Below, one piece after another: positions 1-64,000 of a DNA stretch of 64,000 nucleotides (its first letter is position 1; the number at the start of each line of letters is the position of its first letter). The position numbers and the translations under genes are program-made. Source of the DNA: Eublepharis macularius (lineage: Eukaryota > Chordata > Lepidosauria > Squamata > Eublepharidae); contig NC_072795.1 in NCBI RefSeq assembly GCF_028583425.1, positions 8,951,001 to 9,015,000 on the forward strand, in the 5' to 3' direction. Under the pieces are notes generated by a model. It saw nothing but the letters and a program-made list of their open reading frames with translations, was not told where the DNA came from and did not search any database.

Positions 1-2050
1 ATCTCGCCTTTTGGAGTGAAAAGGAAAGAAAGCCAGAAATTGCAAATATATTCATTTGTAATGAAGAAATAGCTGGACTAGACTACTACAAACATTGGGT
101 GAAGTCTAAAATAAGTCCCAAATTTTAGGTACTGTTTTTTATGAGAGTTGGTTTATGAGTGCTAGTTTACAAATATGGTTTTATGCCACTAAATAGCTGT
201 TCGTTCGGGTTTTTTTTAAAAAAAGTTGTTTCATGTCACACCTGCTTAGTGCTTATTTTAATTTCTGGTTTTAATATAGATATTTTTATGCTTGTGGTTT
301 TGTGCTTGCATTATTGTGCTGTTTTTAACCTTGTCATGGGCTCATTGCCAATTGCCTGCCCTGTGGACACGTTCTGGGGAAAGCTCCATTGCCCATAAAA
401 GTTCTTCTGCTTATCATTTGAATGCAAGAATATTCTGGTTATGTGCTCTGCTTTTTCTCTGTGCTTTTTCTCAGTCCACAGACTAGGCACTCAGATCAAC
501 AGCTGCTGTGTTGCAATGGATTCACACTCTATGTCTCTAATTTACACACCTCTGTTTCCTGTCCAAGAATTTTAAGGTTGGGAAATTTCTCCCATGCTTG
601 AAAGTCAAGCAGTGTAAGTAGGTCATTCATTGCAAAGAACTAATTAAGCAGCCAGGGAGAAGAAGAAGAAAAGCATTCCACGTGAGACAGCCAGGCAATT
701 TGAAATTTTAATCTGCAATTGTTATAAAATTTAAGAAATGAACATGCCATCTAGGCCCACAAGAAATCCTTTGAGAATAATTGCAAAAAAGTACACGTAG
801 ACTTCATTGGAGAAGTGGCTTCATTAGCAGCCATTTTTGCACAACTCTGGAGAATCACCCATGTGTCCTTTCTTGTATTTTAAGTTGTCAAAGAGCTGTG
901 GGATGATAAGATAAGCTCCCCTCCCAGTGATGTTCCTGTATCTTCAAAGCAGCCATCTAGGACTATTAATTAGATTTTCAGGGTATGAGTTTTCAAGAGT
1001 CAAAGCTCTGTATTTGACAAAGGGAGCCTCAACTCCCAGTATGAAACTACTGAACTGGGATTTATCAGCATATTTATTTCTACTGAGACTTTCTTGGGAT
1101 TCACACAGGCATTGGGTAAAGGCCCACAGCCTAGTTGCAAAGACAGTTCTATCACATTAACTCTTTTCCTGAATGCGTTAGTCTGTTCTGATGTTATGTA
1201 CATTGGGATTCTTCACAGAAGTGCCACAAACATACGGTTACTCTTCATCTTCCCAGTGACCCCTGCTCTATGCCTAGAGGAAGGCAAAAAACCTCCAAGA
1301 TCCTGGCCAATCTTGAAAGCATTCAAAAGAATTAAAATCACCATGTCAAGCCATAACTAGCTTAAATTTCTGTGCCTCCGTTAGGCTTTTCCTTTGAATG
1401 CTGGAAGATGTGGGCTGCTGATCTGTTCTTTAAACACCACCTGTATGTAAGTAACTCTTTGTTATATTTGTAGACCTGCTTCAGTAATCTCTGAGTTCTC
1501 CTTTCTTACCTTTTGTACCTCATGGCATCAAAATCAAAGCCGTTACATTTGCTAACATTAGAATACCTAGCAACGGGAGGGAAGGTTTACATTTCAAAAC
1601 AAACCTGGTTCCCCACAGTTATAGGAAGCTGTGTCAGAAAGAAAAGGCCTGTCACAAGGGGTCATACAGTTTCAATGGTGTGTCCATGCTAACAGCAGTG
1701 ATGAATTATCTGGGATCACTTAAAGTTGCCAAGAGTTCTTCAAAGTAATTCCTACCCAGAGAACAATCAAATAACCAAGACTTGATCTGACCAGAGCAGG
1801 TACAACTGAAGTTATTGCTTTTGAAGAAATGATACCTCTGGTGCACCAACCAAAGTTGGAAAAGGGAACGTTGTATCATAGAATCCATTTGAGCCTCAAA
1901 ACAAATCCACATGGAAAAGTAACCCCAAGCTATATTGCTCTTTAATATCAATACCAGCAACAGCAACAACAGCAATAATAGAAACCATCCAACCATGGAA
2001 GAAGAATGCAACAGTAGTCCCCATTGTCATCAGAGCACTTGGAACAATCT
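1..2050. other. unassigned non-coding stretch
   Basis: I recognise no exon here. A reverse-strand open frame near 1896-2174 is hydrophobic but has no recognisable family and ends in Penelope sequence, so I do not call it. I looked for the missing exon 8 of the upstream CYP2 copy in this stretch and found nothing resembling it. Confidence 0.5.
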
Positions 2051-2052
2051 CG

Positions 2053-2420
2053 AAAATGTATTGTCGAAGGCTTTCACGGCCGGAGAACGATGGTTGTTGG
2101 GGGTTTTCCGGGCTGTCTTGCCGTGGTCTTGGCATTGTAGTTCCTGACGTTTCGCCAGCAGCTGTGGCTGGCATCTTCAGAGGTGTAGCACCAAAAGACA
2201 GAGATCTCTCAGTGTCACAGTGTGGAAAAGATGTAGGTCATTTGTATCTACTCAGGAGGGGTGGGGTTGAGCTGAGTCATTCTGTAAGAGTTTCCCAGGG
2301 TGTGGAATGCTAATGGCGGGAGGCTTCACTGTATCCTGAGGCGGTTCTTTTGCATATGGATTGGTGCTTGATGTGCTAATCTTCTCTGCAGGGCTATTGT
2401 CGGGTGTGGAGTGTTTACAT
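2053..2420 (-). mobile_element. Penelope-like element 3' region, inverted
   Basis: This stretch is the reverse complement of the 3' part of the Penelope-like copy at 28943-29357 (shared landmarks: TGCCAGCCACAGCTGCTGG, GAAACGTCAGGAACTACAAT, the terminal CCTTCGACAATAC). It lies head-to-head with a forward GIY-YIG fragment that begins at about 2421. The junction repeats a short TGTTTACATCGG motif twice. I did not find a convincing target-site duplication. Confidence 0.75.
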
Positions 2421-2852
2421 CGGAGTGTTTACATCGGGACCACAAAGCGTAGCATCCAGACAAGAATAAAAGAACATGAAAGACACTGCAGACTTGGACA
2501 GCCTGAAAAATCAGCAGTGGCTGAACATAGCCTAACTCAAACAGGGCACAGTATCTTATTCCAGGACACCAAAATACTGGACAACACTTCCAACTACTTT
2601 GTCAGACTGCACAGGGAAGCCATTGAAATTCACAAGCATAAGCAAAACTTCAACAGGAAAGAAGAAACCTTAAGAATGAACAGAGCATGGGCTCCAGTTC
2701 TGAAAAACACCAGGCCAACAAAACACTCCACACCCGACAATAGCCCTGAAATGCCAGCAACTCACAAGATGTGGGGTAACAGGGCATTGCATCCTGGCTT
2801 CAGCCTCTCACCAAGAAAAAATCATACATGTTGGCAAACATGTGTGATCTAG
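2421..2852 (+). mobile_element. Penelope-like GIY-YIG endonuclease fragment
   Basis: An open frame of about 140 codons begins with VYIGTTKRSIQTRIKEHERH, followed by an EKSAVAEHSL block and a REAIEIHKHKQNFNRKEE block. These match the C-terminal GIY-YIG endonuclease domain of Penelope-like retroelements, which normally nicks the target DNA. The reverse transcriptase part is absent, so this is a 5'-truncated remnant. Assignment rests on the YIG core and the flanking blocks; coding capacity today is unlikely. Confidence 0.8.
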
Positions 2853-2974
2853 GCATCAAGGGCACTTTTGCTGAGCTGGCTGAGAACTTCACCAGCTGGA
2901 GAGATGCCCTCTCTTTGTGGGTGAGATGTAAGAAGGCCAATAGGGGCCTCTTGCCAGCAAAGGGGGAGGGGCCC
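2853..2974. other. unassigned bridge before intron 8 homology
   Basis: This short stretch separates the Penelope fragment from the point where homology with intron 8 of the complete CYP2 gene begins (2975 aligns with about 46286). In the complete gene exon 8 lies immediately before that point; here it does not. Origin unknown. Confidence 0.4.
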
Positions 2975-3154
2975 ATGTAGACGTCCAAATTAGTGCTTGC
3001 TATTCGTTTAAAAATATTTGCCACATTTAGTGTTGAGCTTTGGAGAAGTGTTTATTGGATAAGACCTTTCATAAAATATGAAGCCTCCCTCTCAATATTG
3101 TACATTTTATGTTTGGATGAAAGGACAAGGGACTACAAGTTGAAGATAAGGAGA

Positions 3155-3341
3155 ATCTCTTCTCTTCTCTTCTCTTCTCTTCTCTTCTCTTCTCTTCTCT
3201 TCTCTTCTCTTCTCTTCTCTTCTCTTCTCTTCTCTTCTCTTCTCTTCTCTTCTCTTCTTCTCTTCTTCTCTTCTCTTCTCTTCTCTTCTCTTCTCTTCTC
3301 TTCTCTTCTCTTCTCTTCTCTTCTCTTCTCGTCTTCTCTTT
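3155..3341. repeat. (TTCTC)n microsatellite
   Basis: About 35 near-perfect TTCTC units run through this stretch. A shorter array of the same unit occupies the homologous position (46488-46541) in the downstream CYP2 intron. The long open frames here in several frames are a by-product of the repeat. Confidence 0.97.
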
Positions 3342-3479
3342 GAAAGCCAACAAGTTGTAGAGGTTAGAGTGCCAGACTAAGTTCTGGGGACCTAGCTGCA
3401 AATCCCCATCTATTATGGGTGCTTGCTTGGTTTAGGTCTGTCAATTACACACATTTAGCCTAACCTACTTCAAAAATTA

Positions 3480-4680
3480 GACTAAAGCTGAAGAAAAACA
3501 CTAAAAGAATCATAGTGCCAAAATATAATCTAAATTACATTCCTAAAGAATTTAAAGACTATGTAAAGAACAGATTTGCATTACTGAGTTTCATTAACTG
3601 TGAACCAGAAGAGCCGTGGGCTGAAACCAGAGATATTATCAAGGAAGAATGTACAGAGACTGTTCCTGTAGCCAAAAGACAGAAGAAGCCCAGATGAATG
3701 ACAGATGAAACTTTTAAAATGGATAGATAAGAAGCAAAAGTAAAAGGAGGCATACATTCAATGATTTGCACAGAGAGAAAGAGATCCATTATTATAACGT
3801 GTGCAAAGGAATAGAAGAGAACAACAAAAAAGAAGAAAAAGAAATCTGTTCTACAATATCCAGGAAATCAACAGGAAATTCAAACCACAGATAGGGATGA
3901 TGAAATATAAACATGGAAATACAGTATCCAATCAGGAAAAAATAAAGGAAAGATGGAAACAATACACTGAAGAAATATACAGAAAAAATGGAAGGATGGC
4001 AGATTCTTTCAGGACAGAATATGGGGAAACAGAATGTTTTCTAATTGGCAAAACTGTCTGACAAAAATGTATATTATCTTCCTATCTGTTCAACCTATGT
4101 GCAGAACATATCATAAGGAAAGCTAGATTAGATTTAGAAGAAGGGGGAGAGAAAATTGGTGGAAGGAACATTAACCATTTGAAATGTGTAGATTACTGGC
4201 AGAAAGTAGTGAAGACTTGGGCCATTTTCTCACGCCCAGAAGATCGAGCAAAACTCATGGCATAAAAGCATCTTGCAAGCATACTTTCGCAGCATGATCC
4301 CATTTAATGGCCCTTTTCCAGACACCATAGGGCCATTAAAGGGGATTGTGCTGGGAGAAAATTGATTCATTTGAAATGTAGTGCTGAAGGAGAGTTTTGC
4401 AGACACCATGGACCACTAAAAAGACAAATAAGTGGGTACTCGATCAAATCAAGCCTGAATTCTCCCTAGAAGCGAAAATGACAAGAATGAGGCTATTGTA
4501 CTTTGGTCATGAGAAAGCAAGACTCACTGGAAAAAACAATAATACTAGGGAATGAGAAAGGCCCAAAATGAGATTGCTGGACCTAATAAAGGAAGCCACA
4601 TCCATCAGTTTGCAAGATCTGACCAAGGCTGTTAATGATTGGACATTTTGGAGGTCTTTCATACATAGGATCATCATAAG
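3480..4680 (+). mobile_element. Bov-B (RTE-type) LINE remnant
   Basis: Conceptual translation gives broken pieces of an RTE/Bov-B ORF: an IPKEFKDYVKNRF block near 3548, a [16 protein letters not shown] block near 3855, and a C-terminal EATSISLQDLTKAVNDWTFWR-like end near 4590-4655. It matches the element at 46690-48575 almost block by block. It has lost much of the reverse transcriptase core and its 3' end is cut by the repeat at 4681. Confidence 0.85.
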
Positions 4681-5395
4681 GGGTCCAGTCCATGGAGGAA
4701 GAGAGTAGCTTCGAACGCCAGCATCCTCAGCCAAGAAAGCAAGAAGCTTAGGGAAGTGACCCTAAAGGAGAAGCCAGAAAACTTGCACAATTTGAATGCC
4801 AAGGCCTACCTTTATAGGTAAAATGTGCCCTGAGATGGAGGAGAGTCCTCCTAGCAGTTAGGACAAAGACTCTGATGGTTAGTTCCTGGGTTGGAAAAAA
4901 TGTTTGATGGCTCTGGTCAATGGCTGCCAGGGTGTGTGAAAGCAAATGCAAAGCATGTTCCAGCGCTTGCACAAAGGAATAGTTTTCTGATGAAGTACAG
5001 AATACATAGTGCCAGGAACAACTATCTATACTTATGAATGTCATTTGATTAGCTCCTCAATCATAGACAGGAGATCACATCATGGAAGGAGGGAGAGGAA
5101 TGTACTAAGTGGGGGTGACTCTGTGAGACCTTTATCGCTCTAGACCTTCCAGAGCTTGGGAGGATAGCAAGACCAGTTGCATCACAATACCTCTGTATTC
5201 CAGTGCGGCGTTCCTTACATGCCTGGTTCTCCAGGGCAGGATCTGACAATGGCAAGGGCTCTCTGGTGGCTGTGCTGCAGCCATTTTAAACTCCAGAGGC
5301 TTGTACACTTTTAATATCATGAGCAGTCATATAAAAACTGCAATTAAAATGGCGGAGGCCAGGCTCACTGCTTACAGTGAGGTTCCGATCTAGCA
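4681..5395 (-). repeat. unclassified LTR-like repeat (member 1)
   Basis: This stretch is alignable with 14850-15715: both share a GAAGAGAG..CTTC..CG..CCAGC start block, a GCTGCCAGGGTGT block in the middle and a TTAAAATGGCRGAGGCC end block. It is present here but absent from the homologous intron of the downstream gene, so it arrived after the CYP2 duplication. Orientation is a guess from poly(A)-signal-like sequence in member 2. Confidence 0.55.
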
Positions 5396-5577
5396 ATTAA
5401 ATGTGGTTATGGAAAGAGTGGTGGTTGTAGTAAAGGGAATAGTTGTAGGGCTACTTTGAGAAAACAGGCTTTAGTTTATAAGCCCACATTCCCTTCTCTA
5501 TTTGTAAAGTAGCTAGACAATGGAGAGTAGGTAGAGTACATTTAACTCACTGACTGATTTCTATATCCCCTTTGCAG

Positions 5578-5768
5578 GGCCCCGTGCATGTATTGGGGAA
5601 CAGTTGGCAAGGATCGAACTCTTCATCTTCTTCAGCAATCTGTTGAGGTCATTCACCTTTCAGCCACCAGAAGGAGTGAAAAAAATAAATGAAAAGCCTG
5701 TAGTACGAATGGTTACCCCTCCACGACCTTATAAGATCTGTGTTATTCCCCGCAGTAGTGGCTCATAA
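5578..5768 (+). CDS. CYP2J-like: terminal exon (exon 9) of an upstream CYP2 gene copy
   Basis: This 191-base exon follows a pyrimidine-rich TTTGCAG acceptor and ends at TAA. It has exactly the length and phase of exon 9 of the complete gene. It encodes the heme-loop end [18 protein letters not shown], the P450 Cys ligand, then a [13 protein letters not shown] block and a PRSSGS tail. About ten of 63 residues differ from the downstream copy, mostly conservatively, and there is no frameshift or stop. Homology continues through the 3' flank to about 6670, with an AGTAAA variant poly(A) signal at 6287 where the downstream gene has AATAAA. The preceding exon 8 is not adjacent to intron 8, so this may be the relic of a truncated gene; alternatively exons 1-8 lie outside the window. 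Endoplasmic-reticulum monooxygenase by family. Confidence 0.85.
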
Positions 5769-5954
5769 GCCACAACAATCTAAAGAGAAGCTTTTTTGTT
5801 GGAATCCATTCCATCCATTGTCACATCATCTAACATTCTGCTGATCCATGCTGTCCTTTAGTTTCCTCATTTGATTAGAGCTGTTTAGAGAAGGAATTCA
5901 GACAGATCTCTACTGTTCACTCTTTTCTTATTATCACCTAATATATGAGATATA

Positions 5955-6163
5955 ATGGTTGTTGTGGGTTTTCCGGGCTGTATTGCCGTGGTCTGGGCAT
6001 TGTAGTTCCTGACGTTTCGCCAGCAGCTGTGGCTGGCATCTTCAGAGGTGTAGCACCAAAAGACAGAGATCTCTCAGTGTCACCAATGCCAAGACCACGA
6101 CAATACAGCCCGGAAAACCCACAACAACCATCGTTCTCCGGCCGTGAAAGCCTTCGACAATAC
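5955..6163. mobile_element. Penelope-like fold-back insertion with 12-bp TSD
   Basis: The insert begins with the 3' end of the Penelope-like element in reverse orientation and ends with the same terminal sequence in forward orientation, so its ends are complementary over about 80 bases. It is flanked by ATATGAGATATA at 5943-5954 and 6164-6175. It sits in the 3' flank of the upstream CYP2 exon; the homologous site in the downstream copy lacks it. Confidence 0.85.
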
Positions 6164-6679
6164 ATATGAGATATAGTTTGCTGACTCTGCAGAAAAGTTC
6201 AATACAGAATGTTTGCCATATATAAAATGGAAATTTGTTTATTTATCTATGCGCTGTTGAAAGACAAAATTTGTGCCTCTTCACTGAGTAAACTCTTTGA
6301 TAACTTCTATCAGCCATTTGTATATTCTGTATTATTTTAGAAGAGACAAATCTCATTTTGAGAATGGTTGTGCTAAAAAAGCAAATGTACACACTGAGAA
6401 GGAACTTCATGAAAACCAGTTTATAATTACAATAAGTCAATTAAGATAGAAATTATCAAAGTGCTGATATAATTTACAAAGGCTAGTGATACTAATGTGG
6501 GCAAAAGCTATCATTTTGTGACACCTTCGAGTTGATTTTTATTTAAAGTGGTACAGAAATGTCCATACTTAAGACCTCTGATGGATTAAATGACTTAACA
6601 ATGGTGTCACCTTAAAAGTAACCAAATGCCTTATTAACTGTATGTTTACCTTGCAAGGCTCACTCCAGAAATAATCCTG

Positions 6680-8984
6680 GGCCCAGCCTACTTACCAGAG
6701 AGCCAGTTTATGGGATATGGGATGTTGGCACAGGGCAAGGGCTCCTGCCACTATGTCTGAGCCCATGTAGCTCCCAGAGGCCCTGCATGACTATGTGTGA
6801 GCAAAAGAGCCTGAACTGCCAAGCTGGCCAAACAAGGCCAGCCATCCGGATACAAGTGGGCAGTCCTGATCAGCAGACCTGAGAGTTTTAGTTTCCATTC
6901 AGGCCCACCAGAAAGCTTTTGGGAAGGTTCTGCCCGGCCACGCTCAGGTTCTTCCAAAACTGGCTTTGAAGCAGGAGCAGCATAGCAGCAGAGGAGGAAC
7001 AGCAGTCTGCACCCATGTGGCAGCAAGTGGCAGGCAGTGGCAGTGAGCAGAGGCTGCAGCAGCAGCGTGTGCACTTGGGCCTGTCCAGGGCGCTCATTGA
7101 GTGGAGCTAGTGAGCAACATCAGGGGCCTGGGGCTGCCCAGCGGCTGCAGGTCAAGCACAAGCAGTGCATTTCTGGGCAGCCTCCCAGTGGCCCACAGAG
7201 AGCCTCGGCAGCATCGCTGGGCTTTGGGACACCCCCAGGGCAGTCTCCAAGGATAGAGGGCTTTAAAAGATGCACATGGGGGTAGTGATAGCGCCTACCC
7301 AGAAAGGCACCTCTACAGGCTACCTGAGGTTCCTCTTTCAACGGGCCGGTGTGGTGTCTAGGCAGACACTATTTGGCACCAAGAAGCCTGCTAGGTCAGA
7401 CTCCCAATGGGGGCCAAAGGAAAGCCTGCAACAGCCCCCATGACTGCTGCAGGGGGGCTCCTGAGGTAGACCCAGGGGATGGATGGGAGAGGCATGCAGC
7501 CTGACAGGTCTGTCTGCTGGGGCCCTTCTGAGGCTAAGAGACACTGCACTTTGCAAGGGTTATGTAGGGGGCTTGAATTACTCAATGAAAAGGTGAAAGA
7601 GGTGTCTCCATGTCTGGGGAATGCAGCCCCAAAAGCTATCAAAGCCCCCTCCCGGGCTGCAGGTAGGTTTCTTTGGGGAGGGGGTGCAAATCTTTGTGAG
7701 GGAGTTTGAGTGAGGGAATGTGTATTTTGCTGGCCTCCTGCATGCAACACCTCTGTCTAAATATTCAAAATTGGCTTCTTTTGTTATTCGCACATACACA
7801 CTTCTTCCCCGTGCTGCTGCAGGGACAATGAGGCCAGCCAGTTTCCTAAGAATCCTTGTGGTGATTCAAATTTTCCAAATGTCTTAAACGGTCTTTGTAA
7901 TTTTTTGCTATATCAATAATTTTGTGTGCTTTACTTCTTTGTGTTAGCATGGGGTTAAGTGGAGACCTCTGAGGTGAGAAGGAATCGGGCTGGAGGGGTA
8001 AGAGGAGCGTGCTGTGAATACATTGAAGATGTACCTTGAGGGGCAGGGAACTGCAGTTTTTAGTCTGAGTGCTGAGGGGAAACTGTTCATACTGTCTAGA
8101 TTAGGCAATCTGTGTGGAAGTTTTGAGTGTTCTACTTTGTGGATGAACACAGCCTAAGTGGAAAAATAAGGAAAGTCTTGTTCAGATAGGCGATTCGTAT
8201 GGAAGCCTGAGAGAGTCTAGGTCTGTGTGGTTGAAATGAGAAAATTATTCTGAGTGAAGAACTGTGTGGAAAAGTAGTCTTTGTGGCTGGGTCAGTGAAT
8301 ATACCTTTCAGAATATACAACTGTTTTGAAACCACCAAGTTTATGAACCTATTCTGAAACCAATATGCATATGTGCTTCTAAATAAAGTCTACTTCCGGT
8401 TAAGCAAAACGCCTGTTTCATAGGATTCTTTTTTACCTCACAACACCTCATGTGCTGACCATTCTGTCATAATACTACCTCTAAATAAGCCTTCCTATAA
8501 TAGTTAAATGGAAGAGATCTAAGGCAAGAGCCTTTGCTAGCAGCAAAAATCTTTTGAGAACACTGAGGAAGTTAGGGAGGCAGCAATATATAGGTCACAC
8601 AAAGCAGGTAAAACGTCACAGGTAATGTTAGCGGTGGGATTCAAACCCCAAAGGAAAAATGTTCTTAAGGTTAAAAAAAAAAGCTTGGGTGAAGTAAAGC
8701 TCAGTGTATGGGAAGGGGAAAAGGGTTGTGACTATAGGCGGCCCGAGGTAAAAGTTATGATCACTTAAAGAGGAGTTGTAATAGATATCCAAGGCAGATT
8801 GAAATAAAAAATATTATAGCTTTATTTTACCAACGGGGGAAAAATCCATTTCTAAAGGTTTTGTTGTTCTGTAAAACTAGTAACAATGAACTACCAACTA
8901 TCACTACCAACACTATGTTATGTAAGTATGGTTGTTTCAAAGTGGTAATTAGTATTTTTGAGGGAATACTCCTTCAGAATTTTA
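6680..8984. other. intergenic; GC-rich tract 6.7-7.75 kb, no gene recognised
   Basis: Homology with the downstream CYP2 3' flank stops at about 6670. The stretch 6700-7750 is markedly richer in G and C than its surroundings and has overlapping open frames on both strands, none matching a family I know. AATAAA near 8381 is followed by a sequence resembling a retroviral R-U5 end, but I could not find matching termini. Confidence 0.4.
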
Positions 8985-9213
8985 TTATTTATTTTAATTC
9001 ATTTATATTCCGCTTTTCTCTCTGATGGAGTCCTAAAGTGGATGACATCATTCTCTTCTCCATTTTCTTCACAACAGCTCTGTGAGGTAGGTTAGGCTGA
9101 GCGTGTATGACTTGCTCAAGATCACCCAGTGAACTTTCATAGCGGGAGGGGGGGGATTGAACCTGATTGTCCCAAATTCTATTCAGAAATGCTAGCCACT
9201 ACACCACATCGCA
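8985..9213 (-). repeat. tRNA-derived SINE
   Basis: Read on the minus strand it ends in the sauropsid SINE body: a CACCCAGTGAACTT core, a GAGGTAGGTTAGG block and an A+T tail with CGGAATATAAATG. It is more diverged than the other SINEs in the window. Confidence 0.65.
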
Positions 9214-9607
9214 ATTATGTGAGAAAATACATGGATGCTTAAGTAATTGATATATGTTGGGGGTAGCAGGATGGAGTACACCACAAATAATCCAAATGAA
9301 TCCAATTAATCAAAATGAATATTCAAGTTATGAATTCATCCAGTTGCTGTGCAGGCCAAAGCAAAATCAAAACAAAAATTCTTATTTATTCCTTCTCTCA
9401 CGTGGTAGAAGGAATATTGTAATTATACATCTGCAAAGGAAGTAACAAGCAAAACAAGTGATGAGGTGCCCTACATGCCTCAATAGAGAAGTTGTGATGA
9501 AATAGATGCGTGGGCAGCTACATTCATGGGATGTGATGGGTAAGTATTTGGGTGTGCTAAAATCAGTGAACTGTATTCTACCAGTCAGCAAAGCCTTCCT
9601 CCAACCT

Positions 9608-9780
9608 AAAGCCAGCTGGGTGACCTTGGGTCAATCACAGTTCCTCCAGGGCTCTCTCTGCCCCACCCACCTCACAGAGTGATTGTTGTGGGGATAACAA
9701 TAACATACTTTGCAAACTGCTCTGAGTGGGTGTTAAATTGTCCTGAAGGGCAGGATATAAATCAAATGTTGTTATTGTGG
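9608..9780 (+). repeat. SINE, 3' part
   Basis: It contains the AGCCAGCTGGGTGACCTTGG core, the CCCCACCCACCTCACAGAGTG block and the GGGCAGGATATAAAT-TTGTTATT tail found in fuller copies at 32487 and 39931. The tRNA-like head is missing. Confidence 0.8.
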
Positions 9781-10486
9781 TTGCTGTTAAAGAGTCCCTC
9801 AATTGTATCGACACTTCCTCTGGTGTTAGCAGTCAGACCTCTCCTCCTACTGAAGGACAGTTTATAAATATGAAATCATACACACCCTTCCCCATATAGC
9901 ATAAGTGCAAAGCACTGCCGGGCCTGAAACAAAACAACATGGATGCCAGCAAGGCAAGAGCTTGGAAAAATATTTTTAAAGTAAAGTCAGAGCCGCTGGC
10001 TGACTAAACACCCACTCCTTGCCCCAGAGAAGTGTAACTTAACAAGTCTCCCAGAAAACTCCTGTCCCAACTAATCACATCCATGCTCTTCCTCACCCCC
10101 CCTCACCCACTTATCTTGATTAAGCACCACCTAACGCTATTCAGGAAAGCTGATAGTTTTCCCTACCCTCAAGGTACTCACCGGGTCATCAAGCACCATT
10201 TACACCTATAGTTCACTTCAGGTAGACCCATTAAACCTCTCCCAACTCATTATCCGCCCCTGGAAAACCCATCAAGTTTTGAGTTTTGAGGCTAAGATAG
10301 CAGTTTGCCCCAGGGAGCATTTTGCCCTATATCTGGGCTCTGGGCTCTGTAGCCACTAGTGAATGTGTGTGTATTGGATCCAAACACACACCCACAGAGC
10401 CATTTGGGCCTGTTCTCTTCTCCATGAAATGCAGGTCATTTTGCTGCTGGCTCCGCAGAGTTCTATCTGCAAGACTGGTAACGATT
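9781..10486. other. no feature recognised
   Basis: No exon, tRNA or recognised repeat boundary was found between the SINE tail and the solo LTR. Confidence 0.4.
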
Positions 10487-10491
10487 GTCTT

Positions 10492-10915
10492 TGTCAGGAT
10501 GTCAGTTTAGCTAGCCAGGGTAACGCCATCTTGGAGTTGTTATTTCCCAGTGTTTAACCTTTCTGAAGATTTCCAGTGTTTCTCTCCTGTAGGTTCGGCT
10601 GCTTTCCCAGACGGTTGTTATCTACCCAGACCAGACAACAACCTTGGGACTCTCGCTCCTTCCCAGGCCTCCACAGACGAGCCGCAAAGGGGGAGTCAGG
10701 GAAGGGATGTTTGGTGTATTGCTACTTCTAACTAACACGTGGTTCTCAACAAAGCTTTTGTTCAGCCAGAAGCTACCCTGCTTCTGGAATACTTATGGAC
10801 ACCTGTACTCTGAATATATTCTTTCAATAAAACCTTTGAGCCAAGAAACCTTGACGTTCTTGTAATCAAGGGGTGGGAGATGAAATCAAAGTAACTGGAT
10901 TTCCATAATCTGACA
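10492..10915 (+). mobile_element. solo LTR of an endogenous retrovirus-like element
   Basis: The 424-base unit starts TGTCAG and ends CTGACA, a perfect six-base terminal inverted repeat of the TG..CA kind. It is flanked by the direct repeat GTCTT (10487-10491 and 10916-10920). An AATAAA signal at 10826 marks the R region and orients it on the + strand. No internal retroviral genes adjoin, so it is a solo LTR left by recombination between two LTRs. Confidence 0.85.
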
Positions 10916-10920
10916 GTCTT

Positions 10921-12695
10921 TCCCAAAACTAATTTCTCCCCTTTTCCTCCCTTATTTTCTCAGTCTTGTATGTGTACTGTGTGTGATTTTTGTACATTTG
11001 CTCTTTTATTTCTCTTTTAATTAAAAGAAACCCCTTTCTGATTGAATATCTGCCCGGTTCATTTCACGAGTTCTCTTAAGGGAATAATTCCTGTAAACAT
11101 AGTTGAAAAATCCTAGTTACCCTCTCTCACTTTATCTCCTTTAAGCCATTTCCTCTAACTAATTAGGAGACTGCCTATTTGAGTAACACTAGCAGAAAGG
11201 GAACTTAAGTTGGAAAAAGTCTCCTTATCTATCTGACCATTTCCTGGTCAAAAACGCTGGCCGTTTGAAGCATTACTGGATCAGATCTGAAATTCATTAG
11301 TTTTCTTTTGCCCTCATTATTTTTGTGAGTGTTTTTTTAATGGGGAACGGGAGCGGGGACCAACTGGAGTCTCCAGGGCAGCTGTTTTTGCATTCTATGG
11401 CAACTAAATTGCACAGAATAGTACAGTCCTCCCTCTGAACCATTGACTCACCAAGTTTCCAGTACACACAAACAAGGGGGGTAAATGTTAACAGACCCTA
11501 CATTAGTTGAGTGTTGGCAGTACATGATCGTCACTTCACTAACGCCTACGTTTTGATCCTGCATAGGTCAGACATATGCAAAATCCCACCCCTCACCCCT
11601 ATTCACAGCAGACAGAGGAATGTTTGAGCCTGAGATAGCTTTGGGGAACATTGATGGATTTGTCTCCATATTTTTTTCCATTCTTGACCAATAAAGTTTT
11701 GAGACAGGCTAGCTTGACCTCTCTTTCTGATTAAAAAGACTACCTACTTATCCCAAAGTTTAAACAAATAGAGAAGAAGTCTTAACTAAGTTTGGAGACA
11801 GTCTCCACAGCATTTGAGTCAAGGTTAACATAGTAAGAGAAAGGCCAAAACTACAGCACTCTAGATGTTCCTCCACTTTACTTTTGCAGGACTTCTACAG
11901 TCATAGTTGGCAACTGGAAAAATCCCAACTGAGCATACTTGGAGAAGGCCAATGAATGACCCACTTTGTTCAATACCTTGGACAGCACTGTGACTCTTTC
12001 CATTTTAAAAACCAGTCAACTTTCACCCTTATTGGCATAACATGATCCTTGGCTGTTTTTCAGGGAGGAGACAGCCCTTCCTCCTCACCCCCTGCTGAGT
12101 GCCAATATCTCATAGCACACAGAGATATCACCTATGCCTCTTTCCTTTCTGTGCATAAAAATACACGGATAGGGTCCTTTTCCGTGCATAAAAGTCTTTC
12201 GGTGCATAAAGGAACATAGAAAAGATCCAGTGGCCACAATGGATAATGGGATTGTATGCTGGTTGGTTTCCTGGGAAAAATAATTTTGGAAAAAAATGTA
12301 TGATAATCAAAAAAAACACCTGTGCACTGCTGTAATGAAGCAAGCTGCACTAGTCTAAACTCAAAAGCACTCACAATCAAAACAATCATGTAATGTTTGG
12401 AGGAGGAATTTCTGAGATTACCAAACAGCCCAGTAAACACAGTTTTTTCCTTGATTTTTATGGCTCTGAATCTTGTTTATGTACACCCTGCTAATTAGCT
12501 TCAGGCCTGGCTTATTTAATCACATCTACTACAATTGCAGTAAAAGGCTGCCAAAACTGTGCCTTTTGGACAATCTGAGAAAAATGTCTGCTCAGAAACA
12601 AAGTGAACAATTAATTCCACACTACAGTGTGAAAGGTGAGGCTAGACTTCACACAAAGAAAACATGAGGGCTCAGCTAATTTTATTGGAGACCAA
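10921..12695. other. intergenic, LTR-like tails but no bounded element
   Basis: Poly(A)-signal-like sequences near 11691 followed by short U5-like stretches hint at further LTR debris, but I found no matching ends or flanking duplications. No exon is recognised. Confidence 0.3.
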
Positions 12696-12699
12696 ATAA

Positions 12700-12935
12700 A
12701 GTTGCCAACTACAAGGTGCGGTGGGGGCGGGGGTGGGACTTGCCATCTCTTGGAATTACAACAGATCTCTGGATGGCGGAGATCAGTAATCTTGGCGAAA
12801 CTGGCTGCTTCAGAGGGTAGACTCTATGGCATTATACGCTATTGAGATCTCATCCTCCCTAAACCCTTTCACATGTTTTGTCCTCCCTCCCACAGATCTC
12901 TAGGTATTTCCCTACCCAGAATTGGCAACACTAGG
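12700..12935. repeat. squamate GTTGCCAACT-type interspersed repeat
   Basis: It begins AGTTGCCAACT and ends AGAATTGGCAACACT. In between are a TTGGAATTACAACAGATCTC block and an antisense CAGATCTCTAGGTATTTCCC block. The same modules recur at 30107-30635, 31477-31590 and 32090-32195. The ends are near inverted repeats. Class unknown to me. Confidence 0.6.
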
Positions 12936-13085
12936 ATTACAAGTAGAACTAGAAAATAACAGCTACCATTAGAGAACCAGGTGTAGAGCAGTCTGCCACT
13001 AACTGCAGTCATCAAGCTAGAACTGCTAGGACAGAGAAGAGAAACAGAAAGAATGCCTTAAAGGTACATTAACTCTAGTTATGGA

Positions 13086-13290
13086 ATAATAATAATAATA
13101 ATAATAATAATATTTGGTTTATATACTGCTTTTCAGGACAACTTAACACCTACTCAGAGTGGTTTATAAAGTATGCTATTATTATCCACACAACAAATTG
13201 TTCCGTACACCACAGGCAGAAGGGCAGAAAGGATTTGCTCACAAAAAGGTGACCTAAAGTGGTGGCTGGGTTGTAAATTGCTCTCCTTTC
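13086..13290 (-). repeat. SINE, 3' part with (AAT)n tail
   Basis: Minus-strand copy: an (AAT)n tail, then the complement of the TATATAAACC..CTGAAAAGCAG and CTCTGAGTAGGTGTTAAGTTG blocks of the SINE family. The head is degraded. Confidence 0.75.
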
Positions 13291-13299
13291 TCCCCCACC

Positions 13300-14680
13300 G
13301 AATTGACCAAGATACTGGCTTGCATGTTATGTTAGCCAATAGCTAGTGCCCCCCTTGTAAAAGAGGCATATGAACAAAATAACAATTATTAGTACTATCT
13401 GAACAGCAGGAATTACACTTTTTAAACTAAAGCAGAGGCACCCAATCTTTTTGATCCTGCGGGCACCTTTGGAATATTGAGTGAAGTGCCATCCTAAAAT
13501 TGCAGCCACAGGAGGCAGAGCCAAATATGATACTTTCCTGGAGAATAAAGGGGAGGAATGGAGAATGAACAAAAACCTAAAGGGGGAATGGGTCCACAGA
13601 CGGATTAAAGAAAGCCTGAATGCATATCAGTCCCTCTGTTTCTCTAGTGGCTGCTGCTGCATCTATAGAAAACCCTTCCATTTGAATAACAGCAGCTAAT
13701 AACTTGCCCTGCCTTAAAATGGACCTGGCGGCTCTCTAAAAAGGTCACCCATGCCAGGGGTAATACTGATGGATGCAATGGCACCCACAGGCATCATGCT
13801 GGGGAATCCCGCCCTGAAGTTGGAGTCTCATTAAAGAAGCTTGACTGTTCTGGATTGGGATGTCTCTCTTTCTAGGTGTTTGCTTTACCACTCATCCTTT
13901 TATCATTCATCCTTTTCTGTGTTGTTCAGTTTGTGCTCTTGATTAATTAAGAATTCTTGAGCAGAATGTAAGTCTTGCCAGTTCATGAACCAAAGGATTT
14001 AAACTCTTACGATCCCATTTCCAAGATGGGAATCTCTTGCAACACCATTAAGCAGTGGCTGGAATTCTTTTATTTATGCCCCTTCTACCCCCATAGGGTC
14101 TTTGTTCAAGGCAGAGATATCCAAACATTAAAGCAAGCATGTAAAATAAAGTACACATAAAATAATTTTTAAAATTCAATAACCAGGTAGGACGGCCATT
14201 AGCATTTAAGCCTATTCCGCATGGACAATTCTCTCTGGTTCTTGCCCCCAACCACTTTGATTTCCTTCCAATCTGCACATACTTAACTCCTCATTCAGAT
14301 TTGGATGTGGTGTTTTCAGGGGTTGTCTTCTTCAAGTGCTTATTCCCTGATGTTTTTCTTGAACGTGGTTTTGTTGTTGTTTTTCCAATCATATAGAATT
14401 TCCCTCTCATTTCCCTCCCTTCACCCTCTGTTCTGCCCTTCTCTCTTCTGCAGGTCACTTCTTGCTGATTGGTCTCTCCAACCTCTTCCCAGCTCCTCTC
14501 TCCCCCTTTCTCCTTCCTACTTCCCCTCATCCCACTCTTTTCTGAAGAGGCACCTTTTTTAGAAGAAAATTTAATGATGTTATTACATTGTAATATTGGC
14601 ATTATTGCATTATGTCAGTTTGTCCCACTGGTGCCAGCCTCTGCCTCCAAGCTTGGGTCATCCCAGGCAGGGCTCTCCAC
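13300..14680. other. no gene recognised
   Basis: Only short chance open frames and a pyrimidine-rich tract (about 14390-14560) were seen. Confidence 0.4.
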
Positions 14681-14689
14681 CAGTTTGGA

Positions 14690-15715
14690 TTGCAGAGATG
14701 TTACTGGAATTGGTATCCTAGCAAGAAGGGGGAATTAGCAGCAAGGAGAAGGCTATGCAAGAGGGGTGACATCCTCCACCAATTTTTACGGAGTCCCCAC
14801 CCCAAGGAAACGGTGTTCTTTGAAAGAAAGTAATTTTATTAAAATGAGAAAACTCAAACACAAAAGAGACAAAATAAACATTTCTCACAAGTACACAAGA
14901 GTCCTAGGACGCAGTAAGGAAAAATGGGAATAGATTGCAGGATTTTTGGGTGATAGTTATCAATTAGATGAGTAGAGTAGTCCACAGAAGAAGAGAGCTT
15001 CAAACGGCCAGCGTTCTTGACCAGGAAATGGTCAGATAGATTCTGAGGGCACAGTACTTGGGTCCCAGTAAGCATGAACAATTTGACTGGAGGAAAGTCA
15101 ATATTCTTATAGTGCCAGACCCTGGGGCTGAAGAGTGAATTCACTTCAGCTGGTAAGACAAAAACCTTAATGAGTGTCTCCTGGGACAGACAAAAAGCTT
15201 GAGTATTTTGATTGGTGCTGCCAGGGTGTAACAAAAGAATTCAATTGGTTGCTCCTGGTGTCTTACAAAGAAACTGTAGGTAATTAAATTGTCCTGGATC
15301 TGGCTGATGAATTTAGAGTTTTAATTAAATGTTCCCAGGAAGAAGTTTAAACTTATCAGAGCTGATGGATGGTCCTAGATTGCCAGGCAGGATCTAATCA
15401 ATGGAAAGAGGAGAGATTGAAATATTCATGGGGAGATGACTCACAACCACTTTTCTTGTCAAAGATAGCATGTCCGCAGCTTGGGAGGGCAAGAACTAAT
15501 CATGCCCAGTCAGTCGGCATGTACTCACACTCCATTCATGTTTCACTCTCCCAGGTGGGAGCTGGCAATGCTTTGCTCAGCCAGATGGCTTGCTAATGCA
15601 GTTTGAAGTGCATTAGATTCAGTGGTTTATGATTTTATATCATAAGCAGTTATTAAAATGGCAGAGGCCGAACGGACTGTTCACAGAGGGAGGGGGTTAT
15701 AAATAATAAATGAAG
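14690..15715 (-). repeat. unclassified LTR-like repeat (member 2)
   Basis: It is related to 4681-5395 across most of its length and to 55740-56470 in its first part (a GGGGGAATTAG..CAAGGAGA..CTA block). On the minus strand a TTTTAATAAAATTAC sequence resembles a poly(A) signal, which is why I suggest a minus-strand LTR. No paired copy or target duplication was found. Confidence 0.55.
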
Positions 15716-16039
15716 TCTACTCAAAGCTTGGCTAGTGTGTATCAGGTAATTTTTTAAAACAAACTGAGCATGATGACATTGTGATGTTAATGTCATAACA
15801 CTATAATGATTGGGTTACTTAGTGTTGTACTTACATGGAGCTCTCTTAGGTTTTATACTTTGGAGGTAAAAAAGTTCTTTGTCTGGGGTCACTCTGCACC
15901 AATACTGCATGGATACCATGTTGAGTTTCCTTTTAATTTTGTTTCTCTTTTGTTTTTCCCCCAATGCTAGCACCGTAGTGCTGAACACCTCTAGACATCA
16001 TGACATCATCATGACATGACAAGCAGGAGCTAAGATGAC

Positions 16040-16567
16040 TTGAGCGCATGTCTGCTGAGTTACCGCCCAGTCTTGAACCTTCCGTTTCTGGGTAAGGTTA
16101 TTGAGTGGGTGGCAGAGAAACAGCTGCAGAGTTTTCTGAAGGAGACCTTGGCCCTGGATTCCTTCCAGTCCGGCTTCTGCCCAGGCCCTGGGACCAAGAC
16201 ACTGCTGGTTGCCCTTACGGATGATCTTCGCAGAAACCTGGATCGAGGTGGAATGGTGCTGCTGATTTTACTAGATCTTTCGCCAGTGTTTGATATGGTC
16301 GATTATGATCTTCTGACCACCGCCTCACCAATGTGGGAATTCAAGGGACGGCATTACAGTGGCTTGTCTCCTTTTTGTACGGTCAGGGACAGAGGGTGGC
16401 ACTAGGGAGAAGCTGTCATCCCACTATCCACTTGTGTGTGGTGTGGTGCAGGGGGTAATACTCTCCCCATTATTGTTCAACATCTATATGTGCCCCCTCG
16501 CCCAGATGGTGCGAAGTTTCGGGCTTGGATGTCATCAGTATGCTGATGTCACCCAGCTATATTTGTT
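16040..16567 (+). mobile_element. CR1/L3-type LINE reverse transcriptase, 5' half of interrupted copy
   Basis: Translation gives reverse transcriptase blocks in order: YRPVLNLPFLGKVIEWV, FQSGFCPGPGTKTLLVAL, LLILLDLSPVFDMVDYD, VQGVILSPLLFNIYMCPL and CHQYADVTQLYL. The catalytic YADD box reads YADV, so the copy is dead. The blocks sit in two frames. The reading is broken at 16567 by an inverted L1 insertion and resumes at 18066. Confidence 0.9.
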
Positions 16568-18065
16568 TTTTTTTTAAGTTTTTTTATTTTTTTATTACCT
16601 ACATCAACTAACAATACAGAGGGAAAGAAGGGGGGCAGGGGAAGGAAAGAAAAAAAAACAGCAACATATAACAACACTACACTACAAATAATGCTTTCCC
16701 TTCATACTGCCATTATTAAAAAATTAAAACTTTGTAAGATATTGATGGAGTGGTTGACCTTGCAAAATACAGATTACAATCCAAATTAATTCTCCCCCCC
16801 CCCCAGGCCTCGGGCGCAGTTCTCTCTGAGCAACTGCAACCGCAGTGCTCATTCCCTCCCCCCCCTTCAGACTTCAAATCCTTTTCTTCTTGCTTGGTGT
16901 CTTGCTGAAATCCTCAAAATCCCTTAGTTGATCTTCTGATGTTATCTTGTAAGCTTGATCTTTGTAACTAAACCAGATACCTTCCGGAAATAGCCATTTA
17001 TACTTTATTCCACGTTCCCTCAGAAGGGCTGCAAACTTTTTATACTTAAATCTTCTTTTCTGAACTAAAAATGGAACGTCCTTCAGTATCTTAACTTTAT
17101 TACTCAGAAAGTCCAGATCTGTATTGTATGAGTTGTATAGGATAGTGTCTCGGATCCTCTTAGATGAAAAATCGATGATGATCTCGCGAGGCAGCTGATG
17201 CTTCGTTGCATATTTTGAAGAAGCCCGACGGACTTCCAAAATGGCGCTTTTTACCTCTTCTTTAGTTGCCCTCGCGGGTGTCGCCAATAGTTCCGAGGTC
17301 AGACCCCATAAATCCTCATTTTCCTCCTCTTTCACATTCTGGAGGTGCAAAATTGTCTGTTCGTTCCACTTGTAGTCCGATCAGCTGGTTCTCCACCAGC
17401 TTTAACTCTTTATTCGTTGCCCTCACAAGTGACGCATTTTCCCGAGCAGACTTCTCTGCCCCCCCGCTACTTCCTTAATGGTTTTCACTTCGCTCTCAAT
17501 TAAGCCCACCCTTTGATCTGTTTCATTCAGCTTGTCAACAAAGGGCTTTATGGCTTCGATAACCGACCTCTTCACCAAGTCCTTGAGCGACTCTCCTTTC
17601 CCCTGCAGGGCAGCCGAGATTGACTTGCCCAAAGCGGGACTCTGCTTTTTCGCTGCCATTTTAGGTGGGGGGGGGACTGCCGACCAAATTCTGAAACACA
17701 GTGAGGGGGAAGAACCAGCCTTCTTAGCTTCAGATCCCACCACTCCTTCGCGTGCGCTTGTAATAACAGAAGGGATTTGCTTACTTACAGGCTTCCGCCT
17801 AGTTCTGCTCTTTGCCGTTTTCCATGGCCCGGCAGCACTCGAGGTGCCGCACACGTCTGCTGGCCTCCATAGGAACAAATGGGCAATTTACCCCCTGCAT
17901 CAATTTCAGGGGGCTCTTCCCGGCCCGTTCCGGACCCTACCTCCCTCACTGGGAGTTTTGGGGGCTAATCTTTGCAGATCAGCCACCCGGTCAGGCTGCT
18001 CGGGTGCTTCCTCTCGGACCTGCGGAGAGGAGAGTCCGACATGGCCGAGAAAACGAAACCGAATC
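16568..18065 (-). mobile_element. ORF1-only L1 element inserted in the CR1 copy, 18-bp TSD
   Basis: A minus-strand insert with a poly(A) tail (poly-T at 16568 on the + strand) is flanked by CACCCAGCTATATTTGTT at 16550-16567 and 18066-18083, an 18-base target-site duplication typical of L1 target-primed insertion. In minus-strand order it holds a leader of roughly 190 bases, an ORF1 (17878 to 16874) and a 3' tail of about 300 bases with a G-rich run and A-rich end. There is no ORF2 at all, yet both ends seem natural. Such a structure recalls mammalian HAL1 (half-L1) elements. Confidence 0.85.
16874..17878 (-). pseudogene. L1 ORF1 (RNA-binding chaperone-like), frameshifted
   Basis: Minus-strand ORF1 of the L1 insert. 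The N-terminal part (17878-17423) ends in a likely coiled coil (VDKLNETDQRVGLIESEVKT). The C-terminal part (17350-16874) has PREIIIDFSSKRIRDTILYN and a WLFPEGIWFSYKDQ block, as in the RRM/C-terminal domains of L1 ORF1p. The two halves are in the same frame but joined through another frame: one slip is at a run of seven G near 17458-17465, the other near 17360. So the reading frame was lost by two small indels about 100 bases apart. By family, ORF1p binds L1 RNA in the cytoplasm as a trimer. Confidence 0.8.
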
Positions 18066-18890
18066 CACCCAGCTATATTTGTTGATGGACGGCTGGCCTG
18101 GATCAGCCCCAGATGTCCTGAAGCATGCTTTTGAAGCCGTGGCTGGATGGTTGAGGCAGAGTCGGCTGAAGTTAAACCCCTCAAAGATGGAGATCCTGTA
18201 CTTGAGTCACGGGAGTGTGGATTTGGGGCCCAGGCTTCCTACATTCGATGGAGAGGTTCTTACACCAACTCTGAGAGTTAGGAGCCTGGGGGTGATCCTG
18301 GATACCTCCTTGAAAATGGAGGCCCAGGTCAAGGCAGTTGTCAGGTCATCGTTCTTCCATCTCTGACAGACCAGACAGCTCACCCCCTATTTTTCAACCC
18401 ACGACTTAACTACAGTGGTCCAAGCAATGGTCACCTCTAGGTTAGACTACTGTAATGTACTCTACGCAGGGCTTCCCTTGAACTTAATCCATTGGTTACA
18501 ACTGGTCCAAAATGCAGCGGTGTGTGTCATCACCGGAGTGCCTTCTAATGCACACATAACACAAGTATTGCACCAGCTGCATTGGTTACCGGTGGAGTAC
18601 CAGATCAAATTCAAGATTTTGGTATTAATCTATAAAGCCCTATGCGGACTGGGACCGGCATATCTGTGGGACCACCTCTCCCTATATGAGCCCCAGAGGA
18701 TGCTTTGATCCAGCAACAAACAGTTGTTAATGATCCCTGGCCTCAGGAAGGCCTGCCTAGCATCAACCAGAGCCAGGGCCTTTTCGGTCCTGTCTCCAAC
18801 CTGGTGGAATGCTCTGTCTAAAGAGACCAAGGCCCAGCCAGATTTGTTATCCTTCTGCTGGGCCTGCAAGATGGACCAAAATGATTCTGA
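18066..18890 (+). mobile_element. CR1/L3-type LINE, 3' half of interrupted copy
   Basis: The reading continues with WLRQSRLKLNPSKMEILYL, LRVRSLGVILDTSL, VTSRLDYCNVLYAGLP, LQLVQNAAVCVITG, LHWLPVEYQIKFKILVLIYK and FSVLSPTWWNALSKET. These are the post-RT blocks of the same CR1 family, with a stop near 18365 and another near 18706. The first 18 bases duplicate the L1 target site. Confidence 0.9.
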
Positions 18891-18894
18891 TCCT

Positions 18895-20860
18895 TGAGAA
18901 GCAAATATTTAAAAAGAGAGGAGTAAATTGGCAGTGTAGAAAATGCCTGAGTGAAAGAACACCAAATCAAGGGAAAAAGTCTTCACATACTGGCAGAAGG
19001 CAACAACAGAAGCAGACCATTGACACCATGTCCAAGAAGTCCATTTCTTGGCTTACCTAGCCTCAGATGGTGGCGTACCAGAAGCAGGGGTTCCAAAGAT
19101 GGACACAGGGGATGGGTAGGATCATATGGGAACAGGAGGTCCTTCAGGCATGCTGGCTTTAAGCTGCATGGGGCTTTAAAAGTCACCCCCAGATTGGCTA
19201 GCATCAAGATAGTCTTGCATTACCATAAATGTCTGCAGCTAATACACACTCAAAGACCTTAGTTTAAAAGGTTACTTACATCTTCAAATGTAATTTGCTA
19301 GGTGAAATGGATTTCATATTGACCTCTTTAGTAATGGCTTACTCACACCTATTTTCAAAGGGCGCAATAACCCAACTTACATTGGAATGGTTAAGCAACA
19401 GTGTGATAAAAATAATAAATGATTCTCAGCAGGTCTTAATCAGAATGCACATGAGTCAAGCCTTCATGGGCTGAAGACCAGGTTGACTCCCAGAGATCGG
19501 AGTTTTGATCAGCTAGATAAGCATATGAATTAGACACATTAGCCTTTAGGGGCAAACCACTTTTTAAAAATTTATTGGGACAAACCATCTAAACTGTTTC
19601 TCCACTCATGCGAATGATGCCAACTGTCTACTGTCCAAATTTTTCTGAGTAATAACAAGATCATTATGATAGGTACCCTGTCCACAGAAGCAATAGAACA
19701 TCCTATACAAAATCGGAATCTATCTTCCAATTCAACTTATGATGTTCTTATGCTACTATGCTATGCGCAGCACATTATAAGAAGTGATTTATATTCAGCC
19801 CTAAGTCCTTTTGGATCTTTCTATTATGTCTACTATAAAATAAACCATTTCCTATTCATTGTGCCATGGTGGCACAATGTTCGTGTTCATTAAATACTTC
19901 GTGTTGCTAAGAGTGAGATCAAATTGAGACCTCATACCCTTCTTTGTCCCATATACCTTGCATTTCTGACAACTGTGTTGTGTGGTGGCTTTTAGGAAAG
20001 GAGAGCATATGGCAGGATTTGATCAGCTCTCCAGATGCCTAGCTCCAAAAGGTATTTTCCATATTGGAAAGTAGCACAGAGCAAGGACGTCTTTGATTGC
20101 ATGTAGAAGACAAAGCCGTTCTGTCACCACTGGCCAATTAACTACATAAAACCATACCTAAACCAGATAAAGGATTGCAAGTTTCAGAAGACAGACTTTC
20201 TGAAGAGCTAACACCCTCCCTTTCAGAAAGCAACATTTCAAAATATTCTGATAATGAAATGATAGAGAGTGCGTTTAATCAAAAATATGTCCTTCTATAT
20301 TCAATAGGATTCACCGTGAAACATATTGTATAAGATTTCCATCTGAAAGAGATTCGGTTTTCTTTTAACAAGGAGGTTTACATAGGCTGTGGGGAAGTTC
20401 TACCCTGTCCCCTTCACTATATATGATACTGAGTTACTGTAGAAGTTATCTTCCATAACCCTTCTTCAACAGGAAAGATATTGAAGAAAAAAAATGTTTG
20501 CCATCTTACACCAAAAAAGAAGTTTCTGTCTTCATTCTGGTGCAGCAAGTTTTCATCATGAGACATACTTGTGTCAATCATACACTCCAGACTTTCCTCA
20601 CAAAAAATGGCTCTTATATAAAGGGATAGGAATAAAATTTCCATGTGAAGATTAACAAATGTTTTCAAAAAGCACGCTGTATTCATTGTATGTATAGGGG
20701 TGATTCTGAACAGGAGAGAGAATGGAAGCTTTTAAAGAGACAATATTCTAGTTCACTGGGACTTTGGTAGCCATCACATTTCTCTCTCTGAGGGAATCCT
20801 TGACTGGTCAATTTTTCTTTCTCCCTTTTTTCATAGGAAAAAAATAAATTGACCAGCTTG
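18895..20860. other. no gene recognised
   Basis: I see no exon or bounded repeat here. Confidence 0.4.
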
Positions 20861-20869
20861 GTGAATCGA

Positions 20870-21435
20870 TGCTTATGGGCATATACATCAATCAGGAACT
20901 CAGAAGGAACACTATGTTCCCTGGAGGACGCTCTGTTAAGTGGATAAACATATTCTGGCAGGCCCTGGCCCCAAAAAGGGTCACCTTTCCTCAATCAGGA
21001 CCAGGGCATTCTCAGTCCTGGCCCCCACCTGGTGGTACTCTCTGTCTATAGAAACCTGGGTCCAGTAGGAATTCTCATCCTTCTGCTGGGCCTGTAAGAT
21101 GGATATATTCCACTAAACATATGGTGGTTATAGTGGGCAGGCCACGGAATTGGCCGCCTGGTGTGGGATGGGTTACTGTCCCCCCTGTTATGCTAATATT
21201 TAACGGTTAGCTACCCAGCCCCATGGTTTGTTGTTATTGCTTGGTTGTGCAGTACGTGTGCTGTTGCCTCTATTTTTTATAAATCACTATTTTTATTGAT
21301 GTTTTAGTTGGCTTTAAACTAAATTCTTATGCCGTTTTATATTTGTTGTACTATGCTCTGAGCCTGCTTGCGAGGAGAGCGAACTAGAAAAATAATCAAT
21401 CGATCGATCGATCGATCATTCAATCAATCAGGGTG
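20870..21435 (+). mobile_element. CR1/L3-type LINE 3' end
   Basis: It contains a RVTFPQSGPGHSQSWPPPGG block (degenerate C-terminus), a 3' UTR and the tail GCTCTGAGCCTGCTTGCGAGG followed by an (ATCG/AATC)n run at 21396-21430, the same type of terminal repeat as at 57818-57838. Confidence 0.75.
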
Positions 21436-21439
21436 AGTC

Positions 21440-23410
21440 CCTGCCCAATGAACTAATAAATGAGCTGGGTTTAAAGGAGAAGAATCCTCCGTGCCTCAGT
21501 AGAGAGGGATTTATGTGCCTCAGGGCACGACATGGCATGGCATGGCAGAGTTGAAAACTTGCCTTTCCCTTGATTATATGGCAAGGACAGTCAGGAGGCA
21601 GGCAGGAGGGATGGGAGGCTGCCTGAGTTGGTGAGGCACTCCCTTCTTGCCTCCCTAACCATCAGCTAACACACCTTTACCTGTCTTCTGCTTTCCATGC
21701 CCTTTCAACAAGTTCTCCCTAGAAAAAGTTCAGTTAAGTTGTGCACTAAGTCAGATGGGATAAGTGACATGGGTAGTGAGTCTCCTGTGGTCACTGCTGG
21801 GCCTTTCCCCAGTAAATTCTCCTCCATCACAGGATGTGACAAGGGAGGGTGACATGACCCTTTCCAGGGCTGTTTGGCCTCCGAGTCCATCCAAGTGTAT
21901 CCCTGCCACCCCTCGTGGCTTTGCTGTATGGAAACCAAGGCTTGGAATGCTAACCAATATTATTACAGTTGCTTAGCAACCTCCAAAATGGCAACTGAGA
22001 GCTCAGTGGGTATTTTATTAAAGCTACAGGCATTGTTTTGGCGTTTTTAAATCTCCCAATGTATTTTATTTAAGATTTCAGATTTTCCTGAAGTTCCTTC
22101 AATTTTGCAGAGAAAATCCCATCTGTCTTTACTTTGTGAATCTATTAATCTATATTGTGTTGCCTCGTTTGGAATTAAATATATAATGTATGACAGGGCA
22201 AATATTGGAAAAGTTAAGAAAAACTATACTTCTATTTTGTAGGAATATACAAAAAATAAGAAATATTGGGCAGAGATTATATGAATCTCCTCATCTAATA
22301 CATTAGATTTCAGTTTGAATATCTCCTGAGATGAGTTTGGAGAAATTATGGTTTTGGTTCAGAGCAAGTTACTTTTAGAAATATTAGGTTAGACATCTAA
22401 AATTTCTACATGTTGAAAGAATGATTTTGGCCAGTTCCTCCTCCTGAGGCAGAATGCTGACCTCACTCACCATTCTTGATGGTCTCATGTCCCTCAGGAA
22501 CAGAACTGGGAGGCATTTAGGGATTCAGTGGGAGGAGGGAATGGGAAAGTTATACTTTCACCAACAAAAATCCTTCATTTCATATACATTTTAGATAGCT
22601 TTTTAGCTAACGGGGTTTAAGACTATTTTAAGTAATTCATCAAAGCGATTCCATCAATATAGAAACAAAACAAGATTTTTCAGGATTTGAAACTTTAAAA
22701 TTTTATTTACATTTTCGTATTTGTAGAAAGCCAAAAAGCAAATATTTTATTGCAGAAAGTTTTAAGATTTAAATTCTAATTATTTCTAAGTATTGTTATC
22801 TTCATTCCATTTCAAAAGAATATTCCGATCTTAATTCCATTTTCAAAGAGTTTGTTTCCATTATCAAAGTGTTTGTTACTGAACAGTTCTTATCACTATT
22901 ACATTAAAGTGTAGGAGTCTACCTGCCATATCCTGTCATCCGTAGTCTGACAGATATTTGAGAGCCATGTACCCAGATTTTTGAAAAATTCACCGTCTCC
23001 TCCCAGATTAACATATGTTTTCTGTTCCTTCTTCAATTGTGATCCATTTCCATTAACAATTTGCGTATGTAGAAGTGGATCAGGGCATAAAAGAGCATTG
23101 TGAAATGAGCACCAAGAAAAGGATACTTTTTTCAAAACTTGTGTCTGGCATCTTCCAGCATGGGTCTGCAAATCCAACATTACTCTTCTTTATGTTTCAA
23201 GTTGTATGTATGCTCATTCATCAAGAGGAGGCAGCAAGATGGATGGATATTGTGGAGAAACCAGAAACACTCTGAATTCTTTACCACACAGAAAAATGTA
23301 ACATACACATGCTGTGCTATGGCTATAATATGCATCAGTTGGCTGTATTGGCTTTTTTTTTCAGGAAAAAAATCCAGGTAGTCCTTAAATTCAGGAACTG
23401 GAGGTGAATA
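21440..23410. other. no gene recognised; A+T-rich
   Basis: The stretch 22000-22900 is A+T-rich without visible repeats. A CATGGCATGGCATGG run lies near 21528. No exon is seen. Confidence 0.4.
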
Positions 23411-23414
23411 TATA

Positions 23415-23690
23415 AGTAGCTTTGCCAGGTCTCCTTATCTTCCCAGCAGGAGGGGGCAACCCTGCACATATCTTGTAGATCTCCCTTGTGTGCTTCCAGG
23501 AGTGACATCATCATGCTGGCTATGGGAATGCTCCCTTGCTTCGCGCCGGGCTGATTCTTTAAGGATTGGGCTTGCCTGGGAGGTGTTTTGCTTTCCCTGC
23601 CCATTCCCCATGCCTTTACCACCTGCTGTCCATGTGGCGGGGGAGGAAGCTGCAAGTGGGGGATACCCTGCAGCCACTGGGAGACTGTCT
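23415..23690. repeat. GCCAGGTC-type interspersed repeat
   Basis: It starts TTTGCCAGGTCTCCTTATCTT with a CAGCAGGAGGGGGCAACC block and a TGACATCATCATGCTGGC block. Related modules occur at 30822-31148 and 37995-38380. Class unknown to me. Confidence 0.5.
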
Positions 23691-24066
23691 GCCCTATATA
23701 TATGAGAAAACACAGATTTTCTCTGGATATCTGAGAAAGTTCAGAACCAAAGTGCAAAACTCTACTAAACAAACAAACAAACAAACAAACAAATTGCTTT
23801 TGTGCATCCCTGATATTGTATATAAATCATGAACATATGATAAATACTTTTTTGCAGATGACAGATGTGGCAGAAATGGGCCTTTTGCTTGTCTAAACTC
23901 AGATTACACTGGGATTTAATTAAATTCACTTCTGTGCCATTCTTTAAATACTATATATGGAAATTAATGTATCAATAAGGCCGCCATGATCCATGCCTTG
24001 ACAATTACATTCCAAGATAATGTTATGGCGTAAGAAGGTTTTAGATTATCTTTAATAATGGGGACA

Positions 24067-24074
24067 TATAAAAG
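24067..24074 (+). promoter_or_regulatory. TATA box of the CYP2 gene (predicted)
   Basis: TATAAAAG lies 120 bases before the start codon. It would place transcription start near 24097-24105 and give a purine-rich 5' leader of about 90 bases. Position and sequence fit, but no transcript evidence is available. Confidence 0.6.
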
Positions 24075-24193
24075 GGTGTTAGAAGAAGAAAACAAGAGAA
24101 GCAGCAACATCCTCGAGGACAGCAAAGGATCACTGGAGAAAAGTCATCTGAGTTATACTGTAAAGATACAAAAAAGAGAAAAAGACAAACAAA

Positions 24194-24364
24194 ATGCCGT
24201 GGATATGGGCCATTTTGATAGCAGTGCTGGTGTGCCTTCTGATCGTGCGCTTTCTGATACAACTCTGGTCACAGAGGAACTATCCTCCAGGACCTCTTCG
24301 ACTTCCTCTCATTGGAGGAATGTGGCGGGTATTGCCAAACTTTTCTGAAGATATTTTAATTAAG
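24194..24364 (+). CDS. CYP2J-like: CYP2 gene exon 1 (residues 1-57)
   Basis: Begins at ATG with an A at -3 and ends AAG|GTATGC. It encodes the signal anchor [18 protein letters not shown], then [15 protein letters not shown] and DILIK. This ATG is chosen because the hydrophobic anchor follows at once; the ATG at 24058 is in another frame. Phase 0. Confidence 0.93.
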
Positions 24365-27300
24365 GTATGCCTTTTAAAATTATTAAGTTGCTGACTAAGA
24401 GGATAAACAAAGACCGTTTTGAAGTCTATTCTTCCTATGGTGGAAATGTATTTGAAATGGATGTGTTTTCCAGCAGTCCTCTATGCAGCCACATGTGTGA
24501 ATTCTGCCTCAGTATCAAGCTGTGTTTGAAAAACGTTAGGGATTTCAGAAAAAGGGTTAGTCACTTTGGCCCTTCCTCTCAAGAACAGGTCTGTCCACAT
24601 AAACACATGAAGGCGCCTTATAATGAATCAGACCATCTGTCCATCAACATCAGTATTGTCTACTGGAACTGGCAGAAGCTCTCCTGGATCTCAAGTTGAG
24701 GTCTTTCACATCACCTATTAGCGGATCCTTTTTAAGTGGAGATGCTGAGGAATGGACCTGCTGCATGCGAAGCAGATGACCTCTCATTGAGCCACAGCCC
24801 TGTCTCAGAGAGTGCCCTCCTTCAGTTTCTTCATTACCTCCCTATAAATGCTCAAACCAAAGAAATTACACCTGCAGAAGATGGCGGTGGGTGGGTTGTG
24901 CACATATAACTTCTAAAAACAAAATTTGTGGCAAGTGGGCAAGCTGGACTTTTCCTATCTGATCTCTGCTTTCCTTCATACCAGTACCTGTGACTGACAT
25001 AGGCCTCTTCCACATGGTGAACTTTACATTGTGTTTTCTGTGTAGTCAGTCTATGAGGATCGGATCTGCTTTATTCATCTGTTCTGCTCCCTGTACTGCT
25101 TCATTTCTTTAATTCTGCACTCGGAGGGAGTCAAACTGAAGTGGTGTCTGTTTTTTTATTTTTACATTGGAAAAACGCCCCATTTCTGCTGCAGGCTTCC
25201 TGAGGAACACGTCTGTTTCATTAGCTGATTGGCTGTAGTTTCCTCAGCTGAGTTTCCTCAGTTGATTGACTGAGGACTGGTCAGTTTCTTCCCTTGATCA
25301 CTGAAGAATTTATAAGAGGTTTGTGTGTGTGTGTGTGTGTTTTAAATGGCACCAATGTTGTCTTGCTGTTTAAACTAAAAAAAAAACTCAAAAAAGAATG
25401 GACTAAAAAGTACAGAACGCACAGATGAGATGTTTACAATATCACGGAGGATTCAGGGCTCTCTGCAGAGTTCTTTTATATTAGCCATTAGAGGTGGTCA
25501 AGGACTGGAAAAAACCCTCACGGACCATCAGCCCATGCTCCGTCATGTTTTACAGACCATGGACCATGAACTTTTCATGGACCTGCCCCATTCGTGGACC
25601 AGTTTGTTGGTCTGTAGTCTGTCAGTTCCAGGAACCGTAGGAATGCCCCCTTTGCACTCAGAGATGCCAAACTCACAGCAAAGCTTCAGCAGCCTCTCCT
25701 CCAGCTACTCTCCAAGTTTGGCCAAGATTGTATTTTGGAGGTCTGAGCTACAGACCCCCAAAGTGGCTGCCACAGGAAACTTCCAGTTGATACTAGGAGT
25801 CGCAAATGCCAATTGACTTGCATTGGCTTGAAGCGCCAAAAAGTTGCAATGAAGCAAAATCAAACAGAAAAGTGTGGGGGAAGAGCTCCCTCACTCACCA
25901 CACAGGCACCTTCTGAGCCATTGCCTAGAGAATTAATTCTTGCTCCTTGCTCAATACAGAAGAATGGGCACTCTCTGGTTGACAGCCAGCGCTGACTATC
26001 ATGTTTTTAAGGGCTAGGATTGCTGTGGTCTCAAGGCTGTAGAAGGTCTGTTAACGTCCATTCCACTGCTTAGGGAATTGATAGATCGGCGCCAGGCTGT
26101 CTGGACTCACAGACCAATGGACCAGCCCAAATGGGCCAAAGCTCATGAAAAATGTGAGTCCCATGAACCGCATGTTCACAAACCATGAACCTGGGCTGGA
26201 CCGTGTCAAATGTAGGTCTGTTTTGCGGTCCGTGCCCACCTCTATTAGCCATAGTGCAGAGTTTTTACCTTAGAAGTTGCAAGGGTTTTTAAAGAGGAAC
26301 CAACGTTGCAATGTTGCTATTTAATTTTTTTTTTTAAGGAAAGAAACTGGATTAGCTGCTGTTCAATCAATCAGGATGGCAGGGAACTAAAGAGGTGGGT
26401 GAAAGGCAGGGCTAAGCCTCACACCAAATAAAAGATTCTGCGCTTCAAAAAAGCCTCCGTTTGATTTTACTAGAAAAAAAATATTGAGGTATGTATGCAA
26501 GGGGGAAAGCTGCAGAAAAGCTGTGGAAAGATCAGTTCTGTGGCAGATGCAGCCTTTCTCTGTGTGGAATGCAAAAAAAGTCTGCAAAGCAGTTTGGAAA
26601 CTGTACTGGGATATGTCGACTGTGCATGCAGAACTCTGGAGAGAAATTGGTGCCATTTGGGGCCTGAACAGATGAAAAAGGCCCATGCGGAAAATGTCTT
26701 AGGAAAACCAGGAGATGAAGAACTGATGTTCCAAATGTTGCATCACTTAACATACATCAATTGCCCAACAGTTCCTAAAATATATCAATCAAGTACTAGC
26801 TGTGCATAAATTCATAAAAGACACATCTCTAGAGAAAGCAGAGGAAGTGGCCATTTAAGGATGTGCACAGGAATGTTCTTGTATGGATTTATTATCAATT
26901 CGGTTTTTTGTTAGTAATTTTGAATGTATTATTGAAAATTGTTATGGCAGATTTGGATCCATTGTTAGCTATGAAGGACATCTCCATTGGTTAAAGTGGT
27001 AAACCTATTTCTACCTTTAACTGCTTTTGATATGACCAATTTGGTATGAAATTTCGAAGGATTCTATAATTTGGTGGTAAAAAGCTTCCTTGTTTTGTTT
27101 TGGCAATTGTGCAGCATATTGCTGACTCTAACCTTCTCCCCCCAACTAACTGGGAAAGAATTGGAAGGATTGTACCACTCAGCTCCTTCTTGCCAGATCT
27201 CAGGTTAGAGAAAAAAAGCCTCCCTGCTCCAGAATTTTTTGTTTTACTTGTACTAAAGCATGAATTGTTGTATGGGTGAATTCAGGCTGCTGCAGAGCCC

Positions 27301-30300
27301 AGGAGCACTGCAGCGGGACGGGGGGGGGGCAGAATGGGACCTGGCGCACTCCTGTGCCCTGTAGTTGCCCAATTCGGCCCCGATTCGAGTCAAATCAGGT
27401 GGCCGTGGAGCCTGTGAGAGCTGCTTGGTGGCAGAAAGGGTCCCGGAGCATCCCTGCACCCCGCAGCTGCCAGATTCAGCCCAGTCCGTGTGGCTGTGGA
27501 GTCCAGCAGTGCTGCCAGGGGGGCAGAGAGGGCCCTGGAGTGTTCCTGCACTCCACAGTGGGCCAAATTGGGCCTGTTTCTGGCTGAAACTGCCCTACTG
27601 TGGCATGCAGGAGCTTGCTGTGCCATCAGGGAATGTGCCCCAGGAAGTGCATTCCCCCACCTCCCCTCCTATCGGCCTGGCCTCTAAGAGGATGGATGCC
27701 AGGTCTACCTGTCCTGAAAATCTATGGCAGGAAGACCTGGGCTCTGTCAGTCCAGAGGTCAGGTCTACTCAACTTACAAAACTACGGTGAGTTGACCTGG
27801 CCTCTGCAGGTCTGGTGGCCAGGTCTACCCACCTTGTAAAATTACAGTGAGAATTTGGTAATATCAGTTTAACATGATCCAGAAAAAAGCATCCAACAAC
27901 TACAATTATTTTCTGAGGCCCTGTTTTAGGTGCCCTTGCCTTTTGATGGTAGCAACTAGTGGTGGGCACAGACCACATAATGGACCTAATTCTCCCACAT
28001 TTACCTTGTTCATTGTTCACAAATGTGCGGGCTGTGGGCACATGTTTTTTTACGAATGTGCCAAATTTGGGGGCATTCTGTCTGTCTGTCCGTTGGCCCA
28101 TTATGCCAGGATTCCCGCCATCGCTGCTCAATCAATTTCCTAGGCAACGGTGTGAAGTCACCTTCCCCTTTTGGAACACACCAATCTCAGCCCAGGAAAC
28201 CTTGATTGGCAGCTCTGTCAGCCAAACAGAGAGCACCTATTAGAATTTCCTATATAAGAGAAAGTGTGTGAAGTGTGGCTTCAGTTTGCGGGCAGGAGCA
28301 CGAGTTAGCAACTGCTTGCTGTGGAAGTTTTTCTTTTGCATTGCACGTTGCGAGAGCGGCTTGTGCTTTAGCAAGGGGCTTTGGGGCTTTGGTTGCAAGA
28401 GGGCTAACTCTTCCCTCCATTTCTTTTTAATTTTTTTTCACCTTTCAATTCTTGCTTGTTTAGTGAGAGTACTTTTTTATCCTTTTAACTTTTTATTGGG
28501 TTACTCTGATGTCTTTCCCCTTTCAAATCAAATAATAAAAAAGTTTTCAGTCAATCTGTAAAAGGTTATAAATGATGACAACATCAATCAATGAGTGAGT
28601 GGATTACAAGATAGGTTATTTGAATCTACCAGAAATTATTCCTTAAAAAACAAAATAACGCCGTTAAGCTAGGTATATAGAAAAGGAGGGGTGGGGGAGA
28701 GCCCCTGGGGATGGGCAGTATATACATTGAAATATAAATAATAAATAAATAACAACGTAAGCAAACATATCTATTTAAGGTAACAAGACCTTCAGTGTAG
28801 GAAAAACTTTATCCTTAATAAAAATCACCTCATGAGCTGATACATTACACAACAGCTTTCCTACCTCTACAAGAATGCCAACTTGAATAATTCTGTTTCA
28901 TCTGTCCCGTTCTATCACCATCTTCCATCAATGGATAAAGACATGGATAAAGAGCATGGTTTCCAGTTCTGAAAAACACCAGGCTAACAAAACATTCTAT
29001 CCCCGACAATAGCCCTGCAGAGAAGATTAGCACATCAAGTACCAATCCATATGCAAAAGAACCTCCTCAGGATACAGTGAAGCCTCCCGCCATTAGCATT
29101 CCACACCCTGGGAAACTCTTACAGGATGACTCAGCTCAACCCCACCCCTCCTGAGTAGATACAAATGACCTACATCTTTTCCACACTGTGGCACTGAGAG
29201 ATCTCTGTCTTTTGGTGCTACACCTCTGAAGATGCCAGCCACAGCTGCTGGTGAAACGTCAGGAACTACAATGCCAAGACCATGGCAATACAGCCCAGAA
29301 ACCCACAACAACCATCGTTCTCCGGCTGTGAAAGCCTTCGACAATACTTCGACAATACAATGGATAAAGACTTTTAAAATTTTGTCTGGTGTTCCCTCAA
29401 TGTCCGTTTCTCCCTGCATGATGTTTTAATTGCCAGACATTTGTTTTTTTAATAAATGTGTTTTACTCTTGGTGTTAAAATTGATTTTGATAATTTTATA
29501 ATGTTCAGCTTTTAATTGTTATCCTCCTTGCTGTCTTTGATTTGACAGAAAGGCTAAATATAAATTCTATAAATGAAATCAAACCACCCAAAATATCTTT
29601 GAGGGTACTTCTGGGTAAACAAACAACCCCCCCCCCCCACCAGTGGTGGAAGCACCCTTGGACAGACTGTGCCACAGGAATTGCAACTGGGCGTTTGGAA
29701 AGGAAGTGTCCAAGAAGCATGGAGGAGGGGCTATGAGAAGGCAAGAAGCAGGGAAGAGGAGACAACTGGGAAGGAGACTAGGCAGAGAAGAGCTTCACAG
29801 GGCAGCAGAAGAGACGAGGAAGGATGAGGTCAACATAGTCATTTGGAATCATCTTGTCTGCTTGAAGATAACGCTTCTTTTCTCTCTTTTGGTCCAAATG
29901 GCAGCTGGCAAAGCAATACGGAAACATTTACACGATATGGGCAGGGTCTTTGCCCGTGGTGGTATTTTCTGGAATTGAAACAGTGAAAGAAGGCGTGGTC
30001 AAACATTCAGAATATTTTGATGATCGACCAGAAACTCCTTTGTTTAAAGCCTTTGGAGATGACAAAGGTAAGTCCTTCTGAAGAGGGAAAAGTGTTCATT
30101 TAAAGTTGCCAACTCTGGGTTGGAAATCCCCTAGAGATTTGGGGGTGGGGGATAGAGATCTGGAGAATGTGGGACTTAGGGAAGAGAAGGACTTCAACAA
30201 GGTATAATATCATAGAGTCCACCCTCCAAAGAAACCACTTTCACCAAGAAACTGATCTCTGTGCCAAATTAATCATTACAGTGAAATCATGGCCAAGAGG

Positions 30301-33300
30301 GGTCACCGTCACCAGTTCAAAGTGCTGTAAAAGTGCTGCAATGGCAGGATCCTGCCTAGGCATGTGATGTGGAGCTCTTTGTCCTCACATTGTGTTTTTT
30401 CAAGCGTTTCAGCTCCTGACTATGTGTGCTGGACATGAGGGAGAACTCCACACTGCAGGTCCAATCAAGATCAAGCCCTTTCGGCATTTTAAAATCACTT
30501 TAAAATGGCGATGTTGAACCTGTGGTGGCCACAAATCTGCCATCATGTTTAGTTTGGCTTTCTGTCATCTGGAGATCAGTTGCAATTCTGGAAGATCCTT
30601 TGGCCCAACCTGGAGGCTGGCAACTCAATTTTCATGGTTATCTCCTCAGAGAAGTCCTAGAAGACTTTCACACAAAACAAAAACAAGCTCCAATGTATGA
30701 ATACCAACGTAAAAATCTGAAAGCTTGAGATCTCTATTTAGTGGCTGGTGGAAGAAATAACTGCACTGCATAAATTCTGTGTCACTAGGCTCCAAGTCCA
30801 CTATATAATAATCAATTATATCTAGGGTTGCCAGATCCCTCTGTCCTCCTGGCGAGAGGCGGAAGACTGGTACGTACCCTTTCACTGTCCCCTGTTCCTG
30901 GCCTGGGTGATGACGTCACCTCCAGGCCAAATCTGGCCTGATTCAGGCTGCTACGGAGAGTGAGAGCACTGCTGTGCTCCGCAGCAGCCCAATGTGGGCC
31001 TGAATCCAGTTGCTGCAGCACACAGGAGTGTGTTGTGCCACCTGGAAGCATGCCCAGGAGGTGTGTTTCCCCACCACCAGCCAGGTAAGCGAGGGTGGGG
31101 GGTGGGAGCGGGAGATCCCCCACCCATGGCAGGGGACTGGAAAACCTGGTGATATCACAACCGTTCTTACTGGATTTTATAATCCTGAAAGAAGGAATAT
31201 GATCTAATGAAGAAGGCATGGATTTTGAGGAGGCGTTGACAGGAGGAATTTTTGCAGGTGGGAGACCCTAAGGGTATTTTATGCATAGAGACTGAGGGTG
31301 GCAGAAGGATGGTACTAGGAAAAGGAATGCACTTTCACCTTAGATGTATTTACTCACTGGTCAAGATGAAGAAATATTCCTTTGATAATTTCAATCCAAG
31401 GAGTGATTTAGGGTGCATACAGATGTTGTCACAGCAACCCACTGGCAAATCTTGTGGGAAGCACAAATGCAGCAGTTAAGGTTGCCAGCTCTAGACTGGG
31501 AAATTCCCAGAGATTCTGGGTGTGGAGTCTGAAAAGACCGAGGTTTGGGGAGGAGACGGACCTCAGGGAGTTTAATGATATAGAGTGTGTAACCTGTTTT
31601 GTTCAAGAGCAATATCAAATAAATAGATTTATCTAATTTAAGAACTGGGAGAGTTCATGTCTATGACAGTGTGATCCCACCTTGTGACACTTGCGTTTAT
31701 AAATGATTACAATGAACAAACTTGAAAAAACCATCTTATTTGGAACAATACAATAATAAAGCATATATAATAACAATCATGTAACAAAACAGGCCGGTTT
31801 TACTCAAGCAGACCCAGGTCTCAGTCTTTTTGACTACTGTATGGTGGTCAGTCCCTTGAATTAAAGCAACTTGTAGCTGTGCTCTACGTTGAGATGCCTT
31901 CTGTTCTTCGCAGGAGCCCTAAAACATTAATAGAGAGTTCATAGAAAGGAGTGCTTCTGAGGAGAAAGTGTTTCTCCCTGCAGCTTCAGGCCCTCCAGTC
32001 TCTCAGGGAAAATTGCGCCTTTTTTTCCTTATAAGGAATACCCCAACACTTTATCTCCCTCTAGTGGACAAGGGTTACATGTGCACCCTACAAAGCTGCC
32101 ATTTTTTCTAGGGGAACTGATCTCTGTGGCCCAGAGATCAGTTGTAATTCCAGGCCATTTTCAGCCACTACCTGGAGGTTGGCAACCCTAGCAACAGTAG
32201 AGTTTCATGCAGGAATTGTAATTTGTAGAGATGCCATTAAGTAAAATCAGTAGTAAAGAGTTAACTGGAACCTGATTATGGGATGGCGGAAAACTCCACC
32301 CCCTATATTGTTCTCTTACATCCTTTCCTTTTATGTGTTAGTTTGTTGTTGGTTGAGAATAAAGCAGTGTTACGTTCAGCAGCTCCTGTGAGTACAGCAA
32401 TTTATTGTACTACCACAGAGCAATTACAAAAACTTTAATCACAGGCATGTCTACAATTGTTTTATATACTGTATTAGTAGATGGATAGGGATATAACAAC
32501 AACATTTGATTTATACTGCCCTTCAGGACGACTTAATGTTCACTTAGAGTGGTTTACAAAGTATGTGATTATTATCCCCACAACAACAAACACCCTGTAA
32601 GGTGGGTGGGGCTGAGAGAGCTCTGAGAGAGCTGTGACTGACCCAAAGTCACCCAGCTGGCTTCAAGCGGAGGAGTGGGGAATCAAACCCGGTTGTCCAG
32701 ATTAGAGTCCTGTGCTCTTAACTACTACACCAAACTGGCTCCCATAAAAACTACTGTATGAACAAGCCCTAAATTTCTGGACATTGTTCATCCTGTGAAT
32801 GCCTGAAAGCTTATTGTCAGGGCTTTTTTCCTGAGATATAACTCTAGGAGACAGAGAACAATTATAGATCAACATTGCAGTTTATAAAGGATCAGTATTC
32901 ACTAGGAGTACATAGGCAATGCACTTGGTAGTTCCAGGCTAGCAATTCGAAACACTTTTACATGCATTGTTATAATTTTTCGTTGGTATCTTCAGGTATT
33001 CTATTTTCAAACGGTCACACCTGGAAGCAGCAGCGGAAGTTTGCAATACTTACCCTGCGGAAGCTGGGACTGGGGAAGAAAGGCGTCGAATCCAAAATAC
33101 AAGAGGAGGCCCATCAGCTTGTCAACACCTTTTCACATGCAAAGGGTATGTGTTACTAGGAGACACTTTGCCATTGCTGTTGGATACGATTTCCTCTAAC
33201 CTGGCCTAGAGAGGTGCACCAGTTTTTCAGCATTACATAATTCCTATAATTGTGCCTGAGGCATACACATTCACTTTCAGTGGAAAGTTGGGATTCGCAT

Positions 33301-36300
33301 CCACTCTTTCCATGAACATTTATTTTATAGCATCTCTCTGTTTCATTCTGTGCCTGGTTAGGCCTATTATACTTTGTGGCGTGTAGCAATTTATTCAGGA
33401 CCACTGAGGAAGTCCTCTTGGCTGAAATGTGTTCGGCCTGGTGATATTTATATAATTGGAAACTATCCATATGACATCCCTGTGCATATGATATAGTTTG
33501 TTCTGTATTTGTATCAGTCAAGGTGAAGGAGCTAAACTCTAGAACCATACATATATTGTTTTTAAAATGGTTTTATTGTTCTACGTCCTATTAAATATTG
33601 TTGTATTAGTTTTCCATTTTTTGCATTATTGTTTCCATCTGTTTCCTTTGGATTTGTTTTTCTCAATCTTTTTGGTTACCTCATTCATTTTGGATTGGGT
33701 CTCCCCTCCCTTTCATTTCCTCCCCTTACTAGGAGATTAAAGGTAACGGTAGTCCCCTGTGCAAGCACTGAGTCATTCCCATGGAGGAACATCGCATCAC
33801 GACATTTTCCTGGAAGACTTTTTACAGGGTGGTTTGCCATTGCCTTCCCCAGTCATCTACACTTTACCCCCTGGAAACTGGGTACTCATTTTACCGACCT
33901 CGGAAGGATGGAAGGCTGAGACAACCTTGAGCCGGCCATCTGAACCCGGCTTCCACCAGGATCGAACTCAGGTCATGAGCAGAGCTTGGGCTGCAGCATT
34001 GCAGCATACCACTCTGCGCCACAGGGCTCTTCTTACTAGGAGATTACTCCATCATTTATCCCAGTTAGTAGTACTCTGTCTATGGATTCTTGTTTTTCTT
34101 TTAACTCATGAATTTCTCTTGCAAAAACAATATCCAGGTCCAATAGCATCTTAAAGCATCTTAAAGACCAACTGGATTTCCAAGGTTTGAGCTTTCAAGA
34201 GTCAAAGCTTTTACTATCCCATTATTTTATAATCCTGTACTGCTAGATGAGCAAAATTTGAATCCAGTAGCACCTTAAAGACTAACAAGATTTTCCAAAG
34301 TACAACCTTTTGATAGTCAAGCTCCCTTCATGAGTAGGGATCCCAGGTGCCTGCTGGTGGCGGGCAATCGCCAGGCAATTTATTTGCTTGCTTGCCTGTC
34401 CCTGGTGACTGGCAGGAGGTTTCTGGCCACCTGGAGATTTCCTGCCACCAGTAGGCACCCCAGGACCATGTGCAGCGCATGTGCTCCCATGTCTGGCATG
34501 ACAATGTCACTTATGTAAGCGACATCATCATATTTGTGCCTGGAGCATGCAGTTAACACAGGCCCCCTTCCGCATTCACATTCCCCATATAATTTACATT
34601 AGAAACCTTATGCACCACTTGAAAAAGGTCCTTCTGAAGTGTGTGTTTTCTGCCGGGCTTCAACACACGGACTTGATCTCTAGGCCTGAAGACTTTTTCT
34701 CTGGCTTTGGCATCGTACCAGCTTTTGTGCTTCTGCTGGGCTCGACGCATCTCGTCTGCAGCAGCTGCATGCAGTTCTTGCAGGTTCTCTTGGAGTTCTT
34801 GGTGACGACGTCTCAAGACTCTTGATGTCCTCTCTGCCCATCCAAGCTTCTTTCAGGAAGTCCCTCAATCCTCTCACCTGACTTCCAAAGAGTAGCTCGA
34901 AAGAAATGAATCTGGAACTCTCCTGTATCCAAAGAGTAGACACTGAAGTCGCTGTTCCCACTCATTCAGATGTTTGGCAGCAAATGTCTTCAGTTAATGT
35001 GCCGTTGAGCCGTCCATTGAGGGCATTTGCTTGCAGGTGATATGGTGTCATAGTGATGTCCTTGATGACTCAGGACATAAAGGTGGTTCCTAAATCAGTG
35101 ACCATCCCTTGAGGAAAGTCTAGCCTGGCAAATACTGACACTAAAGCATCAGCAACTGTTTTTGCCTCAATGTCCCTCAGAGGCATTGCCTCAATGTCCC
35201 TCAGAGGTTCAGATGGCCGGCTCAAGGTTGTCTCAGCCTTCCATCCTTCCGAGGTCGGTAAAATGAGTACCCAGTTTCCAGGGGGTAAATAGCAAAATCT
35301 ACAAAGACCAAGATATATTTGTTTCCACCAGGGCTTTTTTTCAACGGGATCTCTCTGGATCTCAGATCCGGCACCTCTGAAGAAAGATCACATGACTGGT
35401 GGCCATTGTGTTTCTGGCAGTGCATGCGCACATGTGTGCGCACATGTGATAATAGAGAGATCCACTACCTCTTTTCCCAGAAAAAAAGCCCTGGTTTCCA
35501 CACTGGATGGCTCTCTGTATAGCTCCTACTACGTCCACTCTTATTTTCGGGAAGGCTTCGGTCACAGTCCCTCAGTTTTGTCTTGGGCTTTGGCTACCAA
35601 TTGGCATGCAACACAGGACTTGTAGAAACTCGGATGTCCTTGCTTATGTTTGGCCAGTAGAATCTCCCTTGCACCCGCTCTCAGGTTTTGGTGATGCCTA
35701 GATGTCCTACCATGGGCATCTCATGCGCTAGCTGTAGTATTTGCAGCCTACACTTCCTGGGGAATCACAAACTCTTTTCTCCCAGACAACAGAACATTTT
35801 TACCTCATTGACAGCCTGTAAAATCTCTGGCCTAGTACTTGAAATGTACAAGGGGTTTCTACAGTCACTTCCTGGGTTTTTTTTTTTTTTTGCTTTTAGC
35901 CGCAAGTCTTTCAAGATTTCATCTGTTCTCTGCTCAGCAAGAAATTCTGTAGCCTGAGGTGCTTGCAGCTTCACTAACACTGGGCTTTTCTGTTACTGTC
36001 TACTCTTCGATAGTAACGTCTGTGTTTCTGAAGCCTGAGGCCTACTTCTGGTAATTATATTACAGTTTTTATTTGGGAGGCCAGGCCATTTCCCAATAAA
36101 ACTGGAATATCCAACTCCTTCCATATTCCCATGAGCTATATCTCTTGGAAGACTTTATATCCGATTGGGTTCTCTGCCAAATTCACTTCAAATTCTGGGT
36201 CATTTATTCCTTTGATCATACATGATTTTCCAAGTAAGTACTGATCTTTCCTTTCTAAATGGGATTTTATTAAAGTGATTTCAGCCCCTTTATCTCTCCA

Positions 36301-39300
36301 GCCTATAATTTTCTCAGCATTTACATCCTCAGCTTCCAGATAGTCCCTGTTTATATCTTCTTGTACCTGCCATACTTGCAATACCCTAGCTGGCTTATCT
36401 GCTGGTATTCTTGTTTCTGGCTTAGGGTCTGATAGCTGTTCTGTGGCAGTCTCTGCCTGTTTTACTACATTGACTGGTTTGGCTGGATTGTAGGATTTTC
36501 CCATTTCTAATTTAGGACAATGTGCTTGTATATGCCCTTCTTCCTGGCAATTATAATAGGTTATGATTAGAGATGGGCACAAACAGCAATACGAACTAAA
36601 AAAACGCCACGAACAGCCCAATCAGCTGTTCGTGAACAAGCTGTTCGTGAGGCCCCATTCTAAATGAACAGGTGGTCATTGCAAGCCTTGTTCATTGCTG
36701 TTCGTCAAGCCAGGCAGTCTGGCACCTGCAATCAATTCCCTTGGCAACCGGAGGCAGGGACTGCCTGAACCCTGTCTGAACTCCTGCTGTTGCCCTGGAA
36801 ACCCTAATCTAAGCCCAATTTAGCTTGATAGGCAGGTCTTCCTTTCAAGTGTGGAGCTCCAAATTTGTTACAAGGAAGCAAAGAGCAGGAGGGAGAGGGG
36901 CTCCCAGCTCTGATTTTGCAGACAGTGAGGGAGAGACAGTAGCTGTTGGCATTTTGAAAGAGAGGCAGGGAGAGTGCATTGGAGCTTGAATTTTCTTTGT
37001 GTGTGGTGGGATAGGGATCTACCTCTTCAAGTTTCAGGGCTGCTTCCAGGCTCTGGGCCAAGCTATTATTTATTACTGGTACATTTCCTGCTGCCTGTTC
37101 AGGTAGGGGTTCTGGGATTGGTGTGGTAGGGAGCTTGATGGCTGGAGGAGAGCCTGCTGGCCCCCACGAACAATGAACATGTTCATGAACAGGTCATGTT
37201 CGTAAATGTTCATTGTTCGTGGATGGCAACGAACAATGAACACCATGTTCAGGTTTTTTTCTGTTCGTGCCTATGTCTAGTTAGGACTCCACTCCTAATT
37301 GGCGCTGGAGCATGCTACTTCACTGGATAGGATTTTGATGGTTCAACTTTCCCTGAGTAGCCCCAATCTTTATTTTTCTTGATGAGGGGTTGGAATAGAG
37401 ATTCTCCCAAATCCCCCTCAATTTCATCTAGTAAGGTGGTGGTTTCATTGACTGTTTTAAGCTTTTTCTTCCTTAGGAACCATCTCATGCTCTAACAGCA
37501 TGAGTGACTACAGTGGCTGTCTATCATTCCCACTACCATGGCACTACCACACTTGACTGTTCTTGCAACTTTTAAGACTGGCAGGATTTAAATTTTATAT
37601 GATCTACATTTTAAAATACAAATTAATATTTTTAAACTTGTTTTCTAGTACAAAAAATAGAATCCAGAGACCTCACATTCTTGGGAATAGCTCCACTATG
37701 AAATCCTACTATTAACCAAAGAGGCAGAATGCATAGTAATATGGGCATTCGTTATTTTATTTTTCAGGGCAACCACTTGACCCTGCATTACCCATCACTA
37801 ATGCTGTCACCAATGTGGTCTGTGCTCTGAGTTTTGGTCGACGGTTTTCTATTGAAGATGAAGACTTCCTCAAGTTGAGAGGCGCTTTATTCACTGCTGC
37901 AAATTTTACAGCAACCTTCTTCCATTTTGTGAGCTCCTTTTTTCTGTACCATGTTAGATATGCTTTGTCACCTAAAGACTCCCAAATAGGTTTTCCAGGT
38001 CTCTATAACCTCCCAACAGGAGGGGGGACATGGAACTTACATTTTGCCTCCATCGTGTTCCATTTATGCACGCTACTGTCACTTGTGCGATGACATCACT
38101 TCCTGGATGCTGGCCATGGGTATGCTCCTCCACTTTGAATGAGGCTAATTTTGTCCCCTTTGCAGTCAAAATTGACCCTAGTGAAGCGCAGAAGCATGCC
38201 TGTGTTCACTGCAATGACATCACTTCTGGAAGTGTTGCGCCCTGCCGGAAGCGTGCCTTTTCCGGGTTGCCTGATGGTGGTGGGCAATCTCTGGGGGCTT
38301 GCCACCGCAGTCAATGGGGCAAACCCCTGGGAGATTGCCCATCACTGGTGGGCACCTGGGAACTCTACCCCCTAAGCATTCACTAATACAGTTAGAGCTT
38401 CCAGGTCCCCTATGGCAAATGGTAGGTGGTGGGACCAATCCATAATCCCCACGGTTCCTCTTCTGAAACATCCCAAATATGCCTTTCAGGAAAACAAACA
38501 TCGAGGTGATTTGTTTGAAGTAGGAACCAAAAGGTTTGGTTTATGAATTATATTGCAGAGCCTCCTTGTGGTACTCACAGGACTTTGCTTTCCCCCCCAC
38601 CTTTCCTGTAGCTGTACGATACCCTCCCATGGCTCATGAAATACCTTCCAGGACCTCACAAGGAGGCAATTGCCGCCCGCAGTTTTGTATTTAACTTTGC
38701 AAAGGAACAGATAGAAAAGCACAAGGAACATCAGGCCATGCATGAGCCCCAGGATTTAATCGATTACTACCTACTTCACATGGAGAAAGTAAGTACTGGC
38801 TTGGTGTTCAGCATTGCTGAGTCAACATTGCATCACGTACGCATACATGGGATATTTTCTCTCTCCAGGCCTAATCAACCTCACATGACTGCTGTGAATG
38901 TGAGTGTGAAGCACAGGATCATTGGTGGGCATTCAACTCTGCTGTGCCTGAAGCTGGTGGGGTAGCTTCCACCCAGCCACAATGGTCCGCTGCTCCAATT
39001 TGCCTGCCGGTGCTGCCCAGGGTATTTGCCCACACTCCAGCACTTGCTATCCTCTGCTCTACTGTGCTGTGCCCAGTGCTTCCCTGGCATCATTTCTACT
39101 GTTCAGGGTTCATGCCCAGATTGCAGTCATTTCCTAATGCCCTGGCATTGCTGCCTGGCAGTAACGGCTGCTGCTTGGTGCACTTGCCCTATCTTCTCAA
39201 CTCTTTGAGGATGGCACAGGAATTAGGAAAGGATCAGGGGACTGAGGCCAACCTTGAAAAATGTGTTTTGCCTTTTTTTTTTTTAAGGTGGAAAATTCAT

Positions 39301-42300
39301 ATGGATTTTAATGCAGTTCTGGATATTCAGACACTGGGATTTTCTAAATTCTGAATCTGATGGGTCCTAATTCCAAATCTTAATTCCAAATCAGGATTTT
39401 GGTACTAATGCATATTAATAGTGGGACATAGCCTACTTGGAGGGACAGAGCTTTGTGGGAGGCACCGTGTCAGAAATCCCTGCCTCTTTAATGACCACTA
39501 CCCTTACCTGGAGGAGCTGCCAGTCTGGAGGTGTTTAACTCCCCTGCCCTCCTTCCCCTGCCTGTATGTATTTCTGCTGCCTGATTGTGAGCCCTCGTGG
39601 TTCCCATGGTTACAGCTGCACTTTCCCCAGCAGTAATGGTAGCGAAAGCATGGGTGGTGGACTGCAAACAGGTGAACGAGCAATGGGGTCAGCAGCAGTG
39701 GGGCCTGCCGGAAGGCCTTCAGTTGTCCAGTTTTACCCAAAGCAGGGGGATATAGACTTAACCTTTATGCCCATTGCTTCTATGGATCTTAAACTGTGAC
39801 TTATTCAGCAAAAGAAATTATGATTAGGGTATATTGGACACCGCAATGCCATTTTAATAGAGGATTAAGTGTGATCTCTAATTGGTGGAGTTGCAATTTA
39901 CAAGTAAGGTCTCTCAGGTTTGGACATGAGAGCCAGTTTGGTGTAGTGGTTAAGAGTGCGGGACTGTAATCTGGAGAGCCGGGTTTGATTCCCCACTCCT
40001 CCGCTTGAAGCCAGCTGAGTGACCTTGGGTCAGTCACTTAAGAACGGCAGGACTCTAATCTGGAGAGCCAGGTTTCATTCCCCACTCCTCCACTTGAAGC
40101 CAGCTGGGTGACCTTGGGCTAGTCACAGCTCTTTCAGAGCTCTCTCAGCCCCACCCACCTCACAGGGTGTTTGTTGTGGGGATAATAATGACATGCCTTG
40201 TAAACTGCTCTGAGTGGGCATTAAGTTGTCCTGACGGGCGGTATATAAATTAAATGTTGTTGTTGTTGTTGTTGTTATTTCCAGTTATTCGGTCTTTTAG
40301 GGAGGAAGTAATTACTTATATTTATTTTGTATTAGTATATGCATTGATTTTTTGAAGATGTTTACATATGTGTAAGTTATTTGCCTGTTTCCTGGAGCTT
40401 AACCAATGATCAATAAAAACGGACTGTCCGTGCCCTTACTGTAGCTAAAATACTTATTTTACAGAACTGGAGAGACAATGCCCGTCTCCTGTAGTTCAAT
40501 CTATTGAGGACCTTCAACTTTTTCAAGATTTGCACACATGGCATATAGATGACTGCATATGAATTTATTTTTATGTATTTGGAAACCTCTTATAGAAGCC
40601 TATGTGTAGACTTTTCACTTCCGTTGTTATGTTTTTTTATTGTTGGTTGTTTATTCTGGAAAAAATGTAAAATATATATTAAAAAAGAAGGTGTGGGCCC
40701 AGGCAGCTGGCCCATCCCAAGGTATGCTGACACCAGCTGTGGCAGAAACAGGACCTATTTCACTGACCTGATTGTTCCGTCTCCAGCATTTTCAGATACA
40801 GTTTTCTGGAACTTTGAATAGGGGTTTGACAAGAATAGCAAACTGCTTAGTATTCATTATAAAACTCCTTTTTACTTTTCCCATTGTCAATAACAGTGCA
40901 AGAAGGATTCCAACTCTACCTACAATACAGATAACCTGGCCCAGTGCATTGTAGACCTTTTTGCTGCAGGAACAGAAACAGTCACCAACACACTTCGCTG
41001 GGCGCTAGTCCTCATGGCGAATCACCCAGATATCCAAGGTGAGAAAATATGCAATGTGAGCAAAAGCCCCTTTGATGTTGACAGAGAAGTTAACTTTGGC
41101 TTTTTTAATGCAATGAATTACAGTTATGTGAAGATTTCATACTAGTCCCCATTGCTTGAAAAATCCCTCCAGTTTTGTCCGTGCTATTTCCTTTATCCCT
41201 CAAAGTTTACTTGTGTTAGATTTACTGTGCAATCCTAAGTAGAGTCACACCATTGAAACCAATGGGTTTAGAATGGGGTATTTCTGTTTAGGATTGCATT
41301 ACTAATGTATATTAATAATCAAACACCAGGAAGAATAGGCATGCATTTTTAACTTTTTTTTCCTTCTGTATATATTTTGCTTCTCCTCTTCCTATGTTCT
41401 CCTCCTCCATAAGGTCTCACTACAGCAGCCATTCATTCATGCAGGGAAAGCACGCTGCATGCGGTCAGAGGCATTTCATTTTTTTTGAGCTGATCCCTGG
41501 CACTGACAATGGATTCCAGATCTGCACATGCTCAGAGACATTTTTCTTTATGACTGCTTTGCAAGAGGTAGAGCACAATGTAGGCACTGAATGGAGAAGA
41601 ACTTCCAGCTGCTCTTGAGGCCTGGCTCAAACAACGCCGTCTGCTCTTTTCTACTGCCTTATCCTGGGGGAAACTTCATGCCAAGCCCATTAAATAGTTT
41701 TCCATAGCAGTCCTTGAATTTTCCTTCAGAAGTGAACCCATTTATACATCATCCTGGATAATCAAGATGTTGAAAGAATTCCAAATATCTACCAAAATAA
41801 AGGATCATCCTTATCAGAGTGGCTGGACTCTAATCTGGAGAGCCGGATGTGATTCCCCACTCCTTTGCTTAAAGCCATCCGGATGATCTTGGGTCTGTCA
41901 CAGCTCTCTCAGAGCTCTCTCAGCCCCACCCACCTCACAGGGTGATTGCTATGAGGATAATAATAACACACTTTGTAAACTGCTCTGAGTGAGTGCTAAG
42001 TTGTCTTGATGGGTGGTATAAATTAAATGTTGCTATTATTATTATTATAATTGTAAACCTTAACCCCACAAGGGTAGGGTTAACATCCCCTACCGTCACC
42101 TTTGCTGTCCCAAGCCAATTATCCCGATCCTGTGGCTCCTTTTACACTATAAAGAAGACAGAGAGAGATCAACTCATAGATCTCCTGTGCCATGCAGTCC
42201 CATGGCTGACTATCCTTCTTCAGTTCTTTTTATTGCCCAGTCAAGGAGATTCTGTATGCCAGTGAGCACATGCTAGCAGTTTTTGCACTTCCATATTTCT

Positions 42301-45300
42301 TTTTTCATCAAATATTAGTGACCGTGGCCCAAGCTAACTCCAGCGTGGGGCTTATCTTTTTGGTTTCCACAGGGTGTAATCTTGCCCTCCATGATACTCA
42401 ATCTCTATGTAAACCTTTAGGAGAACTCATATGTAGTTGTGGAATTGGATGTCATGAATATGCATATTACACCCAGCTCTGTATCTAACAGTAGAGGTCT
42501 TGAGTTGCCGCCTGATTGCTGTGGTCAATGAGTTGAAAATGAAGAAACTGAAACTGAACCTAGACAAAACAAAAGTGATGCTGATTGAGAAGTTGGAGAT
42601 CTTGAAGGACGTTGTTCTCCCCACTTTTGATGGATTTCAATTGATCCTTGCTTATTTGATTAAGAGCCTAAGGGTTATACTGGATCCACCAGTATTGCTG
42701 CTAGAGAAGCAATTTAATGCAGAAGCTTAAAATGCCTTCTTCCAACTGAGTCTAGCCCATGAAGATGCCCCCCCCGCACCTTGACAGGGCCAATTTGACC
42801 ACCTGGATCCATGCTATGGTAGCATTAAGACTGGACTACTCTAATGCACCCTACAAAGTTATCCCATCGAAGTCAACTCAGAGAATCCAGTTAGCGCAAA
42901 ACGCTGCAACTGATTATTATCATGAACTAAGCGGAGTATGCCTTAGCACTGCTATTCTCAGACGATGCTCATCTAAGGCCATTGTCTTAAATGGCATCTG
43001 AAGGGTGCAATTTTGCTTAGGATGGCACTGCTGAGATCCTTCACTTAGGTCTCATAGGTGAGGTGAGGCTTTTTAAAGGAATGATGCAGAATCATTTCAT
43101 TTGCAATACAAGTCTCTCAATGCTTTCTCAGTGAAGTGTCCAAAATAAAGCTTTGGGTTAATTTCCCTTAGAAAAAGTCCAGGAGTTGAAATGCCCCTGG
43201 TTTTGATGAATCACAAAACTAATGAATTGTTTCATGAAACAGGTCAATTTTATGAAAATTCGTGGTTTGTGATTTGTGAAACATGATGAAACACGAACTT
43301 CTCATTTTGTTTTTTTCCCGTTTCATGCCCATGTCTACTGCTAGGATTTCTCACCTGGTCCTCATAGCTGAGCCGACAGCCAGGCTTCTTTAAAGAAATG
43401 ATGTGGAATAATTCCATTTGCAATATGTTTCTCAGGACTTTTCCAGTGCAGCGTCCCAAATAAAGCTTTGGATTAATTTCCTTTAGAAAAAGTCCAGAAG
43501 GAGATAGATGACTTTTTGAGTTCCTCTCAATTATTCTCCTATCAAGACTGGAAGAAACTACCCTATACCAGTGCTGTGATTCATGAGATCCAGCGTTTCA
43601 AATATGTCTTATTGGTTGGATTTCCCAGACAATGTTCAAAGGATGCAAACATTATGGGATTTTTCATCCGTAAGGTAACAGGAAAATGTTATTTACTTAT
43701 TTGCTTTGTTTATAATTTGCCTTTCTTGTGGAGGCTCAAGGTTGATTACACGATATAAACAATCATAAAGCAGAAGATATCTAATAATAACTGCTCTTAT
43801 ATACTGCTCTTCTAGACAGATTAGTGCCCCACCCAAAGCAGTGAACAAGTTAGTGTTATTATTGTCCCCACAATACAGCTGGGGAGCTGGGGATGAGAGG
43901 AGGGGCTGGCCCAAGGCCACCTGCTGAGTTCATGGCAGTAATGGGATTCAAACCAGTAAAGTGCTGATTTGCAGCTGAACCACATAACCACTGTGGAACA
44001 GCAGCTCTCTAGAAAACATTTCAATAAAAATTAAAGAACAATGCAAACAATGAACTATCTAAGGCTGTAGAGGTTTTAAGTCACTGCCTGACCGCTGTAG
44101 TCAGTTGGCCGGAAGTGAACAAATTGAAACTGAACACAGGCAAGATGGAAGTGCTGCTGGTTGGGAAGGCAATAATACCAAAGGACATTGTACTTCTGTC
44201 TTTTAATGGGGTACAGTTGATCCATGCAGACTCTGTAAAGAGCCCTGGGGTTATACTGGATCCAGAGCTGCGCTAAAACAGTAAGTTAATGCAGTTGCAA
44301 GAAAATGTCTTCTACAAACTCAGTCTAGCCCAGAAGATGGCCCCCTACCTTTACACAGCTGATCTGGCTAGCTGGATTCATTAACATCAAGAAGACTTGA
44401 GTACTGTAATGCAAAGCCAACTTTGAGATTCCAGGTAGTGCAGAAAAGTACAGCTCGGATATTATCAGGAGCTAGCAGGAGCATGCCTTTTACTTCCATT
44501 TTTCAGTCACTCCAGTTTCCCAATTTCCATGCAGCCTGTGCTTCCAGTAAACTTTCCATATTCTCCAAACAGCTCTGGGAGTCTAGAATTCACACAGCAA
44601 CATTTCTTTCTCTTGTCCCTTCATCCTTTACATATTAGCAACTGTACTATTCTACAGCATTTTTAATCTCTTCATTGACATCACTATAATTGTTATTGTT
44701 TAATAAAATCTCTCTTTGCCCATATTGACTGCCACTTTTATAACCCATCTGTGTTAGTTCTATAGGTCAAATCAGGAATAGAACTCGCAAGGCAATTTAA
44801 GTTCAAATCAAGTTTCTTCTTAATACAACTTTGTACTTAATACAACTTTGTACTTAATACAACTTTCTGCTTAATACAACTTTGTACTAAGTAGAACGTG
44901 GACCAAATGAACACTGTGGATGCTCTGCTATCTTCCTAGGACCAAGGGCTGGAGCTAGTCTGCTTTGCTCACTCTGGCTGCCACCATCACGTTCTGCTCC
45001 CTCTGGCCACCAGCAGTGTGCTCCCTCCTTGTAGAGCATTCAGGGGGTGCCCAGAGGATGCCAAGCATACTATGCTTCAGCTCTCAGTCTAGGTAGGTGG
45101 CAGAGTGTGTACAGCATTCACTTGGTCCCTGAGCAGGAGCTGGTGGCTGAGGCTGCTGTAAACCCTCCTGACTGGGGTGGGAGGAGGAGGGAGCACTGAG
45201 CACCACCACCACATGGGGAAGCAGACATGTGGGTGGGGCTGGCTGCTGGCTAACTGGGCAGCCCTCCTCAATATAGTCCTCAACTTCAACAGCACCATCT

Positions 45301-48300
45301 TCTTCGCAGTGGAAAATTGCATAACAGATTTTCTCTCTCTCTTTCAAAAAGCTGCCCCAGATTTCCTGCCTCCTGTTACATGCCTCCCCTGCCCTTGAAC
45401 TCCCAGAGGAATACCTGAACAGAGAGAATTTTCGGGAGAGAAAGAGCGAATACCGTCCATCACTCTTCTCCCCAGTGGAGAATCACATTAAGCGGCCATT
45501 CTTTCTGATTACGCTTCCCATGGAAATTTGTGGGAAACTGACACGTGAAGAACACATTTTGGGCATCAGATGTAGTCTCCCTCAGTGTTTCTGTTCCTTA
45601 GCAAAGGAACAGCAAGGAACAGCCCAGCTGCAGTTTCCAAAGTTTATTTAATTTTACGAAATAGATATGGTAAACATAAATTCAGTAATACTGCATCTGA
45701 TTCGGTATTCCCTTTTAAGTCTGGTAATACTAAATTTTACCAAATTGGGTAAAATTCAGAATTTTTAACTGGATGCCCAATCTGAGCTGCACACCACTAG
45801 ACTTTACTTCTGTGTACTGTCTACTGCTGTGATACAACTGGATAGTTGATAGGTTGTTTAATAGGTTAGTCTTAGAACTGCTTATGCTTTGTTCTGCATT
45901 TCTTCAACTCTGTATTAGATTCCTACTAGTTTGAATGCTTTCCAAATTTGCATTTATATACCGTTTTGCTGTTTATTGAAATATATTTGAAATTAACTGT
46001 ACTGACTCACACTACGTTATCTGTCTTGAGTCTCAGTGAGGAAAAGTGGACTATAAATATTGTAAATTAAAAGAAAAAATAAATAATAAAATATATGATA
46101 TACTGGATATCTTCCAAACCAACAGTTTATTCCTTTCAGGGGGCCACTGTAATTCCAGATGTTCGCTCCATTCTTTTTGATCCCAAGCATTGGGAAACCC
46201 CTCAAGAGTTCAACCCAAACCATTTTTTGGATAAGAATGGAAGTTTTGTGGAGAGAAAAGAATTTCTTCCCTTCGGAGCAGGTATATGTAGAAGTCCAAA
46301 CTAGTGCTTGCTATTAATATAAAAATATTACTGTATTTAGTATAGTTTTGGAGAAGTGTTCATTAGATAATAAGAGTCTCTGATCCACCTTTCATAAAAT
46401 ATGAAGCCTTCCTGTCAATACCATATATTTTATGTGTGGATGAAAGGTAAAGGCAAGTGACGTCAAGTTGGAGATAATGAGAGTCTCTTCTCTTCTCTTC
46501 TCTTCTCTTCTCTTCTCTTCTCTTCTCTTCTCTTCTCTTCGTAGAGTTGTAGAGGTTAGAGTGTCAGATTAAGATCTTGGGGACCTAGGTTTGAATTCCC
46601 GCTCTTATCATGGAAGCTTGTTGGGTTTAGGTGGGTCAGTCCCACACATTTAGCCTAACCTACCTCAAAAATTAGAATAAAGCTGAAGAAAAGCACTAAA
46701 AGAATCATAATGCCAAAATATAATCTAAATTACATTCCTAAAGAATTTAAAGGCCATGTAAAGAACAGAATTGTATTTTGAGTTACATTTGTGGGCTGAA
46801 ACCAGAGGTACTATCAAGGAAGAATGTGCAAAGACAGTTCCTGTACCCAAAAGAGAAGAGATCTAGATGGATGACAGATGAACTTTTTAAACATTGATAA
46901 AGATAGATGAGAAGCAAAACTAAAAGGAGACAGAAATAGAATCAGAATTCTAAATGCAGCTTTTCAACAACTTGCACAGAGAGACAGAGAGATCCACTAT
47001 AATAACCCGTGCAAAGAAATAGAAGAGGACAACAAGAAAAAGAGGTCCATTCCACAAAATCCAGGAAATCAAAAGAAAATTCAAACCACAGATAGGGATG
47101 CTGAAAGATCAACATGGAAATACAATATCTGATCAGGACAAAATAAAGGAATGCTGAAGAACTATACAAAAGAGATGAAAGGCTGACAGATTACTTCAAA
47201 GAAGAATCTTTTGAGGAAGAACTTGAAATCTTAGAAAATGAAGTGAGAGCTGCTCTCAAAGCAATTGGGAGAAATAAATCATCAGGAGCAGATGGCATAC
47301 CAATACAGCTATTTCAAGCTACAGAAACAGAGTCCATCAAAATCTTAAGAAGAATCTGTCAACAAATATAGAAAACAAAACAATGACCTACATACTGGAA
47401 ATGCTCAACCTTCATTCCACTTCCAAAAAAGGAATGCCGCAGAGTGCATCAACTACCGGACCATTGCAATAATTTCCCACACAAAGTCATGCTCAAAATT
47501 CTACAGCAAAGACTCTTACCATAATGGAACAAGAAATGCCAGATGTTCAAGCTGGATTCAGAATAGGACGAGACACTAGAGATCACAGTGGAAATTTATG
47601 ATGGCTAATGGAGTATACCAGTGACTTTCAGAAGAAAATCAGCGTGTTTTATAGATTTCAGCAAAGGTTTTGAATATGTAAATTATGAAAAGCTATGCAT
47701 GGTGTTAAAAGAAATGGGTGTGTAGCAATATCAGATTGTTTTGATGTGCAGTTTGTACTCTAGACAACAGACTACTGTCAGGACAGAATACAGGGAAACA
47801 ATTGGCTTAGATTTAGAAGAAGGTGGAAAGAAAATTGGTGGCAGCAACGTTAACAATTTGAAAGATGTAGATGACAATACATTACTGTCAGAAAATAGTG
47901 AAGACTTTAAATGATTACTGGAAGTGCCAATGCAGGATTACAGATGAAAATCAAGAAGACAAAAGACTACTGAGGAATTACACTGTTTTAAGGTTGACAA
48001 TGAAGAAATTGAAATAAAGATTTTCTATTCCTTGGCTCACTCCTCAAGCAAAAAGGAGACTGCACCCAAGAAATTGAAAGGAGACTGAAACTTGGAAGAG
48101 CAGCTGTGAAGGGAACTAAACAAGATCCTTAAAGATAAGGATGTATCTTTGGGGGACATAATCCAAACTATAGTATTCCCCTTACCATTTATGGATGTGA
48201 GAGTTGGACACTGAAGAAAGCTGACAGAAAGAAAATTGATTCATTTGAAATGTAGTTCAGAGGACAGTTTTGTTTGTTTGTTTGTAGTCCGCCTTTCTCA

Positions 48301-51300
48301 CTGAGACTCAAAGTGGGTTCTAGATCAAATCAAGCCTGAATTCTCCCTAGAAGCTAAAATGACAAGTTTGAGCCTATTGTACTTTGGTCATGAGAATGCA
48401 AGACTCGCTGGAAAAGATAATAATACTAGGGAAAGAAAAAGGCAGTAGGATTAGAGGAAGGCATCCATCAGTTGGCAAGATCTGAGCAAGGCTATTGATA
48501 ATAGGACATTTTGGAGGTCTTTCATTTATAGTGTCGCCGTAAGTCAGAAGCAACTTGATGGCACATAACACAGAGAGAGAGAGAGAGCTTACACAGCTGT
48601 TTTGGGGATGAAATGGAGGAAAGGAGAATGCATTAAGCTGCTTTGAGTCCCCATTGGGGATAAAGGAGGGATATGAATGAAGCATATAAAATAAATAATA
48701 AATTTTATATAATGTGATAGAGGCATTATAAAGTCTGGCCAAAAGGATTAGTAATGCTTATTCTGCTGGCAAGCCGTCAATATTTTAGGCAGAAATCTTC
48801 CTTGGCCATTCGACCTCAGATTCCAAAGCTGGAGGTATCAGGGGTATAATGAAAATCCTGTGTTCTACTATGGTGATCACTAGGGATGTGCGTTTCGGCA
48901 TTCAGAATGCCGAAAGAATGCCGAAACAAAAGTGTTTCGGCTTCTTTCGGGGAATGCCGAAACGTTTCGGGGAATGCCGAAACGTTTCGGGTAGCCGAAA
49001 GAAAAAAGCCGAAACGTTTCGGGATTCTTTCGGCTTTCTTTCGGCTTTTCTATGGGAAAATGCCTCCGTCTTCCAGGACGTCTGGAGGAGGCATTTTCCC
49101 ACCGAATAAGCCCAAAATTGGTGGGGACCTTCCTCTAACCCTTCTCTAACAACCACCCAAGTTTCAGACAGATTGGACTTTGGGGGGCCATGTTATGGCC
49201 CCCCAAAGCAGGTCCCCCCATCCTCCCATAAGAAAGCGAAGGAGCAGCATATTGTTAGCATGCTGCTGCTGATCTTTCTTCATTATTTCCTATGGGGAAA
49301 AAATGAAGAGGCAGGCTTCCTTTGCCAGGGGTGGCATTTTGCATGCAAAATGCCCCCCAGCCCTCAGGGGCCCTTCTCCCACCCCTCCTCCCACCCCCCA
49401 CCAAGGCTCAGCCTGCTCCCACTTGGGGGGGCCATTTCATGGCCTCCCCAAGTAGGTGCTCTAATCTCTACCACTGACAGCTGGGGGAGGCTTGTGTTGC
49501 CAGGGGCGGCATTTTGCATGCAAAATGCCCCCCAACCCTCTGGGGCCCTTCTCCCACCCCTCCTCCCACCCCCCACCAAGGCTCAGCCTGCTCCCACTTG
49601 GGGGGGCATTTCATGGCCTCCCCAAGTAGGTGCTCTGCTCTCATCTCTACCACTGACAGCTGGGGGAGGCTTGTGTTGCCAGGGGTGGCATTTTGCATGC
49701 AAAATGCCCCCCAGCCCTCTGGGGCCCTTCTCCCACCCTTCCTCCCACCCCCCACCAAGGCTCAGACTGCTCCCACTTGGGGGGGCCATTTCATGGCCTC
49801 CCCAAGTAGGTCCTCTCAGCCCCTAAAGTCCACCCCTTACAGCCCCACACAAACCCAATTCCCCCCCAGCTGCCACACACAGACCCAAATCCCCACATTA
49901 GCCCCTCACAGACCCAAATCCACCCCCACCTGCCCCACACCCATAACCCCAGGAACAGGCTGGCAAAGGCCAGCCCTCTCCCTTTGTTCCCTATGCTGGG
50001 AACTTCTAAACTCTCTTTCCCTGGGCAATTCTGCACAGCCCAGGGGTGCCACAATGGTGGGCACACTTCTGAGTGCCAGCTGGTCCCTGTGAAAGAGCAC
50101 CTGAACCACAGACACCCTCCCTCAAATTCCCCCACCACCTACAGAGATGGCTGGCCAGCCAGCCCCATTGTTCCCTATGATGGGAACCAACTGCACAACA
50201 AAGAATAAAACAAGAACAACACAAAATAAAGTTTTAAAAAAATTATATTCTCCCTTCCAAAGTACAAGTAGGCAAAGCATTATGACACATTACACCAGCA
50301 GTCCCCCACACAGAAAAATTAAAACAAAACTCACTTAACATCAGAGAATCACAAAGCATGATTCCTGTCAAAAACACTTTATTTCTTGAACAGCTTTAGG
50401 TTACACAGCAGGGGGGAACACCAAAGGGCATGGCAGCACTATCTTACACAAAAATAACACAACTCACTTAACATCAGAGAATCACAAAGCACAATTCCTG
50501 TTAAAAACACTTTATTTCTTGAACAGCTTTAGGTTACACAGCAGGGGGGAACACCAAAGGGCATGGCAGCACTATCTTACACAAAAATAACACAACTCAC
50601 TTAACATCAGAGAATCACAAAACACAATTCCTGGCAAAAACACTTTATTTCTTGAACAGCTTTAGGTTACACAGTAGGAGGGCACAACAGGGCATGATAG
50701 CAATGTACTGCAAAAAATAATACAACCCACTTCACCGTTTTTGACAACAATTGTGTTTGTGTGATTCTCTGATGTGAAGTGAGTTGTGTTATTTTTGTGT
50801 AGTACACTGCTTTCCTGCTCTGTGGTGCCTTCCTAAAGCAGTTACAGAAATAAAGTGCTTTTGACAGCAATTTTTTGGGGTGATTCTTTAATGTGAAGCG
50901 AGTTGTGTTATTTTTGTGTAAGATAGTGCTGCCATGCCCTTTGGTGTTCCCCCCTGCTGTGTAACCTAAAGCTGTTCAAGAAATAAAGTGTTTTTGACAG
51001 GAATCATGCTTTGTGATTCTCTGATGTTAAGTGAGTTTTGTTTTAATTTTTCTGTGTGGGGGACTGCTGGTGTAATGTGTCATAATGCTTTGCCTACTTG
51101 TACTTTGGAAGGGAGAATATAATTTTTTTAAAACTTTATTTTGTGTTGTTCTTGTTTTATTCTTTGTTGTGCAGTTGGTTCCCATCATAGGGAACAATGG
51201 GGCTGGCTGGCCAGCCATCTCTGTAGGTGGTGGGGGAATTTGAGGGAGGGTGTCTGTGGTTCAGGTGCTCTTTCACAGGGACCAGCTGGCACTCAGAAGT

Positions 51301-54005
51301 GTGCCCACCATTGTGGCACCCCTGGGCTGTGCAGAATTGCCCAGGGAAAGAGAGTTTAGAAGTTCCCAGCATAGGGAACAAAGGGAGAGGGCTGGCCTTT
51401 GCCAGCCTGTTCCTGGGGTTATGGGTGTGGGGCAGGTGGGGGTGGATTTGGGTCTGTGAGGGGCTAATGTGGGGATTTGGGTCTGTGTGTGGCAGCTGGG
51501 GGGGGAATTGGGTTTGTGTGGGGCTGTAAGGGGTGGACTTTAGGGGCTGAGAGGACCTACTTGGGGAGGCCATGAAATGGCCCCCCCAAGTGGGAGCAGT
51601 CTGAGCCTTGGTGGGGGGTGGGAGGAAGGGTGGGAGAAGGGCCCCAGAGGGCTGGGGGGCATTTTGCATGCAAAATGCCACCCCTGGCAACACAAGCCTC
51701 CCCCAGCTGTCAGTGGTAGAGATGAGAGCAGAGCATCTACTTGGGGAGGCCATGAAATGCCCCCCCAAGTGGGAGCAGGCTGAGCCTTGGTGGGGGGTGG
51801 GAGGAGGGGTGGGAGAAGGGCCCCAGAGGGTTGGGGGGCATTTTGCATGCAAAATGCCACCCCTGGCAACACAAGCCTCCCCCAGCTGTCAGTGGTAGAG
51901 ATTAGAGCACCTACTTGGGGAGGCCATGAAATGGCCCCTCCAAGTGGGAGCAGGCTGAGCCTTGGTGGGGGGTGGGAGGAGGGGTGGGAGAAGGGCCCCT
52001 GAGGGTAGGGGGGCATTTTGCATGCAAAATGCCACCCCTGGCAAAGGAAGCCTGCCTCTTCATTTTTTCCCCATAGGAAATAATGAAGAAAGATCAGCAG
52101 CAGCATGCTAACAATATGCTGCTCCTTCGCTTTCTTATGGGAGGATGGGGGGACCTGCTTTGGGGGCCATAACATGGCCCCCCAAAGTCCAATCTGTCTG
52201 AAACTTGGGTGGTTGTTAGAGAAGGGTTAGAGGAAGGTCCCCACCAATTTTGGGCTTATTAGGTGGGAAAATGCCTCCTCCAGGCGTCCTGAAAGACGGA
52301 GGCATTTTCCCAAAAAAAAAAACCCGAAAGAATGCCGAAAGAATGCCGAAAGAATCCCGAATCCCGAATCCCGAAAGAGATTCTTGTTTCGGCTTTCGGC
52401 TTTAACGGTAGAGAATCTTGTTTCGGGTAATCCCGAAACAAGAAAGCCGAAAGTTTTTTCCTTGCACACCCCTAGTGATCACTCTTTTCATGTAGCAATG
52501 CCCCTCTCCATTTTGCAGCCAAGTAACAGGAGGAAATATTCTTCCATGAGTTTAGCAGAAAAAATGGGTAAAATCCCAAAGAATCAACTGCTTCAGCATC
52601 TTCTTTCCCTTTGTCTATCTTTCTTTATATCTACTTTTGTGGTTCTTGTTATATGTAGCATTGCTGGAATATATATTTCACATTATTGCTTATAGGTGTG
52701 AAGTGTGCTGTAAGCTAGTTAGCAGTGATTAGTATTTCACATGCAAGGAAATTTGGGTGGACTTTCATCATTCTCCATCCTAATCTCAGCCATGTTTTTC
52801 AAAAATACTGAGTACATCATTATGTAGCTGCTGCACAACTGGGCAGAGATTTGTAGAGGAAATGTTCTTTGCTTTATATTCTAAAGCTCATGGAGATGTC
52901 AGGACTAGACATGGGCATGAACAGCATTACGAACAGAAAAAAACCACGAATAGCCTAATCTGCTGTTCTTGAACAAGCTGTTCCTGAGGCCCCATCCTAA
53001 ACGAACAGGTGGTCCTTGCAAGCCTCATTCATTGCCTTTGGCAGCTGTTCAGCAAGCCCGCCAGTCTGGTACCTGCAATCAATCCCCTTGGCAATCGGAG
53101 GCAGGGAGGGACTGAACTCTTTCTGAACTCCTTCTGGCTTTCCTTCTGGCTTTAACCCTTCAAAGTACTTCCAGCAGAGAGTCCTATTTTTGCCACTGTG
53201 AAGAGAAAATGACAGCCAACGTGGAGACCCATGGATCATGCCTTTCCCTGGGGGCAATCTCTCTGAAACTTGGGGGTCTTCAGAAAACAGTGAGGACTAT
53301 GTCCCCTGCAAATTTGGTGGGGTTGGACATTGGGAAGGTCACTTTTGTAACCCCTCAAAGTAGCTGCCAGCAGACACTGCTGTTTTTGCCAGGACTGGGC
53401 CCTTTAAACTATCAGCTGGCAGGCATCATGGAGGAATCCCCCCCTGCCAGATGATAGTTTAAAGGGATCTTTAAAGGGCCAGGTAAGTGGGTTTGAGGGG
53501 AAGGGGTGCTAAGTGGGGGGGTTGGGGGGGTTCTGGCCCCCATGAACAATGAACAACAAACATGTCCGGGAACAGTTAGTGGAGGACCCTGACCCAAATC
53601 AGCCCACAGTGTGGTTCTGATCCAGTGATCAAAAGTGGTTATGGAAAGAATGGTGGTTGTAGTAAAGGGTATAGTTCTGGAGCTACTTTGAGAAGAGGAA
53701 ATAGGCTTTATAAGCTCACATTCTCTTCTCTAAATTGAAACTAGCTATTGGTCAGGGAAATATACAATTAGGAGTATGTAGAGTAAACATAATATTTCCC
53801 TAATCTCTTGGCAGGGGCCCGTGAGTGTATTGGTGAGCAGCTGGCAAGGATCGAGCTCTTCATCTTCTTCACCAACCTGCTGAGGTCATTCACCTTTCGG
53901 CCACCAGAAGGAGTGAAAAGAATCAACGAAAAGCCTGTTGTACGATTGGTTACCCCTCCCCATCCGTATAAGATCTGTATTGTTCCCCGCAGTAATGGAT
54001 CATAA
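24194..54005 (+). CDS. CYP2J-like: complete nine-exon CYP2 (CYP2J-like) cytochrome P450 gene
   Basis: Joining the nine exons gives 1485 coding bases, 494 residues, the normal size for family 2. By family it is a heme-thiolate monooxygenase held in the endoplasmic reticulum, using NADPH-P450 reductase; CYP2J enzymes oxidise fatty acids and xenobiotics. Visible landmarks: hydrophobic anchor 3-22, PPGP hinge 31-34, helix C WKQQR 121-125, I-helix AGTET 298-302, ExxR 355-358, and heme loop 429-438 with Cys436. Exon lengths and phases equal the standard CYP2 pattern and all introns are GT-AG, so the gene appears functional. CYP2J over other CYP2 subfamilies is my judgement from the GEQLARxELFIFF, GLGKK and QEEA blocks; a tree is needed. 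It lies in tandem behind another copy (5578-5768). Intron 8 is the longest at about 7.5 kb and carries the 3.6 kb palindrome. Confidence 0.92.
25489..26244. mobile_element. hAT-type MITE with perfect 8-bp TSD (intron 1)
   Basis: Termini are TAGAGGTGGTCA and TGCCCACCTCTA, flanked by TTAGCCAT at 25481-25488 and 26245-26252. The ends carry many copies of a GGACC/GGTCC motif. No transposase is encoded. An 8-bp duplication is the hAT hallmark. Confidence 0.9.
27260..27840. repeat. GC-rich repeat-like tract (intron 1)
   Basis: It contains repeated modules of the type CCAGCAGTGCTGCCAGG / CCTGTGCCCTGTAG and ends in two near-copies of a CCAGGTCTACC..ACCTTGTAAAA block. It shares a CAGGCTGCT..GAG..CACTGC module with 30945-31030. 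Class unknown. Confidence 0.45.
27957..28150 (+). mobile_element. hAT-type MITE, left end (intron 1)
   Basis: TAGTGGTGGGCACAGACC has the form of the other hAT termini in the window and is followed by paired inverted motifs (GTTCATTGTTCACAAATG, TTACGAATGTGCC). I could not place the right terminus, so the end given is only the clearly related part. Confidence 0.5.
28943..29357 (+). mobile_element. Penelope-like 3' end insertion, 14-bp TSD (intron 1)
   Basis: Flanked by CAATGGATAAAGAC at 28929-28942 and 29358-29371. It holds the last codons of the element's reading frame (matching the end of the fragment at 2690-2745) and then the 3' region with the AAACGTCAGGAACTACAAT block. It is a strongly 5'-truncated copy and gives the forward reference for the inverted copies at 2053 and 5955. 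Confidence 0.88.
29905..30067 (+). CDS. CYP2J-like: CYP2 gene exon 2 (residues 58-112)
   Basis: 163 bases between a GGCAG acceptor and AAAG|GTAAGT donor. Encodes [20 protein letters not shown] and the [12 protein letters not shown] block, the usual helix A-B region that includes substrate recognition site 1. Ends in phase 1. Confidence 0.93.
30107..30635. repeat. GTTGCCAACT-type interspersed repeats (intron 2)
   Basis: GTTGCCAACTCTGGGTTGGAA at the start, TAGAGTCCACCCTCCAAAG in the middle, and GATCAGTTGCAATTCTGGAAGATC..ACCTGGAGGCTGGCAACTC at the end. The order matches the family, with an unrelated stretch inside. Confidence 0.6.
30822..31148. repeat. GCCAGATC/GCCAGGTC-type interspersed repeat (intron 2)
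   Basis: Begins GGTTGCCAGATCCCTCTGTCC with a TCCTGGCGAGAGGC block and a GATGACGTCACCTCC block, and ends CCCATGGCAGGGGACTGGAAA. It resembles 23415-23690 and 37995-38380 in module order. Confidence 0.5.
31477..31590 (+). repeat. GTTGCCAACT-type repeat, 5' part (intron 2)
   Basis: GGTTGCCAGCTCTAGACTGG, AGAGATTCTGGGTGTGGAG and TTTGGGGAGGAGACGGACCTC follow the family order; the 3' part is missing. Confidence 0.6.
32090..32195 (+). repeat. GTTGCCAACT-type repeat, 3' part (intron 2)
   Basis: AGGGGAACTGATCTCTGTGG, AGATCAGTTGTAATTCCAGG and ACCTGGAGGTTGGCAACCCT: the complete 3' end module. It may be the separated 3' half of the copy at 31477. Confidence 0.65.
32212..32440 (+). repeat. possible LTR fragment (intron 2)
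   Basis: A promoter-like CCCCTATATTG is followed about 70 bases on by AATAAAGCAGTG and a CAGCTCCTGTGAGTAC stretch, the order expected for an LTR. No termini or duplication could be fixed. Confidence 0.3.
32487..32743 (-). repeat. tRNA-derived SINE, near full length (intron 2)
   Basis: On the minus strand: GAGCCAGTTTGGTGTAGTAG head with pol III A box, a GGGTTTGATTCC B box, the CCAGCTGGGTGACTTTGG core, CCCCACCCACCTTACAGGG, and an A+T tail with CTGAAGGGCAGTATAAATC. Confidence 0.9.
32996..33145 (+). CDS. CYP2J-like: CYP2 gene exon 3 (residues 112-162)
   Basis: 150 bases, TTCAG acceptor, AAGG|GTATGT donor. Encodes [16 protein letters not shown] (helix C, Trp121 and Arg125 contacting heme propionates) and [19 protein letters not shown]. 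Phase 1 on both sides. Confidence 0.94.
33730..34032 (-). repeat. second type of tRNA-derived SINE (intron 3)
   Basis: Minus strand starts GAGCCCTGTGGCGCAGAGTGG (A box), has GAGTTCGATCCTGG (B box), a body ending GAAGGCAATGGCAAACCACC and a TACCTTTAAT tail. The tail is of the Bov-B-like kind found in Sauria SINEs. A second partial copy lies at 35208-35290. Confidence 0.8.
35208..35290 (+). repeat. fragment of the second SINE type
   Basis: GTTCAGATGGCCGGCTCAAG to AGTTTCCAGGGGGTAAA matches the middle of the SINE at 33730-34032 in opposite orientation. It sits within gypsy sequence. Confidence 0.75.
35329..35493. mobile_element. 165-bp hAT MITE with perfect 8-bp TSD, inside gypsy
   Basis: Termini CAGGGCTTTTTTTC and AAAAAAAGCCCTG are inverted repeats, flanked by GTTTCCAC at 35321-35328 and 35494-35501. 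The centre carries alternating GCACATGTGTGCGCACATG. Confidence 0.92.
36568..37279. mobile_element. hAT-type MITE with GTTCGTG subterminal repeats, inside gypsy gag
   Basis: Termini TAGAGATGGGCAC and GTGCCTATGTCTA; flanks GTTATGAT and GTTAGGAC agree at six of eight bases. Many GTTCGTG / CACGAAC motifs lie near both ends. It belongs to the family of the copy at 58571-59290 and the truncated one at 52906. Confidence 0.82.
37768..37928 (+). CDS. CYP2J-like: CYP2 gene exon 4 (residues 162-215)
   Basis: 161 bases, TTTTTCAG acceptor, CATTTT|GTGAGC donor. Encodes [19 protein letters not shown] and [15 protein letters not shown], the helix E-F region with substrate recognition site 2. Ends in phase 0. 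Confidence 0.93.
37995..38380. repeat. GCCAGGTC-type interspersed repeat (intron 4)
   Basis: Starts 66 bases after exon 4 with TTCCAGGTCTCTATAACCTCC, has ATGACATCACTTCCTGGATG and a second ATGACATCACTTCTGGAAG, and ends CACCTGGGAACTCTACCCCC. Modules recur at 23415 and 30822. Confidence 0.5.
38612..38788 (+). CDS. CYP2J-like: CYP2 gene exon 5 (residues 216-274)
   Basis: 177 bases, CTTTCCTGTAG acceptor, GAGAAA|GTAAGT donor. Encodes [19 protein letters not shown] and [14 protein letters not shown], the F-G loop region that in CYP2 enzymes dips into the membrane. Phase 0. Confidence 0.93.
38800..39925. other. intron 5, no feature recognised
   Basis: Only chance open frames and a poly-T run near 39273 are seen before the SINE. 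Confidence 0.4.
39931..40281 (+). repeat. composite SINE, two heads joined (intron 5)
   Basis: A SINE head and core (GAGCCAGTTTGGTGTAGTGG to GACCTTGGGTCAGTCACTTAAG) runs into a second, nearly full SINE beginning at its GGACTCTAATCTGGAGAG block. The pair ends in GGGCGGTATATAAAT and a (TTG)n tail. Confidence 0.85.
40897..41038 (+). CDS. CYP2J-like: CYP2 gene exon 6 (residues 275-322)
   Basis: 142 bases, AATAACAG acceptor, CCAAG|GTGAGA donor. Encodes the I helix with [17 protein letters not shown], the Thr300 oxygen-activation site. Phase 0 in, 1 out. Confidence 0.94.
41812..42052 (+). repeat. tRNA-derived SINE, head degraded (intron 6)
   Basis: GGACTCTAATCTGGAGAGCC, CCCCACCCACCTCACAGGGTG and a GGGTGGTATAAATTAAATG tail ending in (ATT)n. 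Confidence 0.85.
42300..43000 (+). mobile_element. CR1/L3-type LINE fragment (intron 6)
   Basis: Broken frames with [14 protein letters not shown] (the YADD site is lost), [29 protein letters not shown], and [16 protein letters not shown] follow the order seen at 16500-18480. Confidence 0.8.
43006..43172 (+). repeat. duplicated intron 6 end and exon 7 start, upstream copy (decoy)
   Basis: This aligns with 43337-43501 at clearly less than full identity, including AATAAAGCTTTGG, the acceptor TTTCCCTTAG and the next AAAAAGTCCAGGAG bases of exon 7. If used, this acceptor would reach TGA within a dozen codons. It looks like an old local duplication later split by a MITE end at 43230-43336. Confidence 0.75.
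43487..43674 (+). CDS. CYP2J-like: CYP2 gene exon 7 (residues 322-384)
   Basis: 188 bases, TTCCTTTAG acceptor, CGTAAG|GTAACA donor. Encodes [12 protein letters not shown] (ExxR, Glu355/Arg358) and [19 protein letters not shown]. The usual IPKG turn reads IRKG, an unusual Pro-to-Arg change. A decoy acceptor lies about 340 bases upstream. Confidence 0.93.
43783..44010 (-). repeat. tRNA-derived SINE (intron 7)
   Basis: On the minus strand the copy shows the GGTTTGAATCCCATTACTGCC B-box region and a CAAGGCCACCTGCTGAGTTCATGG-type body with a TATATAAGAGCAG tail (given here on mixed strands). It belongs to the subtype at 62705 and 62938. Confidence 0.75.
44060..44640 (+). mobile_element. CR1/L3-type LINE fragment (intron 7)
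   Basis: Blocks resembling [30 protein letters not shown] and [18 protein letters not shown] appear in the order of the CR1 copy at 18100-18540. Several stops. Confidence 0.75.
44819..44888. repeat. 17-bp tandem repeat, about four copies
   Basis: Unit TTAATACAACTTTGTAC, repeated head-to-tail with single-base variants. Confidence 0.9.
44890..46139. other. intron 7, mostly unassigned
   Basis: A right end of a hAT-like element (GCACACCACTAG at about 45789) preceded by a TTCGGTATT..ACCAAATT stretch is visible; its left end is not. No exon is seen. Confidence 0.35.
46140..46281 (+). CDS. CYP2J-like: CYP2 gene exon 8 (residues 385-432)
   Basis: 142 bases, CCTTTCAG acceptor, GGAGCAG|GTATAT donor. 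Encodes [32 protein letters not shown] (the PxRF-equivalent meander) and LPFGAG, the start of the heme loop. Phase 0 in, 1 out. Confidence 0.94.
46488..46541. repeat. (TTCTC)n microsatellite (intron 8)
   Basis: About eleven units, at the position equivalent to the longer array at 3155-3341 in the upstream CYP2 copy. Confidence 0.95.
46690..48575 (+). mobile_element. Bov-B (RTE-type) LINE, degraded (intron 8)
   Basis: Blocks in order: [47 protein letters not shown], a VCFIDFSKAF-like block, [15 protein letters not shown], and the end GTCGCCGTAAGTCAGAAGCA. It keeps more of the reverse transcriptase than the upstream copy. Frameshifts throughout. Confidence 0.9.
48895..49055. repeat. CGAAA subterminal motif array, left end
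   Basis: About sixteen CGAAA/TTTCG motifs in both orientations, mostly as GCCGAAA. The matching array at the right end spans about 52325-52460. Dense subterminal motifs are the usual transposase-binding sites in hAT elements; binding here is inferred. Confidence 0.85.
50341..50740. repeat. 133-bp tandem repeat, three units, left of palindrome centre
   Basis: Units start at TCAGAGAATCACAAA at 50341, 50474 and 50607. Each has CACTTTATTTCTTGAACAGC and, on the other strand, AATAAAGTG. The right arm has two inverted units (about 50762-51026). Confidence 0.9.
52906..53575 (+). mobile_element. hAT MITE of the GTTCGTG family, right end lost (intron 8)
   Basis: Starts TAGACATGGGCATGAACAGC and continues with CAATCTGCTG, GAACAAGCTGTTCCTGAGGCCCC and CCTTGGCAATCGGAGG, as in the copies at 36568 and 58571. 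The left flank GTCAGGAC has no partner and the right terminus is missing. Absent from the upstream CYP2 copy. Confidence 0.75.
53815..54005 (+). CDS. CYP2J-like: CYP2 gene exon 9 (residues 432-494, stop)
   Basis: 191 bases from a CTTGGCAG acceptor to TAA. Completes the heme loop [10 protein letters not shown] (Cys436 ligand) and encodes [20 protein letters not shown] and a PRSNGS end. Same length and phase as 5578-5768. Flanking homology to that copy runs to about 54965. Confidence 0.95.
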
Positions 54006-54194
54006 GCCACAACAATCCAAAGAGAAGCGTATTTATTTGTATCCGTTTGATTCTCATTCATTGTCACATCATCTAACATTCTGCTGATCCTTGCTGTAGT
54101 CCATTCATGCTGCCCTCTAGTTTCCCCATTTGATTGGAGCTGTTTAGAGAAGGAATTCAGCTCTGTGCTGATGTTCATTGCTTGCTTATTATCT

Positions 54195-54450
54195 CAACAG
54201 CTTGGTGTAGTGGTGAAGAGCCACAGGACTCTAATCTGGAGAACCAGGTTTGATTCCCCACTCCTCCACTTAAAGCTGGCTGGGTGACCTTGGGTCAGTC
54301 ACAACTTCAAGCTCTCTCAGCCCCACCCACCTCACAGGGTGTTTTGTTTTGGGGGATAATAATAACATACTTTGTAAACCACTTTGAGTGGGTGTTAATT
54401 CATCCTGAAGGGCGGTATATAAATTGAATGTTATTATTATTTATTATTCC
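54195..54450 (+). repeat. tRNA-derived SINE in CYP2 3' flank
   Basis: CAGCTTGGTGTAGTGGTGAAG head, CCAGGTTTGATTCCCC B box, CCCCACCCACCTCACAGGGTG and GGGCGGTATATAAATTGAATG tail with (ATT)n. It lies within about ten bases of the site where the upstream copy received a Penelope insertion. Confidence 0.9.
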
Positions 54451-54577
54451 TAATATATGCAATAGGGTTTGCTTAGGTGCAGAAAATCTCAATACAGAAT
54501 GCTTATCATACACAAAACTAAAATTGGTTTATTATATCTATACACCTTTCAAAGACAAAACGTGTGCCTCTTCAGTG

Positions 54578-54583
54578 AATAAA
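54578..54583 (+). terminator. candidate poly(A) signal of the CYP2 gene
   Basis: AATAAA 573 bases after the stop codon; the upstream copy has AGTAAA in the aligned position (6287-6292). If used, the mature 3' UTR would include the SINE at 54195. Confidence 0.4.
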
Positions 54584-54599
54584 CTCTGTGGTAACCTTT

Positions 54600-55685
54600 A
54601 TCAGCTGTTTGTGCATTCTGTTTTCTTTTAGAAATGGCAAGTCTGATTTTGAAAATGACTTTACTAAAAAAGGAAATGTACACACTGAGCAGGAATATCA
54701 AAACAATCAATCTATCATTATGATAACTCAAATTAGGAAAGAAAGTAAGAAAGTGCTGATGAAATGTACAAAGTCTAGGAACACTGAGGTGGGCAAAAGC
54801 TATCATTCCATGTCACCTTAGTTGATTTTTCTTTAAAGTGGTATGGAAATGCCCGTACTTAAATCCTCGGTTGGGTCAATTGACTTCACATTGGGTTTAC
54901 GTTAAAAGTAACCAAACGCCTTATCAATTGTACACAAAAGCTGCAAAGTTCACTCCAGAAATAAGCAGATCCAGTGTGATGACATAGCTGCTATTTTATT
55001 TGCTCTCATATGTTTTTATGCACAAATGACATTCTTAATGTTCGCATCTAGAGCTGACAGCCCCCAGGGTAGCTTAGTCTACCAGCATGTGTGTGAGAAA
55101 AGGGGAAAATAGAGCATGTTTGCAACGCCCCCTCCCCAACTCGGGATGGATCAGGAAGAATCAACGGCAAGAAATCAGCACAAGTGGTAGCCAAAGAGAA
55201 GGGGAATTCGTTCAACCTTCGCCCACTTTGGCAAGTGAGACGGAAACAAGACTTTACAGTGACACAGCAGAGCATTGGAGCCAACCCTCCACCATCTCAT
55301 CATTGAAGTACATTTTACATAAGTGTGTGTATATATGTGTGTGTGTGAATGGTTTTCATGCCACTATACCTAAAATTAAACTGGTAATTCTACTTTGATT
55401 CAGAAGATCAGAGTTCATCATGATCAGTCACCACCACTGATAAATCTTCCTGCTAATTCTCTGTACTTCTCACCCATTTTCTAAGAAGTTAATTACAATT
55501 TTTAATATAGCTAGCTTCCTGACACTCTTAACCTCAATTTCCCTCCCACCCTCTGCCTGGATTATAAGAAATCTTTCCTTTTTCCACTTCCCGTATCTGA
55601 CTAAGGGAGCTTTGACTCTTTGACACACATCTAGGAAATCTAGTTGGTCTTTAAGTTGCTTTCAAGAGTTTGTTTGTACTCTTTC
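54600..55685. other. downstream flank, no gene recognised
   Basis: Homology with the upstream CYP2 3' flank ends near 54965. A short (GT)n stretch near 55323 is the only other feature. Confidence 0.4.
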
Positions 55686-55691
55686 CTGCAG

Positions 55692-55739
55692 CGGTATGAT
55701 TTCCTCCCATGGCTCATGAAAAATCTGTTACCTAATCAT
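55692..55739 (+). pseudogene. CYP2 exon 5-like fragment, truncated
   Basis: After a good CTTTCCTGCAG acceptor come codons reading RYDFLPWLMKNLLP, clearly related to the start of exon 5 of the complete gene ([13 protein letters not shown]). Homology stops after about sixteen codons where an LTR-like repeat begins. No exons 1-4 lie between it and the gene upstream, so it is a relic of a further tandem copy. Confidence 0.75.
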
Positions 55740-56470
55740 GTCTCCTTGCAAAGTGGGGGAATTAGAGTGCAAGGAGAGGCTACGAAAGGAGGGGTAACAG
55801 GGATCTTTCGTGCCTATGTATACGAGGATTCCTTCTTCCAGAAAACTTTTTCAATAAAGAAGCAGATGTTCAACCAAAAAGGTTTTTTATTTATAAAATA
55901 ATAAAACACAAATGGCATAAAATACCCACAGAAAATATATACACAAAACACAAATAGAGCTAACTAAAGAAACAGTTCGGAAAGTGTGAAGTGAAGTTCA
56001 AGGATTGGGTGATATTTACCAGTTCCAGGAGAGCGAAGAAGTTTGTGCGGAGGAGCAGCATGAATGGCCAGCATCTCGAGAAAGGGAGCTCAGTAATAAT
56101 CTGAGATTGTATAGGGGGAGATTCCAGAACACACACTGAGCACATGGCAGGACAGTCAGATATACTGTGAAACATGCCCTAAGCCAGGACTAAGAGTCTC
56201 TGCCCTAAAACAATACCTTGATGGTTTTGTCCGGAGGTGGAACAATAGGACTGGGAAAGCTTGATTGTGCCTACCTGAGAGGAATTAAAGGTGTAAAACA
56301 TTAATTGAAGATGCCTGGTGACCAGATGGGTGAGGCTTATCAGTTCCTGAGTAACTCAGGTGGGGAAATGGGATCAGGAAAGATTGGGAGGGTGGATGAT
56401 GAGATTAATTCAAGAGCTTCTGGAGACCCTTTTGTTATTCAGTTCTGTACATCTCTGGGGTGGGGGCTGA
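55740..56470. repeat. unclassified LTR-like repeat (member 3), interrupts the exon 5 relic
   Basis: GGGGGAATTAGAGTGCAAGG and GGAGCAGCATGAATGGCCAGC correspond to blocks of the repeat at 14690-15715. It begins directly inside the CYP2 exon fragment. Confidence 0.5.
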
Positions 56471-56525
56471 AGCTCGTCTGGCCTTATACTCATATTCCAG
56501 TAGTTTTTCCATCTTAGCCATGCAG

Positions 56526-56842
56526 TGTTATGTATTGACTTAGCTTCAGGCTGAGCTAAGGCTCCTGAAGCCTTCGTTGCTATTGGTTGCTTCATGCTGG
56601 CAGCGACCAATGAGATCTGTACAATGAAGACCAATCACCATACTGGAAATAAGTTACTATGTAAATACTTGATGCAAACTAAGGATTCTAGTTGTGTGTT
56701 TGCATTGGTTGTTGCTCGAAAGGGGGTGTGGGGTTTCGTGTATATATTTGGCGCATGTGAGCTGGGTGTTTTTGTCTGTCTGCTTCCAGCTTCAATAAAG
56801 ATATTTGATAGGAGCTGTAAATCACAATACTTATTACCGGCA
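56526..56842 (+). mobile_element. Ty3/gypsy LTR
   Basis: Starts TGTTATGTATTG and ends TTACCGGCA. Contains GTATATATTTGG (TATA-like, 56739) and CAATAAAGATATTTG (poly(A) signal, 56796) in the expected order. Directly followed by gag. No downstream LTR is seen and the ends are approximate. Confidence 0.7.
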
Positions 56843-57960
56843 ATGAGGATGGGCTCAAAGGTGGCTATGCAGCTGTGCAATGCTCAGTGAGAAATTGTCA
56901 CCTCAGCCAGGCCAGCATGCGTACCCTCTTCACTCCAGAGCAATAAAAAACAAGGCCACCAAGGGCCAGTTTGAGCCATTTGATGCAGCCTCTGAGGACT
57001 GGAACTCATACATCTCCCAATCCCAGTTCCACCTCAGGGCTAATGAGATTACTGGCACAGAGCGTAAGAAAGCCATGTTCCTCAGTGTCTGTGGCCATTC
57101 CATTTTCAAAATTGCCTGTGCTTGAGTGGCATCAGAAGAGCTTGAACAGGTGTCGCTCGAGACGATCAAAGCCAAGCTGAAATATCACTTTGCACTGCAA
57201 CCATCCAGAATCACATGCCACTACACTTTCTACAAGTATGACTAGGCTCTGGGAGGATCTATTGCTACATTTGTCATGGCCCTGCGGAAGGCAGCAAGGC
57301 CCTGTGAATTTGCCAATCTCAAGGAAGCCCACAGTGATTGCTTGGTGTGCAGCCTCCAGGACGAAGAACTACAGAGACGGCTCTTCGCAAAAAAGAATCT
57401 CGACTTCAAAATGGCCTACAAGGAGGCAATTGCAATGGAGGCAGCTGACCAGTCGACCAAAGAGGTTTGACAGGTGCGGAGTCCACCTCTACCAAAGAAG
57501 GCGGAACAGGTCCATCATAAAAGCCTCAACAGTGACTCAGAAGATGATGACGAGGTTCACCAGACTCAAGTGACGCGACACAAACGTATCGAACCACAAA
57601 CCTACAGCAGGTTGCCCTGCGGGTTTCACCAACCCACACCTCCACCCTTTTCTTACCTTTTGTATGGTGGGCAGGGAAAGGGGGAAGGGTGCCCCATCTG
57701 GAATGCTGATATTCACGTTTGCACTGAGATGTTATTTTATTGGTTTTATCTATTGTAACTTATTTATGATTATAACCACCCAAAGCCTGCTTGTGGGAAG
57801 GGTGGGCTAAAAATCTAATCAATCAATCAATCAATCACTAGTGTAGAACCTGCTGATTCCGCGATGCTGAGTGCTTGGCAGGAAGAGGGGGCACATCAAA
57901 AGGGCCTGTAGAGCCACCAAGAAAGGAAGCCCTCCACTGCAGACTCCACAAAGACATTTC
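56843..57960 (+). pseudogene. Ty3/gypsy gag remnant
   Basis: Three frames give gag blocks in order: FEPFDAASEDWNSYISQSQF, ERKKAMFLSVCGHSIF, an ATFVMALRKAARPCEFA block, and AKKNLDFKMAYKEAIAMEAA, then a basic GGHIKRACRATKKGSP zinc-knuckle end. Frameshifts and a TGA break it. A CR1 tail is inserted at about 57640-57838 before the zinc knuckle. No pol follows. Confidence 0.85.
57640..57838 (+). mobile_element. CR1/L3 3' end nested in gag
   Basis: A 3' UTR with AAAGCCTGCTTGTGGGAAGG and GGGTGGGCTAAAAATC ends in (AATC)n, the CR1-L3-like tail also seen at 21396. Confidence 0.75.
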
Positions 57961-58562
57961 ATTGAAGCTTACATATAGACCTGCTTCCATTGTTGCAATT
58001 TTTTGTTGCTGTTTTTCTAATCTGAAATGATTTTTTTGTAAAAAAAAAGTTAAAAAAAGTAAAATATATATTTAAAAATAAGGTTAAAGCCCAGGCAGCT
58101 GTTCACCTCAAGGGCCAATTCCAGATGACTAACCTTAAGGCGCTTCATGCCGCCCTCTTCCGGATCACGACAGGGAAAATGTTATTATTATCTATCTATG
58201 TAGACACCAACTCTGGCAGAGCCCGATGAGTTCAGTTTCAGTTTATTTAAGTTTAACAGCCCATAGGCCGTACACTGTAAACAAAACTTAAGAATTAAAA
58301 ATAACAGTAAAACAAAAGTTTGCCATGTCCACTATGCAGTTTTTGCAAAGGCTACTCAGAAGCAATCTTAATCTTAAAGAGTCAAGAATGGTTGAGTACT
58401 TCAGTAGCCAATTTTAAAGAAATGTATTCCTAGCTACTGTATGCTTTGGGCAGTGAAAAAAAGTATGAGATAAGGAGAGCTATAGCCAAAGGGCAGTCAC
58501 ATAAGTGGTGGTTTGAAGATATCTTGAGGTAATAGCCCTTCATCTGGGCTGTTTTCCAATGT
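57961..58562. other. unassigned, probably old retroelement sequence
   Basis: AGGTTAAAGCCCAGGCAGCTG near 58081 resembles 40690, suggesting another repeat. The sequence around 58240-58562 continues, after the MITE, at 59299. Confidence 0.35.
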
Positions 58563-58570
58563 GTTGCAAC

Positions 58571-59290
58571 TAGAGATGGGCACAAACAGCAATACAAACA
58601 AAAAAACCCCACGAAACCTGTTCACGAACAAGCTGTTTGTGAGGCCCCATTCTAAATGAACAGGTGGTCATTGCAAGCCTCGTTCATTGCTGTTCATCAA
58701 GCCAGACAGTCTGGCACCTGCAATCAATTCCCTTGGCAACTTAGGCAGGGATTGTCTGAACTCCTGCTGTTGCCCTGGAAACCCCAATCTAAGCCCAAAT
58801 TAGCTTGATACGCAGGTCTTCCTTTCAAGTGTGGAGCTCCAAATTTGTTACAAGGGAGCAAAGAGCAAGGGGGAGGCGGGCTCCCAGCTCTGGCTTCATT
58901 TGGAGACAGTGGAAAGGGAGAGATAGTGGCTGTTGGCATTTTGATAGAGAGAGTGCATGGGAGCTTAAATTTTCTTTGTGTGTGGTGGGATAGGGATCTA
59001 CCTCTTCAAGTTGCAGGGCTGCTGCCAGGCTCTGGGGCCAAGCTATTATTTATTATTGGTACCTTTCCTGGTGCCTGCTCATGTAAGGTTTTTGGGAGTG
59101 GTGCAGTAGGGATCTTGACCAAACTTGGATGATTGCTGGAGGAGAGCCTGCTGGCCCCCACGAACAGCCAACCAGGAACATGTTTGTAAACAGGGCCATG
59201 TTTGTGGTTGTTTGTGAGTCGATGTTCGCAGATGGCAACGAACAGCAAACAACATGGTCGGGGTTTTTTTTCTGTTTGTGCCCATCTCTA
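58571..59290. mobile_element. hAT-type MITE of the GTTCGTG family
   Basis: Termini TAGAGATGGGCAC and GTGCCCATCTCTA; flanks GTTGCAAC (58563-58570) and GTTCCAAC (59291-59298) agree at seven of eight bases. Strong similarity to 36568-37279 over the whole length. Confidence 0.9.
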
Positions 59291-59299
59291 GTTCCAACA

Positions 59300-60590
59300 T
59301 GTGATCATGTATAACCACCTCAGTTTTGTAACTGCCAGTATATTGAAATAACGAGGCAAGTCAAACTGAGTAGAATACTTAATTTCCACATGGAGTGGGG
59401 AGCATTTTTGCACAGCTTGCTTTTGAAGGGAGTCCCAGTCCTCGTTAAGCAGTTTTTCTACAAGTAGTGCTCACCTTCTTTCAGTTAAAGTTTTTATATT
59501 CCATGCACCTAGTCAGTTTATTTCCACGTCCACAGTTTTTTCCCACTTTCACCAACAGCACTCATGGGCTACAGATCTAGTAAAGACTGGGAGGTCTTCA
59601 GAGCTTTGCAGCCTGTATTTAAAGCTGATTATGGCTTTCCAGATCAGTGTTGAAATCTTTGGATGGAATCTAATTCAAGCCATACAACTGCAGAAGCTAA
59701 ATGTGGCAGTAGTGCAAGTGTTTTGCGGAAGAACGTTAACTGGAGCTTGTCAAGTTGTTCTATTGGGTCTGTTAAGCAGATCTGGGTACAATATGCAACA
59801 TATCAAAAGAGCCTTATTTATTTATTTTATTTTTGTACAATGCAAAACATTGTCCAAAAAACATTTACTAGGTATAACGTGTCTAAGTTTTAAAATTTAC
59901 CAGCAGAATCAAATTGTAACCAGTTCCAATAAAACTATTTACAAGATGGTAATGCAGAAGCATACTTACATAACACTTTTCCAAACACACTTTTAGACAA
60001 CATTCTCCTTGAGCCTCCAAAATCAAGCAGCCTAGATAGCTAACCCAAATATGCAAGTCGTTATAAAGGAAGCCAATTGCATGCTGTCCACTTGCCTTAG
60101 TTTTAAAAATACAGACAGACAGGTGGTGCTGTCTCCTACTGAAGCCTCAACAAGGCTTCAAGCCTTGTTGCCTCAGGCAATAGACATTCCTCTATTGCAT
60201 CGTCTTCTCCAAACTGCTCCATCACCCATAGCTCTAAGGTCTGAGTGTACAAGTGAATCTTTAAGAGTTTTTTTTCCCTATGGTACCATGATCTCTCTCC
60301 TTTTTTTACCTGGAATAGGTCTATGTCAGATCTTGAAACCTTTCCTTTCCTGGCCAATTTTGACTGCATTATCATGCCAGAATCCTCTGGGGCATGGAGG
60401 GGCAGTCAGTCAGTCAACCGCCTCTGACTCATGTTCTGGTAATTTTCCAAGCTCCTGCCAAGTTGGCATGCACCTTGCCCTGGGCTAGGCAGTGCCTTGA
60501 ACTTATGGCATAGGAGGAAGGGATTAATGATATTCCATTGATACGCTGCCCTATCAGCATGAAGTGGAGGTCAGACTGCTAATAATTGGG
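59300..60590. other. unassigned, no gene recognised
   Basis: Chance open frames only. A poly-T-containing stretch (59815-59840) is seen. Confidence 0.35.
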
Positions 60591-60599
60591 TTAACCACC

Positions 60600-60895
60600 A
60601 TTGCACTTACTATTGCTGTCCCAAGCCAATTCTCCTTTTCTATCAACTATTAATGACCATGGATGAAGCTATCTTCAGAGCAGGAAATATCTCATGGGCT
60701 TTCACAGGGTGTAATCTTATCCCCATGTTATTCAACCTCTATTTAAAGCCTTTAGGGGAAATAATCTGTATCTATGGAATTGGATGTCATCAGTATACAA
60801 TATCTGTATCTCATGGTAGAGGTCTTGAGTTGCTGCTTGACTGTTACGGTCAAATGGCTGAAATGCCTCTGCAAGATAACTGCTACTTTTAGGTT
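60600..60895 (+). mobile_element. CR1/L3-type LINE fragment
   Basis: FTGCNLIPMLFNLYLKPLGE and YGIGCHQYTISVSHGRGLEL are the RT palm region of the family; the YADD site is lost. Confidence 0.75.
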
Positions 60896-60899
60896 AGCA

Positions 60900-61215
60900 A
60901 CTGAATGTCCTGGTAGGTTAAAATGTTCCCTAACTGATTTTGGTTTCTGATGTCAGACTTATGTCCATTAATTCTTTGTCAAAGAGACTGACCAGTTTGT
61001 CCAGTGTAGAGAGTGGAGGGGCATTGCTGACATGTGATGGTGTAAATCACATTGGAGGATGAGCAGGAGTATGAACCCAACATGGTATGGCTGATGTTGT
61101 TGGGTTCATTGATGATGTTGCTCGGATAAATATGGGAGCAGAGGAATTTCAAAGGGAGAATAGAAAGAGAGATTGCTGAATTGCAACTGATAATGAAGCT
61201 CAAGACAATGCATCC
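60900..61215 (-). mobile_element. Penelope-like element, GIY-YIG region
   Basis: Minus-strand translation gives NVIYTITCQQCPSTLYTGQT, the linker and GIY-YIG start of a Penelope-like element from a different lineage than 2421. A TCTGAAGAAGTCTACTG module in forward orientation lies just beyond (61417), again suggesting a head-to-head structure. Confidence 0.7.
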
Positions 61216-61649
61216 ACCTGGACTAAATCAAGATAAAGTCTTCTTGTCTCATTACCAATAGTAATTTCTCCACTCCCACCACCCTTATGCATACCCCACC
61301 CAATTCAATTACACCTGCCTTTGTCAGTCACTGGCTATTATCATTTGGCTTCTGTAATCAATCATTCCACTCTCCAAGATATAAGGACAGATGGACTCAC
61401 ATTCTAGATGTATCTGAAGAAGTCTACTGTAGTAGTTTCTGAAGAAATTTGAAAAAAAATCCTGTCAAAAATGACCACTAGATGGAAGAATAAAGGGGCA
61501 GAGGGAGATACTCAGGCATCAGAAGTTGCTGGAGAAGAGAACCCTAGTCAGGAGTTGGAAATAATGAGAATGAAAGTTGAGTGGGAATGCCTGTGAAAAG
61601 CTGGAAAGACTAGTTGTTCTTGGCTCCATGTTTAGCTGTCATATGGTTA

Positions 61650-61825
61650 ATGCTATATACTGTGGTTAAGTGGTTGGGCTGTGAATGAGCACTCTGCTGG
61701 TTTGAATCCCATTATTGTCATGAACTCAGTAGGAGGACTTGAGTAAGCCACTCCTCTCCGCTGTAGTGTGGGGGTAATAATAACACTGACGTTGTTCGCT
61801 GCTCTGAGTGGGCACTAATTTTTGG
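61650..61825 (+). repeat. tRNA-derived SINE, diverged
   Basis: GTGGTTAAGTGGTTGGGCTG head, GCTGGTTTGAATCCCATTA B box, and GCTGCTCTGAGTGGGCAC tail. Confidence 0.7.
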
Positions 61826-62069
61826 TGGAGAAGTCAGGATGTTGGCGTAAAATCTGTATTCAAAACTCTACTTTGCCACTTGATGGGTGACTTTGGCCAG
61901 TCGAGCTTCCTCAGTCCGTCCTAAATCATAGGGCTGGTACGAGGACAAAATGGAAGTAGGTTGGACCATATAAACTGCCCTGAGTTCATATATTTATTAT
62001 TTATTACTTTCGACTTTTATTCCACCCTCCCTGCAGAAGCAGGCTCGGGTCAGATTACATCACTAAAAC

Positions 62070-62071
<2 letters not shown>

Positions 62072-62127
<56 letters not shown>

Positions 62128-62185
62128 TTTTATATATTTATATAATATATAATAATAATATATTATTATATAATTTAATAAAATG
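62072..62185. repeat. (AAT)n microsatellite
   Basis: About nineteen AAT units followed by an A+T-only stretch with TATTATTATATAAT. Confidence 0.95.
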
Positions 62186-62391
62186 TTCACCTTAAAACAG
62201 TTTAAAACCAAGAAGAGCACAGCAGTAAAAGATCAATTTAAAATATGCAGATAGCAGCAGTCAGCTAGTCAGGGTCTTCCACTTACAACTGCCATTTAAA
62301 AACGGATGCTGGGTGCCTCTAGATAGGGAGGGAGCTGATCTTCCCTTCTCCTCCTCTATTCAGGCCAGTGGAGGCCTAGCCTAGCCTAGCC

Positions 62392-62700
62392 TCAACCATA
62401 TGCCTGGTGGAACATCTCTCTCTTACAGGCCTGGTGGAAATATAGTAAATCCTGCCGGGCCCTGGTCTCACTAGACAGAGAGTTCCACCAGGTTGGAGCC
62501 AGGACCGAAAAGGCCCTGGCTCTGGTCGAAGGCAGGCGGGCCTCCCTGGGGCCAAGGACTACCAATAGTTGTTTATCCCCTGGTCGGAGTGTTCTCTGGG
62601 GCACATACCGGGAGAGGCGGTCCCACAGATATGCTGGCTGCAGTCTGCATAGAGCTTTATAGGTTAATACCAGAACCCTGAATATGATTCAAGGAAGTAG
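62392..62700 (-). mobile_element. CR1/L3-type LINE 3' coding end
   Basis: Minus-strand RLPSTRARAFSVLAPTWWNS and LSSETRARQDLLYFHQACK match the C-terminal end of the CR1 copy at 18760-18860. Confidence 0.85.
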
Positions 62701-62704
62701 AGCA

Positions 62705-62935
62705 AGTCAGATAATAATAACTGTGCTTATATACCATTCTTCTAGGCAGATGAGTGCCCCACTCAGAGTGGTAAACAAAGTCAGTGTTGTTATTATCCCC
62801 ATAATACAGCTGGGGAGCTGGGGCTGAGAGGAGTGGATTGCCTAAGGCCACCTGCTGAGCTCATGGCAGTAGTGGGAGTTGATCCAGCAGAATCCTGATT
62901 TGCAACCCAACCAGTTAACCTCAATGCTACACCAG
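62705..62935 (-). repeat. tRNA-derived SINE (tandem pair, copy 1)
   Basis: TAATAATAACTGTGCTTATATACC..GACTGAGTGCCCCACTCAGAG-type body followed by CTGGGGAGCTGGGGCTGAGAGG and GGCCACCTGCTGAGCTCATGG, reading as a minus-strand SINE. Same subtype as 43783. Confidence 0.75.
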
Positions 62936-62937
62936 TT

Positions 62938-63130
62938 CATAATAATAACTATGCTTATATGCTCCTCATCTAGACAGATCAGTGCCCCACTCAGAGCTAT
63001 GAAAAAAGTCAGTGTTATTATTATCCCCACAAGACAGCTGGGGAGCTGGGGCTGAGAGGAGTAGCTTACGTAAGACCACCTGCTGAACTCATGGCAGTTG
63101 TGGAAGTCAAACCAGCAGAGGGCTGATTCA
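62938..63130 (-). repeat. tRNA-derived SINE (tandem pair, copy 2)
   Basis: A second copy of the same SINE subtype follows within a few bases of the first, with the same AGCTGGGGAGCTGGGGCTGA and ACCACCTGCTGAACTCATGG blocks. Confidence 0.75.
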
Positions 63131-63464
63131 TATGAAATACTTAGAGCTTGCAACCCTCACCCAAGGGAACCCCCCTCAAAATTTCAGGCAAAAGGGGCTC
63201 GCTGACTTACCAGTGGGCAGGGTTGCAGCTGGGAGCAAGGCTGAGGGTGGAGGCAAAGAGCTGTTGCAGAGGGAGAAGCATAAGCTTGGCTGGGCTCCTT
63301 CCCTGAAGCCCACGTGGCAGCAGAGGTGGCAGAACTTTCTTCCTCCAACCTTGGTGCCAGTGGCAATGGGGGGTGGCTTGTCACAACGTTAGGCAACTGT
63401 CTCCACCTTTTCACTCTTAATGGAACTGGGGTGAAGCTGAAGGGGCAGGGGCCATCTGGCTGGC

Positions 63465-64000
63465 AGGGGTCGCTGATGTTTCTTATTGTATACATGGCAT
63501 AGGGGGTCGCTGATGTTTCTTATTGTACGCCTGGCATAGGGATCGCTGATGTTTCTTATTGTATGCCTGGCATAGGGTTCGCTGATGTTTCTTATTGTAT
63601 ACATGGCATAGGGGGTCGCTGATGTTTCTTATTGTATACATGGCATAGGGCTCGCTGATGTTTCTTATTGTATACATGGCATAGGGGCTCGCTGATGTTT
63701 CTTATTGTATACATGGCATAGGGGGGTCGCTGATGTTTCTTATTGTATACATGGCATAGGGGCTTGCTGATGTTTCTTATTGTATACATGGCATAGGGGG
63801 TCGCTGATGTTTCTTATTGTATACATGGCATAGGGGGTCGCTGATGTTTCTTATTGTATACATGGCATAGGGGGTCGCTGATGTTTCTTATTGTACGCCT
63901 GGCATAGGGGTCGCTGATGTTTTTTATTGTATACATGGCATAGGGGGTCGCTGATGTTTCTTATTGTATACATGGCATAGGGGGTCGCTGATGTTTCTTA
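63465..64000. repeat. 36-37-bp minisatellite running off the window
   Basis: About fifteen head-to-tail units built around CGCTGATGTTTCTTATTGTA, then TACATGGCATAG or CGCCTGGCATAG, and a run of two to six G. Unit length varies by one or two bases in the G run. The array is cut by the window end. Confidence 0.97.

What the first reader, a model, noticed from the sequence alone, without database searches (positions are those of the whole stretch)
48881..52474. A 3.6-kb nearly perfect palindrome with hAT ends inside the last intron of a CYP2 gene
Seen directly: TAGGGATGTGC / GCACACCCCTA termini, a perfect GTGATCAC duplication, and arms of about 1.7 kb that are inverted copies separated by a loop of only a few dozen bases. 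MITEs are normally a few hundred bases with short inverted ends. Such a large fold-back with no transposase is unusual, and the near identity of the arms suggests recent birth or ongoing arm-to-arm correction. Inference: the CYP2 pre-mRNA would carry a very long hairpin that could attract RNA editing or Dicer, or slow splicing of intron 8.
Basis: partly seen in the sequence, partly recalled or inferred. Interest (0 to 1): 0.8.

Follow-up and report, generated by a model that had tools for sequence, protein, structure and literature searches.

The report
Palindromic jumping-gene family in leopard gecko
The odd 3.6-kb mirror-image sequence in a gecko P450 gene is one recently inserted copy of a large family of mirror-image jumping genes, apparently moved by a much bigger relative in the same genome whose tail end it carries in duplicate.

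Summary
Window 48881-52474 is a 3,594-bp element with hAT-like ends, a perfect 8-bp target duplication and inverted arms of about 1.6 kb (97.8% alike), in the last intron of a CYP2J5-like gene of the leopard gecko.

It is not a one-off. The genome holds 3,265 matches to its loop word and 7,249 to its arm word. Of 40 left ends fetched from one contig, 26 carry arm sequence; 24 of these have a right end with an 8-bp duplication.

The other 14 are non-palindromic. Twelve encode a hAT transposase, 11 of them in one unbroken frame as far as read. One was read in full: 10,632 bp, perfect duplication, 919-aa frame. The window element is such an element's 5' end, an inverted copy of its 3' region, then its 3' region and end.

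The arms are alike by inheritance: an independent sister copy (6 mismatches in 3,593) shares 13 of the 17 arm differences. Part of the subfamily's left arm looks overwritten by right-type sequence, but that evidence is modest.

This is a foldback-like, non-autonomous hAT: a new variant of a known kind. Effects on CYP2J RNA are untested.

The parts
48873..48880 (.). left copy of the 8-bp target-site duplication GTGATCAC
52475..52482 (.). right copy of the 8-bp target-site duplication
48881..52474 (.). whole non-autonomous palindromic hAT element (3,594 bp)
48881..48891 (+). left terminal inverted repeat TAGGGATGTGC
52464..52474 (-). right terminal inverted repeat TAGGGGTGTGC
48881..49048 (+). 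left (5') end module: 92.3% identical to the 5' end of the transposase-bearing element L030; 14 CCGAAA/TTTCGG motifs in the outer 165 bp
52310..52474 (+). right (3') end module: 9 CCGAAA/TTTCGG motifs; lies inside the 571 bp (51904-52474) that match the 3' end of the L030 element at 96.3%
49005..50641 (-). left arm (inverted copy)
   Evidence: window coordinates by arithmetic
50737..52396 (+). right arm (in the orientation of the transposase-bearing element's 3' region)
   Evidence: window coordinates by arithmetic
50642..50736 (.). unaligned centre between the gapped arms; the wider centre 50466-50899 is made of imperfect inverted ~133-bp repeats
49861..50465 (-). 605-bp stretch perfectly complementary to 50900-51504
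50900..51504 (+). partner of the 605-bp perfect duplex
49017..49048 (+). 32-bp overlap where the 5' end module and the inverted 3' module both align (TTTCGG(G/C)ATTC-type repeats): the presumed junction
   Evidence: (element 137-168)
46083..46281 (+). stretch of the CYP2J5-like reading frame ending with exon 8 (splice donor GTATAT at 46282); the exon start was not mapped
53815..54005 (+). exon 9 (last) of the CYP2J5-like gene; the intron splits the heme-binding motif

Best explanation
The element is a non-autonomous hAT transposon of a palindromic family that is very abundant in the leopard gecko genome. Shown: hAT-like ends, 8-bp duplications with the nTnnnnAn pattern, and larger elements in the same genome with the same two ends, one of which was read in full with an intact hAT transposase frame. 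Shown by alignment: the window element consists of a 5' end like that element's (~168 bp), an inverted copy of its 3' region, a centre with polyadenylation-type repeats, and its 3' region and 3' end in normal orientation. Inferred: it arose when repair or replication of a copy ran from the 5' end, switched at the shared TTTCGG-type subterminal repeats into the 3' end in inverted orientation and copied inward, leaving out the transposase gene. Because both ends with their clustered CCGAAA/TTTCGG motifs were kept, the transposase of the large elements can still cut and paste it (inferred); the arms are passengers (inferred). This copy inserted recently in CYP2J5-like intron 8 with its arms already nearly identical, as it inherited them from its source copy. 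The intron's RNA would carry a very stable hairpin; whether that matters for splicing is unknown.
For: Ends and duplication. 4,071 left-end matches at up to 1 mismatch (control 5) and 3,229 right-end matches at up to 3 (control 0). Of 40 left ends fetched (the first exact ones on contig C1), 24 had a right end and a duplication (23 perfect, 1 with one mismatch); L014 and L017 among them are one insertion copied by segmental duplication. Duplications: T at position 2 in 21 of 25 and A at position 7 in 23 of 25, the pair L014/L017 counted twice. Arm word 7,249 matches, loop word 3,265, controls 0; of the first 100 exact arm matches 37 convergent pairs, 0 pairs in another orientation, 26 singles. 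L030 element: 10,632 bp, perfect duplication GTGATGAG, no long inverted arms, with the modular match described; zf-BED 5.6e-8 and Dimer_Tnp_hAT 2.9e-15; 919-aa open frame; C-terminal match to Hermes transposase 3.2e-8. 12 of 14 non-palindromic loci encode the transposase with no stop in the 238-919 codons read; 11 of the 12 do so in one frame. 24 of 24 elements longer than 1.5 kb have 10-14 and 6-12 motifs in the outer 165 bp and 0 or 1 inside. The window copy differs from L023 at 6 of 3,593 sites and has a different target duplication.
Against: Transposition by the large elements' transposase was not tested. The inner arms are about 18% diverged from the two large elements compared (L030, L022) while the outer ~570 bp are 96-98% alike, so the exact parent is not one of the two; the centre matches them only at 66-69%. 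The 5' end modules are 92.3% alike, not identical. In 5 of the 7 other palindromic loci whose right end was printed it is only 69-83% like the window's, so not all of the family may share one partner. One of the 12 transposase loci (L012) matches in three frames, that is with apparent frameshifts. The sample of copies is from the start of one contig.
Confidence: 0.85

Rival explanations
1. The palindrome is an assembly artefact (a fold-back read or a mis-joined arm).
For: Long perfect inverted repeats are hard to assemble in general (general knowledge, no call).
Against: Arms end inside the element's own ends, not in the flanks, and differ at 36 sites; 19 of the 24 fetched copies with target duplications have both core arms longer than 900 bp; exact arm words are paired convergently in 37 cases and in no other orientation.
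Confidence: 0.01
2. The palindrome formed at this locus, by two nested or opposed insertions or a local inverted duplication after insertion.
For: Near-identical arms in this copy.
Against: Copy L023 on another contig has the same layout, length 3,595 against 3,594, and shares 13 arm-arm differences.
Confidence: 0.01
3. Ongoing arm-to-arm gene conversion keeps each copy's arms alike.
For: Both arms of the window copy, L023 and L046 are right-type at 9 of 9 core sites that separate left from right arms in the main group; these three copies' six arms form one clade in the core tree (support 87); separation of all left from all right arms is rejected for the core (AU p 0.0017); the L013/L020/L027/L041 group forms one clade for both outer arms (support 89).
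Against: Same-copy arms are sisters in 0 of 20 copies (core) and 1 of 22 (outer, support 59). The core sites all lie within one 134-bp stretch of an internal tandem repeat that L030 and L022 lack, so the direction of change is open there. The window copy's clade is not recovered in the outer tree, nor the L013 group in the core tree, and the AU test on the outer arms does not reject left/right separation (p 0.09).
Confidence: 0.06
4. The long arms are functional terminal repeats needed for transposition, as proposed for Galileo, rather than passengers.
For: The palindromic form is very abundant; in Galileo extra transposase binding sites lie in long TIRs (PMC3688188, passages).
Against: The large transposase-bearing element read in full has no long inverted arms; the candidate binding motifs lie almost only in the outer 165 bp; the outer ends are asymmetric.
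Confidence: 0.1
5. The true partner is another, unsampled autonomous hAT lineage, and the large elements found merely share ends.
For: Inner arms about 18% diverged from L030 and L022; 5 of 7 right ends of other palindromic loci printed are only 69-83% like the window's.
Against: The window's 29-bp right end occurs exactly on large elements: of 33 exact right ends on C1 0-79 Mb, 26 pair with a left end 9.7-20.4 kb away and 7 at 2.3-3.8 kb (one left end is used twice); outer arms 96-98% alike.
Confidence: 0.15

Closest known systems
Galileo (P superfamily, Drosophila; Foldback-like)
   Same: DNA transposon family with very long, internally repetitive inverted ends, and recruitment of 3' sequence into both ends in inverted orientation (PMC4168063, passages; PMC3688188, passages).
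   Different: Different superfamily; here the transposase and target-duplication pattern are hAT, the outermost ends are not part of the palindrome, the one transposase-bearing element read in full has no long arms, and it is in a vertebrate with thousands of arm-word matches.
hAT MITEs and internally deleted hAT elements (Ds of maize type; recalled)
   Same: Keep both ends of an autonomous hAT, lose the transposase, move in trans, leave 8-bp duplications.
   Different: Most of the length is an inverted duplication of the 3' region, and it is 3.6 kb rather than a few hundred bases.
Mu killer (maize; recalled, no call)
   Same: A partial inverted duplication of a transposon that would give a long hairpin RNA.
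   Different: As recalled, Mu killer is a single locus that silences MuDR; here it is a mobile family, and no RNA evidence exists. Up to the first forward AATAAA after the frame (6620), overlap with the predicted L030 transposase mRNA is about 0.1 kb at 74%.

Membership tests
hAT superfamily (non-autonomous member) | 8-bp target-site duplication | tested here: met
   Perfect at the window copy; 23 perfect and 1 one-mismatch among 40 fetched left ends, 16 without one found within 6 kb
hAT superfamily (non-autonomous member) | nTnnnnAn target pattern (Ac-like; label recalled) | tested here: met
   T at position 2 in 21 of 25, A at position 7 in 23 of 25; one of the 25 is a segmental duplicate
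hAT superfamily (non-autonomous member) | short terminal inverted repeats shared with an element that encodes a hAT transposase | tested here: met
   Exact 29-bp right end and 92.3% left end on L030's 10,632-bp element, which has zf-BED and Dimer_Tnp_hAT
hAT superfamily (non-autonomous member) | moved by that transposase | not testable with these tools
   Needs a binding or excision assay
MITE | short (usually under ~0.8 kb; limit recalled), high copy, no coding capacity | tested here: not met
   High copy and no domain, but 3.6 kb; the 20 elements with two long arms are 3.0-4.2 kb
Foldback-type element | long inverted arms making up most of the element | tested here: met
   arm alignments of 1.0-1.7 kb in 20 of 25 elements examined (window copy and 24 fetched); the other 5 (L009, L024, L028, L045, L047) give 0.2-0.8 kb
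Foldback-type element | arms reach the very termini | tested here: not met
   Outer 80-125 bp not palindromic except for the 11-bp ends

The most novel reading that the evidence does not exclude
A self-renewing palindrome: in source elements one arm is now and then overwritten by copying the other, for example by fold-back synthesis during gap repair after hAT excision. Lineages would thus start afresh with near-identical arms, and the inner arms stay 0-1.7% apart although they are about 18% diverged from the two transposase-bearing elements compared. Palindromy would then be regenerated by the transposition cycle rather than merely inherited. (I lowered the probability from 0.3 to 0.2 after one search showed that the core diagnostic sites are clustered in one repeat unit and unpolarised; 2 of 3 outer sites, where the left arms of L009, L028, L047 and the L013 group all keep the left type, still support it.)
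Probability: 0.2. Interest if true: 0.75.

Novelty: new variant of a known kind. Interest (0 to 1): 0.6.

Why it matters
Kilobase-sized near-perfect palindromes are usually thought of as unstable (general knowledge), yet this genome seems to hold some 3,000 of them (3,265 loop-word matches) as young mobile DNA, at least one of them inside a gene, with candidate autonomous partners that have intact transposase frames. That makes it a natural system for asking how vertebrate cells replicate, transcribe, edit or silence long hairpins, and how fold-back transposons are born from ordinary cut-and-paste ones. A copy 0.17% diverged from its sister, inside a P450 gene of a widely kept species, is an accessible test site.

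Tried and rejected
Assembly artefact, local origin and per-copy arm correction were considered and rejected (see rivals). A coding function for the arms was rejected: long open frames exist but no Pfam domain in six frames. No Rfam family reached its threshold in 45-56 kb. A viral-contig scan with an arm word gave nothing. Looking for an empty site among paralogous introns inside the window gave only short repeat matches; the genome-wide empty-site query did not complete. A whole-genome count of transposase copies did not complete either, so the share of transposase-bearing elements rests on 14 of 40 loci and on pairing 33 of the 100 listed right ends (the other 67 lie beyond the stretch covered by the left-end list). 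My first reading, that the founder of the window copy's subfamily had its whole left arm replaced, was weakened on re-checking: the core sites lie in one 134-bp stretch of a tandem repeat absent from L030 and L022. Rows set aside: the L046 right arm (misaligned by an internal expansion; its 555 private columns are ignored); the L028 left inner arm (within-copy value 0.556, a wrong alignment); the L045 row, dropped before the topology tests; the dN/dS row of L011 (7 codons); the distances of L045, L016 and L037, which look inflated by misaligned repeats. The segmental duplicate L017 was left in the trees and counts; only for picking the sites was it left out.

Full report
WHAT IS THERE. The element spans 48881-52474 (3,594 bp) with 11-bp ends that match at 10 of 11 positions and a perfect GTGATCAC duplication. 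Its halves align as inverted copies over 1,618 columns at 97.8%. The longest perfect duplex is 605 bp. Folding 49861-51300 as RNA gives -1024.5 kcal/mol (no shuffles at that length). The outer 80-125 bp are not part of the palindrome apart from the 11-bp ends. No protein domain is encoded.

WHERE IT IS. Exon 8 of a P450 gene ends at 46281 and exon 9 begins at 53815, so the element lies in a 7,533-bp intron that splits the heme-binding motif. The exons I read match cytochrome P450 2J5-like of Eublepharis macularius at 304 of 304 residues, and contig C6 has the same length, 145,573,841 bases, as the contig listed for that protein. I take the genome to be the leopard gecko's.

HOW MANY. The left-end pattern has 4,071 matches at up to one mismatch (control 5), the right-end pattern 3,229 at up to three (control 0), an inner-arm 24-mer 7,249 and a loop 24-mer 3,265 at up to one mismatch (controls 0). 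About two arm words per loop word (2.2) is what a palindrome predicts. Among the first 100 exact arm matches there are 37 convergent pairs 948-2,673 bp apart, none in another orientation, and 26 singles whose partner is absent or not exact.

WHAT THE COPIES LOOK LIKE. I fetched 40 left ends, the first exact ones on contig C1. In 24 a right end with a matching 8-bp duplication was found (23 perfect). These 24 and two more (L019, L048) carry arm sequence; 19 of the 24, with the window copy making 20, have both core arms longer than 900 bp. In the remaining 14 only the left end matched within the 6 kb read. L014 and L017 have identical flanks, as do L011 and L012 on the left side, so each pair looks like one insertion copied by segmental duplication.

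THE LARGE RELATIVE. L030's element is 10,632 bp with a perfect GTGATGAG duplication. It encodes a 919-aa open frame with zf-BED and a hAT dimerisation domain, and its C-terminus resembles Hermes transposase. Of 3 proteins found in the large protein search the nearest is 55% identical, again from Eublepharis. Twelve of the 14 non-palindromic loci encode this protein with no stop in the 238-919 codons read; 11 do so in one frame, L012 in three pieces in different frames; the other two, L011 and L021, show LINE-type frames. dN/dS between L030 and five others (L010, L012, L022, L033, L035) is 0.54-0.91, as for young copies with weak constraint. The L030 element has no long inverted arms.

HOW THE PALINDROME IS BUILT. 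Element positions 1-168 match the 5' end of the L030 element (92.3%); 3024-3594 match its 3' end (96.3%); 137-582 match the same 3' end inverted (97.1%); further in, both arms match its 3' region at 82%. The 5' module and the inverted module overlap by 32 bp in TTTCGG-type repeats. I infer a template switch at those repeats during repair or replication. The left junction looks alike in the four copies printed (window, L014, L020, L047), which suggests a single origin. The inner arms are about 18% away from L030 and L022 and the centre matches them only at 66-69%, so the parent is a relative of these elements and not one of the two, or the ends were exchanged later.

WHY IT STILL MOVES. CCGAAA/TTTCGG motifs sit in the outer 165 bp: 14 left and 9 right in the window copy, 0 in the inner 3,264 bp; the same holds in 24 of 24 elements over 1.5 kb, one of which has a single inner motif. 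The 10.6-kb element shares them (13, 9, and 3 inside). They are candidate transposase sites; binding was not tested. Of 33 exact right ends on C1 0-79 Mb, 7 pair with left ends at 2.3-3.8 kb and 26 at 9.7-20.4 kb (one left end is used twice, and lengths over 15 kb may be chance pairings or nested insertions).

WHY THE ARMS ARE ALIKE. The window copy and L023 (C1) differ at 6 of 3,593 sites. They have different target duplications and share 13 arm-arm differences, with 3 substitutions and 1 gap private to the window copy. Identity was therefore inherited from a source copy. Whether the source's left arm had been overwritten by right-type sequence is less certain. For it: nine core sites separate left from right arms in the main group and the window copy, L023 and L046 are right-type on both arms at 9 of 9; their six arms form one core clade (support 87); forcing all left arms apart from all right arms is rejected for the core (AU p 0.0017); at three outer sites the left arms of L009, L028, L047 and the L013 group are left-type throughout, while the window copy's left arm is right-type at 2 and L046's at 3. 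Against it: the core sites all lie in one 134-bp stretch of a tandem repeat that L030 and L022 lack, so they may record one repeat-unit change of unknown direction, and L009's left arm is mixed there; the clade is not recovered in the outer tree and the outer AU test gives p 0.09. Same-copy arms are sisters in 0 of 20 and 1 of 22 cases, so per-copy correction is not the rule.

WHAT IS IN PRINT. Seven searches of the held library listed, by title and start of abstract, no palindromic or foldback hAT family in a squamate. The leopard gecko draft-genome paper (PMC5080775, passages) reports 3.47% DNA transposons and its main text does not contain the word hAT. Galileo papers (PMC4168063 and PMC3688188, passages) describe the nearest structural parallel that I found. 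Repbase and Dfam were not available, so the family may have a name there.

LIMITS. The copy sample comes from one contig. There is no RNA evidence, no other gecko genome and no empty site. Effects on CYP2J expression are inference.

Noticed in passing
L030, L022, L033, L038, L040 (C1), element positions ~0.8-3.1 kb: The large hAT elements contain tandem arrays (units of about 171 and 294 bp) in variable number, which may account for much of their length range (about 10.6-13.4 kb in the sampled loci whose right end was listed).
   Followed up: partly
C1:5377608 and C1:6369128 (L014, L017); C1:3718832 and C1:4536254 (L011, L012): Pairs of loci with identical flanks and target duplications about 0.8-1.0 Mb apart: segmental duplications or a duplicated stretch in the assembly.
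   Followed up: partly
L011:1867-6197, L021:2070-5843: Long open LINE-type frames (endonuclease and reverse transcriptase domains) downstream of hAT left ends: 1,258 aa in L021, over 1,400 aa and still open in L011.
   Followed up: partly
window 55644-55901: A second stretch resembling a P450 exon by eye (YDFLPWLMKNLLP...) downstream, so the window may hold a tandem CYP2J array.
   Followed up: no
L030 element 6346-6759 and 9373-9782: A 414-bp module holding the only two forward AATAAA signals of the element, both after the transposase frame, is present twice, about 3 kb apart, 95.7% alike.
   Followed up: no
L046: One palindromic copy (4,158 bp) of the window copy's subfamily has an expanded tandem repeat in the right arm only.
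   Followed up: no
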